Assembly (NCBI GenBank): GCA_027627705.1
Contig: CP091242.1
Span: 1,910,677 to 1,974,676, forward strand
Origin: Hyphomonadaceae bacterium BL14
GTDB lineage: Bacteria; Pseudomonadota; Alphaproteobacteria; Caulobacterales; Maricaulaceae
DNA: 64,000 nucleotides
Direction of reading: 5' to 3'
Positions within the stretch are counted from its first letter, which is position 1; every line of letters begins with the position of its first letter. The notes beneath the pieces were generated by a model. It saw only the letters and a list, made by a program, of their open reading frames with translations, ran no database searches and was not told the DNA's origin. Made by a program: the position numbers and the translations under genes. Of the stretch, positions 1-64,000 are shown piece after piece.

Positions 1-26
1 CGGAACAGATCAGCCACAAACTTCAT
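1..26 (-). CDS. Start of an unidentified gene, cut by the window edge
   Basis: Only the first eight codons are present. They read MKFVADLF on the minus strand, with an ATG whose A is at 26. A strong ribosome site, GGAAGGAG, lies at 34-41 with suitable spacing, which is the main reason to believe the start. The product cannot be identified from eight residues. It is divergent in position from the ExoD-DsbB gene, with tRNA-Leu between them. Confidence 0.6.
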
Positions 27-119
27 CACGCGTCTCCTTCCAGCAGAGCGCTGAGAGGTGAGCATAGCCCGGCGCGGGCTGAACCGTGAGTGAATTTCAA
101 GTATGGGCTTGAGAGATGA

Positions 120-206
120 TGGTACGGGCGGTCGGACTCGAACCGACAAGTGCTCTCGCACGGGGGATTTTGAGTCCCCTGCGTCTACCAGTTCCGCCAC
201 GCCCGC
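120..206 (-). tRNA. tRNA-Leu (anticodon CAA)
   Basis: An 87-nt class II tRNA on the minus strand. The acceptor arm GCGGGCG pairs with CGCCCGT (one G-T pair at the end). The anticodon stem GGGGA/TCCCC carries the loop CTCAAAA, giving anticodon CAA, which reads UUG. There is a long variable arm typical of tRNA-Leu, a TTCGAGTC T-loop, and CCA encoded at 122-120. Confidence 0.97.
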
Positions 207-346
207 GCATGTCGACGCCTGAACCCATTCCATGCCTCAATCTGTGCGCGGTGTGAAGAGGCGCGGGCACCGCGCACACACTTGATTGTACCGGCCATTC
301 AAGCCTATCGGTGAGACCCTGCCTCCGCGCCCGCCCAGGAATTGCC

Positions 347-1690
347 ATGTCCGGCCCAGACGCTTCAACTGACGCCTCGCCCGGCAATGCCGCGCCGAGG
401 CGTGGCCTGATCGCAGCGCTGGAGGTCATCGCGGCCGAAGCGCCGCCGGAGGGTTTGAGTCTGTCAGAGCTGGGCGCCCGCCTTTCCGAGCGCGCCTTCG
501 GGGTGATGCTGTTTGTCCTGGCGATTCCGGTCTGCATTCCCTTCCTCTATGGCGTGCCACAGATTGTTGCCCTGCCCATGATGGCGCTGGCCCTGCAGAT
601 GGCAGCCGGGCGTGACCAGCCCTGGCTGCCCGCCCGGCTCGGCGCGCGGCGCCTGAGCCAGCCGGCGCTTCAGCGCGCGGCGCAAGGGGCCCGCAAATGG
701 TTTGGCTGGATCGAGATGCTGGCCCGCCCGCGCCTGAGCGCGCTGACCGGACCCATCGGCGAGCGGGTCACCGGGGCCCTGTTTGTCCTGTTCTGCGCGT
801 CCATCCTGGTGCCGCTGCCGGCCACCAACACCACGCCGGGCATCGCCATCGCCATCGCCGCCATTGGCCTGATCACCCGCGACGGGCTGGTTCTGCTGGC
901 CGGGCTGTTGCTGGGACTGGGCTGGATCACCCTTCTGGCCGTCGGTTTTGCGCTGTTCGGGCTGGCATTTCTGGACCTGCTGGGCGACGCCTTGCGGGCT
1001 GCTGCGGGTTGGGGCGTGAACAATCCCCATGTCCTGGCTGCCGGAACCGGCGCGATGGTACTGGCCGGAATCGCGCTCTGGCGAATCCTGCGGCACCGCG
1101 CCCCCTCCACGGCGGGCGATGAACCCGCTAGGGTCGGAGCGATGGACACTCCGGCCCTTCCTGCCTTGCGCCTTGTTAACCAGGCCTTGCGTCCGGATGT
1201 CTGGCCGCTGCTGGGCGCGGCTGGGTCCGGCGCACTGCTGGCGGGCGCGTTTGCGTTCGAGATATTCGGCGGTCTGCCACCCTGTCCGCTGTGCATAGAC
1301 CAGCGCTGGGCCCATGTCTGGCCGCTGATCGCCGGGATCGCCCTGTTCGCGCTCTACCGCTTCGGCCCGGCCCTGCCCGCCCTGCCGGTGCGCGCCGGAT
1401 CGGTGCTGATGGCGGGGTTGTTCGCCTTTGCCGCGTGGCGCGCCGTGCGCCATGCCGGTCTGGAATATGGCCTTCTGGATACACGCTGCCCCGCCGCAGA
1501 CATGACAGGGGTGACGCTGGAGGGTCTGATGGCCCAGATGGACGCGCCTCAGGTTCTGGTCGCCTGCGACGAGGTCTACTGGTCGCTCTTGGGGATTTCC
1601 ATGGCCGGGTACAATGCGCTTTTCAGCGGCGCGCTGTGCGCTATCTCCCTCATTGTCCTGTTTCGCAAGCCCGCAAGGAGCGCATCATGA
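347..1690 (+). CDS. ExoD-family membrane protein fused to a DsbB-type oxidoreductase
   Basis: A 447-residue membrane protein with two recognisable parts. Residues about 20-250 match the ExoD family (exopolysaccharide-synthesis-related; conserved PLPATNT-type region near 157-163, several hydrophobic helices). Residues about 280-447 look like DsbB, the inner-membrane enzyme that reoxidises DsbA using quinone: the first cysteine pair is CPLC at 313-316 and the second pair is probably C381 and C407. An in-frame Met at 266 (base 1142) could be the start of a former separate dsbB, but no stop separates the halves. ATG at 347 is preferred over the upstream GTG at 311 because AGGA lies at 337-340. 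The stop overlaps coq7 by ATGA. The disulfide role is inferred from the cysteines. Confidence 0.85.
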   Translation: MSGPDASTDASPGNAAPRRGLIAALEVIAAEAPPEGLSLSELGARLSERAFGVMLFVLAIPVCIPFLYGVPQIVALPMMALALQMAAGRDQPWLPARLGARRLSQPALQRAAQGARKWFGWIEMLARPRLSALTGPIGERVTGALFVLFCASILVPLPATNTTPGIAIAIAAIGLITRDGLVLLAGLLLGLGWITLLAVGFALFGLAFLDLLGDALRAAAGWGVNNPHVLAAGTGAMVLAGIALWRILRHRAPSTAGDEPARVGAMDTPALPALRLVNQALRPDVWPLLGAAGSGALLAGAFAFEIFGGLPPCPLCIDQRWAHVWPLIAGIALFALYRFGPALPALPVRAGSVLMAGLFAFAAWRAVRHAGLEYGLLDTRCPAADMTGVTLEGLMAQMDAPQVLVACDEVYWSLLGISMAGYNALFSGALCAISLIVLFRKPARSAS

Positions 1691-2286
1691 GCGCACCGTC
1701 TGAACACCGCGCCGGCAGCAACACCGCTCGCCGCACTGTCCGCCGTCCGGGGCCCGCCCGCGATCCGCGCGCCATCGCGGCGATGCTGCGCGTGGACCAT
1801 GCCGGCGAATACGGCGCGGTGCGCATCTACAAAGGCCAGCGCGCGGTGTTCGGATCGAACCGCGCCACCTCGCGCATCGCCCGTCAGCTGCGCGAGATGG
1901 AGGCGGACGAGCAGCATCATCTCGATGCCTTTGACGGCGATATCCGCGCCGGGCGCGCGCGCCCGACCCTGCTGGCACCCGCCTGGAACGCCGCCGGGTT
2001 TGCCCTGGGTGCCGTCACCGCCCTGATGGGCGAACGCGCCGCCCACGCCTGTACCGAAGCGGTCGAGACGGTGATCGAAGAGCACTATAACGAGCAGATC
2101 GCGCAGCTCCACGCCATGGGCGAGACCGAGCTGGTCGAGCGCATGACGCGCTTCCGCGACGAGGAAGTCGCTCACAAGAATCTTGCCGTGGACGAAGGCG
2201 CGCGCGAGGCGCCGGGCTATGCCATCCTCTCCGCCCTCATCCAGGCCGGCTGCCACACCGCGATTGCCGTCAGCAAGCGGGTATAG
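1687..2286 (+). CDS. coq7: Demethoxyubiquinone hydroxylase Coq7
   Basis: This di-iron monooxygenase hydroxylates 2-polyprenyl-3-methyl-6-methoxy-1,4-benzoquinol, the penultimate step of ubiquinone synthesis, at the inner membrane. The 199-residue protein carries Coq7 iron-ligand motifs: MLRVDHAGEYGAV, the EADEQHH segment, EEHYNEQI and DEEVAHKN. Length fits the family. The start overlaps the stop of the ExoD-DsbB gene (ATGA), so the two are probably translated together. Pairing a quinone-using DsbB with a ubiquinone-synthesis gene is plausible but may be coincidental. Confidence 0.96.
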   Translation: MSAPSEHRAGSNTARRTVRRPGPARDPRAIAAMLRVDHAGEYGAVRIYKGQRAVFGSNRATSRIARQLREMEADEQHHLDAFDGDIRAGRARPTLLAPAWNAAGFALGAVTALMGERAAHACTEAVETVIEEHYNEQIAQLHAMGETELVERMTRFRDEEVAHKNLAVDEGAREAPGYAILSALIQAGCHTAIAVSKRV

Positions 2287-2289
2287 CGC

Positions 2290-3771
2290 CTACCCCAGCG
2301 CCCGCTTTACCGCCATGTCCCAGCCCGCCAGCAGCCGCGCACGGGCGGCGGCGTCAAGTTCGGGGCGGAATGTGCGGTCGGCGCGCCAGAGCGCGCGCGC
2401 ATCCTCGATTGAGGTGAACAGTCCCACGCCCAGGCCCGCCAGAAACGCCGCGCCCCAGGCGGTGGACTCGGTATTGACCGGGCGCACAGTCTCCACCGCG
2501 CATAAATCCGACAGGCGCTGCAGGAAGCCCGCGTCGCGCGCCATGCCTCCATCGACTTTCAAGGTGCTGACATTGACGCCGTCTGCCTCCATGGCCGCCA
2601 GCAGATCGCGGGTCTGGTAGGCGACGCTGTCGAGCGCCGCGCGCGCAATTTCCGCCTTGCCCGATCCGCGCGTCAGACCGGTGATGATGCCGCGCGCGTC
2701 CGGGTCCCAGTGCGGCGCGCCGAGGCCGGAGAACGCCGGCACGAGATACACCCCGCTGTCCGGATCGGCCCCGGCAGCCAGGCTGGCCGCTTCCGAGGCC
2801 CGCGCGATCAGGCCCAGCCCGTCACGCAGCCACTGGATGGTGGCACCCGCCGACAGCACCGAGCCCTCCAGCGCAAAGGATGACCGCCCGCCGAGGCGCC
2901 AGGCTGTGGTGGCCAGCAGGCGCGCGCGGGACCGCACCGGCGCGACGCCGGTATTGACCAGCATGAAAGCCCCCGTCCCGTAGGTGGACTTCATCTCGCC
3001 AGGCTTGAGGCAGGCCTGACCGATAGCGGCGGCCTGCTGGTCACCTGCAGCACCGCTGATCGGCACGGGTCTGGCGAAGATCACAGGATCGGTGTCTGCA
3101 TAGAGGCCGGCGCAATCGGCGACTTCTGGCAGCACGGCGCGCGGAATGGCGAACAGGCGCAGCAGTTCATCATCCCAATCGCCTTGCGCCAGATTGTAGA
3201 GGCTGGTCCGGCTGGCATTGGTGGCGTCGCTGACATGGACCCGGCCGCCGGTGAGACGCCAGATCAGGAAGCTCTCCACCGTCCCGAACGCCAGCTCGCC
3301 CGCCTCCGCCCGCGCCCGCGCGCCGGGGACGGTGTCGAGAATCCACGCCAGCTTCGTGGCGGAGAAATACGGATCAAGCACCAGTCCGGCGCGTTCGGCC
3401 ACCATCTCCTCGGCCCCGTCCGCGCGCAGCCGGGCGCAGGATTGCGCCGTGCGCCGGTCCTGCCAGACGATAGCGTTGTGAATGGGCCGTCCGCTGACCC
3501 GGTCCCAAACCAAAGTGGTCTCGCGCTGATTGGTCACGCCCAGAGCCGCGATCCGGTATCCCTGATCCTCTGCGGCGCTGAACGCCTTGCGCGCAGTGGA
3601 CAGCACCGTGGCCCAGATCACTTCGGGATCATGCTCCACCCAGCCCGGCCGCGGATACCCTTGGGCGAACTCCTCCTGGGCTGTGGCGATCACGTGTCCG
3701 GTCAGGTCAAACGCCAGCGCCCGGCTGGAAGTCGTGCCCTGATCAATGGCGAGCAATGCGGTTTCAGCCAT
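2290..3771 (-). CDS. glpK: Glycerol kinase
   Basis: Phosphorylates glycerol to sn-glycerol-3-phosphate using ATP. The 494-residue protein has the normal FGGY length, an N-terminal DQGTTSSRA phosphate-binding motif at about residues 9-17, and the C-terminal KVDGGMARD segment. The ATG at 3771 gives the expected MAETALLAIDQG start; a longer open frame to 4215 would run into the divergent hydrolase gene and is rejected. No glpF or glpD is nearby, so this is an isolated glp gene. The neighbouring lipase-like hydrolase could supply glycerol from acylglycerols, which is inference. Confidence 0.96.
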   Translation of the reverse strand: MAETALLAIDQGTTSSRALAFDLTGHVIATAQEEFAQGYPRPGWVEHDPEVIWATVLSTARKAFSAAEDQGYRIAALGVTNQRETTLVWDRVSGRPIHNAIVWQDRRTAQSCARLRADGAEEMVAERAGLVLDPYFSATKLAWILDTVPGARARAEAGELAFGTVESFLIWRLTGGRVHVSDATNASRTSLYNLAQGDWDDELLRLFAIPRAVLPEVADCAGLYADTDPVIFARPVPISGAAGDQQAAAIGQACLKPGEMKSTYGTGAFMLVNTGVAPVRSRARLLATTAWRLGGRSSFALEGSVLSAGATIQWLRDGLGLIARASEAASLAAGADPDSGVYLVPAFSGLGAPHWDPDARGIITGLTRGSGKAEIARAALDSVAYQTRDLLAAMEADGVNVSTLKVDGGMARDAGFLQRLSDLCAVETVRPVNTESTAWGAAFLAGLGVGLFTSIEDARALWRADRTFRPELDAAARARLLAGWDMAVKRALG

Positions 3772-3846
3772 GACGTCCTCCCCCGGCGCGGTTATGCTGC
3801 ACAGCGCAACGCTAACCGTTTGACGCGCGCAGGAGAACGCCTTTCC

Positions 3847-4782
3847 ATGAGCTTCCAGGCTGAAACCCTCGAGAGCCCGACCGGCGCACATATCCGCCTG
3901 CGGGTGGCCCAGGCGCAGGGTGAGGCCCGCGGGATCATGCAGATCCATCACGGTCTGGCCGAGCATTCCGGGCGCTATCAGCGCTTCGCAGAATTCCTCA
4001 GCGCGCGCGGCTATCATGTGGGGGTGCAGGACCAGCGCGGCCACGGCGAGACCATCGCGCCCGACGCCCCGCGCGGCGTGTTCGCGGCGCGCGATGGCTG
4101 GAGCCGGGTGGTCGCGGACTCCCGTGCGGTGGAGGACCATCTGCGCGCCCGGTTCGAAGGCCTGCCCCTGATCGTGTTTGGACACTCCATGGGCGGGGTC
4201 ACCGCCATGACCCACGCCATGGCACGCAAGGGCGCGGTCGACGGGCTGGCGGTCTGGAACAGCAATCTGGCCATGGGCTCGCGCGCAGATCTGATCCGCA
4301 CGGTGCTGTCCCTTGAAGCCTTGTTCAAGAAAGCCACCGCGCCCTCAACCTGGATGGAGGCGCTGACCTTCAAGGCGTGGGGCCGCAAGATCAAAGGCGC
4401 GCGCACCGGGTATGACTGGCTGTCACGCCTGCCCGAAGAGGTGGACGCCTATATCGCCGACCCGCTGGCGGGCTGGCCGGCTTCCATCTCCATGTGGCGC
4501 AACCTGGTCGAAGGCACGCTGCGCGGCGAGGACGAGGCCGCGCTGCGCCTGATGCCGGCCGATCTGCCCATCCATCTCGCCGCTGGCGGCCAGGACCCGG
4601 TGGTGGACAATGGCGCGGCCATGAAAACGCTGGCGGCCCGTCTGCGCGCGGCGCGCTTCACCGATGTGACCATGCGCTTCGATCCGCAAGGGCGCCATGA
4701 GACCCTGCACGATCTGGGCTATGAGCAGGCCATGGCTGATTTTGCAGACTGGTCTGACCGGGTCTGCGGCCGGGCAGGCTGA
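3847..4782 (+). CDS. Alpha/beta hydrolase, monoacylglycerol lipase-like
   Basis: A 311-residue soluble serine hydrolase. The oxyanion and nucleophile region has HHGLAEHSGRY early and the elbow GHSMGG near residue 108. The acid is probably the Asp in GGQDPVVDN and the base the His in GRHETLHD. The HGLAEHSGRY pattern is typical of monoacylglycerol lipase and lysophospholipase relatives (hydrolase_4). AGGAG at 3831-3835 supports the ATG at 3847. It is divergent from glpK with a 75-base gap, so a shared acylglycerol/glycerol role is possible. The actual substrate is unknown. Confidence 0.88.
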   Translation: MSFQAETLESPTGAHIRLRVAQAQGEARGIMQIHHGLAEHSGRYQRFAEFLSARGYHVGVQDQRGHGETIAPDAPRGVFAARDGWSRVVADSRAVEDHLRARFEGLPLIVFGHSMGGVTAMTHAMARKGAVDGLAVWNSNLAMGSRADLIRTVLSLEALFKKATAPSTWMEALTFKAWGRKIKGARTGYDWLSRLPEEVDAYIADPLAGWPASISMWRNLVEGTLRGEDEAALRLMPADLPIHLAAGGQDPVVDNGAAMKTLAARLRAARFTDVTMRFDPQGRHETLHDLGYEQAMADFADWSDRVCGRAG

Positions 4783-4787
4783 CCCGC

Positions 4788-5651
4788 CTACCCCTCGCGT
4801 ACCGGCGCGCTGGCGAAGCTGCGTTGCACCGTCCAGCCGTGATGGACCGGGCCTGAGCCCTTGCCAAAGCCCGGCGCCTGGCGGATCGCCTCGTGCAGGT
4901 AATCCCCGGCCTGCTCCACCGCCCGGTCCAGCGCCAGGCCTTGGCCCATCAGTGCAGCAATAGCCGACGCGAGCGTGCAGCCCGTACCATGGGTGTGGCG
5001 GGTGCGCAGGCGCGGACGGGTGAACAGGCGCATGCCGTTGCGGGTGAGCAGAAGATCGATCACGTCGCCGCCCTCGAGATGCCCGCCCTTCACCAGCACC
5101 GCGCGCGCGCCCGCCTTGAGCAGCGCTTCAGCGGCGGCCCGCTGGCCGTCCAGGTCCTCGATGGTCAGGTCTGTCAGCGCCTCGGCTTCGGGGATGTTGG
5201 GTGTGATCAGCGCCGCGCGCGGGACCAGCACGGCCTTGACCGCCGCCAGGGCGCTGTCATCCACCAGACGGTCGCCCGATGCCGCAACCATCACCGGATC
5301 GACGATCAGCGGGATCGCCTGCGCCTTTGACGCATCCAGCGCCCTGGCCACCGTCTCGATCACGTCTGCGCTGGCCAGCATGCCGGTCTTGATCGCATCC
5401 GCGCCGATATCATCGAGCACCGCGCCGATCTGGCCGGTGATGATGTCGAGGGGGACGGGGTGCACCGCGCTGACACCCATCGTGTTCTGCACCGTCAATG
5501 CGGTGATGGCCGTGGCGGCATAGCCGCCCAGCGCCGTCACGGTCTTGATGTCTGCCTGGATGCCCGCCCCGCCCGACGAGTCCGATCCGGCGATCACCAG
5601 CACACGGCCCTTGCGCTCTTCAGGGCCGAAATCGTCTGTTGCGTCACTCAT
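4788..5651 (-). CDS. thiD: Hydroxymethylpyrimidine/phosphomethylpyrimidine kinase
   Basis: Carries out two successive phosphorylations of HMP to HMP-PP for the pyrimidine half of thiamine. The 287-residue ribokinase-fold protein shows IAGSDSSGGAGIQAD near residues 20-34, the DPVMVA motif, KGGHLEG, and the ATP/anion-hole motif HTHGTGCTLASA near the C terminus. Length is slightly above the usual 260-270 because of a charged N-terminal tail. No other thi genes are adjacent. It is convergent with the lipase-like gene, with only five bases between. Confidence 0.95.
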   Translation of the reverse strand: MSDATDDFGPEERKGRVLVIAGSDSSGGAGIQADIKTVTALGGYAATAITALTVQNTMGVSAVHPVPLDIITGQIGAVLDDIGADAIKTGMLASADVIETVARALDASKAQAIPLIVDPVMVAASGDRLVDDSALAAVKAVLVPRAALITPNIPEAEALTDLTIEDLDGQRAAAEALLKAGARAVLVKGGHLEGGDVIDLLLTRNGMRLFTRPRLRTRHTHGTGCTLASAIAALMGQGLALDRAVEQAGDYLHEAIRQAPGFGKGSGPVHHGWTVQRSFASAPVREG

Positions 5652-5696
5652 GGCTTGGCTTGGCCTCCGGAACCGGGGTTTGCTTGTCCGGGCTGC

Positions 5697-6620
5697 TCAC
5701 GCAAACAGAATGGACGACAGCCGCCGGCGGCCGGACTTGGCGAGCTCCGACATGGGTCCGGAGGCGTCGAACACGCGCAGAAGAAGCTGGCGGGCGGCGG
5801 CCTCGTTCCATTCGCGGTCCAGCGTGATGGAGGCAAGCAGCGCGTCCACGCAGCCCTCCATATCGCCCGCGGCCAGACGCGCCCGGGCCAGCGCGAACTG
5901 CGCTTCGGGATCGTTGGCGGCTTTCGACGCGCGCGCTTGTGCCGCGTCAAGATCATCGGCCCCCTCAACCTCACCGGCCAGTTCCATGGAGGCGCGCACG
6001 GCGGCGATGGCCGGGTGGGATTTCCTGGTCTCGGGCGCGCTGTCGATCAGCGCCCTGGCCTGATCCGGGTCCCCGCTCAACAGATAGAGGCGCGCAAGGC
6101 CCGCGATCGCCTCGGGGTTTTCCTTGTCCATCTGCAGCGCCTGGGCGAAGTCCTGCGCCGCACCGCCCGCATCGCCCGCCGTCATCGCCTCATGGGCACG
6201 CGCGATCAGGTCCTCCACCGCCTCGCCATCCACCTGGCCCGACAGGCGCGCGATGAACTGCTTGATCTGGCTTTCAGGCAAGGCACCCATGAACCCATCC
6301 ACCGGCTGGCCGTTCTGGAAAGCGATCACGGCGGGGATGGACTGGATGCGCAGCTGGCCGGCAATGCCGGGGTTTTCATCGATATTGATCTTGACCAGCT
6401 TCACCGCGCCCTTGGCAGCACGCACGGCGGCCTCGATCACCGGGGTCAGCTGGCGGCACGGGCCACACCAGGGCGCCCAGAAATCCACCAGCACGGGCAC
6501 AGTCTTGGACGGCTCGATCACATCGGCCATGAAGCTCTTGTCCGTCGCCTCGCGGATCAGGTCATCACCGCCCGCAGCGGGCTGGGCCGGGCTCTGGCCG
6601 CTGGCGCCAATAATCTCCAT
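5697..6620 (-). CDS. cnoX: Thioredoxin-domain co-chaperone CnoX/YbbN
   Basis: A 307-residue cytosolic protein. An N-terminal thioredoxin fold carries WCGPC with C52 and C55, followed from about residue 140 by TPR-like helices typical of CnoX/YbbN, a holdase that passes clients to GroEL and DnaK. Many CnoX proteins have lost the redox cysteines; this one keeps both, so it may have redox activity as in Caulobacter-type CnoX. It lies 45 bases upstream of thiD on the same strand and may be cotranscribed. Confidence 0.92.
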   Translation of the reverse strand: MEIIGASGQSPAQPAAGGDDLIREATDKSFMADVIEPSKTVPVLVDFWAPWCGPCRQLTPVIEAAVRAAKGAVKLVKINIDENPGIAGQLRIQSIPAVIAFQNGQPVDGFMGALPESQIKQFIARLSGQVDGEAVEDLIARAHEAMTAGDAGGAAQDFAQALQMDKENPEAIAGLARLYLLSGDPDQARALIDSAPETRKSHPAIAAVRASMELAGEVEGADDLDAAQARASKAANDPEAQFALARARLAAGDMEGCVDALLASITLDREWNEAAARQLLLRVFDASGPMSELAKSGRRRLSSILFA

Positions 6621-6695
6621 GGGGTGTGCTCCTCAGAACTGATGTGGCGAAACCGTTGCGCCCTAGGTGGCCGCTCGCGCGTGCGCATGCAAGCC

Positions 6696-7229
6696 TCAAG
6701 CAGCGTCGAGCGCGGACAGATCAAGCACTTCCGGCTCGCGTCCCAGCGCCCGTACAAAGCCGAGCAGGTCCGCGCTGGTCAGCGCCGTGGTGGCGTCATT
6801 CTTCAAGGGATGGAAATTCACGATGTCATGGTCCATCAGCGCCTTGTCCAGGATGAAGCGCACGCGATGGCCCGGGTCATTGATGATCGCGAACGCCGTG
6901 ACGGACCCCGGCGTCACGCCCAACGCCTCTTCCAGCAAATCCGCCGATCCAAACGACAGGCGCGCCCCGCCGATCACCTTGTGCAGCTGGTTGAGGGCAA
7001 TGTCTGTCGATTGCAGCGCGCTGATCAGCACAAGCGCGCCCTTCTTGTCCTTCAAAAACAGGTTCTTGGTATGCCCACCGGGCAGGCCCGCCTTGATATC
7101 CTCACCCTCGGCCACCGTGAACACCGGGGCATGGTCCACCGTGCGGTGCGCCACACCCAGCGCGTCCAGAAAGGCGAACAGATCAGCCCGGCTGACCGGC
7201 GGGGCGGGCGGTTGCGGCGTGTGTGTCAT
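6696..7229 (-). CDS. prdX: YbaK/ProX-type aminoacyl-tRNA deacylase
   Basis: A 177-residue protein of the YbaK/EbsC family, which hydrolyses mischarged aminoacyl-tRNAs such as Ala-tRNA(Pro). The conserved catalytic lysine region is [14 protein letters not shown] near residue 55, and the C-terminal half has the family [12 protein letters not shown] segment. The ATG at 7229 is chosen because GGGAGA lies just upstream at 7231-7236 and the protein then matches the family length. The longer frame up to 7376 would add a non-conserved 49-residue tail. It is a free-standing editing factor, since no proS is close. Confidence 0.9.
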
Positions 7230-7315
7230 GATCTCCCGATTAGCCTTGTCCGGCAGGCGCGTGCAAGCCCTGCCAGGCCCCGTCACCGCACTGCCTATGC
7301 TGTGAACAGGCGGGC

Positions 7316-7344
7316 TTGCCAAACCTGGCGCGATGCGCGATATA
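7316..7344 (+). promoter_or_regulatory. Candidate sigma-70 promoter for tRNA-Gly
   Basis: TTGCCA at 7316-7321 and GATATA at 7339-7344 are separated by exactly 17 bases. A transcript would begin near 7351, about 37 bases before the mature tRNA. This is pattern evidence only. Confidence 0.4.
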
Positions 7345-7387
7345 CCCGCCTCCCGGCTCTGGCCGGGCCCTGTCACGCAGGATATGA

Positions 7388-7463
7388 GCGGGCGTAGCTC
7401 AGGGGTAGAGCATCACCTTGCCAAGGTGAGGGTCGTGAGTTCGAATCTCATCGCCCGCTCCAT
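7388..7463 (+). tRNA. tRNA-Gly (anticodon GCC)
   Basis: A 76-nt tRNA. The acceptor arm GCGGGCG pairs perfectly with CGCCCGC. The anticodon arm CACCT/AGGTG encloses TTGCCAA, giving anticodon GCC. The TTCGAATC T-loop is present and CCA is encoded at 7461-7463. Confidence 0.98.
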
Positions 7464-7600
7464 TATTTGCTGTCCATTGATGAAATGAGATGAATGGGCT
7501 GGCGCGCGACGGTGTTGCGCGCCATTGCGGCACTGTACGCCCGGGGCGGCTCCAGACGTCCGCAGACAGCCCTGCCCTATCGACCCCCGATCCGCTCCGT

Positions 7601-9550
7601 CTACTTCCCCGCCCGCCTCTCGGGCTGCGGCGTGTAATCGATGCGCCGCGTCTCGCGAATGCGCGCGCCCGAGGCGTCGCCTTCCACCAGCTCATAGCCC
7701 AGCAGTGCAAACACGCGGCCGCGCAGGAAGATCGGGCGGGCGTCGCCATACCAGTCGACGCAGGACGCCTGACAGCCATCATCCACGCCCGCCGGCGCCT
7801 CGGATTCCAGCCGTCCATAATCTGACAGCCGGCGCGCATCCCGGCGCAGGAACAGCATGTCCGCACCGGCTGCCCTGGCACCGCGATTGATGACGGGCAG
7901 GCCCAGCAGGCCATCCGCGCCATCCCGGCTGGCGGTGTCGGGATTGTAGAAGAAGGCGTGGCTGCGCGATTCCGCCTCGCGGGCACCGCGCTCGACATAC
8001 CGGTCGATGATGGAGGGCTGTGCGTCAGTCAGATCGACGGTGAGGAAGACCGCTGCATCCCGGCCGCCGACCACGACGGCGTCGCGGCCCACCGGCTCGA
8101 TCCGGTCGATGCCTTCAGGCACGGCAAACTCCACCGGCTCACCGCCCTCCACCGGCACGATGACCAGGGAATAATCACTTTTCCCATCCCGCCAGCGGCT
8201 GAGGGCGTAGAGCAGCCGGTCGCCGACAAACCGGTTGCGGTCGAGATAGGCGTATTCGTCGCCCGGCAGGAACTGATAGTCGGAGGCGGGTGCCGCCCCG
8301 CCGCCATCGCCAAACCGCGAGAGGGGCAGCCGCAGAAGGGCGGGGCGTCCGCGCGTCAGGTCCGCGTTCCACATTGCATCGCCATAGCCCTCGTCGGCGA
8401 CTAGCACATCAATCCGGCTCTGGGCCGTATTGGCGTTGAACGAGAACTGATCGAGCGGCTCGCCTTTCACCTCGACGGCGCTGGGCGGCCCCGCCTCCAA
8501 CGGGATGCGGACGAGGAAGCTGAGGCTGTCATCCTCCACCCTGCGGTAAGTGTTCAGCCAGACATAGACAGAGTCCCCTGACACAAAGAAGGTGCGCGCC
8601 TCCGGCCCCAGCACCACTGTGGCCTTGCAGCGCAGTTCCGGCTCGGCCAGATCGCACTGGGTCACGGTGTGCATGGCTTCAACGTATTCTGCACTCTGGG
8701 CACGCAGCGGGGCGGGGATGAAGACGTTGCTGGCGCTGGCGATGCGCTCAAATTGCGGTCCCTCGCGGTCGGGCGTCCAGCGGCTCAGGCCCGGCATGTC
8801 GTCGAGCACATCGCGTGAATTCCACTGGAACGACAGCGGCGCGTAGAGGATGAGCCGGTCGCCGATAAGGCGCGAGGCGTAATTGCGATCGGAATAATAA
8901 TCGTCCGATCTGAGATGATGGGAATCGATGAAGGACAGCGTCCCGTCCGCAGCCAGACGGAAGCGGTTGATCTCGGTTCCGCCGCGCCGGTAGCTGTAGC
9001 CGATGACGACAATGAGATCGCCGGACACCAGCATTTCGTCATACCAGTCCCAGCGCGCGCTGGCGCCGGGCGGGTAGGCGTCGATGGCGTCCACGGCGCG
9101 CAGATCCCCGTCTGCCGTTGACACGGTGAACAGCCGCCCGCGCCGCAAGATCACCAGATAATCCCCGCTGACCTTGACGATCCCGCCCTCGTCCACCCCG
9201 GCGACCTGCACATTGGTGATGGAATCGTTCTCCGTCGAAACTGAGGCGCTCACCGTGACGCTCTCCTGCGGCGCGGCGGAGGGCCCCGGGGCGGACGGGG
9301 CAGCCCCCGGCGGTGCCGGAGCTGACGGCGGTGGAGGCGGGGCGGGCGGCGGCGGGACGCGCGCGGCGACCATGAGATCGCCGCCGGGCGCCAGAAACTC
9401 CCGCAGCTCCTCGTCTGTGCTGAAGCCAGGCAGGCTCGCCGTATCGGACCGCTGGACGGTCGCGCAGCCGGCAGCGCCAAGGCTGACAAGCGACGCAGCG
9501 ACGGCCCCGATCAGGCCGCGCCGCGCGAGATGAAATCCAGATCCGGCCAT
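7601..9550 (-). CDS. Exported beta-propeller lipoprotein
   Basis: A 649-residue predicted lipoprotein. The N terminus has paired arginines (LARRGLIGA), a hydrophobic stretch and a lipobox LGAAGC, so it may use the Tat or Sec route and be lipid-anchored. A proline/alanine-rich linker follows (roughly residues 68-95). The rest resembles the bacterial/archaeal beta-propeller family PF09826, whose signature is seen as TNVQVAGVDEGGIVK, then repeated blades with VSGD, IGDRLILY and VGDRLLYA. Function of this family is unknown. The ATG at 9550 is chosen because it gives a proper signal peptide; the open frame extends much further without homologous-looking sequence. Confidence 0.82.
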   Translation of the reverse strand: MAGSGFHLARRGLIGAVAASLVSLGAAGCATVQRSDTASLPGFSTDEELREFLAPGGDLMVAARVPPPPAPPPPPSAPAPPGAAPSAPGPSAAPQESVTVSASVSTENDSITNVQVAGVDEGGIVKVSGDYLVILRRGRLFTVSTADGDLRAVDAIDAYPPGASARWDWYDEMLVSGDLIVVIGYSYRRGGTEINRFRLAADGTLSFIDSHHLRSDDYYSDRNYASRLIGDRLILYAPLSFQWNSRDVLDDMPGLSRWTPDREGPQFERIASASNVFIPAPLRAQSAEYVEAMHTVTQCDLAEPELRCKATVVLGPEARTFFVSGDSVYVWLNTYRRVEDDSLSFLVRIPLEAGPPSAVEVKGEPLDQFSFNANTAQSRIDVLVADEGYGDAMWNADLTRGRPALLRLPLSRFGDGGGAAPASDYQFLPGDEYAYLDRNRFVGDRLLYALSRWRDGKSDYSLVIVPVEGGEPVEFAVPEGIDRIEPVGRDAVVVGGRDAAVFLTVDLTDAQPSIIDRYVERGAREAESRSHAFFYNPDTASRDGADGLLGLPVINRGARAAGADMLFLRRDARRLSDYGRLESEAPAGVDDGCQASCVDWYGDARPIFLRGRVFALLGYELVEGDASGARIRETRRIDYTPQPERRAGK

Positions 9551-9660
9551 GCTCCGCACTCCGCTGCCACCACGCGCAGACTGGAGCAGCGCAGCAGACG
9601 TTCGGCAAGCAGAATTCCGGCAACGCATGACCGCCTCGCAACAAATCAACACCGGCAGCT

Positions 9661-10515
9661 TCACCGCCTCCGGTATGCCCGCCACACCCCGTCCGCGCCG
9701 CGGATCATCAACCCGTCCGGGTCCGTCGCCAGATCCAGCAGCGCCGCCGTCTGAGCGTCGGTCACGCCATCGTGGCGAGCCGGGCGGAAGCGCATCTGGA
9801 AAACGCTCAGCACCGTGCGGGTCTGCTCGTCCCACGCGCCGGTTTCCTGAATCGGGTAGCCGTGCCGGCGCAGGCGCGCCTGATGCCAGGCCGCGTCGGG
9901 AAGCGCCTCCTGATACTGCGCGGTCAGCGCCTCCAGTCTCGTTTCGTCCGGCCACGGAATGAGCCCGGCCCAGGCCAGGCGCCGCCACGGAAACAACGGC
10001 CCGGGATCAGACTTGCGTCCCGGCGAAACCTCCGCATGGCCCAGAATGCGGTGGGGGAGAATCTCGTTGCGCGCCGCGATGTCGGCGATTAGCCAGGCGG
10101 CGGCCGCGATCTGCGCCTCGTCATAGGGCTCCCAGTCGTCCGGCGCGCCCCAGTCATAGCCGCGATTGACGATCTCGATCCCGATAGAGGCGGTGTTGAG
10201 ATAGGTCTCGCCGCGCCAGCTGGAGACGCCGGCATGGCGCGCGCGCCGATGCTCGGGCACCAGCCGGTGAATGCGCGCGGGGTCGCGGTCGATGAGATAG
10301 TGGCTGGAGACCCCGGTCCGGGAGAGCAGGCGCAGGGACTCGTCGAAATCCACCGCCGTGTAATGCACGATGATATAGCGCACCCGGCTGTCATGCGCCT
10401 CGCTGGCATGGCGCGTGTCGATCAGGGAGCCGCTTGCGCACGCGCCAAGCAGCCCCGTTGCGGCGAGCGCCATGAGCCGGACGGCCGCCCGGCAGGCAAT
10501 GCAGAATCCGGTCAT
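9661..10515 (-). CDS. N-acetylmuramoyl-L-alanine amidase, AmiD-like lipoprotein
   Basis: A zinc amidase that cuts the bond between MurNAc and the stem peptide. The predicted lipoprotein signal ends in LLGAC. The amidase_2 domain follows: VRYIIVHYTAVDF (first zinc His), SSHYLIDRDG-like core, GIEIVNRG, and LGHAEVSPGRKSDPGP with the second His and the Asp ligand. A C-terminal peptidoglycan-binding-like domain has QARLRRHGYPI and RTVLSVFQMRFRP. ATG 10515 is preferred over 10548 because it gives a compact signal peptide and AAAGG upstream; both are in frame. It likely acts at the outer membrane in wall recycling. Confidence 0.9.
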   Translation of the reverse strand: MTGFCIACRAAVRLMALAATGLLGACASGSLIDTRHASEAHDSRVRYIIVHYTAVDFDESLRLLSRTGVSSHYLIDRDPARIHRLVPEHRRARHAGVSSWRGETYLNTASIGIEIVNRGYDWGAPDDWEPYDEAQIAAAAWLIADIAARNEILPHRILGHAEVSPGRKSDPGPLFPWRRLAWAGLIPWPDETRLEALTAQYQEALPDAAWHQARLRRHGYPIQETGAWDEQTRTVLSVFQMRFRPARHDGVTDAQTAALLDLATDPDGLMIRGADGVWRAYRRR

Positions 10516-10594
10516 GGCGGCCTTTGCGGGGCGGACGGGCATCATCACACGCCAAGCCTGCCCGCGCGCGCTACGCCTTACAAGAGCGCGGGCC

Positions 10595-11980
10595 TCAGCG
10601 CCGCTCCACGCCCGGCATGGTCCATTCGCCCGAGAGCGCCGGATCGCGGGGCACGTACAGGCGTGCCGTCAGGGCGAAAGGTGCGTCCGGCGGGGCTGGC
10701 AGCCAGTTGGATTCCGGCGAGGCCCCGGGCGGTTCGGTGGAAATCCTTATGGTCAGCCCACCGTCGGAATCGTAAGTCAGATCGTCCCGGTCCCCGAGCG
10801 CATGGCGCCCGGCGGCACCCTCGGGCAGAAAACCGTCGGCGTCATAAAGGGTGATCGACCAGAACGCGTCCGCCGGCGGCAGGGCCCCGGGCTCGAAACG
10901 CAGAATATAGGTGTGACTGCTGTGGAGTGGCTGGCCGTCGCGATCGACCGATGCGTTGGGATAAATCGCATCCGCCGCCAGATTGGCACCCAGCCCGATA
11001 TGCGCCACGCCCGCGCGCAGGGCGTAATTGGTCGCGTAATCGCCCAGCCCTTCGGTCAGCGTGCGCCAGCCCTCCGGTCCGGGCGGCTGGCGGTCGGCCT
11101 CGGCCAGCCGTGTGCGCGCCACCGCCACCCCGCGCCCTATCACCCGGCGCGCCAACAGGCCGTACCCGCTCCGGTCCAGCGTACCGGTCTCCCGATCAAC
11201 CCCCAGCGCGGCGAGGCGTGCACGCATCTGCGCATCGTCCGCGCGGGCCGGGTTCTGTGCCATCAGCGCGGACAGACGGGCAAAGAATGCGTCCGGCGCC
11301 AGCGCCTCCACGGCATCGGGCGGGCGCAGGCCGGTGTCGCCTATCCGCGCCGGGGCCGAGGGCGTAGGCGCGGCTAGCGATATGCCATCCTGCAGGGCAT
11401 GGACGGGGGCGAAGTCTTCGCCCGGCGCGATCTCAATGCGCCCGATCACCCAGGCCATGGGCGTCGAGACGCGCACATGCACGGCACCCGGCAGGGCCGG
11501 CCCGTCCCAGTCCGGCCCGGTAATGAAGGCCAGCCCCGGCCCGGACCCCGCCGTACGCGAACCCGGCGCGCCGGCCACATCGGTCCAGGCGTCCAGCACC
11601 TGGAGCAGCCAGTAGCGCTCCCCCATGTCCGGCCAGCGCAGCACGGCAGGCCCGTCAGACAGATCGAGCCAGGCGATGGAATAGAGCGTGTCGAGATTGG
11701 GCCGCACCACCGTATCATCCCCGGCCTGGGGCAGGTCACGACGGTGATGCAGCGTGTTGACGCCGCCCGGTTCGCCGTCAGCCTCGACCCGCGCCAGCAT
11801 CACCGCGCGCGTCTCCTCCATCAGCACCAGAGGATAGCCAAACACATAAGCCTCGCCCGCGGTCTGACCGAGATCACGCAGGGACAGGCCGTCCGGATTG
11901 CGGGTCAGCGCAAACCAGCCCGCCGCGGCGGCGGCGATGAGGGTGATGAGGGTGAAAAGCGCAGGGCCAAGATATCGCAT
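10595..11980 (-). CDS. DUF1254/DUF1214 family protein
   Basis: A 461-residue protein with one N-terminal hydrophobic segment (residues about 7-27), so it is exported or membrane-anchored. The N-terminal half has DUF1254 features (GEAYVFGYPLVLMEETR, VVRPNLDTLYSIAWLDLS). The C-terminal half has DUF1214 features (NYALRAGVAHIGLGAN, FWSITLYDADGFL, and ESNWLPAP near the end). The family is widespread but has no established biochemical role. The start at 11980 gives the signal segment; the frame stays open upstream over the ABC permease gene and that part is not real. Confidence 0.85.
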   Translation of the reverse strand: MRYLGPALFTLITLIAAAAAGWFALTRNPDGLSLRDLGQTAGEAYVFGYPLVLMEETRAVMLARVEADGEPGGVNTLHHRRDLPQAGDDTVVRPNLDTLYSIAWLDLSDGPAVLRWPDMGERYWLLQVLDAWTDVAGAPGSRTAGSGPGLAFITGPDWDGPALPGAVHVRVSTPMAWVIGRIEIAPGEDFAPVHALQDGISLAAPTPSAPARIGDTGLRPPDAVEALAPDAFFARLSALMAQNPARADDAQMRARLAALGVDRETGTLDRSGYGLLARRVIGRGVAVARTRLAEADRQPPGPEGWRTLTEGLGDYATNYALRAGVAHIGLGANLAADAIYPNASVDRDGQPLHSSHTYILRFEPGALPPADAFWSITLYDADGFLPEGAAGRHALGDRDDLTYDSDGGLTIRISTEPPGASPESNWLPAPPDAPFALTARLYVPRDPALSGEWTMPGVERR

Positions 11981-12051
11981 CGCCACACCATCGCCTGTCA
12001 GGCGGGCGCGGCGCAAGCATTGAGGCGGGCCCGGTGCGCCCCCGCACCACC

Positions 12052-12885
12052 CTAGCGCTCCTTGCGGTAGAGCCACATGGTGATCGGACCGAACACCGCC
12101 GCGATCAGGCCCGGTGCCAGCAGGGCCAGCAGGACGGCGCGCAGGTCCGGCGTTCCGGCCATGACATCGCGAATCGCCGTGACCAGCAGGGTGACCGGAT
12201 TCACCGCCACCACCGACTGAAGCCAGCCGGGCATGGTGGCCGGATCGACATAGATGTTGGACGCAAAGGTCAACGGCATCAGCACCAGCCAGGCCAGCGT
12301 CATCACCGTCGACGGCGTGCGCACCGACAGGGCGAGCGCGGTGAATATCCAGCCAAAGCCCAGCGCGAACGCATTGAGCAGCAACAGGGCCGGGATCACT
12401 GCGATGAAGCCGCCTTCGGGCCGGTAGCCCATCAGCGTGCCGATGATGAAGACGATCACGCCCGAGGCGGTGAAACGGAACACGTCGGCCAGCATCGCCC
12501 CGGCGATCGGCCCCGGCGACCATACCGGCAGCGAGCGGAAGCGGTCGAACACGCCTTTGGAAATGTCGGTATTGAGCGTGAACCCGGTATAGACCGAGGT
12601 GAACACAATCGTCTGCACCAGAATGCCCGGCAACAGGAATTGCAGATAGGCGTCGGTGGACCCCGCCAGCGCGCCGCCGAACAGATAGGTGAACATCACC
12701 GTGAACATGATGGGGGTCACCACCACGTCGAACAGCTGTTCGGGCATGTGCTTGATCTTCAAAAGCGCCCGCCAGGCATAGGTCAGGCTGACCGACACCG
12801 CATGGGGCGGGCTGGCGGCCATGGCCGGGGCGGAGAGCACCGCGTCCTGCGCGGTGCGCTCCAGGGGCTTTGTCACATCGCTCAT
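12052..12885 (-). CDS. ABC-2 type transporter permease, DrrB-like
   Basis: A 277-residue permease with about six hydrophobic helices and the ABC-2 membrane-domain pattern, including TLNTDISKGVFDRFRSLP after the second helix and SNIYVDPATMPGWLQ near the end, both typical of daunorubicin-resistance type DrrB proteins. It pairs with the ATPase just upstream, overlapping by ATGA. Such exporters move drugs or lipids; the substrate here is not known. Confidence 0.9.
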   Translation of the reverse strand: MSDVTKPLERTAQDAVLSAPAMAASPPHAVSVSLTYAWRALLKIKHMPEQLFDVVVTPIMFTVMFTYLFGGALAGSTDAYLQFLLPGILVQTIVFTSVYTGFTLNTDISKGVFDRFRSLPVWSPGPIAGAMLADVFRFTASGVIVFIIGTLMGYRPEGGFIAVIPALLLLNAFALGFGWIFTALALSVRTPSTVMTLAWLVLMPLTFASNIYVDPATMPGWLQSVVAVNPVTLLVTAIRDVMAGTPDLRAVLLALLAPGLIAAVFGPITMWLYRKER

Positions 12886-13868
12886 GGCGCGGCCTTCAGG
12901 TCTGGACCGGTTTCCGGCCCGTCCTCCGCCTCCGGCGGGCGTCCGGTGAGGGCGAAGAAGACTTCATCCAGGCTCGGCTGGCTGAGGCTGTAGCCTGACA
13001 GCGTGATCCCCGCCGCCGACAGGGCACTCAGGGCCGCCAGTCCCGCATCGGGATCAGACACGTCCACGCTCAGCGATGCGCCATTGCCGCCGGCGCGCAA
13101 CTCGCCGTGCAGAATGCCGGCCAGCAGGCGGGAGGCGTCCTCGCGCCGGTCCGAACGGGTCAGGCTGATCTGCAATACGCCCCCGCCGACAGTCGCTTTC
13201 AACTCGGCGCTGGTTCCGCGCGCAATGATGCGGCCATGATCGACCACGGCGATCTCCCCGGCCAGCTGGTCAGCCTCTTCGAGGTATTGCGTGGTCAGGA
13301 GGATGGTCGTGCCGCTGGCGGCCAGGCCGCGCACGATGTCCCAGACCTGATTGCGCGAGCGCGGATCGAGCCCGGTGGTCGGCTCGTCAAGGAAGAGCAG
13401 CTCGGGCCGGCGGACCAGGCTGGACGCGATATCGAGCTTGCGCCGCATGCCGCCGGAATAATCCTTTGCCTGCTTGCCCGCAGCGTCAGCGAGATCAAAC
13501 GCGCCCAGCAGGTCCATGGCCCGGCCCCTGGCGTCAGCACCTTTCAGACCGGACAGGCGCGCGAGCAGCAAGAGGTTCTCATACCCGGTCAGGTCTTCAT
13601 CCACCGAGGCGAACTGGCCCGTCAGGCTGATCTTGCGGCGCACCTCGCGCGGCTCGCGCTCGATATCATGGCCCAGCACCAGCGCGCTGCCGCCGGAGGG
13701 CCGCAGCAGCGTCGCCAGCATGCGCACCAGCGTGGTCTTGCCCGCGCCATTGGGGCCGAGCACGGCGAAAATCTCGCCGCGGCGGACCTCGAGATCGATG
13801 CCGTCCACAGCACGCTTCTCGCCAAAACGGCGCGACAGGGCACGGGTTTCAATCGCATGGAGTGACAT
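12882..13868 (-). CDS. ABC transporter ATP-binding protein, DrrA-like
   Basis: A 328-residue ATPase. Walker A is GPNGAGKTT, the ABC signature is [12 protein letters not shown], Walker B is [16 protein letters not shown], and the switch region is TTQYLEEAD. The C-terminal extension ending [14 protein letters not shown] is characteristic of the DrrA subfamily of drug-resistance exporters. It is the first gene of a two-gene operon with the permease and is divergent from ppk2 across 143 bases. No regulator or resistance gene is adjacent to hint at the substrate. Confidence 0.93.
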
Positions 13869-14011
13869 GGCGGGCTCGTCCGCTGGGGCCGGAGCACGCT
13901 TGTTTAGCCCAACCTACGCGCCGCACAAGGCAACATGATATGACGGTTTGGAAAGGCGGCGCAGTGCCCCGGCCTCGACTTGAGGCGCACACAGGCGCAG
14001 TGTGACCGGCG

Positions 14012-14767
14012 ATGGACAAGACATTCTACAAAAGCGAGCTGACCCGGCTCCAGATCGGACTCGTGGCGCTGCAACGCCATCTGATCGCCACCGAGGCGCG
14101 CCTTCTGATCATTCTGGAGGGGCGCGACTCGGCGGGCAAGGACGGGGTGATCAAGCGCATCGTCCAGCATCAATCGCCGCGCGACACCCGTGTGGTGGCG
14201 CTGGGCAAGCCCACCGAGCGCGACCGGTCGAGCTGGTATTTCCAGCGCTGGACCGAGCATTTGCCGGCGGGCGGCGAAACCGTGCTGTTCAACCGCTCCT
14301 GGTACAACCGTGCCGGCGTTGAGCCGGTGATGGGATTCTGCACTCCCGCCCAGCACAAGGCCTTCCTGCAAAATGTCGGGCCGTTCGAGCAGATTCTGGT
14401 CAATGACGGGCTGGTGCTCCTGAAATACTATCTCGACCTGTCGCGCGCCGAGCAGGCGCAGCGGCTGGAGGACCGCTGGGTCAATCCGCTCAAATCGTGG
14501 AAAATCTCGCCTGTGGACGCCGTCGCCCTGAAGAAATTTGACGCCTATTCCAAGGCGCGCAACACCATGTTGGCCGTCACCGGCGACCCGGTCGCCTGGC
14601 GCGTGGTGAACGCCGATGACAAGCGCGCGGCGCGCCTGGCGATCATCCGCGACGTCCTCAAAAGCGCGCCCTGCCCGGACCTGCCCGAAGACTATGGCAC
14701 CCCGGACCCGGACGTGCTGCGCCACTGGTCACCCGATGACCGGCCGGACGATCATCTGCATCACTGA
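14012..14767 (+). CDS. ppk2: Polyphosphate kinase 2
   Basis: Transfers phosphate between polyphosphate and nucleotides. The 251-residue single-domain protein has the PPK2 Walker A-like motif EGRDSAGKDG near residues 36-45, the lid module with VALGKPTERDRSSWYFQRW, and the FNRSWYNRAGVEPVMGF segment with Walker B. It is a one-domain enzyme of the class I/II size; which nucleotide it favours cannot be told. The ribosome site is weak. The DUF2855 gene starts 29 bases downstream. Confidence 0.95.
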   Translation: MDKTFYKSELTRLQIGLVALQRHLIATEARLLIILEGRDSAGKDGVIKRIVQHQSPRDTRVVALGKPTERDRSSWYFQRWTEHLPAGGETVLFNRSWYNRAGVEPVMGFCTPAQHKAFLQNVGPFEQILVNDGLVLLKYYLDLSRAEQAQRLEDRWVNPLKSWKISPVDAVALKKFDAYSKARNTMLAVTGDPVAWRVVNADDKRAARLAIIRDVLKSAPCPDLPEDYGTPDPDVLRHWSPDDRPDDHLHH

Positions 14768-14796
14768 ATATCCTCACGCTGAAGGAGACGCGGGCC

Positions 14797-15882
14797 ATGG
14801 GCTGGGCGCTGAGCATTGATCAAGTCAACATCACGGACGCCGCCATTGTGGAGGCCGGGGCGCGCGCGCTTGAACACGGCGAAGCCCGCCTGGCCGTGCG
14901 CCGCTTTGCGCTGACCGCCAACAACATCACCTATGCAGCCTTCGGCCAGGCCATGGGCTATTGGCGCTTCTTCCCCGGCCCGGACGGGCGCGGGCGCCTG
15001 CCGGTGTGGGGCTTTGCGCAGGTGACCGAAAGCCGTGCACCAGGGCTGGACGTGGGCGAGCGCGTCTATGGCTATTTCCCCGCTGCCAGCGAGCTGGTGG
15101 TCACCCCCGGCAAGATCCGCCCCGACAGCTTCATCGATGCGGCAGACCACCGCTCCGCCCTGCCGGCTGTGTATAACCGCTATGTGCGCTGCGCCGCCGA
15201 CCCGGCCTATGACCCGCAGCGCGAGGCCGCACAAATGGTGCTGCAGCCCTTGTTTCTCACCTCCTTCCTGATCGACGCGCATTTGCGCGACACCGGCTTT
15301 GCCGGCGCGCAGCGCATCACCCTGACCAGCGCATCCAGCAAGACCGCCCTGGCGCTCGCCTTCCTTTTGGGACGCAGCCGGCCAGACGGCCTGCGCATCG
15401 AGGCGCTGACCGCGGCACGCAATGCGGCCTTTGTGGAGGCGTCGGGGCTGTATGACGACATCACCGATTACGACGGCATCGCCGCCATGGACCCCGCCCC
15501 TGCCCGGTTGATCGTTGATTTCGCCGGGGCGGCGGATGTGAACCGGGCGCTGCACGGGCGTTTCGGCGACAATCTGAAAGCCAATATCCGCGTCGGCGGT
15601 GCCCATTGGGATGACAGCGCGCCCGCATCTGATCTGCCCGGACCCAGACCCGCCTTTTTCTTCGCGCCCGACCATGCCCGCGACCGCATCGCCGAGTGGG
15701 GACCGGACGGATTCGCCAAACGCCAGGGCGAAGCCTGGTCGCAGTTTGTCGCCGCAGCCGATGACCTCCTGGCCTGGCGCAGCCTCACCGGCGGGGCGGA
15801 GGCTTTGGGTGCGTACCAGTCGCTGGTGCGCGGCCAGGTGCCCGCCAGCGAGGCGCTGGTGGTCGAGGTGGAAGAGCGCTGA
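14797..15882 (+). CDS. DUF2855 family protein
   Basis: A 361-residue protein recognised as DUF2855. Its plan resembles medium-chain dehydrogenase/reductase proteins: an N-terminal part with NNITYAAFGQAMGYWRFFP and VYGYFPAASELVV, and a central Rossmann-like stretch with TSASSKTALALAFLL. No catalytic zinc motif is seen. AAGGAG just upstream supports the ATG. Members are often annotated only as hypothetical, and the substrate is unknown. It sits between ppk2 and glnD in a same-strand run. Confidence 0.82.
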   Translation: MGWALSIDQVNITDAAIVEAGARALEHGEARLAVRRFALTANNITYAAFGQAMGYWRFFPGPDGRGRLPVWGFAQVTESRAPGLDVGERVYGYFPAASELVVTPGKIRPDSFIDAADHRSALPAVYNRYVRCAADPAYDPQREAAQMVLQPLFLTSFLIDAHLRDTGFAGAQRITLTSASSKTALALAFLLGRSRPDGLRIEALTAARNAAFVEASGLYDDITDYDGIAAMDPAPARLIVDFAGAADVNRALHGRFGDNLKANIRVGGAHWDDSAPASDLPGPRPAFFFAPDHARDRIAEWGPDGFAKRQGEAWSQFVAAADDLLAWRSLTGGAEALGAYQSLVRGQVPASEALVVEVEER

Positions 15883-15915
15883 CAGGACGGGGGGCGCTGG
15901 CGTAGAACAGGGCCC

Positions 15916-18741
15916 ATGATCCGGCCCACCTCCCTTCCTGCCTCGCTTGACGGCCTGCGCCTGCGCGCAGAGCTTGCCGCGTGCACGCGCAATGGCTGGG
16001 ATCAGCCGGCGGAGCGTCAGGCGGCTTTGGCCAAGCTGAAAGCCTATCTCACCCGCGGGCGCGCCCTTGCCGAGTCCCGGCTCCAGGGCGCCAGTGGCGG
16101 GCTGGAGGCAGCACGGACCCTGTCGGGCGTGATGAATGCCGTGCTGCGCGCGCTGTATGATTCCATCGCCAGCGATCTGACTGATCAGGGCGCGCGCACG
16201 CCGGGGCTGGCCCTGTGCGCCGTGGGTGGATATGGCGCGGGCGAACTGGCCCCGCACAGTGATATCGATCTGTTATTCCTGGTCGATGATCCCGCCCCCG
16301 AACACGCCACGCTGATCGTCGAGCGCACGCTCTATGCCCTGTGGGATAGCGGACTGCCGGTGGGTGGCGGTGCCATCCGCACGGTGAAGGAGGCGATTGC
16401 GCTGGCGCGCGACGATGTCTCTGAACGCACAGCGCTTCTGGATATCCGCAGCCTGACCGGCGATGTGCGGCTGGTGCGCAAGCTGCTGAGCGCGTTCGAG
16501 GAGGAATTGCTGGGCGAGCGCGCCGGTGCCTTCGCTGCCGCCAAGCTGACCGAGCGCGATGCCCGCGTCGACCGCCAGGGCGACAGCCGCTATGCGGTCG
16601 AACCTCATATCAAGGACGGCAAGGGTGCCCTGCGCGATCTGCAGACCGTGCGCTGGCTGGCCCAGGTGCTCTACGGCGCTGACGCCATGGAGCGCTGGGT
16701 GGCGGTCGGGCTTTTGTCCGTCACTGATGTGGAGCGCTATCTCAATGCCGCCGACTTCTTCTGGACTGTGCGCTTTCACCTGCATGCGCTGGTCGGGCGC
16801 AAGGACGACCGGCTGAGCTTTGACATGCAGCCCGGCGTGGCCGTGCGCATGGGCTATGACGACCGCGCCGATGCGCTGGGGGTGGAAGCCTTCATGCGCG
16901 ACTATTTTCTCAAAGCCATCGATGTGGGCGCACTGACCCGCCTGGTCTGCGCCAAGCTGGAGGCCGATGAGCTGAAAGACGCGCCGGGCGCCGCCGGGCG
17001 CTTCCTGCCGTCCGACGGCATGGCGGACGCCGAAGGCCTGGCCGAGGAAGGCTTCACCCTGCGCGCAGGGCGGCTGTGCTTTGCCGACCCGGCGGCGATT
17101 GAATCCGATCCGGTGATGATGCTGCGCCTGTTCGAAGCAGCGGCGGCGCGCCATTACGATCTGCACCCCGACGCGGTGGCGCGCATCGGCCAGTCCCTGC
17201 GCCTGATCGACGACGCCTTGCGCAGCGATCCGCGCGCCGCGCGCAGCTTCTTTGCGGTGCTGCTGGACGCCGAGGATCCGCGCATGACCCTGCGCGCCAT
17301 GACCGAGGCGGGTCTGCTGGGTGCCTATATCCCGGAGTTCGGCGATATTGTCGCGCGCACCCAGTTCAACATGTATCACCGCTTCACCGTGGACGAGCAT
17401 ACGCTCAACGCGCTGGGCCTGTTGCGTCTGATCGAGCAAGGCAAGCTGGCAGGCGATCACCCGCTGGCCACCAGCCTGGCGCAGAAAATCTCGTCGCGCC
17501 GGGCGCTGCATCTGGCCGTGTTGCTGCACGATACCGGCAAGGGCAAGGGCGACCAGTGCGTGGAGGGCGCCGCCAATGCGCGGGTTGCCGGCCCGCGCCT
17601 GGGGCTGGACGAGAACGAGGTGGAGCTCACCGCCTGGCTGATCGCCAACCACCTTGAAATGAGCGACGCGGCCCAGCGGCGCGATATTTCCGATCCACGC
17701 ACCGTGCTGGATTTCGCGCGCCTGTGCGGCACGCTGGAGCGCTTGCGGCTACTGACCATATTGACCGTGGTGGACATCCGCGCCGTGGGTCCGGGTGTGT
17801 GGAATGGCTGGAAAGCCCAGCTTCTGCGCGATCTCTATCAGGCCACCGCCGCCGTACTGGCCGAGGGCGGGGAGCGCGGCGAGGACGCGGCCCGCGCGCG
17901 CCTGGCCGCCCGCGCGGATGCCGCCCGCGCAGCCTTCCGGTCTGTGGTGGGCCGGTTCGACGCGGACTTTGCGCAGCGCTGGATCGGCGAGATGGATGAC
18001 CCCTACTGGCTGGCCTTCGCCGAGAGCGACCGGCTGCGTCACGCGGCGTTTGTCCGCGCCAGCGCCGCCATGGGCCGCGATATCGCCGCGGGCGTGCGCA
18101 TCGACAAGCGCCGCTCGGCCTGTGAGGTGATGGTGCTGGCACCCGACCGCGACGGCCTGTTCGCCGACATCGCCGGCGCGCTGGCGCGCGAAGGCGCCAA
18201 TGTGGTCGGCGCCCAGGTCGCCACCACCCATGGCGGGCAGGCGTTCGACGTGTTCTTCGTCCAGGAGGGCGGCGGACGCCCCTTCGGCTGGTCCGATCCC
18301 CGCGCACGCTCGCGCCTCAAGGACGCGGTGGAAACCGCCGCGCGCGACGGGCTGGCCGCCGACTGGCGCCTGCCCGTCCAGCCCCTGCGCCGGCGCGAGG
18401 CAGCGTTTGCGGTAAGCCCCTACGTGAAGCTGGACCTTGAAGCCGCTGACAATGCGCTGGTCATTGAAGCCTCGGGCCGCGACCGTCCGGGTCTTCTGCA
18501 CGCGCTGGCGCACACGCTGACGGGGCTGGGCCTGTCACTGCAGGCCGCGCGCATTGACGGCTACGGCCAGCGCGCCGTGGACACATTCTACGTCACCTGC
18601 AAGGGCGCAAAGCCCGATGATCCGGCTCTGCTCGAAACCATCACCCAGGCACTGGAAGCGGTGCTCGCTGAAGCGGAAGCGGCGCTGGGGACCCCATCCG
18701 GCGCAGGCCCCGCGCCCATTCCGGCGAGCGCCGGGCGATGA
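15916..18741 (+). CDS. glnD: Bifunctional [protein-PII] uridylyltransferase/uridylyl-removing enzyme
   Basis: The 941-residue nitrogen sensor adds UMP to PII when glutamine is low and removes it when glutamine is high. The nucleotidyltransferase motif GGYGAGELAPHSDIDLL is at about residues 104-120. The HD domain (LLHDTGKGKGD) lies near 536-546. Two C-terminal ACT domains occur at about 735-815 (VMVLAPDRDGLFADI) and 850-925 (VIEASGRDRPGLLHAL), which bind glutamine. It overlaps murJ by four bases, a gene pair often seen together in Alphaproteobacteria. Confidence 0.97.
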   Translation: MIRPTSLPASLDGLRLRAELAACTRNGWDQPAERQAALAKLKAYLTRGRALAESRLQGASGGLEAARTLSGVMNAVLRALYDSIASDLTDQGARTPGLALCAVGGYGAGELAPHSDIDLLFLVDDPAPEHATLIVERTLYALWDSGLPVGGGAIRTVKEAIALARDDVSERTALLDIRSLTGDVRLVRKLLSAFEEELLGERAGAFAAAKLTERDARVDRQGDSRYAVEPHIKDGKGALRDLQTVRWLAQVLYGADAMERWVAVGLLSVTDVERYLNAADFFWTVRFHLHALVGRKDDRLSFDMQPGVAVRMGYDDRADALGVEAFMRDYFLKAIDVGALTRLVCAKLEADELKDAPGAAGRFLPSDGMADAEGLAEEGFTLRAGRLCFADPAAIESDPVMMLRLFEAAAARHYDLHPDAVARIGQSLRLIDDALRSDPRAARSFFAVLLDAEDPRMTLRAMTEAGLLGAYIPEFGDIVARTQFNMYHRFTVDEHTLNALGLLRLIEQGKLAGDHPLATSLAQKISSRRALHLAVLLHDTGKGKGDQCVEGAANARVAGPRLGLDENEVELTAWLIANHLEMSDAAQRRDISDPRTVLDFARLCGTLERLRLLTILTVVDIRAVGPGVWNGWKAQLLRDLYQATAAVLAEGGERGEDAARARLAARADAARAAFRSVVGRFDADFAQRWIGEMDDPYWLAFAESDRLRHAAFVRASAAMGRDIAAGVRIDKRRSACEVMVLAPDRDGLFADIAGALAREGANVVGAQVATTHGGQAFDVFFVQEGGGRPFGWSDPRARSRLKDAVETAARDGLAADWRLPVQPLRRREAAFAVSPYVKLDLEAADNALVIEASGRDRPGLLHALAHTLTGLGLSLQAARIDGYGQRAVDTFYVTCKGAKPDDPALLETITQALEAVLAEAEAALGTPSGAGPAPIPASAGR

Positions 18742-20312
18742 GGCTGTTTCGCAATCTGGGCGTCGTGAGCGCCTTTACGTTGGCCAGCCGCATTCTGGGC
18801 CTCGCCCGCGAAAGCCTGATGGCCGGGCGTCTCGGTGCCGGGCCGGTGGCCGACGTGTTCTTCCAGGCGCTGGTCATCCCCAACACCTTCCGCCGGGTGC
18901 TGGCCGAGGGCGCGTTCAACGCCGCCTTCGTGCCGCTTTATGCGCGCGAGCTGGAGGGCAAGGGCAGGGAAGAAGCCGATGCCTTCGCCAGCGAAGCGCT
19001 GAGCGTTCTGGCCACCGTCACGCTTCTGGTGGTGGTCGCCATTCAGCTGCTGGCACCGTGGATCGGCTACGTCTTCTTCCCCGGCCAGATCAATGATCCC
19101 GGCCTGTTCGCGCTGGGCATCCTGCTGTTGCAGATCATGATGCCCTATCTGCTGTGCATGACGGTGACGGCGCTGATCGGTGGTGGCCTCAATTCCCATG
19201 GCCGCTTCGCCACCGCGGCGGGCGCGCCCATGCTGTTCAATCTCGCCCTCATCGTGGTCTTGATGTTCGAATTCGCCGACCGCGAAGCGCTGGCGCTGTG
19301 GCTGGCCATCGGTGTCACGGTGTCCGGCGTGATGCAGGTGGCGCTGCTGGCGCTGGCTGCGCGGCGGGCGCGGCTGAAACTCACCCTGCGCGCGCCGCGC
19401 GTGACGCCCCGGGTCAAGCGCCTGATCGTGCTGGGTGTGCCCGGCGCGGTGGCGGCGGGTGCCACCCAGATCAATGTGCTGGTCACCTCCTCCATCTCCA
19501 TGCTGGAGGAGAGCGCGCGGTCCTATTTGTATTATTCCGAGCGGCTCTTCCAGCTGCCTCTGGGCGTGATCGGCATCGCCATGGGCCTGGCGCTGCTGCC
19601 CAATCTCGCCCGCCGTCTGCGTGCCGGGGACGAGGCGGGCGGCCAGTACACGCTGAACCGCTCCATCGAAATCTCGCTGGCCCTGACCCTGCCGGCCGTG
19701 GCCGCCATTCTGGTGATCCCGCAATTCCTGGTCGGCGGATTGTTTGAATGGGGCGAGTTCACATCCGAAGACACCGCCAATACCGCGCTGGCCCTGATCG
19801 CCTACGGGGCCGGCCTGCCCGCCTTCATCCTGATCAAGGTGCTCGCGCCCGGCTTCTTTGCCCGCGAGGACACGGCCACGCCCATGCGCTACGCGCTGGT
19901 GTCGGTGGCGGTCAATTTTCTGCTGGCCGTGACTCTGTTCTTCGGTGGCATGGGCTTTTTGGGTCTGGCCATCGCCACCAGCGTGGCGGGCTGGATCAAT
20001 GTGGCGCTGCTGGCGCGCACCCTGCTGGCGCGCGGGCTGTGGCAATTGGATGCGCGCCTTGTTGCACGCCTGCCGCGCCAGCTGCTCGCCGCGGCTGTCA
20101 TGGGCGCGGCGGTCTGGGCCATGGCGGGACCCGGCGCGGACTGGCTCACCGGCCTCGTCCCGGCGCTGAGCGCCTATCCTGCCAAGCTGATCGTGCTGGG
20201 CGCCGTGGTGGCGCTCGGCGCCGCCGTCTATGGCCTCGCCGCGCTGGCTGTCGGGGCGCTCCAACCCTCAGACCTGCGCGATCTGGTGCGGCGCAAGCCG
20301 GACCCGGCCTGA
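18738..20312 (+). CDS. murJ: Lipid II flippase MurJ
   Basis: Flips lipid II across the inner membrane for peptidoglycan synthesis. The 524-residue MOP-superfamily protein has 13-14 hydrophobic helices and the typical N terminus: GVVSAFTLASRILGLARE followed by DVFFQALVIPNTFRRVLAEGAFNAAFVPL. The ATG overlaps the glnD stop (ATGA), so it is translationally coupled to glnD. Length and motifs are normal. Confidence 0.97.
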   Translation: MRLFRNLGVVSAFTLASRILGLARESLMAGRLGAGPVADVFFQALVIPNTFRRVLAEGAFNAAFVPLYARELEGKGREEADAFASEALSVLATVTLLVVVAIQLLAPWIGYVFFPGQINDPGLFALGILLLQIMMPYLLCMTVTALIGGGLNSHGRFATAAGAPMLFNLALIVVLMFEFADREALALWLAIGVTVSGVMQVALLALAARRARLKLTLRAPRVTPRVKRLIVLGVPGAVAAGATQINVLVTSSISMLEESARSYLYYSERLFQLPLGVIGIAMGLALLPNLARRLRAGDEAGGQYTLNRSIEISLALTLPAVAAILVIPQFLVGGLFEWGEFTSEDTANTALALIAYGAGLPAFILIKVLAPGFFAREDTATPMRYALVSVAVNFLLAVTLFFGGMGFLGLAIATSVAGWINVALLARTLLARGLWQLDARLVARLPRQLLAAAVMGAAVWAMAGPGADWLTGLVPALSAYPAKLIVLGAVVALGAAVYGLAALAVGALQPSDLRDLVRRKPDPA

Positions 20313-20402
20313 CCCGGCAAGCCGTTCACGCTTGAGCCTTGCGAGGCGCAAGGCTATCACCGCGCCCTATTCCTTCGCGACTGACCAGACATCGGATCCC
20401 CC

Positions 20403-21446
20403 ATGAGCGACGCCCTGCCCGTCTATTCCGGCCCTGAACGCATCCTGTCGGGCATGCAGCCCACAGGCGGGCTGCATATCGGCAATTATCTGGGCGCGCT
20501 GAAACACTGGGTACGCCTGCAGGAGGGTCAGGCCGACTGTTTCTATTGCGTGGTGGACATGCACGCGATCACCGTGGCCCATGACCCGGCCGATCTGCCG
20601 GGCCGCGTGCGCAGCGCGGCCGCCGCCTATATCGCCGCCGGGGTGGACCCGAACCGCAGCGCCGTGTTCGCCCAGTCGGCAGTCCCTGCCCATGCCGAGC
20701 TCGCCTGGATTTTCCAGTGCGTGGCGCGCCTGGGCTGGCTGGAGCGCATGACCCAGTTCAAGGACAAGGCGGGCAAGGACGCCGAGCGCGCCAGCGTCGG
20801 CCTGTTCACCTATCCGGTGCTGCAGGCCGCCGACATATTGATCTACAAGGCCACCCACGTGCCTGTGGGCGAGGATCAGAAACAGCATCTGGAGCTGTCG
20901 CGCGACATCGCCGCCCGCTTCAACCGCGACTTTGGCGCTGGCGAAGCCGTGCTGCCCCTGCCCGAGCCGGTGATCCCGCCGTCCGGCGCGGGCGCGCGCA
21001 TCATGTCGCTCAAGGACGGCACGGCGAAAATGTCCAAATCCGATCCCAGCGACAATTCGCGCATCAATCTGCACGACGACGCCGACACCATCGCGCGCAA
21101 GATCAAGAAGGCCAAGACCGACGCCGAACCCCTGCCCGCCAGCACCACCGAACTGGATGCCCGGCCCGAGGCGCGCAACCTGGTCGGTCTCTACGCGGCG
21201 CTGACCGGGATCAGTGCGCAGGCCGTCCTCGACGAGCATGCTGGCCAGGGTTTCGGTGCGTTCAAGCCGAAGCTCGCCGAGATCGCGGTACAGTTCATCG
21301 CGCCTATCGCGGACGAATACGCCCGCCTGATCGCGGACCCGGCAGAGATTGACCGTATCCTGGCAAGCGGAGCCGAGCGCGCCCGCGCCGCCGCCGAACC
21401 GGTGATCGCTGAAGTGCGTGACCGGGTCGGCTACTGGAAAGCCTGA
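20403..21446 (+). CDS. trpS: Tryptophan--tRNA ligase
   Basis: Class I aminoacyl-tRNA synthetase of 347 residues. The HIGH-type motif is [12 protein letters not shown] at about residues 21-32 and the KMSKS motif is [10 protein letters not shown] near residue 214. The long insertion with VDMHAIT and PVLQAADIL is usual for bacterial TrpRS. It follows murJ by 90 bases; the glnD-murJ-trpS order is seen in other Alphaproteobacteria. The ribosome site is weak. Confidence 0.97.
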
Positions 21447-21547
21447 TACACGCCGCGCGCTTGCATTACATGTTTGTCATCCCCACCTAACATCTCCGTC
21501 CGGCGCGGGTCTGTCTGCGCCGGTTGGCAAGACAAGGACCCCTCCCC

Positions 21548-22123
21548 ATGCGTCACACAATCTGGCTCGCCGCCGCCTCTGCGCTCGCGCTCGCAGCCTG
21601 CAACGACCCCGCCGCCCCCGCCTCCTATGACGACGCCGACGCAACAAGCCCGTCCACTCAGGACGTCGCCTCTGATGCCAGTGTCCAGGAATCCATGGAC
21701 CAGACCCCGGCCGCGCAGGAGCCCGCCGCGGCGTCCGAACCGACCGCCTACACGGTTGTCGGTGCCTGGATCCGCAATCCCCCGCCGGGCCGTGACGTGA
21801 CCGCCGCCTTCATGACGGTGACCGCTGGCAATGCCGAAGGCCGTCTGGTTGATGCGCGCACCAATGCCGCCGGACGCGTGGAACTGCACACCATGGCGAT
21901 GGAAGAGGACGTCATGCGCATGCGCCGCGTCGAGGGCCTCGACGTGCCGTCGGGTGGCTCGATTTCGCTGGCACCGGGCGGCGATCATCTGATGCTGTTC
22001 GAGATTGACCGCGACGTGCTCGCCACGGGCGAGGTGCTGATCGAACTGGTGTTTGAAAACGGCCAGACCGTGAATCAGGTGTTCGAAGTGCGTGACACCG
22101 CGCCGGACGCCGAAGCGAACTGA
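21548..22123 (+). CDS. PCu(A)C-type copper chaperone lipoprotein
   Basis: A 191-residue exported protein. The signal ends in a lipobox LALAAC, followed by a low-complexity Asp/Ala/Pro linker to about residue 65. The PCuAC fold follows, with the copper-binding H...M...HxM pattern visible as VELHTMAM, VMRMRRVEG and GGDHLMLF. These periplasmic proteins deliver Cu(I) to cytochrome oxidase. ATG 21548 gives the signal peptide; an upstream TTG at 21524 is less likely. No Sco or cox gene is adjacent. Confidence 0.88.
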   Translation: MRHTIWLAAASALALAACNDPAAPASYDDADATSPSTQDVASDASVQESMDQTPAAQEPAAASEPTAYTVVGAWIRNPPPGRDVTAAFMTVTAGNAEGRLVDARTNAAGRVELHTMAMEEDVMRMRRVEGLDVPSGGSISLAPGGDHLMLFEIDRDVLATGEVLIELVFENGQTVNQVFEVRDTAPDAEAN

Positions 22124-22153
22124 CCGGTTTCCTGAACGCTTGACGCAAGACAG

Positions 22154-22180
22154 CGGGCCGGGCGCAACGCGTCCGGCCCG
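22154..22180. terminator. Strong hairpin between convergent genes
   Basis: CGGGCCGG and CCGGCCCG form an 8-bp stem that continues with GCGC/GCGT pairing to a 3-nt loop. It lies between the convergent PCuAC and brnA genes and could end transcription from both sides. There is no long T-run, so intrinsic termination is uncertain. Confidence 0.5.
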
Positions 22181-22210
22181 TTGGCTGTCTGGCCGGCATT
22201 GCGCAGGCCG

Positions 22211-22513
22211 TCAGGCAGACGCCTTTTTCGCCGCCTCCATATAGGCGCGCAGCACCGCATTCATGCGGGTCTGATACCCGCGCCCGCCCTGCTTGAAGAA
22301 GTGCAGAACGTCCCGGTCCAGCCGCACCGTCACCTGCTGCTTGCCATAGCCGGGATGCCAGACAGCTTGCGCGAAGTCTTCTTCGGTCCATTCAGGAATG
22401 TCGGAAGTGTCGATATCTTCGTCGGGGATCTCGGCGAGCCGGCGCAATTCCTCACGGTCCGCCTCGGTGAGCGGGGGAAGGTCTTCAAGTCTGACCCTTA
22501 CGGTTTTGCCCAT
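22211..22513 (-). CDS. brnA: BrnA-type antitoxin
   Basis: A 100-residue antitoxin of the BrnTA module. The C-terminal half is a ribbon-helix-helix-like DNA-binding domain: KQQVTVRLDRDVLHFFKQGGRGYQTRMNAVLRAYMEA matches the BrnA pattern in two blocks around residues 58-94. The acidic N-terminal half should bind BrnT. Its start lies inside the end of brnT (29-base overlap), the usual order for this module, so it is translationally coupled. BrnA proteins normally repress their own operon. Confidence 0.9.
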   Translation of the reverse strand: MGKTVRVRLEDLPPLTEADREELRRLAEIPDEDIDTSDIPEWTEEDFAQAVWHPGYGKQQVTVRLDRDVLHFFKQGGRGYQTRMNAVLRAYMEAAKKASA

Positions 22514-22772
22514 CGTAGAATTTCCTCTCCTTCCGCTTCGCCGGCCGCGCCGAGATAATCCGCGTGACTCCGTGGCGGTCCGTGTGGATCACGCTGACAA
22601 TCAGGACCTCATCCAGCACGCCAATCGTGTTGTAGCGCACCTCGCCGTCAGGCCCCGGGCGCGCCAGAGCGGTGACGTAATCGCCCTCGAACACCCGCAC
22701 CGCCCGGTCAAACCCGATCCCGTGCTTGGCCCGGTTGGCGCGGTCCTTGGCCTCGTCCCATTCAAACTGCAT
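22485..22772 (-). CDS. brnT: BrnT-type ribonuclease toxin
   Basis: A 95-residue toxin of the BrnT family (RelE-like fold, cuts RNA). It starts MQFEWDEAKDRANRAKHGI, the hallmark of the family, and has the conserved HTDRHGVTRIISARPAKRKER C-terminal half, where the HxD, RIISAR and basic residues lie in the active region. The ATG at 22772 is chosen by family match; an in-frame TTG at 22799 is also open. It is the first gene of brnTA and starts 75 bases beyond trpB, in the position where trpA would be expected. Confidence 0.9.
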   Translation of the reverse strand: MQFEWDEAKDRANRAKHGIGFDRAVRVFEGDYVTALARPGPDGEVRYNTIGVLDEVLIVSVIHTDRHGVTRIISARPAKRKERKFYDGQNRKGQT

Positions 22773-22783
22773 TGTAGCTACAA
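22772..22783. promoter_or_regulatory. 12-bp palindrome at the brnT start, candidate BrnA operator
   Basis: TTGTAGCTACAA is a perfect palindrome touching the brnT ATG. On the minus strand it overlaps a possible promoter: TTGTCC at 22799-22794, a 17-base spacer, then TACAAT at 22776-22771. That promoter would place the transcript start just inside the annotated ORF, so either the promoter or the start codon needs revision. Self-regulation through such a site is known for BrnTA modules. Confidence 0.4.
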
Positions 22784-22846
22784 ATGTCGTTACGGACAAG
22801 CGCGTGAGAAGCGTATTCGGCTAAACTGCGCCCGTTTTGGGGGGAG

Positions 22847-24058
22847 TTACAGCTCCACCGCCAGCGCGCCCGCCACACTGAACACGTCCTTGTCGCCGCG
22901 GCCGCACATATTCATCAGGATGACGGCGTCCTTGCCGAGCTCACGGGCGAGGTCGCGGGTGCGGGCGAGCGCATGGGCGGGTTCCAGGGCCGGGATGATG
23001 CCTTCAAGCTGGGCGCACATCTGGAACATTTCCAGCGCCTCGGCGTCAGTAGCGGAGCGGTATTCGGCCCGTCCCATATCGTGCAGGAAGGCGTGCTCCG
23101 GCCCGATGCCGGGATAGTCCAGACCCGCGGAAATGGAGTGACCTTCCGTGATCTGACCATCGGCGTCCTGCAGGAGATAAGTCCGGTTGCCGTGCAGAAT
23201 GCCCGGCTTGCCGCCATTCAGGCTGGCGGCGTGGTCGGGCGTGTCGAGGCCTTTGCCCGCGGCCTCCACGCCGATCAGGCGCACGCTTTCATCTTCGAGG
23301 AAGGGATAGAACAGGCCCATGGCATTGGACCCGCCGCCAATGCACGCCACGGCGGCGTCGGGCAGGCGGCCGATGCGTTCGAGCATCTGCTCGCGCGCTT
23401 CGCGTCCGATCACGGACTGAAAATCACGCACCATCATCGGGTAGGGGTGGGGACCGGCCACCGTGCCGATCACGTAGAAGGTCTCGTCGGGATGGGTGAC
23501 CCAGTCCCTCAAGGCTTCGTTCATGGCGTCTTTCAGCGTGCCGCGCCCGGAGGTCACGGCGTGGACCTTGGCGCCCAGCAGCTTCATCCGGAACACGTTG
23601 GGCTTCTGGCGCTCCACATCGGTGGCGCCCATGAACACCTCGCACGGAATGCCGAACCGCGCCGCCACCGTGGCCGTGGCCACGCCGTGCTGGCCCGCGC
23701 CGGTTTCGGCGATGATGCGCGTCTTGCCCATGCGCTTGGCCAGCAAAACCTGGCCCAGGCAGTTATTGATCTTGTGCGCGCCGGTATGATTGAGCTCGTC
23801 GCGCTTGAACCAGATCTGCGCGCCGCCAAAGGCCTCGGTCAGGCGCTCGGCGAAATAGAGCGGGCTCGGCCGGCCCACGAAATCGCGGCTGAACAGGTCG
23901 AACTCGGCGACGAAGTCCGGGTCGTCCTTGTACTGAGCATAGGCCGCCTCCAGCGCCAGAATATTGGGCATCAGCGTCTCGGCCACATAGCGCCCGCCAT
24001 AGGCGCCAAAGCGCCCGGCCGCATCGGGATACTGGGAGAAGGCGTTGGGCTTGGTCAT
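22847..24058 (-). CDS. trpB: Tryptophan synthase beta chain
   Basis: The PLP enzyme that joins indole with serine to make tryptophan. The 403-residue protein has the PLP lysine K96 in HTGAHKINN, the [11 protein letters not shown] stretch, and the phosphate-binding [11 protein letters not shown] 24058 gives the family N terminus with FGAYGGRYV. It follows trpF by 49 bases. trpA, which normally follows trpB, is absent here; a BrnTA module occupies that position. Confidence 0.97.
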
Positions 24059-24107
24059 GGGACGGTCCTGACAATTGAGGCGGGGTGAGAGACAAGCCGC
24101 TCGGCGC

Positions 24108-24761
24108 TCACGGCGCAAGCGCGCCTTGCGCCCGGGCTGCAGCGATAAAGGCGTCGATCTTCGCAATATCCTTGACGCCGGGCGACGATTCCACGCCGGA
24201 GACCACGTCCACGCCGCGCGCGCCGCTTTGGCCAATGGCGTCTGCGACGCTGTCCACGGTCAGCCCCCCGGCCAGCAGCCAGGGCGCGCCGGCGTCAAAC
24301 CCGTTCAGGAGCGCGTAATCCCAGCCGACCCCCAGCCCGCCGGGCCGGTCAGCGTCTGCGGGCGGTTTGGCGTCGAACACAAACCCGTCCACTGCCCCGC
24401 GCCAGCGCGCCGCCCGGTCCAGATCTTCGCGCGCCGACACGCCCAGCGCCTTCCATACGCCCTCGCCCACATAAGAGCGCACATCGAAGCAGCGCGCCGG
24501 GCTTTCATCGCCGTGCAGCTGGATGATGTCAGGCTTCATGCGCACCAGCACCTCGCCCAGCAGCGCATCATCGGGGTCCACCAGCACCGCTACCGATTTT
24601 GCCGCGCCCTTGCGCACCGCCAGCGCCCCGGCGGCGGCCGGCGTCAGCGCGCGGGGCGATCGCGGGAAGATGATGAAGCCCAGATACGCCGCGCCCGCCG
24701 CCACGGCGGCGTCCACGGCGGCGGCGTCATTGAGGCCGCAGATTTTGACGGTCATGCTCAT
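24108..24761 (-). CDS. trpF: Phosphoribosylanthranilate isomerase
   Basis: Catalyses the Amadori rearrangement of PRA to CdRP in tryptophan synthesis. The 217-residue TIM barrel starts [12 protein letters not shown], with the catalytic Cys in KICG, the catalytic Asp in the FVFDAKPP segment, and LLAGGLT plus the [16 protein letters not shown] phosphate site near the C terminus. It is the first gene of a trpF-trpB unit. Confidence 0.97.
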
Positions 24762-24809
24762 GGGTGCGGATATAGGCCGGGTCTGGGGGATGAGGAAGCG
24801 GATGGCGCC

Positions 24810-25433
24810 TCACCCCGCCGCACACCCCGCCGTATTATACCCGGCGATCTTCGGGGTCTTGGGCAGATAGCCGCTCTCGATCCGGGTGATGGTGAACCCG
24901 GCGCGGGTGATCATCGCCGCCGGGTCCCGGGTCAGGTGACAGCCACCGGCGAGCGGCTTCCAGACCGGTTCGATGCGCCGCTGCCAGCGGGCGATGCCGG
25001 CGTCAGGGGCCAGGCCATGCTCGCTGAACAAGAGCTGGCCACCGGGTTTCAGCGCCCGGCGCAGCGCAGCCAGCGCGCGGTCCGGATCGGGAATGGTGCA
25101 GGCGGTATAGGTCAGCACGATGGTGTCGAAGCTCGCCGGTTCCAGCACGGCGGTCTCGGCACCCTCGGCCAGCCAGGTCACCGGGACCGGAAAGCCGGCA
25201 ATGGCCGGCGCAGCCTTGCGGCGCATGCCGTCTGACGGCTCCAGCGCGACGAGTTCGGTGATGGCCGCCGGATCATAGAAGGCCAGATTGGTCCCGGTCC
25301 CGAACCCCACCTCCAGCACCCGGCCCTTGGCTTGCGGGATCAGGCGCGAGCGCTGTTTCATGATCTGCGGCGCGCCGCAGGCGCAACCGATCAGATGGGG
25401 CAGGACGTGGGATTCATAGAGCTGGCCAATCAT
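24810..25433 (-). CDS. Class I SAM-dependent methyltransferase
   Basis: A 207-residue methyltransferase of the UbiE/METTL7-like group. Motif I is VLEVGFGTGTNL near residue 40, the acidic loop is LVALEPSDGM, motif II contains FDTIVLTYTACTIPD, and the post-motif has LKPGGQLLFSEHG. The GCACG near residue 16 and the WKPLAGGCHLTRD segment are usual in the METTL7-like subgroup. Substrate unknown. It overlaps the upstream hydrolase gene by ATGA. Confidence 0.86.
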   Translation of the reverse strand: MIGQLYESHVLPHLIGCACGAPQIMKQRSRLIPQAKGRVLEVGFGTGTNLAFYDPAAITELVALEPSDGMRRKAAPAIAGFPVPVTWLAEGAETAVLEPASFDTIVLTYTACTIPDPDRALAALRRALKPGGQLLFSEHGLAPDAGIARWQRRIEPVWKPLAGGCHLTRDPAAMITRAGFTITRIESGYLPKTPKIAGYNTAGCAAG

Positions 25434-26185
25434 GCTGACATCGCCTCCACAACGCGAATGAGCTCGGCCAGATCGTCAGCTTCAGCCAGCCGGTGATCGC
25501 CGCTGCGCGTCATCGTCAGGGTGACCGGCGCGTCTGGCAACTGCTCCATCAGGCGCACCGAATGGCTCCACGGCATGTCGCGGTCCTGCCAGCCCTGAAG
25601 GATATGCACCGGACAGGTCAGAGGGATCGGCGCGTCCAGCAACAGCCAGCGCCGCCCGTCCTCGATCAGGCGCGCGGTGATCACCTGCTGGCCGCCCGGT
25701 CCGCCGGGACGCGTCCATTGGCCCTCGCGCATGATGTCCTCGCGCGCATGCAAGGGCAGGCGCTCCCAGATCAGGGTTTCGGTGAAATCCACCGCCGGGG
25801 CGATCAGCACCAGCGCCTTGACCCGCTGAGGCCGCGCCAGCGCCGCCAGGATCGCCAGCCAGCCACCCATGGATGAACCGACCAGCACCTGCGGCCCCTC
25901 GGTGAACTGATCGAGCACCGCCAGCGCATCGCCACGCCAGCGCGTGATATCGGCCTCGTCCCAGTTCCCGTCCGAGGCACCGTGGGCGAAATAATCAAAG
26001 CGCAGAAGCGCACGCCCGTTCGCCTGCGCCCAGGCGTCCAGCGCCATCGCCTTGGTCCCGCCCATGTCGGAGTCAAACCCGCCCAGAAACATCACGCCCG
26101 GACCCTGCCCGCGCCGCCGCGCACAGGCCAGCCGGGCACCGTCCCGGTCGATATAGTCCAGCGGCGTGGCAGCAGGGTCAGTCAT
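25430..26185 (-). CDS. Alpha/beta hydrolase, ABHD10-like
   Basis: A 251-residue serine hydrolase. The nucleophile elbow is GSSMGGW near residue 99, the acid is probably in GWQDRDMPW and the base is His in SGDHRLAE. The FLGGFDSDMGGTKA oxyanion region and RFDYFAHGASDG are typical of relatives of the ABHD10 depalmitoylase/thioesterase. It overlaps the downstream methyltransferase by four bases and is divergent from the glycosyltransferase gene at 26294. The substrate is not known. Confidence 0.85.
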   Translation of the reverse strand: MTDPAATPLDYIDRDGARLACARRRGQGPGVMFLGGFDSDMGGTKAMALDAWAQANGRALLRFDYFAHGASDGNWDEADITRWRGDALAVLDQFTEGPQVLVGSSMGGWLAILAALARPQRVKALVLIAPAVDFTETLIWERLPLHAREDIMREGQWTRPGGPGGQQVITARLIEDGRRWLLLDAPIPLTCPVHILQGWQDRDMPWSHSVRLMEQLPDAPVTLTMTRSGDHRLAEADDLAELIRVVEAMSA

Positions 26186-26293
26186 GGCGGGCCTTGATCT
26201 GTATCGTGCGGCGGGCGCGGCGCGCAGTTGGCGCGCGCATCCGATACGGTTACATGACGCGGGCCGCGCCATGCGGCAAGGCGGACGCATGTG

Positions 26294-27415
26294 ATGGTGA
26301 TACTCCAGCTCATCCCCGAACTCGACGCCGGCGGTGCCGAGCGCACCACGGTCGAGATCGCCGAGGCGGTGACGCGCGCCGGCGGGCGCTGCCTTGTGGC
26401 CAGCCGCGGCGGACGGCTGGAAGGCGCGCTGGCGCAGGCTGGCGGCGAGTTGGTGCGCCTCGACATGAAATCGAAAAATCCGGTCACGCTCTGGCGCAAT
26501 GCCGGGCGGCTGGCCCGCCTGATCAAGGCCGAGCACGTCGGCATCGTTCATGCCCGGTCGCGCGCCCCGGCCTGGAGCGGGCGCTGGGCCGCGCGGCGCG
26601 CGGGGGCCCATTTCGTCACCACCTATCACGGGACCTATTCGTCCGGGTCCGCACTGAAGCGCGCCTACAACGCCGTGATGGCGTCGGGCGAGCGGGTCAT
26701 CGCCAACTCGCACTTCATCGCCGGCCATGTCCGCGCCGAGCATGGTGTGGGCGAGGACCGGCTGCGCATCATCCCGCGCGGTGTGGATCTCGATGTCTTC
26801 GACCCCGGGACTGTCAGCGCCGAACGGATCGCACAGATGCGCGCGCGCTGGGGCGCACAGCCGGAGGAGGCGGTGATCCTGCTGCCCGGCCGGCTGACGC
26901 GCTGGAAGGGTCAGGCCTTCATGATCGGGGCGCTGGCGGGATGGGACAGGGCGGAGCGGGGCGTGCGCCTGGTCTGCGTCGGCGATGCGCAGGGGCGCGA
27001 CGCCTATCAGGACGCGCTGGCCACCGCAGCGCAGGCCGCAGGGGTCACGCTGGCCCTGCCGGGTCATGAAAGCGATATGGCAACGGCCTATCTGGCCGCG
27101 GATGTGGTGGTGTGCCCGTCTTTGCAGCCTGAAGCCTTCGGGCGCACGGCCGCAGAGGCCCAGGCCATGGGCGCGCCGGTGATCGCCGCCGATCATGGCG
27201 GTGCCCGCGAGGTGGTGGCTGACGGGCAGACCGGCTGGCGCGCCGCGCCGGGCGATCTTGAGGCCTGGCGCGCTGCACTGCACACTGCGCTGTCGCTGAG
27301 CCTCGAGGCCCGTGCAGCCCTGGCCGGGCGGGCCCGGGCGCGGGCGGCTGAGCTGTTTTCGAAACAGGCGCTGCAAGAGACTACCTTGCAGGTCTACCGT
27401 GAACTTCTAGAGTAG
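26294..27415 (+). CDS. Glycosyltransferase family 4
   Basis: A 373-residue GT-B glycosyltransferase. The N terminus VILQLIPELDAGGAERTTVEIA is typical of GT4 enzymes that build LPS or exopolysaccharide. The C-terminal nucleotide-sugar domain has LLPGRLTRWKGQAFMI, and the EX7E region is PSLQPEAFGRTAAEAQAMG. ATG 26294 follows a possible GTG at 26291. It is four bases upstream of a GT9 gene, so the two probably act on the same envelope glycan. Confidence 0.92.
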   Translation: MVILQLIPELDAGGAERTTVEIAEAVTRAGGRCLVASRGGRLEGALAQAGGELVRLDMKSKNPVTLWRNAGRLARLIKAEHVGIVHARSRAPAWSGRWAARRAGAHFVTTYHGTYSSGSALKRAYNAVMASGERVIANSHFIAGHVRAEHGVGEDRLRIIPRGVDLDVFDPGTVSAERIAQMRARWGAQPEEAVILLPGRLTRWKGQAFMIGALAGWDRAERGVRLVCVGDAQGRDAYQDALATAAQAAGVTLALPGHESDMATAYLAADVVVCPSLQPEAFGRTAAEAQAMGAPVIAADHGGAREVVADGQTGWRAAPGDLEAWRAALHTALSLSLEARAALAGRARARAAELFSKQALQETTLQVYRELLE

Positions 27416-27419
27416 CGCC

Positions 27420-28406
27420 ATGAATCCGGGCGAGGCTGACAAACAACAGATTCTCGTGCTCCACGACGGTGACCTCACCAGCGTGGTGCGCATGCTGGCG
27501 GCTGCGCGCCTGATCCGCAGCCATCACCGCACGGCGCGCATCACTCTGCTGACCGGTCCCGACTTTGAAGGCCTTCTGAAATACTGCCCGTATTTCAACG
27601 CGGTAGAGACGACCCTGGCCGATGCCGCCAAGAAGAATTTCTTCGAGCGCATGAAGGCCGCGCGCAATTCGGGCTTCAATATCGTCTATGATCTGGGCTC
27701 CAATGATGCCTCGGCGAAAATCCGCCGGGCCATGCGCTTTGCGCGCGTGCGCTGGATTGAGGCGATCGCTGATTCCAAAAAAACCGGCCATCCGCTGGAC
27801 CAGGTCGCCGACAGGCTGGGCGCTGCCGGATTGTGCCGCGTCGGGCACGCGCTGGGCGAAGCCGCCGGGCCGGAGCTTGACTGGGTGGACTTCGTGGCCA
27901 AGCGCTCGCGCACGCTGGACCCGGCCTATTTCGGCCTGCAGCCGCGCTACGCCCTGTTCTGCCCGGCCGGGGATGAAAGCCTGCCAGCCCAGCGCTGGCC
28001 CAAGGAACGCTGGGCCTCCCTGGCCCATGAGCTGCGCCAGAAAGGGGTCGAGCCGGTCATCGTGGGCGGCCCGTCGACGCGTGAGCTGGGGCGCTATATC
28101 GCCCATATCACGCCCGGCACCCGCGATCTGACGGGCCGCGCCAATCTGATCCAGCTGGCCGGGCTGGGCCGCCAGGCCCAGTGCGCCTTTGGCGAGGATG
28201 TGGCGCTTCTGCACCTCATCGTGGCCGCCGGCTCGCCCGCCGTCCTGTTTCATCCGGGCGAAACCGCCCCGATTTATTCGGCGCCGCGCGGCGCGTCGCC
28301 GACACTTTTGATGCACGCGCCCACACTTGCGCAGATCAACGCCGCCGAAGCGGTGCAGGCGATGCGGTGTGCCGGCGGCTTCGCCGATGCGGGCGTGGCG
28401 GCGTGA
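27420..28406 (+). CDS. Glycosyltransferase family 9 (heptosyltransferase-like)
   Basis: A 328-residue GT9 protein of the ADP-heptose:LPS heptosyltransferase type. The middle holds the [17 protein letters not shown] motif, then [27 protein letters not shown] and [23 protein letters not shown], which map to the donor-binding domain. The N-terminal half is less conserved. It follows the GT4 gene by four bases and precedes infC by 100. A role in LPS core synthesis is likely but not proved. Confidence 0.88.
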
Positions 28407-28456
28407 GCGCCTTGCATTTGCGGCCATCCTCGCGATATTCCCTACCCGAACAGCCT

Positions 28457-28472
28457 CAGAATCTGTATTCTG
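28457..28472 (+). promoter_or_regulatory. Small hairpin in the infC leader
   Basis: CAGAAT and ATTCTG form a six-pair stem around a CTGT loop, 35 bases upstream of the infC start. It may shape the leader RNA. The stem is weak, so the evidence is modest. Confidence 0.3.
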
Positions 28473-28506
28473 GTATTTCCGTAGTCAGCTTCCATGGAGA
28501 AGACGC

Positions 28507-29046
28507 ATAGCTCGACGCCCGCATGCCGCGCCGCCGCCCAAAAAAGAGGGCCCGCGCATCAACCGGGAGATCCGCGTACCGCGGGTGCTCCTGATCGATG
28601 AACATGGCGAGAAACAAGGGATCGTGCCCTTCGATTCGGCTCTCGCAGCCGCCGAAGAGGCAGGTCTGGATCTTGTCGAGGTTTCGCCCAACGCTGATCC
28701 GCCCGTGTGCAAGATCATCGATTACGGCAAGCTGAAATTCCAGGAACAGAAAAAGAAGGCGGAAGCCCGAAAGAACCAGAAGACGCAGGACGTCAAGGAA
28801 ATCAAGCTGCGTCCGGGCATCGATGTGCACGACTATCAGGTCAAGGCGCGCGCGATGGCCAGGTTCTTTGAAGAAGGCGACAAGGTGAAAGTCACCCTGC
28901 GCTTCCGGGGCCGCGAAATGGCGCACCAGGACCGGGGCATGGACGTGATGAACCGGGTCAAGGCCGATTTCGCCGAGACCGCCAAGGTGGAGTTCGAGCC
29001 CAAGCTCGAAGGCCGCCAGATGACCATGATCCTGTCGCCGCGCTGA
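28507..29046 (+). CDS. infC: Translation initiation factor IF-3, AUA start
   Basis: IF-3 binds the 30S subunit, prevents premature 50S joining and checks start codons. The 179-residue protein has [36 protein letters not shown] and the C-terminal domain ending [11 protein letters not shown]. No ATG, GTG or TTG fits the conserved N terminus. Homologues begin MARRP; here the same place reads ATA GCT CGA CGC CCG, with the ribosome site GGAGAAG at 28497-28503. I therefore place the start at the ATA at 28507. Rare AUU-type starts in infC are known to let IF-3 limit its own translation. A good hairpin terminator follows the gene. Confidence 0.92.
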
Positions 29047-29070
29047 ACCGCAGCGCCAGACACACACGCA

Positions 29071-29100
29071 ACGGCCCGGCGCATCACGCCGGGCCGTTTT
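29071..29100 (+). terminator. Rho-independent terminator after infC
   Basis: ACGGCCCGGCG and CGCCGGGCCGT form a perfect 11-bp stem around a CATCA loop, followed by TTTT. It begins 25 bases after the infC stop and can also end transcription from the convergent gene at 29119-29529. Confidence 0.9.
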
Positions 29101-29118
29101 GCGTCGGGGCGTGGGTGA

Positions 29119-29529
29119 TTACCGGGACCCGCCCTGCCCCAGACCGCGCACGGCCGCCGCCTGCCCGGCGGAGACCGGGCCGCCATAGGTCGCGCCGCCA
29201 TGGACTGGGCCGAACGGCGCGCCACCGGTCACATAGACCTGGCGCACCGCGTAGACCTGCACCGGCGGGCGCGCGACGCCGCCCGTCAGGGGTCCATGGA
29301 AGAAGTGCGGTGACAGCTGGACGGTGCGCGGGGCCCGGTACCGCCCGCCTTGCTCTGCTGACGGCGCAGGGCCTGCGTACGGCGCAGGGCGCGGATCGGC
29401 ATGAGGCGCATCATGGAGCGGGCGCACGGGCGTGTAAGCGCCCGCCCCGCCATGAGGCGCGTCCGGGCCTCCGGCCAGGGCCGGGCCGGCGTTCAGGGCA
29501 GCAGCAAGGGCAGCGATGATCCAGCTCAT
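29119..29529 (-). CDS. Small secreted proline/glycine-rich protein
   Basis: A 136-residue hypothetical protein. The first 20 residues, MSWIIAALAAALNAGPALAG, form a plausible Sec signal with cleavage after ALA. The mature part is rich in Pro, Gly and Ala and has no cysteines or recognisable domain; VRQVYVTGGAPFGPVHGG is its most ordered-looking part. No good ribosome site is seen. The codon pattern fits a coding frame, but expression is unproved. Confidence 0.5.
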   Translation of the reverse strand: MSWIIAALAAALNAGPALAGGPDAPHGGAGAYTPVRPLHDAPHADPRPAPYAGPAPSAEQGGRYRAPRTVQLSPHFFHGPLTGGVARPPVQVYAVRQVYVTGGAPFGPVHGGATYGGPVSAGQAAAVRGLGQGGSR

Positions 29530-29562
29530 GTGTGCCAGTTTAACACAAGCCTCAGAGCCTGC

Positions 29563-29586
29563 GAGCGTTAAGCTTGGTTAACGCTC
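29563..29586. repeat. Perfect inverted repeat with TTAA-N6-TTAA core
   Basis: GAGCGTTAA and TTAACGCTC are perfect 9-base arms around GCTTGG. The right arm reaches the stop codon of the gene at 29585. It could be a terminator stem or a protein site; CtrA boxes are TTAA-N7-TTAA, so this N6 spacing is one base short. Confidence 0.55.
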
Positions 29587-29776
29587 AGAAATCATACGCG
29601 ATGCCTTTTTTCTCCCAGTCGCCATAGCGCGTGGGTTCGGGGCCTTTGGGCCCGCCGAGCTCGGTTTGCCGCTCCGCCTCGGCCCTCGCCGCTGCGCGGC
29701 GCACCTCGGCCTCGGCCAGCGCACGCTGGGCCGCCGGGCTTACCGGTTTATCTTCCGTGTCGGACGGGACGGTCAT
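29585..29776 (-). CDS. DUF1674 protein, succinate dehydrogenase assembly factor 4-like
   Basis: A 63-residue protein. The C terminus [26 protein letters not shown] block (residues about 42-63) is the DUF1674 signature shared with eukaryotic SDHAF4, which helps load the FAD-bound SdhA subunit. The N-terminal part is an Ala/Glu-rich helix. No sdh genes are nearby, which is normal for this gene. It is divergent from htpX. Confidence 0.85.
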
Positions 29777-29841
29777 CGCTTGCAGTTCCGCTGATGCTTG
29801 CCCAGATAGATAGAGCTCACGGCCCGGACGGCCAAGTCAGA

Positions 29842-30810
29842 ATGGACACAGCGCACATGACTGCGAACGGTTTGAGGACCTTCATGCTGCTGGCGGCGAT
29901 GACCGCCCTGTTCATGGGGGTCGGGTTCATGATCGGCGGCGCCGCGGGCGCGATTCTGGCGCTGGGCGTGGCCGCAGCGATGAACCTGTTTGCGTTCTGG
30001 AACGCCGACAAGATTGTGCTGCGCATGCATGGCGCACGCGAGATCTTGCCCGAGGAGCGCGACCCGCGCCTGTATCAGTACGCATCCGACACCGCGCGCC
30101 TGGCCGAGAGCGCCGGCATGCCCGTCCCGCGCATTTTCGTCATCGACAACCCCCAGCCCAACGCGTTTGCCACGGGCCGCAATCCCAACAACGCCGCCGT
30201 GGCCGCGACCACAGGCCTGCTCGCCCAGCTCAGCCGCGAAGAGGTGATGGGTGTGATGGCCCATGAGCTCGCTCACGTGAAAATGCGCGACACCCTGACC
30301 ATGACGGTCACCGCCACCATTGCGGGTGCCATCGGTTTTCTGGCCAATTTCGCCCTGTTCTTCGGCGGCGGGCGCGAGCGCGGCGGGATTATCGCGGCGC
30401 TGGCGCTGGCGATCCTGGCACCGATTGCCGCCAGCCTGGTCCAGATGGCGATCTCGCGCGCGCGCGAATACGAGGCCGACCGCGTCGGGGCGGAGATTTG
30501 CGGCCAGCCGCAATGGCTCGCCAGCGCGCTGGAGAAGATCGAGCGCGGCGCGCGGCGCACCATCAATGAAAGCGCCGAGCGCAACCCGGCCACCGCGCAC
30601 ATGTTCATCATCAACCCGCTCAACGGTCAGGGCGCGGATAATCTCTTCTCTACCCACCCGGCCACCGCCAACCGGATCGCGCGCCTGCGCGAGCTTGGCG
30701 GGTCGGCACCCACCCCGCCCGCCGGACCCTGGGGCCATCGCGGTCCCTGGGGCGGCACGATCGAGGGCGATGACGCCCCGCGCGGAGGCTTCGGGGGGCC
30801 CTGGGGTTGA
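29842..30810 (+). CDS. htpX: Membrane metalloprotease HtpX
   Basis: A zinc protease of the inner membrane that helps remove damaged membrane proteins. The 322-residue protein has two N-terminal membrane helices, the HELAH zinc motif at about residues 142-146, two further helices, and the third zinc ligand in [11 protein letters not shown]. The C-terminal tail after about residue 290 is Gly/Pro/Trp-rich ([11 protein letters not shown]) and varies between species. Two starts are possible, ATG 29842 or 29857; neither has a strong ribosome site. Confidence 0.94.
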
Positions 30811-30838
30811 TCCGGCCGCTCACACGCCAAACGCGCTG

Positions 30839-30862
30839 TTAACCCTGACCGCGCTAACCCTG
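30839..30862 (+). promoter_or_regulatory. Repeated TAACCCTG boxes before the chemoreceptor operon
   Basis: TAACCCTG occurs at 30840-30847 and again at 30855-30862, a 15-base period, 29 bases before the first start codon of the operon. The first copy reads TTAACC, like a CtrA half-site. A regulatory role is a guess. Confidence 0.3.
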
Positions 30863-30890
30863 TCGCCTGGTGTTCAATGCGACGGATGCG

Positions 30891-31226
30891 ATGGCCGGTT
30901 CCAGTATTCCAGGTGTGTGTCTCGGGCTTTGCCTGACTCTGTGCGCGACCCTGCCGGTGGCCGGCGCAGTGCTGGGCGCGCCTGAAACCGGTCAGGCGGC
31001 TGTCTTGTTCCACCCGTCCTCAACGCCGTCTCAGATCGCGCTGGCTGCGGCGGGCGCCGGTGTCGACATCGTGCGGTTCGGCCGCGCACCCGGCACGGTG
31101 ATCGTGAATATCGAAACACCCGCCGGACAGGCTGCCCTGCGCCAGGCCGGCGCCTGGCTTATCGCCGATCCTGTTATCCTGGGCGGCTGTACCGCCGCCC
31201 AGTCTCCAGAGGAGCTTCGCTCATGA
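30891..31226 (+). CDS. Small exported protein upstream of a chemoreceptor
   Basis: A 111-residue hypothetical protein with an N-terminal hydrophobic region ([22 protein letters not shown]) that is a signal peptide or anchor. The remainder alternates [16 protein letters not shown] and [22 protein letters not shown], suggesting a small alpha/beta domain. I do not recognise it. ATG 30891 is chosen over the GTG at 30870. Its stop overlaps the chemoreceptor start by ATGA, so the two are translated together and may work together. Confidence 0.65.
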
Positions 31227-32683
31227 GCCGTCTCGATACTGTCCGTGCCAATGCCATGAAGGTGTTGTTCTTCACGCTGTGTGGCCTGACCGTGCTCTAT
31301 CTCGGCGCAGGGCTGATCATCGATATGGGCCGGGCGATCACCGGAACGGTCTTCATGGGCGCGGCCGTCCTGCTGACCGGCCTGTCATGGCGCACCGCAC
31401 CGAATGTATGGACCACGCGGGCTGTGTTCGGGGCCTCGATGATGGCCTTCCCCGCCGCGCTGACCTATCTGATGAGTGGTCATCCGTGGCAGATCGACAT
31501 GCACATGACCTTCTTCGCCGCACTGGCAGCCGTCACGGTGCTGGTCGACTGGCGCGCCCTGATCGCGGCCGCCGCCGCGGCCGCCTTGCACCATCTCAGT
31601 CTCAACTTCCTGCTGCCCGCTGCGATCTTCCCCGACGGGGCGGATTTTGGCCGGGTCATCTTTCACGCGGTCATCGTGATCGCCCAGACCGGTCTTCTGA
31701 TCTGGCTGGCCCATGGCGTTGCCCGGGCGCTGAGCGAGGCGGACACGGCGCTGGGCCTGTCCGAAACGGCGCGCGGCGAAGCCGACCAGCTGATGGCCGC
31801 CGACCGGTCGCGCCAGGCCGAAATCGCCCGCTCGCGCGAGACCATCGCCGCGGTGTCGAGCGCCTTCGAGCAAAGCGTCACCACCGTTCTCACAGATCTC
31901 CAGGCCGCCTCCGGCGAGCTGGGTCAACTCGCGGGGCAGCTACGCACTGACGCCGGCGCAACACGCGCCAGCGCCGAGGGTGCCGCCGGTCAGGCGCGCG
32001 ACACCAGCGCCCATGTCGAGGCGGTCGCATCCGCGGCCCAGGAATTGTCCGCCTCCATCATGGAGGTGACCCGCACGCTGGGTACAGCGGACGAGATTTC
32101 CATGCGCGCCGAGACCGAAGCGGGCCGCGCAGGCGGCTCCATGGAGGAGCTGCACAGCGCCGCGCGCGAGATCGAGGACATCGCTGAACTGGTCAGCGCC
32201 ATTGCCGAGCAGACCAATCTTCTGGCGCTGAACGCCACCATCGAGGCAGCCCGCGCCGGCGAGGCGGGCAAGGGCTTTGCGGTGGTCGCCAGCGAGGTCA
32301 AGCAGCTGGCGGTCCAGACCGCCCGCGCCACCGGTGATATCCGCAGCAAGATCGAGGCGATGCGCACGGCCGCCGATTCAGCCAACAATGCGCTCACCGG
32401 CATCGCACGCACCATTTCGGAAATCCGCGATGCATCGTCCAGCGCGCGCAACGCCTTTGCCGAACAGTCCAGCGCAACGGACGAGATCGCACGCCTGGCC
32501 TCTGACGCTGCCGGCTCCACGGCCCGGGTCGGCGAAGAAGCCAGCGCCGTCACCGGTGCCGCCGCGCGCGCCGATAACGCCGCCATCCGCTTTGAGGAGG
32601 CCGCCCGCGGGCTGGCGTCCGCTGCGAACCGCCTGGGCGCGGAACTGGCGCACTTCCGCAATCAGCTCGAGGACGCCGCCTGA
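31223..32683 (+). CDS. Methyl-accepting chemotaxis protein with multi-helix membrane domain
   Basis: A 486-residue chemoreceptor. Residues about 10-175 form roughly six membrane helices with short loops, including the [15 protein letters not shown] and [16 protein letters not shown] segments seen in a group of alphaproteobacterial receptors that lack a periplasmic sensor. The cytoplasmic part is a long coiled coil with the hairpin tip [28 protein letters not shown], which contacts CheA and CheW. There is no obvious HAMP domain. The signal sensed is unknown and may be membrane-borne. Confidence 0.93.
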
Positions 32684-32691
32684 GCCCAGGC

Positions 32692-33555
32692 TCAGACGGC
32701 GGCCGCGTGAATCACCGCGCGCCTGAGGGCGTCGCGCGCGGCACTGTCGGGCGCGCCGGCGCGGGTGATCACGCCCGGATGCACCACCAGCCTGTCGAAT
32801 GGCGCGCTGGCCAGGCATAGCGTCCCCTGCGCGACCAGCCGGGCGAGCACAGGCTCGGGGGCGACCAGAACATGGTCCGACACCGCGCACACCTGGGCCA
32901 GCAAGGCGTAATCATCACTGACCAGGTTGGCGTCTGTGGACGGCCAGGGCCAGGACGCCCGGCGCATGCGGGCGGGCGGCGTGGCGGAGGCGACGGGAAA
33001 ATCCGCGAGCGGCGCGCCCGCCAGGGCAGGATGGCCCGGCCGGACCGCCGATGCGATGGCGACGCCCGGCAAACCCGTTATCTCCAGCGCGCGGTCGCCC
33101 TCGGCCGGCTCGCTGTCGCACACTGCCATATCCAGCAGGCCGCTGCGCACCGCATCAATGAGCTGGTCGGAAGCACCCGCCTGCACGCGCAGCCGGACCT
33201 GGCGTCCGGCGCCATAGTAAGCGGCCAGCGCCGCGGGCAGCAGATAGAAGGCCACTGCGGGACCCGCCCCCACGGTCAGCGCGCCATCCTCGCCCGAACG
33301 CCAGGCCCGCGCCTGGGCGATCAGATCGGCGCTTTGCTGCACTAGAGCCTGCGCCCGGGGCAGAATCGCCGCGCCCAGTGCGGTCAGGACGAGACGGCGC
33401 CCGGTGCGGTCAAACACGGCACCCCCGAGGCGCGCCTCGATCTGGGCCAGCGTCCGCGACGCCGCCGGCTGGGAGACATTCAGCGCTTGCGCCGCGGCGG
33501 TGATGGTCCCGGCACCGGCGCAGGCGGTCAGCAATCGCGCTTCGCGAACGTCCAT
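32692..33555 (-). CDS. LysR-family transcriptional regulator
   Basis: A 287-residue LysR regulator. The N-terminal winged helix is visible in ARLLTACAGAGTITAAAQALNVSQPAASRTLAQIEARLGGAVFD-type sequence (residues 6-50), followed by a periplasmic-binding-like effector domain from about residue 92. It is divergent from the sterol-desaturase gene with 98 bases between, the usual LysR arrangement, so that gene is the likely target. Confidence 0.92.
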   Translation of the reverse strand: MDVREARLLTACAGAGTITAAAQALNVSQPAASRTLAQIEARLGGAVFDRTGRRLVLTALGAAILPRAQALVQQSADLIAQARAWRSGEDGALTVGAGPAVAFYLLPAALAAYYGAGRQVRLRVQAGASDQLIDAVRSGLLDMAVCDSEPAEGDRALEITGLPGVAIASAVRPGHPALAGAPLADFPVASATPPARMRRASWPWPSTDANLVSDDYALLAQVCAVSDHVLVAPEPVLARLVAQGTLCLASAPFDRLVVHPGVITRAGAPDSAARDALRRAVIHAAAV

Positions 33556-33567
33556 ATGCCATACCTT

Positions 33568-33577
33568 TCATGCATGA
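33568..33577. promoter_or_regulatory. 10-bp palindrome between LysR and desaturase genes
   Basis: TCATGCATGA is a perfect palindrome 13 bases from the LysR start and 77 before the desaturase start. It is a candidate site for the adjacent LysR protein, although it does not show the usual T-N11-A form clearly. Confidence 0.3.
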
Positions 33578-33653
33578 CAGAATGTTTTTTTGATATTGGA
33601 TGTTATGCGTGGGGCGGTCCAGTCTGGCGTGCGATACGCACCGGAGAGCGCCC

Positions 33654-34448
33654 ATGTCGTCCTACCAGATCCTCATTCCGGCGATTTTCATCGGCTTCGC
33701 CCTGCTGGAAATCATTCTGGGCCGGTTCAATCCGAAGGACCGCGCAGGCGCGCGCGATGCCGTCATCGAGGCGGTTTCCACCCTCACCATCATCCTGTTG
33801 ACCGTGCCGGCGATCTTCGCGGTGGCGCCGCTGCTGGTGGAGATGATCCGTCCGGGCTCGGCGGGCGCACTGGCCTTTCTCCCGGTCTGGGCGATGGTTC
33901 TGATCCTGCTCGTGGGCGACGACATGACCCAGTACTGGTGGCACCGGCTGAACCATCAGATCCCGTGGCTCTACAATCTGCACCGGGCCCATCATTCGGG
34001 CGCCTATATGAGCGTGCGGATCGTCTACCGGAATAATCTTTTCTATTACCTGCTCATGCCGGGCATCTGGATCTCGGCGGTGCTGGTCCATCTGGGATTC
34101 GGACCGGTCTATGTGGTCTATCTGATCATCAAGATGACGGTCATCTTCGCCGCCCATTCCAGCTGGCGCTGGGACGAGCCGCTCTACCGGATCAGGGCGC
34201 TGTCGCCGGTGATGTGGCTCATCGAGCGCACCATCTCCACCCCCGCCACCCACGCCGCCCATCACGGGCTGGACGCCACAGACGGCGTCACCCGTTACAA
34301 GGGCAATTACGGGAATCTCCTGTTCTTCTGGGACGTGCTGTTCGGCACCGCGCTGATCACGCGGCGCTATCCGAACACGTACGGCATCGAGAACATGACG
34401 CCGGTCAGCGCGCGCCGGGAGCTGCTCTGGCCCCTGGCACGCAAATAA
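33654..34448 (+). CDS. Sterol desaturase/fatty acid hydroxylase superfamily protein
   Basis: A 264-residue membrane di-iron oxygenase. Four or so helices frame the histidine boxes HRLNH (about residues 101-105), HRAHH (about 114-118) and THAAHH (about 200-205). The superfamily hydroxylates or desaturates lipids, carotenoids and sterol-like compounds; the substrate here is unknown. CCGGAG upstream supports ATG 33654. It is probably controlled by the divergent LysR gene. Confidence 0.9.
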   Translation: MSSYQILIPAIFIGFALLEIILGRFNPKDRAGARDAVIEAVSTLTIILLTVPAIFAVAPLLVEMIRPGSAGALAFLPVWAMVLILLVGDDMTQYWWHRLNHQIPWLYNLHRAHHSGAYMSVRIVYRNNLFYYLLMPGIWISAVLVHLGFGPVYVVYLIIKMTVIFAAHSSWRWDEPLYRIRALSPVMWLIERTISTPATHAAHHGLDATDGVTRYKGNYGNLLFFWDVLFGTALITRRYPNTYGIENMTPVSARRELLWPLARK

Positions 34449-34450
34449 CC

Positions 34451-34538
34451 TGGAGCGCAATCTGAGAAGTGGGAACCGGTTTTCGGAAAAATTGCGCTCC
34501 AGATCAAAAGCTGGAGTGTGCGGCCTGACGCAGTCAGG
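34451..34538. repeat. Palindromic intergenic repeat (REP-like)
   Basis: TGGAGCGCAAT (34451-34461) and ATTGCGCTCCA (34491-34501) form a perfect 11-bp stem enclosing GAAGTGGGAACCGGTTTTCGG, a sequence type common in alphaproteobacterial intergenic mosaic repeats. A second stem, CCTGA/TCAGG, is at 34524-34538. It lies between two convergent genes and may also end transcripts. Confidence 0.7.
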
Positions 34539-34550
34539 TCGGATAACGCT

Positions 34551-35288
34551 CTAGCCCTTGAAGAAGGCCTCCACGTCGCGCACCAGCGAGTCCCGGGCCG
34601 CCGCGACGATCTGGGCACCCTTCTCCGGCGTCGCCTGGGAGGGGTCCGACCCGATGCGCCCGTCCGGGAAATTGCGCCGGTAGTCAGCGGCGTCCGTAAA
34701 CGAGCCTTCCGGCGCGATGGTCGGCGTCATGACCACATCCTTCCGGGCGTCCGGATACGCGTAATACGTCACCGCCACTTCCGACGCCGTGGCGTGGCTG
34801 CCATCGCCCACCGGGAAGATCGACTTGCACACCGGCATGACGCCCGGCAGCTCCCACCAGTTCATCTGGCGCAGCTTGTAGGGGCAGGCATCGCCATCCA
34901 TGGACCAGGCCGCATAGCTCTCGGCGAACGCCGCCGAGATGGTGGCGATATTGCCGCCATGACCGTTGAGGAAATAGATCCGGCGGAAGCCGTGGCGCAC
35001 CAGTGAATCGATCCAGTCATTGATCGCGGCAATCATGGTGGAGGGGCGCAGCGTCATCGAGCCGGGAAAGCCCAGATGGTGCTGGGCCACGCCCACATTG
35101 AAGGTCGGCCCCACCAGGAACCCGCCCGCATCACCCGCCTCGCGCGCAATGACTTCAGGGCAGATGGCGTCGGTGCCGATCAGCCCGTTGGGCCCATGCT
35201 GCTCGAACGAGCCGATGGGTATGACGATGCCTTTGGAGGTCTTGAGATGGGCCTCGATCTCGGGCCAGGACGCCTGTTGTAGCTGCAT
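34551..35288 (-). CDS. Creatininase-family amidohydrolase
   Basis: A 245-residue metal-dependent amidohydrolase of the creatininase/MftE superfamily. Metal-ligand motifs are visible: VIPIGSFEQHGPNG with Glu and His, TDAICPEVI with Asp, YFLNGHGGNIA with His, and a late SHATASEVAVTYY with Glu. AAGGGGAG upstream supports ATG 35288. Relatives include creatininase and mycofactocin peptidase MftE; no mycofactocin genes are adjacent, so the substrate stays open. Confidence 0.88.
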   Translation of the reverse strand: MQLQQASWPEIEAHLKTSKGIVIPIGSFEQHGPNGLIGTDAICPEVIAREAGDAGGFLVGPTFNVGVAQHHLGFPGSMTLRPSTMIAAINDWIDSLVRHGFRRIYFLNGHGGNIATISAAFAESYAAWSMDGDACPYKLRQMNWWELPGVMPVCKSIFPVGDGSHATASEVAVTYYAYPDARKDVVMTPTIAPEGSFTDAADYRRNFPDGRIGSDPSQATPEKGAQIVAAARDSLVRDVEAFFKG

Positions 35289-35378
35289 GGCGCTCCCCTT
35301 CACGCTGGGACGGACAATGCGCGCGACAGGACAACACGTCGGCGCGAAGCGCAAGCGGAGTGTTCAGGAAGGGGGGCT

Positions 35379-36005
35379 TCACCCCACCTCGATCACATCA
35401 CCCGCCTTCAGCACTTTCAGCAGCGCCACCAGATCATCGCGCGCAATCGCGATACAGCCTTCCGTGGGCCGGTAGTCCGGACTGGCGCAGTGCAGGAAGA
35501 TCGCCGAGCCCAGACCGGGGACCGGCGGGTCGTCATTATGGCCGAGCACCACCACGATGTCGTAGAGCCCGTCCTCGCGGGTCATCACCTCATGGCGGCC
35601 CGGCCAGGGCAGTCTGACAGGCCGGTTATAGGCGGGGTCCGCCGGGTCATCGCACCAGCCATCGTGGGGCCCGATGGGGTCCAGGACCAGCGCGGTGTCC
35701 GGACGGTCCAGCCGGTCCTCGCGCCACAGCGCGCGGCGCACCGTCCAGGCGCCGGTCGGGGTGGCACCGTCGCCCTCTCGCTTCAGGTCCGCCGCGATTC
35801 TACCCGAACGGCCGATGACGGCCTGCACAGGACCAAAACCGCCGCCCGCCAGAAACCCGGACGTGACGGCTGCGCCGCCTTCCGGGCCGGGTGTGACAGA
35901 TGGTGGGTGATCTTGACCCCTAAACGCCTCTTCATGACCCCGAAACGCGTCCTCATGACCCCGTGCCGGGCGGTTTTGGCACCATAAAAACCGGGCCTGG
36001 TCCAT
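35379..36005 (-). CDS. L,D-transpeptidase (YkuD-type)
   Basis: The frame gives up to 208 residues. The catalytic region IFLHCASPDYRPTEGCIAI contains the His and the Cys of the L,D-transpeptidase active site, and KREGDGATPTG and GHNDDPP are usual in this short subgroup. These enzymes cross-link or modify peptidoglycan through 3-3 bonds or attach proteins. No export signal is obvious. The start is uncertain: ATG 36005 adds an N-terminal tail with a tandem repeat (GHEDAFR GHEEAFR) and no clear ribosome site, and no later ATG exists before the domain. Confidence 0.8.
   Translation of the reverse strand: MDQARFLWCQNRPARGHEDAFRGHEEAFRGQDHPPSVTPGPEGGAAVTSGFLAGGGFGPVQAVIGRSGRIAADLKREGDGATPTGAWTVRRALWREDRLDRPDTALVLDPIGPHDGWCDDPADPAYNRPVRLPWPGRHEVMTREDGLYDIVVVLGHNDDPPVPGLGSAIFLHCASPDYRPTEGCIAIARDDLVALLKVLKAGDVIEVG
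35914..35962. repeat. 21-base tandem repeat in the transpeptidase N-terminal region
   Basis: Two 21-base copies beginning TGACCCC (35914-35934 and 35935-35955) differ at four positions, followed by a third partial copy, TGACCCC, to 35962. In the transpeptidase frame they encode GHEDAFR and GHEEAFR. Confidence 0.85.
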
Positions 36006-36191
36006 ATCTGTCCCCCTAATGCGGCGCTGCTATCCCCGCCGCTATCACGCAAAGTTTGACACCGCTCACCCATGCGTCAATCGCCCCGCGCCGCGCCTTG
36101 CGGTAGTGAGCCGCCGACCGCCCGCGCTTGCGCCGGGCGGCGGAACAGGCAAGGCTGGCGGCTCCATCGTCCGGCCAGGGGAGCGCCCGCC

Positions 36192-36875
36192 ATGACGACC
36201 CACACCATTCTTCTGGTTGATGATGACGATCTCCTGCGCGAGGCGCTGGCCGAGCAGTTCGGCTTCGAGGACGGGTTCGCCGTCCTGACCGCCGACGCGG
36301 CCAAACCCGGCATGGAGCTGGCCAAATCCGAGCCGGTGGACCTGATCATCCTCGATGTCGGCCTGCCGGATATGGACGGTCGGGAGGCCTGCCGCCATTT
36401 GCGCAAGGCCGGGATAAGCACGCCGATCATTTTGTTGACCGCCCAGTCTGGCGACGCCGATCACGTGCTGGGATTGCGGTCGGGTGCCGATGATTTTCTG
36501 GCCAAACCGATCTCCTTCGTGGTGCTGCTCGAACGGGTGAACACCCAGCTCAAGCGCCATCAGGCCAGCGAGGATGCGGTGCTGCCGCTGGGCCCCTACC
36601 GGTTCAAGCCGGCGATGAAGCTGCTGCTCACCACCGAGGACAAAAAGATCCGCCTGACCGAGAAAGAGACCAGCATTCTCAGATATTTGTACCGCGCCAG
36701 CGGCAAGCCGGTCGCGCGTGAGGAGCTGCTGGACCAGGTCTGGGGCTATCACCGCGAGGCCAATACCCACACGCTGGAAACCCATGTCTACCGGCTGCGC
36801 CAGAAGATCGAGCCCGACCCCCAGAACGCCCGCCTGCTGATCACCGAAACCGGCGGCTACCGCCTGCAAATCTAG
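36192..36875 (+). CDS. OmpR-family response regulator
   Basis: A 227-residue two-component regulator. The receiver domain has the acidic pocket (DDDD at 10-13), the phosphorylation site D55 in LIILDVGLPDMDG, and K105 in LAKPIS. The C-terminal winged helix shows RLTEKETSILRYLYR and THTLETHVYRLRQKIEPD. ATG 36192 gives the expected N terminus. No histidine kinase is nearby, so it is an orphan regulator with unknown partner and targets. Confidence 0.93.
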   Translation: MTTHTILLVDDDDLLREALAEQFGFEDGFAVLTADAAKPGMELAKSEPVDLIILDVGLPDMDGREACRHLRKAGISTPIILLTAQSGDADHVLGLRSGADDFLAKPISFVVLLERVNTQLKRHQASEDAVLPLGPYRFKPAMKLLLTTEDKKIRLTEKETSILRYLYRASGKPVAREELLDQVWGYHREANTHTLETHVYRLRQKIEPDPQNARLLITETGGYRLQI

Positions 36876-36888
36876 GGACTTAGGGCGC

Positions 36889-37500
36889 TCAGTCCCTTTT
36901 CCCTTGCCGGATCAATATGGCCATCTGGCTGGCGCCGCCAATATCTGGATCGACGCCCCCCATGTCCTGAAAGCCGGCGCCATAACCGGCCCGGCGCGCC
37001 ACGCGCCGCGCCCAGTCGCGAAACTGCGCCCGGCTCCATTCAAACCGGTGTTCGGGATGGCGGAAGCGGTGGTCCGGCACGCCCAGACGCGCATTGTATT
37101 CGGCGTTGGGGGTGGTCAGGATCAATGCGGGCGGGCGCGCCTCGTGCAGGATGCGCCGCTCCAGCCGGCCGAGCTCGGCGGGCGCCAGATGCTCGATGAC
37201 CTCCACCATGACCACACAATCTGCCTCGCCGATCCAGCGCCCGGCTTCGATCAGCGTATCATGGCGCAAGGTGACGCGCGCCTGCGCGTCCGGTCCCGCC
37301 TGCGCCAGGCGCGCCGCCAGCGCGTCCAGCCGCGCACGGCTGATCTCCACACCGGTGATGTGCTCGATGGCCTCATCCTGCGCCAGACGGATCAGGAAAT
37401 CGCCATCCCCGCAGCCCAGATCGGCGATGCGCCGCGCGCCCAACGCCCGCAGGGCATCGTGCACGGCGTCAAGGCGCTCTGTGTGCAGGGGTGTGGGCAT
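36889..37500 (-). CDS. Hen1-like 3'-terminal RNA ribose 2'-O-methyltransferase domain protein
   Basis: A 203-residue protein that matches the methyltransferase domain of Hen1. The SAM motif is IADLGCGDGDFL (residues 25-36). The metal-binding signature is EVIEH with E100, E103 and H104, followed by RFRHPEHRFEW with H148 or H151 as fourth ligand. TTPNAEYNA and SQMAIL are also Hen1-specific. Bacterial Hen1 usually carries an extra N-terminal domain and pairs with Pnkp in RNA repair; both are missing here. GGAAG upstream supports ATG 37500. Activity on RNA is inferred from family residues only. Confidence 0.82.
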   Translation of the reverse strand: MPTPLHTERLDAVHDALRALGARRIADLGCGDGDFLIRLAQDEAIEHITGVEISRARLDALAARLAQAGPDAQARVTLRHDTLIEAGRWIGEADCVVMVEVIEHLAPAELGRLERRILHEARPPALILTTPNAEYNARLGVPDHRFRHPEHRFEWSRAQFRDWARRVARRAGYGAGFQDMGGVDPDIGGASQMAILIRQGKRD

Positions 37501-37542
37501 GGGCGGCTTCCGTTCAGTGCGGCGGGGTCTATAACACGCGCC

Positions 37543-38226
37543 ATGTCCACGCCCGCACCCCCGGAGGCAGCCCTCGGGGCAGCCGCGCCCGCCCGCTGCC
37601 CGGTCTGCCGCGCGCGGGCAACAATCCCCTTTGCCAGCGTGGACGGGACGGATTACGGGCGCTGCCATGCGTGTGCAGCGATTTTCATGAATGCGCGCCA
37701 TCACCTCCCGCGCGAGGCCGAGCACGCCCAATACCGCCTGCACCGGAACCACCCTTATGATCCGGGCTATCGCCAATTTCTGTCGAAGCTGGCGGACCCG
37801 CTCATGGCGCGGCTCAAGCCGGGATCAAGCGGGCTCGACTATGGCTGCGGGCCGGGTCCGGCGCTGGCGGCCATGCTCAGCGAAGCCGGACACGCCATGG
37901 CGCTGTACGATCCGCTCTTCGCGCCGGACCGCACCGTGCTGAACGCGCACTATGACTTTGTCACCTGCAGCGAAACCGCCGAGCATTTCCACGATCCCTG
38001 GACCGAGTTCGAGTCACTCGCCGGCCTCCTGAAACCCGGTGGCTGGCTGGGCGTGATGACGGGCTTTCTGACCGATGACATCGCCTTCGCCCGCTGGCAC
38101 TACCGCCTCGACCCCACCCATGTCGTATTCTATGGGGAAGCCACCCTGCGCCATGTGGCGGCGCGGCTGGGCCTGGAGATAGACGTTCCGGTCAAGGACG
38201 TGGCCTTGATGCGCAAGCGCGGGTAG
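37543..38226 (+). CDS. SAM-dependent methyltransferase with N-terminal zinc ribbon
   Basis: A 227-residue protein. The N terminus has a CPVC...CHAC pair (residues about 19-43), likely a zinc ribbon. The methyltransferase domain has LDYGCGPGPAL as motif I and SETAEHFHDPWTEF, then LLKPGGWLGVMT. This resembles the methyltransferase_23 group. It is divergent from the Hen1-like gene with 42 bases between, so the two may share a promoter region. Substrate unknown. Confidence 0.85.
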   Translation: MSTPAPPEAALGAAAPARCPVCRARATIPFASVDGTDYGRCHACAAIFMNARHHLPREAEHAQYRLHRNHPYDPGYRQFLSKLADPLMARLKPGSSGLDYGCGPGPALAAMLSEAGHAMALYDPLFAPDRTVLNAHYDFVTCSETAEHFHDPWTEFESLAGLLKPGGWLGVMTGFLTDDIAFARWHYRLDPTHVVFYGEATLRHVAARLGLEIDVPVKDVALMRKRG

Positions 38227-38252
38227 TTTTGGGTCTCTGAGTGCGAGGGCAG

Positions 38253-38735
38253 ATGAGCAGCGTCGAAGCAATACGGTTTCGCAAAGTCCTGGATCTGGAT
38301 GACCTGGCCCGGCCTGTCTGGCCGGATGGCCTGCGTCCGGAGCCCTTCACTCCAACCCGCCACGCCATCAAGGCGTGCCGCCTGCTCAACGACGCCTACC
38401 GCACAGGAGGCGGTGCGGTGCGGCCCTATGATGAATGGTGGCCCCAGCTGCGCGATGACAGCGAGTATGACCCGGCACTCTGTTTTGTCGTCATGGACGC
38501 GGACGGCGATGAAATCGCCGGTTTCGCTCAGTGCTGGACGTCCGCCTTCGTCAAGGACATCGCCGTCGCTGAACGCTGGCGGCGAACAGGACTCGGGACC
38601 GCCATCATGCAGGCCGTGTTCTGCGCGTTCGCAGAACGTAAAGCGCCCTTCGTTGATCTGAAGGTCGAAAGCACCAACCCGCACGGCGCGGTGCAACTTT
38701 ACCAGTCTCTCGGCATGGAACGCCTGGGCGACTAG
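38253..38735 (+). CDS. GNAT-family N-acetyltransferase
   Basis: A 160-residue acetyltransferase. The acetyl-CoA site is visible as VKDIAVAERWRRTGLGTAIMQ (the R/Q-x-x-G-x-G/A pattern is RRTGLG), followed by the C-terminal VESTNPHGAVQLYQSLGMER, typical of GNAT. The first 60 residues are substrate-specific and do not indicate a target. GAGGGCAG upstream supports the ATG. Confidence 0.9.
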   Translation: MSSVEAIRFRKVLDLDDLARPVWPDGLRPEPFTPTRHAIKACRLLNDAYRTGGGAVRPYDEWWPQLRDDSEYDPALCFVVMDADGDEIAGFAQCWTSAFVKDIAVAERWRRTGLGTAIMQAVFCAFAERKAPFVDLKVESTNPHGAVQLYQSLGMERLGD

Positions 38736-38770
38736 GGTTCGACCGCCAGCCTACCACCCGGCATGCACCC

Positions 38771-40276
38771 CTACCCCATCGTCGGGATCACGAAGGCCTG
38801 ATCCGTCACTTCGCCGGTGGGCCAGCGCTGGGTGACGGTCTTGATCTTGGTGAAGAAGCGCACGCCTTCCATGCCATGCTGGTTGGTATCGCCGAAGGCC
38901 GAGCGCTTCCAGCCGCCAAACGTGTGGTAGGCCACCGGCACCGGGATCGGCACGTTCACGCCGACCATGCCGACATTGACCTTGGAGGCGAACTCACGCG
39001 CCGCCAGGCCGTTGCGTGTGAAGATCGCCACGCCATTGCCATAGGGATGCTCGCTGGGCAGGCGCGCGGCTTCTTCAAGGTCGTTGGCACGCACGATCTG
39101 AAGAACGGGGCCGAAAATCTCTTCCTGATAGGAGCGCATGTCCGCGCGCACCTTGTCGAACAGGCTCGGCCCGATGAAGAAGCCGTTCTCATAGCCCTGC
39201 AGGGAGAAGCCACGCCCGTCCACGACCAGCTCGGCACCCTCATCCACGCCCATCTGGATATAGCTTTCCACCCGCGCCTTGTGAGCGGCGGAGACCACCG
39301 GGCCGTAGGCCGCATCGGGATCGGTGGAGGCACCCGGGACCAGTTTCTCGATCTCCGGCAGGAGTTTCCCGATCAGCGCGTCGGCGGTCTTGTCGCCCAC
39401 CGGGACCGCCACGGGCAGGGCCATACAGCGCTCGCCGGCCGAGCCGAAGGCCGCGCCAATGAGATCGCGCACCACCTGGTCGAGATCGGCGTCGGGCAGG
39501 ATGATGGCGTGGTTCTTGGCACCGCCCATGGCCTGCACGCGTTTGCCGTTCTGCGCGCCGGTGACATAGACGTACTGGGCGATATCCGACGAGCCGACAA
39601 AGCTGACCGCCTTGATGTCAGGGTGGTGCAGGATGGCGTCAACCGCTTCCTTGTCACCGTGGACGACGTTCAGAATGCCGTCGGGCAGGCCGGCCTCCTG
39701 CATCAGCTCGGCCAGACGCAGCGGCACGCTGGGGTCTTTTTCCGACGGCTTGAGGATGAAGGCGTTGCCGCACGCGATGGCCACACCGAACATCCACATC
39801 GGGATCATGGCGGGAAAGTTGAACGGGGTGATGCCTGCCGCCACGCCCAGCGGCTGGCGCATGGAATAGACATCGATGCCGGGACCGGCGCCTTCGGTGT
39901 ACTCGCCCTTCATCAGGTGCGGTACGCCGCAGGCGAACTCGATCACTTCCAGTCCGCGCTGGATATCGCCCTTGGCGTCGGCGACCACCTTGCCGTGCTC
40001 GGTGGCCAGGAGCCAGGCCAGATCATCGATCTCGCGCTCCATCAGCTCCTTGAAACGGAACAGGACCCGCGCGCGCTTCTGGGGATTGGTGGCAGCCCAG
40101 GCCGGCTGGGCGGCTTTGGCGGCGGCCACGGCCTGGCCGAGCTCTGCAGCGCTGGCCAGCCCCACGCGCGCCTGCACCACGCCGGTATTGGGATCAAACA
40201 CATCGCCATAGCGGCCCGACGTCCCGTCAACGCGCTGGCCATTGATGAAGTGGGGAATCTCGCGGGGGCCGGACAT
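38771..40276 (-). CDS. mmsA: Methylmalonate-semialdehyde dehydrogenase (acylating)
   Basis: Converts (S)-methylmalonate semialdehyde to propionyl-CoA in valine degradation, using NAD+ and CoA. The 501-residue aldehyde dehydrogenase has the family marks HFINGQRVDGTSGR at the start, PFNFPAMIPMWMF, and the catalytic Cys in GSAGERCMALP near residue 285. The lack of the usual general-base Glu region and the VQAMGGAKNHAI sequence fit MmsA rather than other ALDHs. No other valine genes are adjacent. Confidence 0.95.
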   Translation of the reverse strand: MSGPREIPHFINGQRVDGTSGRYGDVFDPNTGVVQARVGLASAAELGQAVAAAKAAQPAWAATNPQKRARVLFRFKELMEREIDDLAWLLATEHGKVVADAKGDIQRGLEVIEFACGVPHLMKGEYTEGAGPGIDVYSMRQPLGVAAGITPFNFPAMIPMWMFGVAIACGNAFILKPSEKDPSVPLRLAELMQEAGLPDGILNVVHGDKEAVDAILHHPDIKAVSFVGSSDIAQYVYVTGAQNGKRVQAMGGAKNHAIILPDADLDQVVRDLIGAAFGSAGERCMALPVAVPVGDKTADALIGKLLPEIEKLVPGASTDPDAAYGPVVSAAHKARVESYIQMGVDEGAELVVDGRGFSLQGYENGFFIGPSLFDKVRADMRSYQEEIFGPVLQIVRANDLEEAARLPSEHPYGNGVAIFTRNGLAAREFASKVNVGMVGVNVPIPVPVAYHTFGGWKRSAFGDTNQHGMEGVRFFTKIKTVTQRWPTGEVTDQAFVIPTMG

Positions 40277-40393
40277 GGGGCTTCCTCCTTGCGCCGCCTC
40301 TGGCGGGCGGCGTCTTTGGGTCTGTGAGATGGTTATCCGGGCCGGTTTAGCCGCTGGCAGCGCGTCTTGTCGAGGCTGCGGGCAGGCCTGCGC

Positions 40394-40744
40394 TCAGCGG
40401 CGCGACAGCCGGGCCCTGACCCCGCCTGCAGTCTCACCAGTCCAGCCACGGCGATCGTCCGGGGCCGCTGTCAGCAGGACGCCGCCCATGCCATCAAACA
40501 GGGTCAGAACGCTGTCTGCTGTGTTGAGACGCCAGAACGCCGCCTCATCCAGCCCCGCCGGGCAATCGGGGAAGGCCAGCACCAGGCCGGCCGCGCCATC
40601 CAGGGCGACCAGCGATCCTTCCGGCGCGGCGCTCGGCGCATCCAGCACGACGCGGCACACCCGCCCCTCAAGGCTCAACTCATAGGATCCGGGCGCCTCG
40701 GCAGTGGACAGAAGGGCGGCAGAGGCGATGGCGGCGAGGATCAT
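40394..40744 (-). CDS. Small exported protein, possibly AprI/Inh protease inhibitor family
   Basis: A 116-residue protein with signal peptide MILAAIASAALLSTAEA. The mature part reads YELSLEGRVCRVVLDAP, LVLAFPDCPAG, AFWRLNTADSVLTLFDGMGGVLLTA, a beta-barrel-like pattern with two cysteines that resembles AprI/Inh inhibitors of serralysin-type metalloproteases. No such protease is in the window, so the assignment is moderate. TTGGAG upstream supports ATG 40744. Confidence 0.55.
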   Translation of the reverse strand: MILAAIASAALLSTAEAPGSYELSLEGRVCRVVLDAPSAAPEGSLVALDGAAGLVLAFPDCPAGLDEAAFWRLNTADSVLTLFDGMGGVLLTAAPDDRRGWTGETAGGVRARLSRR

Positions 40745-40819
40745 GGGCTGCTCCAAGGGCTGGCGCATGATGCTACGGCGCGACCGTGCCCGGTGTCGAG
40801 GCGCGTGGGACGCCACGCC

Positions 40820-41542
40820 TCACAAAGCCTGCTGATTGACCCGCGCCATCAAGGCCTCAGCGGTTTCCTTGCGCTCGGAATACCGGTCCACGAGATAATC
40901 AGCACACTCGCGCGTCAGCAGGGTGAACTTGACCAGCTCCTCCATCACATCAACGATCCGGTCATAATAGGGCGACGGCCGCATGCGGCCGTCCGGGCCG
41001 AATTCCTGCCAGGCCTTGGCGATGGAAGACTGGTTGGGGATAGTGATCAGGCGCATCCAGCGGCCCAGCACGCGCAGCTGATTGACCGCATTGAAGCTCT
41101 GTGAGCCCCCACAGACCTGCATCACCGCCAACGTCTTGCCCTGGGTGGGCCGCACGGCACCCAGCGAGAGCGGGATCCAGTCGATCTGGCTCTTCATGAC
41201 ACCTGTCATCGCACCATGGCGTTCGGGACTGGACCACACCATGCCCTCGCACCAGGTCACCAGCGCGCGCAGCTCGGCCACCTTGGGGTGGCTGGCCTCC
41301 GTGTCGTCGGGCAAGGGCAGGCCGGACGGATTGAAGAAGCGCGTCTCCGCGCCGAGCCGCTCCAGAATGCGCGCGCCCTCCTCGGCGGCCAAACGGCTAT
41401 AGGATACGTCCCTCAGCGATCCGTAGAGCAGCAGGATGCGCGGCCGGTGGCTAGCGCGCACGGGCGGGGACAGACGGTCCATCTCCGGCGCGCGGAAGGC
41501 GTCTTCGTCCATTTGCGGTGTGTCGTTCAGATCAGCCGCCAT
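40820..41542 (-). CDS. arsH: ArsH flavoprotein
   Basis: An NADPH-dependent FMN reductase linked to oxidation of trivalent organoarsenicals. The 240-residue protein has the FMN phosphate loop [16 protein letters not shown], the conserved [22 protein letters not shown], and [17 protein letters not shown], all typical of ArsH. It is the last gene of the arsC-acr3-arsH unit, starting four bases after acr3. Confidence 0.96.
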
Positions 41543-41546
41543 GACC

Positions 41547-42617
41547 TCACCCCTCCGGGAAAAAACGCCGCGTGCGGTTGGCCAGCGCGACCAGCGAGAG
41601 CATCACCGGCACCTCCACCAGCACGCCCACCACGGTGGCGAGCGCGGCGCCGGAATTGACCCCGAACATGACGATGGCCACCGCCACGGCGAGCTCGAAG
41701 AAGTTCGATGTACCGATCAGCGCGCAGGGCGCGGCGATGCGGTGGGGCGTCTTCCACGCCCAGGCCGCCACATAGGCGATGGCGAAAATGCCATAGGCCT
41801 GGATGAGCAGCGGCACCGCAATCATGGCGATGACCAGCGGACGTTCCAGGATTACATCGCCCTGAAAGCCGAACAGCAAAACCACCGTGGCGATCAGCCC
41901 GATGACCGAGGCCGGTTTGACCCGTCCGGTGAAGGCGGCCACCCGCGCCTCGCCATCCGGCCTGGCCAGCCCGCGCGTCAGCCACAGCCGCGTCGCAATA
42001 CCGGCGGCCAGCGGGATCACTACATACAGCACCGTCGACAGGATCAGCGTGTCCCAGGGCACGGCGATATCGGTGACCCCCAGCAGGATCGCCACCAGCG
42101 GCGCGAAGGCGAACACCATGATGACGTCATTGGCCGCCACCTGCACCAGCGTGTAATTCGGGTCGCCTTTGGTGAGCTGGGACCACACGAACACCATGGC
42201 GGTGCATGGCGCGGCGCCCAAAAGGATCAGTCCGGCAATGTATTGTGTGGCGTCTTCGGGCTCGATGAAGGGTGCAAAGACAAACTCGAAGAACACCACT
42301 GCCAGAGCCGCCATGGAAAAAGGCTTGATCAACCAGTTTACGACGAGGGTGATGACCAACCCTTTGGGCTTGTCACTCACCCGGGCGAGGCTGGTGAAGT
42401 CCACGCTGATCATCATCGGGTAGACCATGGCCCAGATTAGCACCGCCACAGGCAGGTTCACCGAGGCGTATTCCAGCCCCGCCAGCCCATTGAACGCGCC
42501 AGGAAACACATAGCCCAGCCCGACCCCGGCCAGGATCGCCAGCGCCACCCAGACCGAGAGCCATTTTTCAAACAGGCCGATCCCGGCGGCGGGCTTGTCC
42601 TGGGCGATATCGGTCAT
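41547..42617 (-). CDS. acr3: ACR3-type arsenite efflux transporter
   Basis: A 356-residue inner-membrane carrier with ten hydrophobic helices that exports arsenite using the proton motive force. The central [18 protein letters not shown] contains the conserved Cys, and [12 protein letters not shown] and [12 protein letters not shown] are other ACR3 marks. It is in the ACR3 (BASS-related) family rather than E. coli ArsB. It overlaps arsC by ATGA. Confidence 0.96.
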
Positions 42618-43096
42618 GAACAGGCCTCATGGGCGGCTTTGAGGGCGGCGCTCAGCGCCTTGGGATCGTGCGGGCCGGCACCCGAGGCCAGCACATGCCG
42701 GACGCGCGCGTCCAGCGCCGCATACGTCGCCTCAAAGGCCGCGCGGCAGGTGTCCGGATCATCGATATGGGCCGGATCTGGCAGGCCCCAGTGGGCGCGG
42801 GACGGCGCGCCGGGCCAGACCGGGCAGGGCTCGCTGGCCGCTGAATCGCATACCGTGATCACAGCATCCATGACCGGCGCGCCCGGCACCTCGAACTCAT
42901 CCCAGCGCTTGGAGCGGAAGCCGGAGATGTCATGACCATGGCGCGCCAGCGTGGCGAGCGCCTCGGGGTGCGGCTGCCCCTTGGGATTGGACCCGGCGGA
43001 GAAGGCGGTGACGCGCCCCTCCCCCAGCGCGGCGAACAGCGCCTCGCCCAGGATCGATCGCGCCGAATTGCCCGTGCACAGGATCAGAACATTCAT
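42614..43096 (-). CDS. arsC: Arsenate reductase, thioredoxin-type
   Basis: Reduces arsenate to arsenite for export. The 160-residue protein has the low-molecular-weight-phosphatase-like loop LCTGNSARS at residues 6-14, the SAGSNPKGQ segment and the redox pair CDSAASEPC near 83-91. This is the type that uses thioredoxin. ATG 43096 is chosen because it leads straight into MNVLILC. It is the first gene of the operon, downstream of the operator shared with arsR. Confidence 0.93.
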
Positions 43097-43140
43097 CGCA
43101 CGCCCCGCCATCAAACCGGTTTTGCCGCTCATGAGAGACC

Positions 43141-43182
43141 GTGATACGATCCTCATTTCAATATTTCAAGAGATATTGAAAT
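43141..43182. promoter_or_regulatory. ArsR operator and arsC promoter
   Basis: ATTTCAATAT (43155-43164) and ATATTGAAAT (43173-43182) are a perfect 10-base inverted repeat with an 8-base spacer. On the minus strand TTGAAA (43169-43164) and TATCAC (43146-43141) lie 17 bases apart, a good promoter for arsC. The repeat covers its -35 box, so ArsR binding would block it. Confidence 0.75.
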
Positions 43183-43206
43183 GGGCACTGAAACGAGAGA
43201 AGGCGC

Positions 43207-43557
43207 ATGACCGCAGATACGCTCGCAACAGGCCCTGAGGCCCTCACCGGCCAGGCCTCCGCCCGCCTGGGCGCACTGGCGCACGAGACGCGGCTGACTG
43301 TATTTCGCGCCTTGATGCGCGCCGGTCCCGGAGGGCTGGCGGCGGGGGCGCTGGCCGATGCGGCGCAGGTCAGCGCGTCCAATCTGTCATCCCATCTGAA
43401 CGTCCTGCTGGGTGCCGGGCTGGTCACGGTGCGCCGGGACGGGCGCCAGCGCATCTATGCGCCGGACCTTGACGCCGTGCGCGAGCTTCTGGGCTTTCTG
43501 GTCAATGAATGCTGCCAGGGCGCGCCGGAAGTGTGTGGCGGTCTGGTACGCTGCTGA
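43207..43557 (+). CDS. arsR: ArsR-family arsenic-responsive repressor
   Basis: A 116-residue winged-helix repressor. The DNA-binding part is AQVSASNLSSHLNVLLGAGLVTVRRDGRQRIYAP. Arsenite-binding cysteines are likely those of NECCQGAPEVCGG near the C terminus, the location seen in the alphaproteobacterial-type ArsR with C-terminal site. It is divergent from arsC and should repress both sides through the 43155-43182 repeat. Confidence 0.93.
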   Translation: MTADTLATGPEALTGQASARLGALAHETRLTVFRALMRAGPGGLAAGALADAAQVSASNLSSHLNVLLGAGLVTVRRDGRQRIYAPDLDAVRELLGFLVNECCQGAPEVCGGLVRC

Positions 43558-43668
43558 CCAGGCGGGACGGGGCCAGTCCGGGCGCCGGCCTGATTGACCC
43601 TGTCGCCGGGCTGTCATAGGGGCAGGGTAGACAGTCTGCCCCGCCGCGGATCCAGCCAGGATATCATC

Positions 43669-44964
43669 ATGCTCCTTCACCTGCGCCCCCTCGCCCTGAT
43701 CGCCACCCTCTGGCTGGCCGGCTGCGCCACGGCCCAGACCGGTGCGCCAGCCCCTGAAGCGCGCGCGAGCGGCGATGAAGAGACGCTCGTCGTCCTGTTC
43801 GCGGTGGACGGGCTGCGCTGGGATTCTCTGGAGCTCTATGACGTGCCCAACATGCGTGCACTGGCCGCGCGGGGTATGCAGGCCGAGCACCTGATCCCGG
43901 TCACGCCCACCTCCACCTTCGTGCAGTTCACCTCGCTGGCCACAGGCCTGTGGCCGGAAAGTCACGGCATCCTCAACAACAATACCTGGGACCGCGAACT
44001 GAACGAGCGTTTCACCAATCCCCAGAGCATGCGCGACCCGCGCTGGTGGCAGGGCGAACCGTTCTGGATCACCGCCGAGCGCCAGGGTGTGCGCACGGCG
44101 ATTCAGTTCTGGCTCGGATCGGAGAACGCGTTCGACGGTGACCGCGCCACGCGCTGGTTCCCCTATCATCATGTCATGCCCTATGAGGACCGCCCGGCGG
44201 CGGCCATGACCTGGCTGGACGGGCCGGAAGCCCTGCGCCCGCGCCTGATCGCGCTGTATTTCGACCAGCCTGACGGCGCCGGGCACGGCTTCGGTCCGGA
44301 CTCAGACGGCTATGGCGCCGAAATCGAGCGCGTAGACGGCATTCTCGGCCAGATGATCCGCGAACTTGAGGCCCGTGGCCTGCTGGAGCGCACCGACTTC
44401 ATCTTCCTGTCCGACCATGGCATGGCGCAGATCAGCGCCGAGCGCGTCATCACCATTGATGATCATTTCGATATCGGCTCGGTGTTCATCCCCGAAGTGC
44501 ACGGGCGCTGGGGCAATTCCTATCAGCCCTACATGAATCTCTACGCCGATGATCCGGACGCTGCCGAAGCGGCCTATCAGGCGATGGTGGACCTGCACCC
44601 GAACCTGCGCGTCTGGCGGCGCGGCGAGATGCCGGACCATATCCGCATCGACCATCCCACGCGCGGGCCGGACGTGTTCATCATGGCGGACGCCGGCTGG
44701 ATGCTGACCTCGGGACAATTGCCTGCACCCGAGCGGCCGCTGACCATGCGCGGCACCCATGGCTATGACGCGAACGATGCGTCCATGCACACTGTGCTGA
44801 TCGGTGCCGGCCCGTCCTTCCCACAAGGCCGGACCACCGGCCCGGTGCGCCATCTCGATCTCTACCTGCTGGTCACCTGCCTTCTGGGCGTGACGCCGGC
44901 GCAGACGGAAAGCGATCCGGACGCCGTGGCGCGCCTGACCGGCGGGCGCTGCCCGCCGAACTAG
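43669..44964 (+). CDS. Exported nucleotide pyrophosphatase/phosphodiesterase (ENPP) lipoprotein
   Basis: A 431-residue lipoprotein (lipobox LAGC, Cys19) of the alkaline-phosphatase superfamily. The two-zinc site shows VVLFAVDGLRWD (D47) and TPTSTFVQFTSLATGLWPESHGIL with nucleophile T83. Further metal ligands are in YFDQPDGAGHGFG and LSDHGMAQ, and the final His in MRGTHGYD. Relatives hydrolyse nucleotide or phospholipid phosphodiesters. AGGA upstream supports ATG 43669. It ends in a 4-base overlap with the convergent gene. Confidence 0.92.
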   Translation: MLLHLRPLALIATLWLAGCATAQTGAPAPEARASGDEETLVVLFAVDGLRWDSLELYDVPNMRALAARGMQAEHLIPVTPTSTFVQFTSLATGLWPESHGILNNNTWDRELNERFTNPQSMRDPRWWQGEPFWITAERQGVRTAIQFWLGSENAFDGDRATRWFPYHHVMPYEDRPAAAMTWLDGPEALRPRLIALYFDQPDGAGHGFGPDSDGYGAEIERVDGILGQMIRELEARGLLERTDFIFLSDHGMAQISAERVITIDDHFDIGSVFIPEVHGRWGNSYQPYMNLYADDPDAAEAAYQAMVDLHPNLRVWRRGEMPDHIRIDHPTRGPDVFIMADAGWMLTSGQLPAPERPLTMRGTHGYDANDASMHTVLIGAGPSFPQGRTTGPVRHLDLYLLVTCLLGVTPAQTESDPDAVARLTGGRCPPN

Positions 44965-45623
44965 TTCGCCACGACAATCACGGCATGGAGCGGCGCGCGG
45001 GCGAAGCGGATCGTCTGTGCGCCGCGCAGCTCGCGCGCGCCGGGATCAAGCTGGATCACGTTTTCAAACACGCTGGTCAGCTCCACCTCACGGCCGTCGG
45101 GAAACACGGCGAAGGCGTCGGGCGCGGACCCGTCGAATGTGAAATCGATGCGGCGCGGGCGCGGCGCGATCAGCGCGCGCAGGCCCAGCGAGCGGCGCAT
45201 GGCGGCGCGGGTCTGGGCCAAGGCCGCCTGCAGCTCAGCCAGATCGTAAGTCTCTGACGGCGCAGCCGAGAGCGTGAAGCTGACATGCGCCTGCACCGCT
45301 CCTTGAGGGGCATCGGTGGCCAGCTGAAGGCCCGCTGACAGGCGTGCCGGATCGGGCGGCGCGACAGCACCGTCAGGGGCGCGCTCCAGCACACGCCACT
45401 CTTCCCCGTCCAGCCGGGTCCAGAAGCTCCATTCCCGTCCGGCAGGGTCCGGGTCCGCCTCCAGTGTGTATCGCAAGGTAAAGGCGCTGCGCTCGTCTGC
45501 GGGAAGCGCATGGTAATCGCGCAAGAAAGCAAACACGCGCACGGCCGGCACGGTGCGGGCCTCGGGCACCGGAAGCGCCGGCCCCGCCAGCGCCACCGCA
45601 GCCAGAAGGGCGGCGAGCATCAT
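44961..45623 (-). CDS. Secreted hypothetical protein
   Basis: A 220-residue protein with a signal peptide (MMLAALLAAVALAGPALPVPEA). I recognise no domain. The mature part has an all-beta look with a central helix (LQAALAQTRAAMRRSLGLRAL) and a repeated theme of values compared with a reference. Its start overlaps the stop of the exported methyltransferase-like gene by ATGA, so the two are probably made together. Confidence 0.7.
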   Translation of the reverse strand: MMLAALLAAVALAGPALPVPEARTVPAVRVFAFLRDYHALPADERSAFTLRYTLEADPDPAGREWSFWTRLDGEEWRVLERAPDGAVAPPDPARLSAGLQLATDAPQGAVQAHVSFTLSAAPSETYDLAELQAALAQTRAAMRRSLGLRALIAPRPRRIDFTFDGSAPDAFAVFPDGREVELTSVFENVIQLDPGARELRGAQTIRFARAPLHAVIVVAN

Positions 45624-46567
45624 TGCGCCGCCGGCTTGCGGAACAGCAGTGTCATACGGTCCGATTCCCCGATCTCTTCAAAAGGCGCACGGTCAAAGGA
45701 CGGGTCATGCGGCTCGCCCAGCGGCGAGGTGCGGCTCACCGGCGGCAGGGTCCAGACCCCGAACGGATGGTCTGCTGTGTCCGCCGGATTGGCGTTGATC
45801 TCGCTGGCGCTGACGAGCTCAAACCCCGCCTCCACGGCGAGTGCGATGACGTAGTCTTCCTGCACATAGCCCGACGCCGCGCGCGGATCCTGGACCCGGT
45901 TGGCGGGCAGGCGGTGCTCCACCACGCCCAGAAGCCCGCCGGGCCTGAGCGCCTCGAACATGGCCTCATAGGCCGTCTCGACAAAGCCGCCGGCCATCCA
46001 GTTATGGGTGTTTCGGAAGGTCACGATGGCATCGGCAGTGCCGGGCTCAAGACCGGTGAAACCTTCAGGGCCGAAAGCAGACAGGTTCAGGCTCCCGAAC
46101 GCGGGCTGCTCAAAGCGCGCCGCGAACCGCTCGCGCAGGGCCAGTGCGCCCGCATCGTCCGGCTCAACCGCCGTCCAGGCCGCCACATAGGTTCCGCCAT
46201 GGGCTGCAATCCAGGGCGCGAGAATATCGCTGTACCAGCCCCCGCCCGGCCAGATCTCAACGATGGTGGATGCCGGATCGAGGGTAAAAAATTCCAGCGT
46301 GTCCAGAGGGTTGCGCGCTGCATCGCGCGCCCGCGCCGCCGCATCGCGCCAAGGCGCTGCTGTGACATCGCCCAGCCGGGTGAAGTCCAGCGCTTCGGCG
46401 GTCTCCGATCCGCCGCCATCCTCCGGCGCGGCGTCGCCGGCAGCCGGTACGGGCTCTTGCACTGCCGGCGCGTCGGGATCGGGTGCCTCACCGCCGCATG
46501 CGGCGAGCCAGAGGCTGAAACCGGCGCAAAGCGCCAGCGCGGAAACAGGGCGGGCAGACCGGATCAT
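45620..46567 (-). CDS. Exported methyltransferase-like lipoprotein (COG4798 type)
   Basis: A 315-residue protein with a lipoprotein signal (WLAACGG) and an Ala/Pro/Glu linker. The rest has the plan of a class I methyltransferase: TIVEIWPGGGWYSDILAPW as motif I, DAIVTFRNTHNWM and LRPGGLLGVVEHRLPA. This group of predicted periplasmic methyltransferase-fold proteins is widespread, but SAM is not known in the periplasm, so the real activity is unclear. It is coupled to the secreted gene downstream. Confidence 0.82.
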   Translation of the reverse strand: MIRSARPVSALALCAGFSLWLAACGGEAPDPDAPAVQEPVPAAGDAAPEDGGGSETAEALDFTRLGDVTAAPWRDAAARARDAARNPLDTLEFFTLDPASTIVEIWPGGGWYSDILAPWIAAHGGTYVAAWTAVEPDDAGALALRERFAARFEQPAFGSLNLSAFGPEGFTGLEPGTADAIVTFRNTHNWMAGGFVETAYEAMFEALRPGGLLGVVEHRLPANRVQDPRAASGYVQEDYVIALAVEAGFELVSASEINANPADTADHPFGVWTLPPVSRTSPLGEPHDPSFDRAPFEEIGESDRMTLLFRKPAAQ

Positions 46568-46641
46568 CAGGCAACTCCGTTTGGGTCAGGCCCATAAGTC
46601 ATGGCCAACACCCGGGGATACGGCAAGTCGGCGGGGCGCCT

Positions 46642-46670
46642 CTTGCAGAGCGCAAAATCGATTCCCACAT
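46642..46670 (+). promoter_or_regulatory. Weak candidate sigma-32 promoter for the Hsp20 gene
   Basis: CTTG at 46642-46645 is followed after 18 bases by CCCACAT at 46664-46670. This only partly fits the heat-shock sigma factor pattern. It would give a leader of about 145 bases. Confidence 0.25.
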
Positions 46671-46772
46671 CGGTTTCGTCGGGCCGCCAGACGGGGCCTG
46701 ACATTCGCACGGCCCTTTGTGTGCGGCGCTGCCGAGGCGGGCCGGACAGGGGGGCGAACAGCCACTGCAAAG

Positions 46773-46820
46773 GGCGTTCTCCCCTGCCGGGAGCACGCCG
46801 GATCGCTTCGAAGGAGGATC
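46773..46820 (+). promoter_or_regulatory. ROSE-like RNA thermometer
   Basis: Two adjacent hairpins precede the Hsp20 start. The first (46773-46799) pairs GGCGT with ACGCC and CTCCC with GGGAG around a CTGCC loop. The second (46801-46820) pairs GATC-G-CTTC with GGAGGATC around a GAA loop, leaving one bulged G. It contains UCGCU opposite AGGA of the ribosome site, matching the ROSE rule UYGCU opposite AGGA. Heat would melt it and free the ribosome site. Confidence 0.75.
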
Positions 46821-46823
46821 ACG

Positions 46824-47309
46824 ATGCGTACTGTAGACTTCACCCCGCTTTACCGGACCATTGTCGGCTTTGACCGGCTGGCTGACATGATCGACACCGC
46901 TGCCAAGCAGGAGACCGGTGTCGCTTACCCGCCCTACAATATCGAGCAGGTCAGCGAGCACGAATACCTGATCGAGCTGGCCGTGGCCGGATTTTCGGAA
47001 AACGATATTGATGTCGAGGTTCAGGAAAACGTCCTGTCCGTGGCCGGCAAGCGCGCCGTCAGCGACACACAGGAGGCGCGCAATTTCCTGCATCGCGGCA
47101 TCGCGGAACGCTCGTTCGAGCGGCGCTTCCACTTGGCTGACCATATCCAGGTCCGAGATGCGCGCCTTGAGAACGGGCTTCTGACGATCCGCCTCGAGCG
47201 TGAAGTACCCGAGGCCATGAAGCCGCGCCGGATCGAGGTCAATGGCCGCACCGATGGCCGGACCGGCGCCAAGCTGCTCTCCGGTGCCAAAAAGGCGTCT
47301 GCCGCCTGA
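46824..47309 (+). CDS. Hsp20/alpha-crystallin small heat-shock protein
   Basis: A 161-residue IbpA-like chaperone that holds unfolded proteins. The alpha-crystallin domain covers about residues 35-135: YNIEQVSEHEYLIELAVAGF, ENVLSVAGKRA, RGIAERSFERRFHLADHIQV and ARLENGLLTIRLEREVPE. The C-terminal tail carries the PRRIEVNG motif, a variant of the I-x-I-type anchor. AAGGAGGA at 46811-46818 is a strong ribosome site, hidden in the ROSE-like hairpin. Confidence 0.95.
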   Translation: MRTVDFTPLYRTIVGFDRLADMIDTAAKQETGVAYPPYNIEQVSEHEYLIELAVAGFSENDIDVEVQENVLSVAGKRAVSDTQEARNFLHRGIAERSFERRFHLADHIQVRDARLENGLLTIRLEREVPEAMKPRRIEVNGRTDGRTGAKLLSGAKKASAA

Positions 47310-47407
47310 TTGCACAGATGAGCGACGGACCGGCCGGGCGCGATCCCCTCCCCCCAAGCCCGTGCCCGGCCGGGTCCGATATCTGCACACTTGTTCCCCT
47401 GACTGAC

Positions 47408-47436
47408 CCGGCGCGCCGCTTCCCACGGCGCGCCGG
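47408..47436. terminator. Hairpin between the convergent Hsp20 and 47458 genes
   Basis: CCGGCGCGCC and GGCGCGCCGG form a perfect 10-bp stem with a 9-base loop, 99 bases after the Hsp20 stop. A second, looser stem (GGCCGGGC with GCCCGGCC) lies just upstream. No T-run follows, so this is a possible terminator. Confidence 0.45.
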
Positions 47437-47457
47437 TTGCCGTGCAGGGCTGACGCG

Positions 47458-47754
47458 TCAGCTCTTGGGGTGGGTGTCTCGCCATTGCTCCATGGACTGG
47501 GAGATGGCGAAGGTCTCGCGGTATTTCGGGCTGCCTGCGGGGCGCGGTGCGCGGTCGCGGGTCAGCTCCATAATCTCCGCCAGCTTGTTGTGCGCCGCCC
47601 CCGACTGCCCCGCGCCGATATAGGCGTGCAGTTCGACCAGCGCGCTGGACAGGGCGTCATGGGCGCGGATGACGAAATAGGGCTCGTCCTCGGCCAGATC
47701 GGGATAGCAGTCATACTGGGACGGATTGGCTTTCGAGCCGAGAGGGGCGGCCAT
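47458..47754 (-). CDS. Small soluble hypothetical protein
   Basis: A 98-residue protein without signal or membrane segment. YFVIRAHDALSSALVELHAYIGAGQSGAAHNKLAEIMELTRDR looks like two helices. I do not recognise the family. GGGAGA upstream of ATG 47754 and steady codon use support it as real. It is 94 bases downstream of metB on the same strand. Confidence 0.65.
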   Translation of the reverse strand: MAAPLGSKANPSQYDCYPDLAEDEPYFVIRAHDALSSALVELHAYIGAGQSGAAHNKLAEIMELTRDRAPRPAGSPKYRETFAISQSMEQWRDTHPKS

Positions 47755-47848
47755 GGCGAGAATCTCCCTGATGTGCGTGCAACACGTCGCGGGACTACAC
47801 TAGCGGGCTTCGCGCGCTCACGGGACCCGGTTTCGCACTGCGATTTGA

Positions 47849-48994
47849 CTAGGACGCGCCTAGCGCTGCGTCGAGATCGGCCCACAAATCCTCCACATCC
47901 TCCAGCCCCACCGACAGGCGTACCAGACCATCGCCGACGCCGGCGTCGGCGCGTGCCTGCGGGCTCATCGCAGCATGGGTCATCAGGGCCGGGATGGAGA
48001 CCAGCGATTCCACCCCGCCCAGCGACTGGGCGAGGGTGAACAGGGCAAGTCTCTGGGTGAGTGCGCGTGCCGCGTGCGCGCCCGCCGTCAGCTCAAAGCT
48101 CAAAAGCGGCCCGAACCCGTCCTGCTGGCGCGCCGCGATGGCGTGGCCGGGATGGCCGGCGAGCCCGGGATAGTCCACCCGCGCCACGGACCGATGGACT
48201 TCGAGGCGCGCCGCAATCAGATGAGCGCTTTGCGACTGCACCCGCGCACGCACCGGCAGGGTGCGCAGGCCCCGCAGGGCGAGAAACGCATCGAACGCGG
48301 CCCCGCCGGTCCCGGCGGCATTGGCCCACCAGGCCAGGCGTTCTGCAAGCGTGCCATCGCGCGTGCAGACCACACCGCCCACCATGTCGGAATGTCCGTT
48401 GATCAGTTTGGTGATCGAGGCCAGCGATACATCCGCGCCGTGTTCCAGTGGCCGCTGCAGCACCGGCGACAACACGGTATTGTCCACCACGCTCAGGGCA
48501 CCGGCTTCACGCGCCAGCGCGCACGCTGCCGCCAGATCGGTCAGGCGCAGGCGTGGATTTGACGGGGTCTCGAAAAAGGCGAGCGCCGCGCCGGGTGCCA
48601 GGGCGCGGGCCAGCGCCTCCAGATCGGTGCAATCGGCATAGACCAGGTCAAACCCGCGCTGCGCCGCCCGCGCGTCGAACAGGCGGCGCGTGCCGCCATA
48701 GCAGTCATGGGCACAGACGATGCGCGCGCCGTTGGGCAGGTCATTGAGCACCAGATCAATGGCGGCCATGCCCGATGCGGTGACCACCGCGCCCGCTGCG
48801 CCCTCCAGATCGGCGATGGCGCGTCCCAGCATGTCCCGGCCCGGATGGGCGGTGCGGGCATAGTCGAACGCTCCGGGCACAGCCGGATCATTGCGGCGAT
48901 AGGCAGCTGACAGGCTGACCGGCGCCACCACCGCGCCCTGCACCGGATCGGCATTGATGCCTGCGCGCGCCGCGCGGGTGTTGATGCGGCTCAT
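47849..48994 (-). CDS. metB: Cystathionine gamma-synthase/O-succinylhomoserine sulfhydrylase (MetB type)
   Basis: A 381-residue Cys/Met-metabolism PLP enzyme. It shows the N-terminal YARTAHPGRD, the VTASGMAAID segment, FFETPSNPRL, and the PLP lysine in SITKLINGHSD near residue 195. It would use activated homoserine from MetX with cysteine or sulfide; the sequence alone does not settle cystathionine gamma-synthase against sulfhydrylase. It overlaps metX by ATGA and is the third gene of the hom-metX-metB operon. Confidence 0.9.
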   Translation of the reverse strand: MSRINTRAARAGINADPVQGAVVAPVSLSAAYRRNDPAVPGAFDYARTAHPGRDMLGRAIADLEGAAGAVVTASGMAAIDLVLNDLPNGARIVCAHDCYGGTRRLFDARAAQRGFDLVYADCTDLEALARALAPGAALAFFETPSNPRLRLTDLAAACALAREAGALSVVDNTVLSPVLQRPLEHGADVSLASITKLINGHSDMVGGVVCTRDGTLAERLAWWANAAGTGGAAFDAFLALRGLRTLPVRARVQSQSAHLIAARLEVHRSVARVDYPGLAGHPGHAIAARQQDGFGPLLSFELTAGAHAARALTQRLALFTLAQSLGGVESLVSIPALMTHAAMSPQARADAGVGDGLVRLSVGLEDVEDLWADLDAALGAS

Positions 48995-49908
48995 GACCGC
49001 CCCGCCAGAAAGGCGTTGACCGCCTCGACCTCTTTGAGGAAGCCGTCGTGGCCATACAGGCTGTCAATGCAGGTGACGCTGGCGCGGGGCGCGCGGGCGG
49101 CACTGGCCTCCACATCCTGCGCCGGGACAAGCCGATCAGAATTGACCGCCAGAAAGCGCAGCGGCACGGCAATTGTCTCCATCGCAATATCCACCGCGTC
49201 CATGGACTGGGACAGGACCAGAAACCGTTCCGGGTCTGTCACCGCCGCATAGCGCGCACCGCAGGCGGCGAGATAGGATTGCGTGTCTGCGGGACTGGCG
49301 AACCGGCCGGCAAACTCTTCCGGTGTGCGGTAAGTTGTCATCGCCAGGCGCCGGGCCAGGTCCAGCGCCTGGGCGCCGCGGCCTGTCTCCAGACCCAGAT
49401 GAACGATCTCGCGCTGGATGGAGCGCCAGGCCGCCGCCATGGGGTGGGGACGCGCTGCTGCGCACAGAATGTCCGCCCGCAGGACCCGGGCGGGATCCGC
49501 CGCACAAATGGCCAGCGCGATCATCCCGCCATAGCTCGCCCCGGCCAGCGCGAAGCGCTCGATCCCGGCAGCATCGGCGAGCGCCAGCACCGCATCGGCC
49601 TGATCCTCGACGCTGGGGAAGGGCCGCGCCTCGCTGCCGAGACAATCGAGGCTGAGGAACCGGCCCCGGCGCGGGTCCAGCGCCCCGCCCGGTCCTGCCA
49701 CGCCGGGCCACCAGCCTTCACCGTCGGCGTCTGTCAAAAGCCTGCGCCCGGCGGAAATCCCGCCGAGCACCACAGTCACCGGCCCATCCGGCGCGCCCGC
49801 CAGGCGCCCGGTGACCTCATACCAGGCACCGCTGCGTGCTGCGAAGCCGCAGACGATATCCTCCACCGGCCAGGGCGCCGGTTCAGCCTGTCTTGCCAGC
49901 GCGGTCAT
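48991..49908 (-). CDS. metX: Homoserine O-acyltransferase, MetX family (short form)
   Basis: Activates homoserine for methionine synthesis using an acyl-CoA. The 305-residue alpha/beta-hydrolase protein has the nucleophile elbow GASYGGM, the acid in VNSDRLVP and the base in YGHDGFLKE. It is shorter than standard MetX (about 370 residues), like forms that use succinyl-CoA. ATG 49908 overlaps the hom stop (ATGA); an upstream GTG at 49914 is less likely. Donor choice is not certain. Confidence 0.88.
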   Translation of the reverse strand: MTALARQAEPAPWPVEDIVCGFAARSGAWYEVTGRLAGAPDGPVTVVLGGISAGRRLLTDADGEGWWPGVAGPGGALDPRRGRFLSLDCLGSEARPFPSVEDQADAVLALADAAGIERFALAGASYGGMIALAICAADPARVLRADILCAAARPHPMAAAWRSIQREIVHLGLETGRGAQALDLARRLAMTTYRTPEEFAGRFASPADTQSYLAACGARYAAVTDPERFLVLSQSMDAVDIAMETIAVPLRFLAVNSDRLVPAQDVEASAARAPRASVTCIDSLYGHDGFLKEVEAVNAFLAGRS

Positions 49909-50933
49909 GAGCACACCGCCGCAATCAGCCGGTGCACATCACCCAGCACGCTGGCCGTGGTGGGCGCGCGGCCGGCACCCTTGCCCGCGACGATCACCTG
50001 CGCGCCGCGCTCCGGGGTCAGCACCACGCAATTACCCTCATCGCGGGTGCGCGCCAGTGCATCGGTTTCGTCCAGCGCTTCAATCCGGACGCGGCCGCGC
50101 ACGCGGCTCCCCACCCGCTCCAGCAGCGCCACCTGACGCAGGCGGCGCGACTGCCGGCGGGCGCTGAGTGCAGCACTGGCGGGGAGGCAGGAGATGGAGT
50201 CACGCGTCACCGATGCCGGATCAAGGCTGACGCCCCAGGCCTCGCGGGCGATCAGCACCAGCTTGTTGGCGGCGTCCAGCCCGTCAAGATCGGCGCCGGG
50301 ATCGGCTTCAGCAAAGCCTGCTGCCTGAGCTGCCGCCACGGCGCTTTCAAGGCTTACACCGTCCTGCAGCCGGTCCAGCACGAAATTGGACGTGCCATTG
50401 AGCACGCCACGCACCCGCGCAATCCCGGCACCGGACGCGGCCAGCCGCTGCACGGTTTCGAGCACCGGTGCACCGCCACCGACCGCGGCGGAGTGGACGA
50501 ACACCCGGCCCGCCGCCCGCGCGGCCCGGATCAGGTCGGGACGGCGCGCGGCCACATCCTTGTTGGCGCTGATCACATGGCAGCCCTCTGCCACGGCGCG
50601 GGCGACAAGCGCTTCCGCCTCACCGCCGCCCGGAAGCGCCTCGATGACCAGATCGGGCCGGGTCGCAAACACACTATCCGGGTCGGTTAAAACCGGGGCC
50701 GGAAAACCGCCCCCGGGGCGCGGGCGGCGCGCCAGAATGCCGGTAAGAACCAGCGGGTCCGGCAAATGCTCGATGACACCGCCGCCGACGACCCCGCACC
50801 CCAGAATCACAGTGCGCAGGGGCAGCATGGCCCGGCGCGCCGCCAGACGCGCTTCCAGTGTCACAGGGACGGCCATCGCGGAACGGTCAGCATTGGTCTG
50901 GACAGGTTTCGGGGCGGTCAGAAAGGCGGTCAT
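49905..50933 (-). CDS. hom: Homoserine dehydrogenase without ACT domain
   Basis: Reduces aspartate semialdehyde to homoserine. The 342-residue protein has the NAD(P) motif GCGVVGGGV (about residues 45-53), the catalytic ANKDVAA, and GVLNGTSNFVLD with EADPGADLDGLDAANKL. It ends before the regulatory ACT domain found in the usual 430-residue enzyme, so threonine feedback may be missing. The ATG at 50933 has GGAG six bases upstream, and that site can be hidden by the riboswitch leader. It is the first gene of the methionine operon. Confidence 0.92.
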   Translation of the reverse strand: MTAFLTAPKPVQTNADRSAMAVPVTLEARLAARRAMLPLRTVILGCGVVGGGVIEHLPDPLVLTGILARRPRPGGGFPAPVLTDPDSVFATRPDLVIEALPGGGEAEALVARAVAEGCHVISANKDVAARRPDLIRAARAAGRVFVHSAAVGGGAPVLETVQRLAASGAGIARVRGVLNGTSNFVLDRLQDGVSLESAVAAAQAAGFAEADPGADLDGLDAANKLVLIAREAWGVSLDPASVTRDSISCLPASAALSARRQSRRLRQVALLERVGSRVRGRVRIEALDETDALARTRDEGNCVVLTPERGAQVIVAGKGAGRAPTTASVLGDVHRLIAAVCS

Positions 50934-50937
50934 ATCA

Positions 50938-50985
50938 GTCTCCGGTCACAACTGGCGCTTGAGCGCACGGGCGGGAACAGGAGAC
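50938..50985 (-). promoter_or_regulatory. Helix that can hide the hom ribosome site
   Basis: On the minus strand GTCTCC (50985-50980) can pair with GGAGAC (50943-50938), which includes the hom ribosome site. A small inner hairpin, GCGC-TCAA-GCGC, brings them together. This would be the expression platform of the SAM-II riboswitch, blocking translation. Confidence 0.55.
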
Positions 50986-51040
50986 AGCGTCCGGACGGCG
51001 CGTACGCCCCGGTCAGGGCGCATCAAACACTCGGTCGCTT

Positions 51041-51091
51041 CGCTTTAGCTGCACTTGTTCCGCGCCCGCAAGCTGAAGCTCAAATCGGCGC
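51041..51091 (-). promoter_or_regulatory. SAM-II riboswitch aptamer
   Basis: The minus strand reads in the SAM-II order. P1 is GCGCC (51091-51087) with GGCGC (51066-51062). The loop carries GATTTGA. The pseudoknot is TTGCG (51071-51067) with TGCAG (51053-51049), followed by the invariant GCTAAA. It aligns with the known SAM-II aptamers in Alphaproteobacteria and lies before a met operon. It should lower hom-metX-metB expression when SAM is high. Confidence 0.87.
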
Positions 51092-51098
51092 ATGATCA

Positions 51099-51127
51099 GA
51101 TATAAAGATATGCTTATGTCGTGTCCA
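51099..51127 (-). promoter_or_regulatory. Promoter of the methionine operon
   Basis: TGGACA (51127-51122) and TATATC (51104-51099) are 17 bases apart on the minus strand. The transcript would start about at the first base of the SAM-II P1 stem, which fits well. Confidence 0.7.
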
Positions 51128-51144
51128 GAGCTAAAATGACCGGC

Positions 51145-52140
51145 TTACAGAAACAGCGCGGCCCCGGCGAAAATGGTCCCCAGAAGGATCAGGGACGCCA
51201 GCGCGCACAGCACCAGCGGACGCCAACCGGCCTGCGTGATCCGGCGTGGATCAATGGCCAGCCCCAGCGCCGCCAGGGCCACACAGAACAATAGGGAGGC
51301 AAGCCATGCGCTGGCCGCGATAAACGCGGCCGGCAGGGGGGCCTGCCAGGCCAGCAGCGCCGCTGCGGCGAAGCCCGTGACGAACCAGGGCGGCAAGAGC
51401 CGGCCGAGCCCGGTTGAACCCGGAGCCCCGCCCGGTGCCAGCAGCATCAGCACCGGGGCCAGCATGGCCACCCGGATCAGCTTGGCGCTGACGCCGGCTG
51501 CTCCAGCCTCCTCGCCCATGGCCGAGGCCGCGCCGGTGGCGTGGGCCAGTTCGTGCAACGACGCCCCGGCCCAGACCCCGCCCGCCAATGCGCTGAGACC
51601 AGCAGCGTGAGCGATCACCGGAATGGCGACCATGGCGAGCCCGCCCATAAGGGTGATAGCGGCCAGCGTGGTGGTCACGGTTTCCTGCCGCGCCTTGAGC
51701 GCCGCGCCCGCGGCCAGCGCCGCCGACGCACCGCAAATGGAGACCCCTGCAGCCATGACCCGCGCCATGTCGCGGTCGACGCCCATCAGGCGCGCCAGAC
51801 CCAGTGTTGCGGCAAAGCCGATAGCGACCGCAGCCACCGCCAGCGCGGCACCCGGCCAGCCAATGGCCGCGATGTCATGGCTGCCCAGGCGCAGGCCCAA
51901 CAGCACGACGGCGGCTTTCAGCACCGGGCCATAGGCGGTGGCCAGCCCCGGCTCGATGATGGCGGGCGCACCGCCCAGTCCGGCGCGCAAGGCCATGCCC
52001 GCCAACAGCGCCAGCGCCGGCGCGCCAAGCCAGGCCGGGGTCACACCCGATGCCATCAGCGCAGCGCCCGCCAGCACCAGCGCGATCACCAGGCCGGGTA
52101 GCAGAGGGAGCGCGGCGCGCGGCCGCCAGAGAAAGATCAC
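51145..52140 (-). CDS. YeiH/UPF0324 family membrane transporter (putative sulfate exporter)
   Basis: A 331-residue protein with about ten hydrophobic helices. The family signature is seen as AAGVSICGASAALAAG and the WAGASLHELAHATGAA region. Members are annotated as putative sulfate exporters, often near sulfur genes; here the next gene set is the methionine operon. GTG 52140 gives a normal N terminus but has no good ribosome site; a GTG at 52227 is also open. Transport substrate is unproved. Confidence 0.85.
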   Translation of the reverse strand: MIFLWRPRAALPLLPGLVIALVLAGAALMASGVTPAWLGAPALALLAGMALRAGLGGAPAIIEPGLATAYGPVLKAAVVLLGLRLGSHDIAAIGWPGAALAVAAVAIGFAATLGLARLMGVDRDMARVMAAGVSICGASAALAAGAALKARQETVTTTLAAITLMGGLAMVAIPVIAHAAGLSALAGGVWAGASLHELAHATGAASAMGEEAGAAGVSAKLIRVAMLAPVLMLLAPGGAPGSTGLGRLLPPWFVTGFAAAALLAWQAPLPAAFIAASAWLASLLFCVALAALGLAIDPRRITQAGWRPLVLCALASLILLGTIFAGAALFL

Positions 52141-52183
52141 GATGGAACTCGATTCACGCAGGGCGGGACGGCCGCCGACGGAT

Positions 52184-52450
52184 CTACGCTTCGCCTTCGC
52201 GCCGGACCGATCCGTGCACGCCGGCACCCGGAACCGCGTTGCGCAGGTCGCGATGGGTGACCATGCGCCGGTGAAGGTCCTCGATACAGCGCGATCCCGA
52301 TTTCACGAACAGAAACGGCAGGAGGCCGTGGATCAGACAGGCGAACCCGGCGCCGATCATGGCAAAACCGAAGGACGAGGCCTGGACCAGATGCGTACCA
52401 TAGCTCTCTCCGACAGACGCGGGATGGTCGGTGAAGGCGCGCTTGATCAT
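52184..52450 (-). CDS. DUF6356 family small membrane protein
   Basis: An 88-residue protein starting MIKRAFTDHPASVGESYG, followed by a helix (FGFAMIGAGFACLIHGLLPFLF) and GSRCIEDLHRRM. This block is the DUF6356 signature, common in Alphaproteobacteria and of unknown function. The last 20 residues are less conserved. AAAGGA lies upstream. It is divergent from the Lrp/AsnC gene and directly upstream of the YeiH-type gene. Confidence 0.8.
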   Translation of the reverse strand: MIKRAFTDHPASVGESYGTHLVQASSFGFAMIGAGFACLIHGLLPFLFVKSGSRCIEDLHRRMVTHRDLRNAVPGAGVHGSVRREGEA

Positions 52451-52560
52451 GGCGGTCAGGTCCTTTCCAGAACGATGAGACTTGGAAGGATGGCGCAGTT
52501 CGCGTAGAAAACGCGTCCAAAATCATGCGCTCGTGACTAAATTTATAGGAGATAGTTCCA

Positions 52561-53037
52561 ATGAAGGCGGTCAAACTGGATTCAATTGATCGCAAGATCC
52601 TCCACTGGCTGCAGCAGGATGCCGATTTGCCCATCGCCGAACTGGCCGAACGGGTCGGCCTGTCCCAGACGCCTTGCTGGCGCCGCGTCAAGCGGCTCAC
52701 GGAAAGTGGCGTGATCCTGCGCAAGGTGGCGCTGGCCGATCCGCGGGCCCTGGGATTGAAGCTGATCGCGTTCATCGCGGTGAAGACCAATCAGCATAAT
52801 GACCGCTGGCTGGAGCGCTTTGCGCGCGGTGTCTCAGGGCTCGACCATGTGCTGGAGTTTCACCGCATGAGCGGCGAGACCGACTACCTCATCAAGGTGG
52901 CGGCGCGCGACATGGAGCATTTCGACGCCATCTACAAAGAGCTCATCCAGATCGCCGACCTCAATGACGTCTCCAGCCATTTCTCCATGGAGACGATCAA
53001 GATGAGCACCGCCTATCCGGTGTTGGACGGCGCGTGA
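52561..53037 (+). CDS. Lrp/AsnC-family transcriptional regulator
   Basis: A 158-residue regulator. The N-terminal helix-turn-helix reads LDSIDRKILHWLQQDADLP and ERVGLSQTPCWRRVKRLTESGVI; the C-terminal RAM domain has VLEFHRMSGETDYLIKV and the effector-binding region. This is the typical Lrp/AsnC plan and length. GGAG upstream supports the ATG. It may sense an amino acid. The nearest targets by position are the divergent DUF6356 and YeiH genes. Confidence 0.93.
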   Translation: MKAVKLDSIDRKILHWLQQDADLPIAELAERVGLSQTPCWRRVKRLTESGVILRKVALADPRALGLKLIAFIAVKTNQHNDRWLERFARGVSGLDHVLEFHRMSGETDYLIKVAARDMEHFDAIYKELIQIADLNDVSSHFSMETIKMSTAYPVLDGA

Positions 53038-53050
53038 GCGTGTCTCGCGC

Positions 53051-54457
53051 TCAGTCCAGCGACTTGACGATGGATTCGGTCATTTTCTTCGCGTCGCCCA
53101 GCAGCATGAGCGTGTTGTCGCGGAAGAAGAGCGGGTTCTCGATGCCGGCATAGCCCGAGCCCATGGACCGCTTGACGAACATCACCGTGCGTGCCTTCCA
53201 AACCTGCAGTACCGGCATGCCATAGATCGGGCTTGTGGGATCGTCTTCCGCGGCCGGGTTGGTGACGTCATTGGCGCCGATCACGAAGGCGACGTCCGCC
53301 GTGGCGAACTCGGCATTGATGTCTTCCAGCTCAAACACCTCGTCATACGGCGCCTGCGCTTCGGCCAGCAGCACGTTCATATGGCCCGGCATGCGCCCGG
53401 CCACCGGGTGAATGGCATAGGCGATATCCACGCCTTCGGCTTTGAGCGTATCGGCCATTTCCTTCAGCGCATGCTGGGCCTGCGCCACCGCCATGCCATA
53501 GCCCGGCACGATGATGACCTTGCCGGCATTTTTCATGATGAAGGCCGCGTCTTCGGCAGACCCCATCTTCACGGCGCGATCCACCTGGCCGTGAGCGCCG
53601 GCCGAGGCCGCGTCAGCGCCGAACCCGCCCAGGATCACCGAGATGAAGGACCGGTTCATGCCCTTGCACATGATGTAGGACAGGATGGCACCTGACGAGC
53701 CCACCAGCGCGCCAGTGATCAGCAGCGCGGTGTTTTCCAGCGTGAAGCCGAGCGCAGCCGCGGCCCAGCCGGAATAGGAATTCAGCATGGACACGACCAC
53801 CGGCATGTCGGCACCGCCGATGGGGATGATCAAAAGCACGCCCAGCACCAGCGCCAGGACCGTGATGATCCAGAACGCCGTCTTGGCCTGACCACCCGAG
53901 GCGGTGAGGAAGACGACAAACACCGCCGCGGCGATGCCCAGCCCCAGATTGAGCCAGTGCTGGCCCTTGAAGACGATGGGCGCGCCGCTCATCAGGCCTT
54001 GCAGCTTCATGAAGGCGATAATGGAACCGGAGAAGGTGATGGCCCCGATCGCCGCGCCGATCGCCAGCTCCACCAGCGACAACGCCTTGAGCCCGCCGCC
54101 CGGTGCCGAAATCCCGAACGCCTGCGGCTCATACAGCGCAGCCGCGGCGACCAGCACGGCGGTGAGGCCTACCAGCGAGTGAAAGCCTGCCACCAGCTGC
54201 GGCATGTCCGTCATGGCGATGCGCCGCGCGATCACCGCACCGATCCCGCCGCCGATGATGACAGCGCCCAGGATGAGCATGATGCCAAGCGCGGTCAGGT
54301 CCACCACGACCAGCGTTGTGCCCACCGCGACGGCCATGCCGGCCATGCCGAGATAATTGCCCTGGCGCGAGGTTTCCGGGCTCGACAGGCCTCGCAGGGC
54401 CATGATGAACAGGATCCCGGAAACGAGATACAGAAGGGCGGCGAAATCAGCGGACAT
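53051..54457 (-). CDS. pntB: NAD(P) transhydrogenase subunit beta
   Basis: The beta subunit of the proton-translocating transhydrogenase, which makes NADPH from NADH using the proton gradient. The 468-residue protein has about eight membrane helices (residues 1-260) and a C-terminal NADP domain with IVPGYGMAVAQAQHALKEM and GRMPGHMNVLLAEAQ, FVIGANDVTNPAA. ATG 54457 gives the expected MSADFAALLYLVSG start. It is separated from pntAB by a small secreted gene. Confidence 0.96.
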   Translation of the reverse strand: MSADFAALLYLVSGILFIMALRGLSSPETSRQGNYLGMAGMAVAVGTTLVVVDLTALGIMLILGAVIIGGGIGAVIARRIAMTDMPQLVAGFHSLVGLTAVLVAAAALYEPQAFGISAPGGGLKALSLVELAIGAAIGAITFSGSIIAFMKLQGLMSGAPIVFKGQHWLNLGLGIAAAVFVVFLTASGGQAKTAFWIITVLALVLGVLLIIPIGGADMPVVVSMLNSYSGWAAAALGFTLENTALLITGALVGSSGAILSYIMCKGMNRSFISVILGGFGADAASAGAHGQVDRAVKMGSAEDAAFIMKNAGKVIIVPGYGMAVAQAQHALKEMADTLKAEGVDIAYAIHPVAGRMPGHMNVLLAEAQAPYDEVFELEDINAEFATADVAFVIGANDVTNPAAEDDPTSPIYGMPVLQVWKARTVMFVKRSMGSGYAGIENPLFFRDNTLMLLGDAKKMTESIVKSLD

Positions 54458-54485
54458 GAACGTCTCCGAAGGAGCGGGCGGGAAG

Positions 54486-54899
54486 TCAGCCGGCGGTAAA
54501 GGCGCTAAATGCGACCACACGGCCACAAGGGGCTGCAGGCTCAGGCTGAACGGTCGCGCAGATCGGGTTCTCCGGATCCGGCACGTAAATCACTCGAATG
54601 CTCCCGCCTCGACCGGCGGCGTGGGTGAGCAGGTTCATGGCCGCCGCGATGCCGCCCGGCGCTGAACCGCCATCATAGGCCATATAGGTTTGGGCGCAGT
54701 CGATCAGCAGACCGTTATGGGCCGCCCAAACCCGGTTCACACTGCAGTTTCGCGTCTGGCGTTCAGTCACATCCTGAGTCTGCACCCCCAGCTGGACGGG
54801 CGGGGCGTCCGGGCGTTGACTTTGAACGCGCTGCTGGGCCTCGGCCACTGACGAGAGACCCAGGGCGATGAGGAAGGCTGAAACGCACAGGCGGACCAT
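54486..54899 (-). CDS. Small secreted protein inside the pnt operon
   Basis: A 137-residue hypothetical protein. It starts with a signal peptide, MVRLCVSAFLIALGLSSVAEA, then a Gln/Pro-rich stretch and a core with three cysteines (NCSVN, IDCAQ, ICATV) and a late PCG. I do not recognise the family. It lies between pntAB and pntB on the same strand, 28 bases before pntB, so it is probably cotranscribed. Confidence 0.65.
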   Translation of the reverse strand: MVRLCVSAFLIALGLSSVAEAQQRVQSQRPDAPPVQLGVQTQDVTERQTRNCSVNRVWAAHNGLLIDCAQTYMAYDGGSAPGGIAAAMNLLTHAAGRGGSIRVIYVPDPENPICATVQPEPAAPCGRVVAFSAFTAG

Positions 54900-54938
54900 G
54901 GCTGGACTCCTTACTGCGGACGAAACAAGCCGCCGCCC

Positions 54939-55274
54939 TCAGGCAGCGTCCCCAGAGGCCGGCTTGGCCGGCCTTTCCTTCTTCTTGTACATCGCCAGCA
55001 TGCGCTGGGTGACTAGGAAACCGCCAAAGATATTGATGCTGGCCAGCAACACGCCCAGAACGCCGAGCCCCTTGGCGAACTGCGCGCCTTCGCTGGCCGC
55101 GGCCGCGGCAGCCGCAATCAGGGCGCCGACGATGATCACAGAGGAGATGGCGTTGGTCACGCTCATGAGCGGGGTGTGCAGGGCCGGAGTCACCGACCAG
55201 ACCACATAATAGCCCACGAATACGGCGAGCACGAAAATCGCCAGGCGGAAAACATTCGGATCGACTGCGTCCAT
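54939..55274 (-). CDS. pntAB: NAD(P) transhydrogenase subunit alpha, part 2
   Basis: A 111-residue membrane subunit that carries the transmembrane helices of the alpha chain in organisms where PntA is split. It shows helices [20 protein letters not shown] and [16 protein letters not shown], with the [13 protein letters not shown] motif. ATG 55274 matches the family. It lies 29 bases after the 29-residue gene and follows pntAA. Confidence 0.95.
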
Positions 55275-55303
55275 GTCAGGCTCCGTGAGGCGGCGTGCGG
55301 GGC

Positions 55304-55393
55304 TTAGCCCGCGATGATGGCGGCGGCGGCAAAGGCACTCAGCGTGACGATGGCCGTAACGGCGATGGCGATCTGGATGATGCGGCGTTTCAT
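55304..55393 (-). CDS. 29-residue membrane mini-protein between pntAA and pntAB
   Basis: A short frame that begins [12 protein letters not shown] and ends AAAAIIAG, with one membrane-length hydrophobic segment after two arginines. Its ATG overlaps the pntAA stop (ATGA) and has the strong ribosome site AAAGGAGA 6-8 bases upstream. Such placement suggests real, coupled translation. It may be a small accessory subunit of the transhydrogenase. I know no named family for it. Confidence 0.65.
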
Positions 55394-56523
55394 GAGCCGT
55401 CTCCTTTGAGGGTGGGATGGACAATCTCGCCATCCCGGGTCAGGGCCATGCCCTTTATGATGTCATCATCCCAGTGAGGGCTGAGCGCGCCGTCTTCGGC
55501 GCGCAGAAGCGGGAAGAGATTGACCAGATTGCGCGCCAGCAATTGCGAGGAATCCGCGGCCAGGCGCGCGGGCAGATCGCCATAGCCGGCGATCTTCACG
55601 CCGTTATGGACCACCAGTTCACCCGATTTCGTCAGCTCACAATTGCCGCCATTGGCCGCGGCAATGTCGATGATCACCGAGCCCGGCTTCATCGTGTCAA
55701 CCATGGCCCGGGTCAGCAGGCGCGGTGCCGGTCGTCCGGGGATCAGCGCGGTCGTGATGATCACGTCCTGCTTGAGAATGTGCGAAGCGACCAGCTCGGC
55801 CTGCTTGGCCTTGTAGTCGTCGCTCATTTCCTTGGCGTAGCCGCCGGCAGTCTCGGCAGCCTTGAACTCTTCATCCTCGACGGCGACGAATTTGGCACCT
55901 AGCGAGGCCACCTGCTCCTTGGCGGCGGGGCGCACGTCCGTGGCAGTCACGATGGCACCCAGGCGGCGCGCCGTGGCGATGGCCTGTAGGCCGGCAACGC
56001 CGACGCCCATCACAAACACGCGTGCCGCGGCAATGGTGCCGGCCGCCGTCATCATCATCGGGAAGGCGCGGCCATAGAGCGTGGCAGCTTCCACCACGGC
56101 GCGGTAGCCGGCCAGGTTGGACTGGGACGACAGCGCATCCATCGACTGGGCCCGCGTGATGCGCGGCGTGAATTCCATGGCCAGTGCGTTGACGCCCGCC
56201 TGGGCGCAGGACCCGGCAAAGTCGACCGCGCCATGGGGCTCGAACAGCCCGACCATCACGGCCCCTTTTTTGAGGCCTTTGATCACGCCGGCATCAGGCC
56301 GGCGCACGCAGAACAGGGCGTCCGCCGCCTTGACCACATCATCGCGCGTGCCCACGCCGGCACCGGCCGCCTCATAGGCGGCATCGGCAAAATCGGCACG
56401 GGCACCTGCACCGGATTCCACCAGAACTTCAGCGCCGGTCTTGACCAGCGCTTTCACGCTGTCAGGCGTGGCGGCAACCCGGGTCTCGCCCGGATGAGTT
56501 TCGGCAAGGATGGCGATTCGCAT
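55390..56523 (-). CDS. pntAA: NAD(P) transhydrogenase subunit alpha, part 1
   Basis: The soluble NAD-binding part of the alpha chain, 377 residues. It starts [21 protein letters not shown], and has the [15 protein letters not shown] segment, the NAD motif [20 protein letters not shown], and [13 protein letters not shown]. It is the first gene of pntAA-mini gene-pntAB-secreted gene-pntB. AAGGGA upstream supports the ATG. Confidence 0.96.
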
Positions 56524-56617
56524 GCAAATCCCTTGAGCGGCGCGGCTTTAACCAATGCGCCCAGCATGCGCGACTCGGCTGGAAAGGCAATTGGTTTTTG
56601 GCCCTTGCGCAGACGCG

Positions 56618-56914
56618 TCAGGAATTGGCGAGCAACAGGGTGATCCCACCGGCCATGATGGCGATGACCGCAAGCACGCCAAGAGACGCCCAGTAACGCG
56701 GGCCCTGCTTGAGGACAAATCCTGCCACGCCGCCTGCGATCAGCGAGATGATCAGGGCACTGATCCAGTTCGTGCCCGCACCAAACACCAGGGTCAGGTA
56801 CAGCACGATCAGGCCCAGCAGGACCGAGATGAACACCGACACCTTCATGACGGCGCCGTAGGTCGATTGGTGATGGGAAATGTCCATCTGACCGCGGGTG
56901 TAGTCTTCAGCCAT
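56618..56914 (-). CDS. aa3-type cytochrome c oxidase subunit IV
   Basis: A 98-residue protein. The N-terminal MAEDYTRGQMDISHHQSTY followed by a membrane helix is the alphaproteobacterial aa3-type oxidase subunit IV pattern. It has three helices in total here, one or two more than the usual single-helix form (about 50 residues). It lies upstream of pntAA on the same strand. AAGGAA upstream supports ATG 56914. Confidence 0.82.
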   Translation of the reverse strand: MAEDYTRGQMDISHHQSTYGAVMKVSVFISVLLGLIVLYLTLVFGAGTNWISALIISLIAGGVAGFVLKQGPRYWASLGVLAVIAIMAGGITLLLANS

Positions 56915-57037
56915 CGTCACATTCCTTGTCCGGGAAGGCTCTGGAGCCGCAGCCCCTGCATGGCGCGCCTCTAGCATGACCCGCCGCCCCCGCCAAGGCA
57001 GCAAGCGCTGCACGGACGGGCGCGGCCATGCGCCTGA

Positions 57038-57964
57038 TCACCCGGGCGGGGCCCAGCCCTCCACCAGCGCATCCAGCGCCGAAACCACAGCCATCGGATC
57101 ATCCAGAATGAGGTGATGGCGCGCACGCGGCACGGTGACGAAGGGCGAGCGGGTGAAGACCGAGCGCATGTAGGCCCAGGTCTCCGTGTTCATGAGATCG
57201 GAGCGTTCGCCCCGGATGAAGGCCAGCGGGCAGCCCAGCGCCGCGGCCGCAGCTTCAGGATCGCGGCGCTGATAGGTGAGCTTGGCCCACAGATCGGGAT
57301 CGAACCACCAGGTCCAGCCGCCCTCGGCTTCGCGCAGCGAACCGCGCGCCACATGATCCACCAGCCACACATTGTCGCAGGGCTGGGCGGGCAGCAGGCG
57401 GAAGCGCGCCAGCGCGGTCGCCAGATCAGGATAGATCTTGCCGCCGCGGCGTGGCGGCGATCCTTCGCGCTGCTTCTCCGGTTTGCGCATCGGGCTGTCG
57501 AGGATCACCGCAGCGCGCAGGTCTGCGCCGAACTCCGTGGCGGCCTGCAGCGTCACGAACCCGCCAAAGGAATGGCCGACAAAGACCGGCTTGCCGTTCA
57601 CGAACGCGCCGGCGTCTTCAGCCGCCGCGCGCATGTCGGCGGCGTGATCGGTCATGGTATAGACCTCGCGCCAGCCGCTCTGCCCCATGCCGGCCAGATC
57701 CGGCGCAATCACCCGGCGCCCCGCCTGGACCAGGAACGGCCCCAGCGCATCCCACCAGCCCTTGTGCGCGGTACCGCCATGGATCAGCACCAGCGCCGGA
57801 TCGCCGCGCCTGCCCCAGGCCTTCCAGACCAGGCGCACGCCGTCCCGCACGGTCTCGCCCGTCTCGAAAGGGGCCGCCAGCGCGTCGGCGAACCAGTCCG
57901 GCGCGGGCACAGGCGCGCCGGCGAATTGCGCCAGCGGCGGAGGCAGGGGGGCGGGGTCGGTCAT
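57038..57964 (-). CDS. Alpha/beta hydrolase
   Basis: A 308-residue serine hydrolase. The oxyanion region is LIHGGTAHKGWWDAL, the nucleophile elbow GHSFGG, and the C-terminal base His is likely in ARHHLILDDP, with the acid in a preceding loop (GERSDLMN). The substrate is unknown. ATG 57964 begins MTDPAPLPPP; upstream frame to 58033 is unlikely. It is divergent from the sigma-54 regulator gene. Confidence 0.88.
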   Translation of the reverse strand: MTDPAPLPPPLAQFAGAPVPAPDWFADALAAPFETGETVRDGVRLVWKAWGRRGDPALVLIHGGTAHKGWWDALGPFLVQAGRRVIAPDLAGMGQSGWREVYTMTDHAADMRAAAEDAGAFVNGKPVFVGHSFGGFVTLQAATEFGADLRAAVILDSPMRKPEKQREGSPPRRGGKIYPDLATALARFRLLPAQPCDNVWLVDHVARGSLREAEGGWTWWFDPDLWAKLTYQRRDPEAAAAALGCPLAFIRGERSDLMNTETWAYMRSVFTRSPFVTVPRARHHLILDDPMAVVSALDALVEGWAPPG

Positions 57965-57997
57965 GAAGGGCGCATCCAAAAGCAATGACTGGAAACA

Positions 57998-58087
57998 GAT
58001 AAAAGGGTTAGCCCTCGTGCTGCGGCGCGTCAAACCGCGAGCGGACGGCTGCGGCGCCTCCTGCCTAACCCTTTCTTTACCCTAACC
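57998..58087. promoter_or_regulatory. CTAACC boxes between the hydrolase and the sigma-54 regulator
   Basis: The 280-base gap (57965-58244) contains CCTAACC at 58064 and again at 58081 (17 bases apart), and AGGGTTAGCCCT near 58004, which has the reverse half. It also has a TTCTTTACC stretch. These could be regulator sites. Nothing else gene-like is seen. Confidence 0.3.
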
Positions 58088-58244
58088 AATTCTGACCATG
58101 CCTTACACGTGATCTTTACCGGCCATGTCCCATAACGGTGCGCATGAAGACGGGAGGCGGCCGCGGGGCCGGGACGGGGAACACCCCGGCCGGCGCCGCT
58201 CAGAAGCCGCCCCCGGTGGATGGGACCGAAAGGGCGTGGGTGCA

Positions 58245-59738
58245 ATGGCGAAGACCGTACTGGTCGTCGATGACGATCCGACCCAGCGCCGCCTGATGCA
58301 GGCGGTGCTGGAAAAGCAGGGGCATAGCTTCCAGGGTGCCGAGGACGGCGATTCCGGCCTGGCCGCGGTGAAGCGCGGCGGGATCGACGTGGTCATGCTC
58401 GACATGATCATGCCCGGCATGGACGGGGTGGAGACCCTGGAGGCGATCAAGGCGCGCGAGCCCGATCTGCCCGTGATCATGCTCACCGCCCATGGTGGCA
58501 TCGAGACGGTTGTCCGGGCCATGCGCGCCGGCGCGGTGGATTTCTTTGTCAAGCCCGCCAGCCCCGAACGCATCGCCGTGTCGCTGCGCAATGCGCTCAA
58601 GGTGAAAGACCTCTCCAGTGAAGTCACGCGCCTGAAGAAGACCCGGTCGGGTCAGCTGGGCTTTGGCGACATGATCGCCGGGGCTCCGGCCATGCGCCAG
58701 GTGGTGCGGCTGGGCGAACGGGCGGCGAAATCCAACATCCCGATCCTGATCACCGGCGAAAGCGGCGTGGGCAAGGAACTGGTGGCGCGCTCCATTGCGG
58801 CGGCGTCGGACCGGGCGGGGCGTCCCTTTGTGGCGGTCAATTGCGGGGCGATCCCGGAAAACCTGGTGGAATCCACCCTGTTCGGTCACGAGAAGGGCTC
58901 GTTCACCGGCGCTGTGGCCAAGCATCTGGGCAAGTTCCAGGAGGCCGATGGCGGCACGCTCTTCCTTGATGAAATCGGCGAGTTGCCGCTGGACATGCAG
59001 GTCAAGCTCCTGCGCGCCCTGCAGGAAGGCGAGGTCGATCCGGTCGGCTCGCGCCGTCCGGTGAAGGTGGATGTGCGCATTGTCTCGGCGACCAATCGCG
59101 ACCTGACCGAACAGGTCAAGACCGGCGCCTTCCGCGAAGATCTGTTCTACCGGCTCAACGTGTTCCCCATCGAGGTGCCGTCGCTGGCGAAACGCCGCGA
59201 TGATATCCCGGCGCTGGTGCGCCACTTCATCGCCCGCTTCAACGCCCAGGAAGGCAAGGCTGTGCTCGACGCCACCGGCGAGACCATGGATTTGCTCGCC
59301 CGGCACGAATGGAAGGGCAATGTGCGCCAGCTGGAGAATGCGGTGTTCCGCGCCGTGGTGCTCAGCGACAGCGACTATCTGACCCCGGAAGACTTCCCGC
59401 AAATCTCCGGCCTGACGCCGACCTTGCGTGACGCCGAACCGGCACCGGCACCGGCACCGACTCCGGCCAGCGCCCCGGCGGTGCCGTCCAGCGCCGATGT
59501 GTTTGACGCCGCCGCGCTGGATGACGAGGACGACGCCCTGCGGGTGGATATTCTGGACGCAGGTGGTCATCTGCGCTCGCTGGAGGCCATCGAACGCGAC
59601 CTGATCGCGTTTGCCATCGAGACCTATTCAGGCCGCATGGCCGAGGTCGCCCGCCGCCTCGGCGTGGGCCGCTCGACGCTTTATCGCAAAGTCCGCGAAT
59701 ACGATCTCGAAGTGGATAATTTCCGCGAAGCGGGGTGA
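58245..59738 (+). CDS. Sigma-54-dependent response regulator (NtrC family)
   Basis: A 497-residue activator. The receiver domain has the acidic pair DDD at 9-11, D53 and K103. The AAA+ domain has Walker A GESGVGKE at 171-178, GSFTGA at 218-223 (the sigma-54 contact loop, usually GAFTGA), Walker [12 protein letters not shown] at 240-250 and the R-finger region. A Pro/Ala linker ([11 protein letters not shown]) leads to a Fis-type DNA-binding domain at the end ([19 protein letters not shown]). No kinase is nearby. Confidence 0.94.
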
Positions 59739-59757
59739 AATCTGAGTCCGGCCGCCC

Positions 59758-60429
59758 CTAAACCGGGGCGGCCGGCTCGGCTTTTTCCGGCAGCGGGAAC
59801 AGCATCGCGAAACGCCGGGCCAGCGCGCGGTCGCCCTGAACGTTCAGCCCGGCGTCCTCCCCCGCGTCCAATGTCATCCCGCCATAGACCAGTCCGGCGA
59901 CCAGGTTGGGATCGCCCGATAGCGTGAAGGCCGGCGCCTGCGCCTCTCCAATGCCGATCTCCAGCTGCGCGTCCTTGATGCGCACCCGGTGCGGGACGCC
60001 GTCGAGCACCAGCGCGGCTTCCACATCGAGGCCGGCAGCGCGCTCTGTGTTAAACATCGTGCGGAACGAGAGCATCACGGACGCCGCGCTCATCGGCTTT
60101 CCCGGTGCCAGGGTCGGCGAGCGCGCCGCCCAGCGCCCGATATCCTTGATCAGCGGCTCAAGTTCGGCACCCCAGGGCGTGAGCGCGTAGACATGCGAGG
60201 CGGCTGGCGGCGGCAATTTGCGGCGCACCACGAGATGCCCGGCTTCCAGCTCGGCCAGCCGCGTGGTCAGGATATTCGTACTGATGCCGCACAGCGCGGC
60301 CTTGAGATCACTGAACCGCTTGGGTCCGGGGATCAGCTCGCGCACGATCAGCAACGCCCAGCGCTCACCGACCAGATCGAGCGCATGGGCAGTCGCACAA
60401 CCATCATCATAGGGCTTCTTGCGGGCCAT
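59758..60429 (-). CDS. HxlR-family regulator with C-terminal SCP2-like domain
   Basis: A 223-residue regulator. The N-terminal winged helix is CATAHALDLVGERWALLIVRELIPGPKRFSDL and ISTNILTTRLAELEAGHLVVRRKL, typical of HxlR; a Cys lies at residue 11. The C-terminal 100 residues resemble a sterol-carrier-type domain (LVAGLVYGGMTLDAGEDAG), found in some HxlR proteins. It is divergent from the DUF1428 gene and likely controls it. Confidence 0.9.
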   Translation of the reverse strand: MARKKPYDDGCATAHALDLVGERWALLIVRELIPGPKRFSDLKAALCGISTNILTTRLAELEAGHLVVRRKLPPPAASHVYALTPWGAELEPLIKDIGRWAARSPTLAPGKPMSAASVMLSFRTMFNTERAAGLDVEAALVLDGVPHRVRIKDAQLEIGIGEAQAPAFTLSGDPNLVAGLVYGGMTLDAGEDAGLNVQGDRALARRFAMLFPLPEKAEPAAPV

Positions 60430-60449
60430 GGATGAGATTTAAGTTGATT

Positions 60450-60464
60450 CTGGCAATTATCCAG
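60450..60464. promoter_or_regulatory. CTGG-N7-CCAG inverted repeat, possible HxlR operator
   Basis: CTGG (60450-60453) and CCAG (60461-60464) are mirrored around CAATTAT between the divergent HxlR and DUF1428 genes. TTGATT just upstream may be a -35 box. The match is short. Confidence 0.3.
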
Positions 60465-60525
60465 TTGCTTTTTTGAACCAAGTGTCGGACCTTCACTTTC
60501 GTTCAACACCGGAGGAGATGTGTCC

Positions 60526-60873
60526 ATGGCCTATATCGACGGCGTTCTGCTGCCTGTACCGACCGACAAAAAGGAAGAGTACCGCGCCCACGCCGAGCGC
60601 GCGGCGCAGGTGTTCAAGCGTTACGGCCTTGTATCCAGCACCGAGTGTTGGGGTGACGATCTACCCGAAGGCAAGATCAATTCCATGCACACAGCCGTAC
60701 TGCGTGAACCGCATGAGAGCGTGGTGCTCAACTGGATGGTCTGGCCCTCCAAAGCGGTGCGCGACGCCGGCTGGGCGAAGATCATGGACGATCCCGACAT
60801 GGGTGGCATGGAGATGCCCTTTGACGGCAGGCGCATGATTTTCGGTGGCTTTGAGATTCTGCTTGAAGTCTGA
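60526..60873 (+). CDS. DUF1428 (YbaA-like) protein
   Basis: A 115-residue dimeric alpha+beta barrel-like protein. The sequence MAYIDGVLLPVPTDKKEEYRAHAERAA, VSSTECWGDDLPEGK, WMVWPSKAVRDAGWAKIM and PFDGRRMIFGGFEILLEV is the DUF1428 pattern. Function unknown; often associated with stress or quinone-like metabolism is not established. GGAGGAG at 60511-60517 supports ATG 60526. Confidence 0.9.
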   Translation: MAYIDGVLLPVPTDKKEEYRAHAERAAQVFKRYGLVSSTECWGDDLPEGKINSMHTAVLREPHESVVLNWMVWPSKAVRDAGWAKIMDDPDMGGMEMPFDGRRMIFGGFEILLEV

Positions 60874-60982
60874 CCTCAACGGGTTTCGGCGCCCCGGCTC
60901 TTGAGCCGGGGGCCGGGCTCGGGTCTGATGACGGCGCACAGACCGGGCCTGCTTTCGGCCCGCACGCTTCGGAGACGCCGCC

Positions 60983-62737
60983 ATGATCCGCATTGCCGCC
61001 CTCGCGCTTGCACTCGCCTTCGCGCCCGCTTCCGCCGTCCATGCACAGGGCAGTGAAGCAGACGCCTTCACCACCCTGATCGCCGACTACGAAGCCTTCC
61101 TGGAAGAGCGGGATATCATGACCCGCGGCCGGCGCGGCGATCTGGACGCGGCCTCGCGCTGGCCCGATGCCAGCTTTGAAGCGGTGGAAGCCTGGGATGA
61201 GGCCATGGCTGGCTTCCATGCCCGGCTGGAAGACATTGATCCTGCCACGCTGACCGGAACCGATGTGGCAAGCCATGCCGTGCTCGCCTACACGCTGCGC
61301 ACGGCCACCGAGCTGCCGCGTGCCCAGAGCGCCATGACCCCCTTCACCAATGATAGCGGATTTCATACCTCCCCCGATTTCGCCGCCATGAGCGCGCGGG
61401 CCCGCACCGTGGAAGAGGCGGAAGCCTGGATCGCGCGCATCCGCGCCCTGCCCGGCTATTTCGCCCAGCACCGGGGCTGGCTGGAGCGGGGGCTGGAGAC
61501 CGGCTTCACCCAGCCGCGCGCCATTCTGGACGGCGTGGCCGACCAGATCGAGGCGCAGATCGTGGCTGCCGCCGACAGCACGCTTCTGATGCCCATCGAC
61601 GCCCTGCCCGAAAGCCTGCCCGAGGCCGAGCGCACGCGCCTGCGCGCCGAGGCGCTGGACGCCATCGAGACCGCTGCCCTGCCCGCCCTGCGCCGGCTGC
61701 ACGAGTTTTTCGTGGCCACCTACATCCCCAACGCCCGCGAGACCCTGGGGGCGCGCGACCTGCCGGGCGGCGAAGACTTCTATCCGGCCCTGGTGCGCCA
61801 GCACACGACGCTGGATCTGACCCCGGAAGAGATTCACCAGACGGGCCTACAGGAAGTCGCGCGCATCCGCGCCGAGATGGAAGAGGTCATCGCGCAAACC
61901 GGGTTTGCGGGCTCCTTCGCCGAATTCCTCGATTTCCTGCGTACCGACCCGCAATTTTACGCTGACAGCGAGATGGCGCTGATGATGCGCGCGGCCTGGC
62001 TGTCCAAGCTGGCCGACGACCAGATGCCCGCCTTCTTCAATCGCCTGCCGCGCCTGTCCTATGGCGTGCGGCCCGTGCCCGCCGCCCTGGCACCCAACTA
62101 CACCACGGGCCGGTACTGGGCGGGCGACGCGGAAACCGGACGCGCCGGCGGCTATATGGTCAACACCTACCGCCTCGATCAGAGGCCGCTTTACGAGCTG
62201 CCCTCCCTGACCCTGCACGAGGCCGTGCCCGGCCATCACCACCAGATCGCCCTGGCCCAGGAAATCGAAGGCCTGCCCGAGTTTCGCCGCCGCAGCTATA
62301 TCACAGCGTTTGGCGAGGGCTGGGGTCTCTACGCCGAATATCTCGGCCTCGACATGGGCTTCTATCAGGACCCGTATGAGAATTTCGGGCGCCTGACGTT
62401 CGAGATGTGGCGCGCCTGCCGGCTGGTGGTCGACACCGGGATTCACTGGTTCGGCTGGACCCGCGAGCAGGCCGAGGCGTGCTTCCTCGACAACTCGGCG
62501 CTGGCGCCGCTGAACATCACCAATGAGGTGTCGCGCTATATCTCCTGGCCCGGTCAGGCGCTGGCCTACAAGACCGGCGAGATCCTGATCCGCCGGCTGC
62601 GGGCGCAGGGAGAAACCGAGCTGGGCGAGGATTTTGATCTCGCCGCCTTCCATGACGCCCTGCTGGAAGAGGGCGCGGTGCCGCTGGATTATCTGGAAGC
62701 GCGGATGGAGGCGTGGCTCGAAGAGCAGGCTCAGTAG
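60983..62737 (+). CDS. Exported DUF885 metallo-hydrolase
   Basis: A 584-residue protein with a Sec signal (ALALALAFAPASAVHAQG). The DUF885 zinc site is HEAVPGHHHQ near residue 413, followed by GEGWGLYAEYLG with the Glu ligand. The fold is that of a long-chain metallopeptidase. Members are thought to be periplasmic peptidases or esterases, but few have been tested. CGGAGA upstream supports the ATG. It is convergent with sqdB, 16 bases apart. Confidence 0.9.
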   Translation: MIRIAALALALAFAPASAVHAQGSEADAFTTLIADYEAFLEERDIMTRGRRGDLDAASRWPDASFEAVEAWDEAMAGFHARLEDIDPATLTGTDVASHAVLAYTLRTATELPRAQSAMTPFTNDSGFHTSPDFAAMSARARTVEEAEAWIARIRALPGYFAQHRGWLERGLETGFTQPRAILDGVADQIEAQIVAAADSTLLMPIDALPESLPEAERTRLRAEALDAIETAALPALRRLHEFFVATYIPNARETLGARDLPGGEDFYPALVRQHTTLDLTPEEIHQTGLQEVARIRAEMEEVIAQTGFAGSFAEFLDFLRTDPQFYADSEMALMMRAAWLSKLADDQMPAFFNRLPRLSYGVRPVPAALAPNYTTGRYWAGDAETGRAGGYMVNTYRLDQRPLYELPSLTLHEAVPGHHHQIALAQEIEGLPEFRRRSYITAFGEGWGLYAEYLGLDMGFYQDPYENFGRLTFEMWRACRLVVDTGIHWFGWTREQAEACFLDNSALAPLNITNEVSRYISWPGQALAYKTGEILIRRLRAQGETELGEDFDLAAFHDALLEEGAVPLDYLEARMEAWLEEQAQ

Positions 62738-62753
62738 CCCCCAAAGCGCTCTC

Positions 62754-63947
<1,194 letters not shown>

Positions 63948-64000
63948 CACGCCCCTCATTCACAAACGTAGCTGTTTACATGTCCTTAGTATTCGCAGGC

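Follow-up and report, generated by a model that had tools for sequence, protein, structure and literature searches.

Classical ROSE elements have three to four hairpins and occur in rhizobia, Caulobacter, Salmonella, and Escherichia coli, and a form with two hairpins has been tested at Pseudomonas ibpA, according to the excerpted text of PMC3669281, which also describes the role of the hairpins that do not sense temperature as not fully understood. Excerpts of two further papers place ROSE elements at small heat shock protein (sHsp) genes in Sinorhizobium and Gluconobacter (PMC2873474, PMC5756330), and ROSE-like motifs are reported at two sHsp genes of Nautella in an excerpt whose comparison tables include Oceanicaulis (PMC3230580). 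In another ROSE-like element, deletion of the bulged G led to notably less heat induction, which was abolished when a second change was added (PMC11342760, excerpted text). In E. coli, the IbpA protein represses its own translation via the 5′ untranslated region (UTR), for which R93, R97/K98, and an aromatic residue at position 34 are needed (numbers counted from the alignment with the protein studied here), and the authors of that work suggest such self-repression in alphaproteobacteria too (PMC10474464, excerpted text).

Here we analyze the leader of an ibpA-type gene in a 64,000-nucleotide stretch of the genome of Hyphomonadaceae bacterium BL14, called the window throughout. An initial annotation had recognized a ROSE-type thermometer at 46773 to 46823, had described it as very short with two clear stems, and had presented the class as one known in rhizobia; this last description is right for rhizobia but too narrow, given the Caulobacter, Salmonella, and E. 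coli elements (PMC3669281, excerpted text). We found no description of this particular leader element in the open-licence papers searched.

RESULTS

The gene downstream of the leader.

The coordinates of the leader features and of the gene are collected in Table 1. The gene matches the Pfam HSP20 family (PF00011) at E 5e-20 and is the sole HSP20 match in the genome at E 0.001, and in an alignment that starts at residue 1, its protein shares 53% identity with E. coli K-12 IbpA across 140 residues. The name ibpA is used as a best-match description, since the score of the protein with the NCBIfam IbpA model NF008013 (166.7 bits) is under the cut-off of 212. The nearest named matches are Oceanicaulis metagenome-assembled genomes (MAGs) and Marinicauda. 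An open reading frame (ORF), 46263 to 47309, runs in phase with ibpA and across the whole leader without a stop between 46263 and the gene, and automatic gene callers might for this reason place the ibpA start too early.

TABLE 1 Features of the ibpA leader and gene, in window coordinates
Feature	Position	Strand	Description	Basis or value
Sigma-32-like heat shock promoter	46642..46671	+	CTTGCAG at 46642, CCCACATC at 46664-46671	
Hairpin A	46678..46702	+	5′ hairpin: 8 bp, bulged G, 2 bp, 4-nt loop	
Hairpin B	46712..46755	+	Long hairpin in the middle; conserved least	Minimum free energy (MFE) fold of 46675-46838
Hairpin C	46773..46799	+	Strong; ten pairs, one internal U·C mismatch	−18.3 kcal/mol
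Hairpin D	46801..46820	+	Presumed thermosensing hairpin, encloses the ribosome site	Folds and covariation in 43 leaders
U(U/C)GCU ROSE motif	46803..46807	+	Here UCGCU, G46805 bulged	T[TC]GCT kept across ibpA loci
Shine-Dalgarno (SD) sequence GGAGGA	46813..46818	+	Paired within hairpin D	Sequence
ibpA-type small heat shock protein gene	46824..47309	+	161 aa, ATG at 46824	Hsp20 family

The ribosome site lies in a hairpin with a bulged G.

Hairpin D is formed by the outer pairs G46801-C46820, A46802-U46819, U46803-A46818, and C46804-G46817, followed by the bulged G46805 and by the inner pairs C46806-G46816, U46807-A46815, U46808-G46814, and C46809-G46813. AGGA (46815 to 46818) stands opposite UCGCU, the SD strand has no bulge, and 3 nt separate the hairpin from the ibpA ATG. 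The arrangement given in the initial annotation, with the ribosome site in this hairpin, UCGCU against AGGA, and one bulged G, is exact base for base. On its own, hairpin D (−6.3 kcal/mol) is only mildly unusual compared to shuffled sequences, with a z score of −1.87 and 7 of 200 shuffles equally stable, and its energy falls inside the range of −4.1 to −7.6 kcal/mol given for Pseudomonas sensor hairpins in the excerpted text of PMC3669281. Deletion of G46805 is predicted to make the hairpin more stable, with an energy of −8.7 instead of −4.9 kcal/mol at 37°C. In a thermodynamic model of 46678 to 46838, run without a control hairpin, the fraction of the SD sequence predicted to be unpaired rises from 0.017 at 25°C to 0.053 at 37°C and 0.113 at 45°C, so that the modeled opening of the ribosome site with temperature is gradual.

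Conservation and covariation of the presumed sensor hairpin.

At each of the 110 ibpA loci read first, the motif T[TC]GCT is found no more than 35 nt from the start, and with AGGA, GGAG, GAGG, or AGAA accepted as the ribosome site, it precedes that site at all 137 alpha- and gammaproteobacterial ibpA loci (the first 110 plus 30 added, minus 3 duplicates among these 140); the loci were picked by protein similarity, with one set of 20 being a hand-picked spread over genera, and they are related, so the counts do not represent independent events. Three further duplicate pairs among the 137 leave 134 distinct leaders, of which 122 have the exact pattern of this genome (motif-AGGA-ATG) and the remaining 12 deviate in the ribosome site or the spacing. 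The window's own family is represented by 40 genomes, 31 of which are within the main set, and the motif is also present in all 9 of the others. The motif counts leave out four weak Hsp20 paralogues (L122, L123, L124, and L168), which are second, weak Hsp20-like matches in relatives; one of them has an internal TGA.

For comparison, the 3.03-Mb genome contains 2,773 AGGA-N-ATG sites, many of which are not gene starts, and 40 of them (1.4%) have the full pattern TYGCT-N-AGGA-N-ATG. Within the window, the motif was found at 0 of 40 SD-preceded ORFs, a control that includes spurious ORFs and excludes ibpA itself, whose long open frame puts its start outside the scanned part.

We then counted base changes in hairpin D across 43 leaders (42 distinct), which comprise 41 from the window's family, L026 from a sister family, and L034 from Marinicauda. 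Pairing was kept in 85.0% of cells, compared to at most 57.0% when the pairing was slid, and there were 45 cells with two-sided changes, compared to 21.4 after shuffling. The covariation score was 0.348 versus 0.195 and was reached by none of 500 shuffles. This covariation sits in the flanking stem, where G-C changes to U-G, U-A, or C-G, while the UCGCU/AGGA core is nearly invariant; the two outermost counted pairs are often unpaired (in 23 and 19 of the 42 leaders). Thus, hairpin D is set above chance by the conservation of its motif at all 137 and all 9 loci together with paired base changes, and barely by the single sequence.

Three more hairpins precede the presumed sensor hairpin.

In 15 same-genus leaders, a second conserved hairpin is seen about 120 to 150 nt before the start, and its counterpart in the window is hairpin A, with the sequence GUCGGGCC-G-CC-AGAC-GG-GGCCUGAC. 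For hairpins A and D together, 97.8% of cells in these 15 leaders are paired, whereas slid versions reach 58.5% at most. Two-sided changes are seen in 20 cells, compared to 7.3 after shuffling; such changes fall at 5 of the 10 pairs of hairpin A. The bulged G and the CC-loop-GG tip are nearly fixed, and the stem covaries. A scanner for this architecture detected hairpin A at 62 of 140 loci, including 14 of the 15 in the genus, and in 14 of 2,800 first-order resampled controls. Among the 78 loci that it missed are most of the gammaproteobacterial ones and also some alphaproteobacterial ones, including two from the window's family, L010 and L020.

The initial annotation had also noted a strong hairpin directly upstream of hairpin D, and hairpin C is indeed present there, with a stability (z score, −3.99) that none of 200 shuffles matched. 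Two-sided changes occur at 5 of its 10 pairs in six close relatives, to which the count was confined because MAFFT misaligns this hairpin across the 15 genus leaders. Hairpin C was not detected at some same-family or near loci where A and D remain (z scores of 1.75 at L006 and 0.99 at L034). Hairpin B is partly present in the RNAalifold consensus of the six close relatives, and 85 to 94% of its cells are paired in these leaders with zero two-sided changes, which makes it the weakest of the four. The consensus of the six closest leaders contains all four hairpins, with 91.1% of cells paired compared to at most 53.7% when slid.

Thus, the features recognized between 46773 and 46823 are real, but that range is merely the 3′ part of a conserved leader which begins at about 46675. 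The reading of the element as very short, with two clear stems, is not supported, as the strongly conserved hairpin A and the weakly conserved hairpin B lie upstream and inside the likely transcript. With its putative transcript start, the leader is most likely about 147 nt long and has four predicted hairpins.

A heat shock-like promoter lies just ahead of hairpin A.

The distance from CTTG to CCCA in the window is 18 nt, and we take CTTGCAG and CCCACATC to resemble the heat shock sigma factor consensus. A CTTG followed 17 to 18 nt on by a CCCA-type box is found upstream of hairpin A at all 15 genus loci, with the promoter scorer searching from −260 to −70 only, and the CTTG at 46642 is the sole one within 46600 to 46823. 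Among 25 other loci outside the genus, the scorer did less well, with no match at 3 and poor scores of 2 to 4 at another 3. A stricter heat shock promoter regular expression matched only two loci, neither of them the window. Since this strict expression failed and a looser scorer was used, the putative promoter stands on its position and conservation and not on statistics. A scan for sigma-70 promoters and intrinsic terminators found nothing. The location of the promoter just ahead of hairpin A implies that this hairpin would form the 5′ end of the mRNA.

Predicted folds depend on the RNA ends.

The MFE structure of 46675 to 46838 has hairpins A, B, C, and D together, while the RNA that ends at the start codon (46675 to 46826) keeps D and loses A and C. 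The fold of 46740 to 46840 lacks hairpin C, and in that of 46773 to 46829 the register of D is shifted, so that the start codon is paired as well. This shifted register requires CGATG, which is present at 3 of the 15 genus loci. When the 15 genus leaders are cut at the start codon, A is found in the MFE structures of 13 (not in the window or L112) and the bulged form of D in 13 (not in L004 or L008); with 12 more bases, A is found in 15 and D in 14. Since the predicted folds vary with the cut, the case for the structure stands on covariation and not on single folds.

Comparison with known thermometer classes.

Assignment of the ibpA leader to the ROSE type is well supported. U(U/C)GCU is paired to the SD sequence with a bulged G in the 3′-most hairpin, the leader stands directly before an sHsp gene as a 5′ UTR that would be transcribed with it, and it has the three to four hairpins with a stable 5′ hairpin of the class (with strong evidence for A and D, evidence from close relatives for C, and weak evidence for B). 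Covariation supports the pairing of A and D. Together with a 5′ hairpin like ROSE hairpin 1, these features bear out the initial reading of a ROSE-type element on an Hsp20 gene.

The Rfam ROSE family (RF00435) shares with this leader the last U(U/C)GCU-SD hairpin with its bulged G, just before an sHsp start codon. The two are also alike, as judged by eye, in a 5′ hairpin with a bulged G, a CC-4nt-GG tip, and GGCC flanks; the RF00435 hairpin 1 consensus printed on the Bradyrhizobium locus, to which we likened hairpin A by eye, reads cCgGccGCCuuauGGggCcGg and includes a single bulge and a loop of 4 nt. They differ in length, in that RF00435 has 94 model positions and the leader about 147 nt, with an extra or enlarged middle that the model does not match. 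An Rfam ROSE covariance search had been proposed in the initial annotation as a check, and when it was run, the leader was not recognized, either at the gathering threshold or at E values up to 10. The microRNA and other Rfam matches listed were far under their gathering scores and were taken as chance. Among 20 relatives searched at the gathering threshold, RF00435 was called in 2 (L105, Sphingomonas; L110, Bradyrhizobium), and it was called at none of 8 loci from same-order genomes, so this threshold misses leaders of the present kind. An Rfam match is a library threshold and not a biological defining feature of ROSE, and the longer middle of such leaders is the likely reason why they are not recognized.

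We also built a covariance model, R1, from the 15 genus leaders and ran it on 59 sources. At E values up to 1 it gave 36 matches, 4 of them stray, and in 32 of the 59 sources the match ends exactly at the ibpA start codon; when the window is set aside together with L033 and L036, which are copies of training rows, this holds for 29 of 56 sources. At an E value of 0.01 or better, R1 matched 14 of 59 sources, or 11 of the 56 independent ones. It found neither L105 nor L110, both called ROSE by Rfam, and nothing at the start codon of any of the six gammaproteobacterial sources (L048, L049, L052, L057, L062, and L071). The whole class is not bridged by one model. In a search of the whole genome, R1 matched the ibpA leader at E 6.7e-21, and the presence of the same leader on other genes of the genome is not supported, the next best match having an E value of only 0.59. 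A weak stray match to the leader model in the window, at 15371 to 15424 (E 0.28), was taken as chance.

The leader resembles the short ROSE-like element of Pseudomonas ibpA in having a sigma-32-type promoter and a GC-rich hairpin ahead of a short SD hairpin, for which the calculated energies are close. The Pseudomonas element, as described in the excerpted text of PMC3669281, has two hairpins only, whereas the leader in the window has two more in front, which places it nearer to the classical three-to-four-hairpin ROSE elements. ROSE-like thermometers on ABC transporter genes have the same U(U/C)GCU with a bulged G opposite the SD sequence and differ in the gene that follows (PMC11342760, PMC12857270, excerpted texts). 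Elements of the ROSE-G type carry CUGCU together with another bulged G, which lies in the SD strand (PMC12857270, excerpted text); with UCGCU and an unbulged SD strand, the leader was not assigned to it. A fourU thermometer likewise has an SD-sequestering hairpin that heat opens, but the window has no run of four U's opposite the SD sequence.

DISCUSSION

We consider it very probable that the ibpA leader forms a ROSE RNA thermometer of full length, made up of four hairpins, with promoter use, transcript start, and temperature response all predicted for it rather than observed. A heat shock sigma factor would transcribe ibpA from about position 46678. At low temperature, hairpin D would hold the ribosome site paired with UCGCU, in a pairing that the bulged G and the U·G pair would keep weak, and by analogy with tested ROSE elements, warming would open this hairpin and allow the ribosome to bind. 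Hairpins A to C may make the transcript more stable or favor independent folding of the sensor hairpin.

One alternative is that the functional element is a short, two-hairpin ROSE-like RNA of the Pseudomonas ibpA type, consisting of C and D alone. These two hairpins adjoin and each folds well alone, elements of this kind have been tested in Pseudomonas (PMC3669281, excerpted text), and the transcript start used here is a predicted one. However, hairpin A covaries, is laid out like ROSE hairpin 1, and lies right behind a heat shock-like promoter that is kept at all 15 genus loci, there being no second CTTG in the region; in addition, B appears in the consensus of close relatives, and it is C that is not seen at some same-family or near loci where A and D remain. 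We therefore regard the short form as very unlikely, and we give as little weight to the idea that the leader is merely a structured, GC-rich 5′ region with a heat response that is transcriptional and translation that is not gated by temperature. The heat shock-like promoter, the tendency of high GC content to favor hairpins, and the modest z score of hairpin D alone are all consistent with that idea, but GC richness does not give an SD-opposing motif at every one of the 137 loci or paired changes in the flanking stem. That the leader is coding is extremely unlikely: the open frame is in phase with ibpA, but homology starts at 46824, the in-phase frames of two relatives (G044 and G083) are just 159 aa, and the changes upstream of the gene preserve pairs.

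The leader, hairpin D included, could also serve mainly for binding of IbpA in self-repression and not for direct temperature sensing. E. coli IbpA acts in this way via its 5′ UTR (PMC10474464, excerpted text), and the residues needed there align with R96, R100, R101, and Y35 of the window protein. The same E. coli leader is described as a thermometer too, which implies that self-repression adds to sensing and does not replace it, and we judge this alternative to be quite unlikely. A related proposal, which we offer as speculative and unlikely, is that hairpin A is a conserved IbpA docking site of alphaproteobacterial ibpA leaders for the self-shut-off of translation, in which case the leader would read both temperature and free chaperone.

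Under the preferred reading of a four-hairpin thermometer, the sole HSP20-family gene of an Oceanicaulis relative carries a full-length ROSE element, predicted to act as a thermometer. The initial annotation was correct in recognizing ROSE, and the element is real; its length is most likely where our reading differs, in that the leader is most likely not unusually short but a fairly ordinary, full-length representative of a familiar RNA class. Hairpin A, with its nearly fixed tip, provides a testable lead on the role of the non-sensing ROSE hairpins.

Two further observations concern the surroundings of the leader. Soon 3′ of the ibpA stop, a large GC-rich inverted repeat without a T run lies at 47325 to 47380, within a region (47305 to 47410) with an MFE of −42.1 kcal/mol and a z score of −3.55; this repeat is a possible transcription end or mRNA-stabilizing stem. 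Farther upstream, at 42614 to 43557, there is a pair of short divergent ORFs, which by eye we take to resemble an arsenate reductase-type protein and an ArsR-type regulator.
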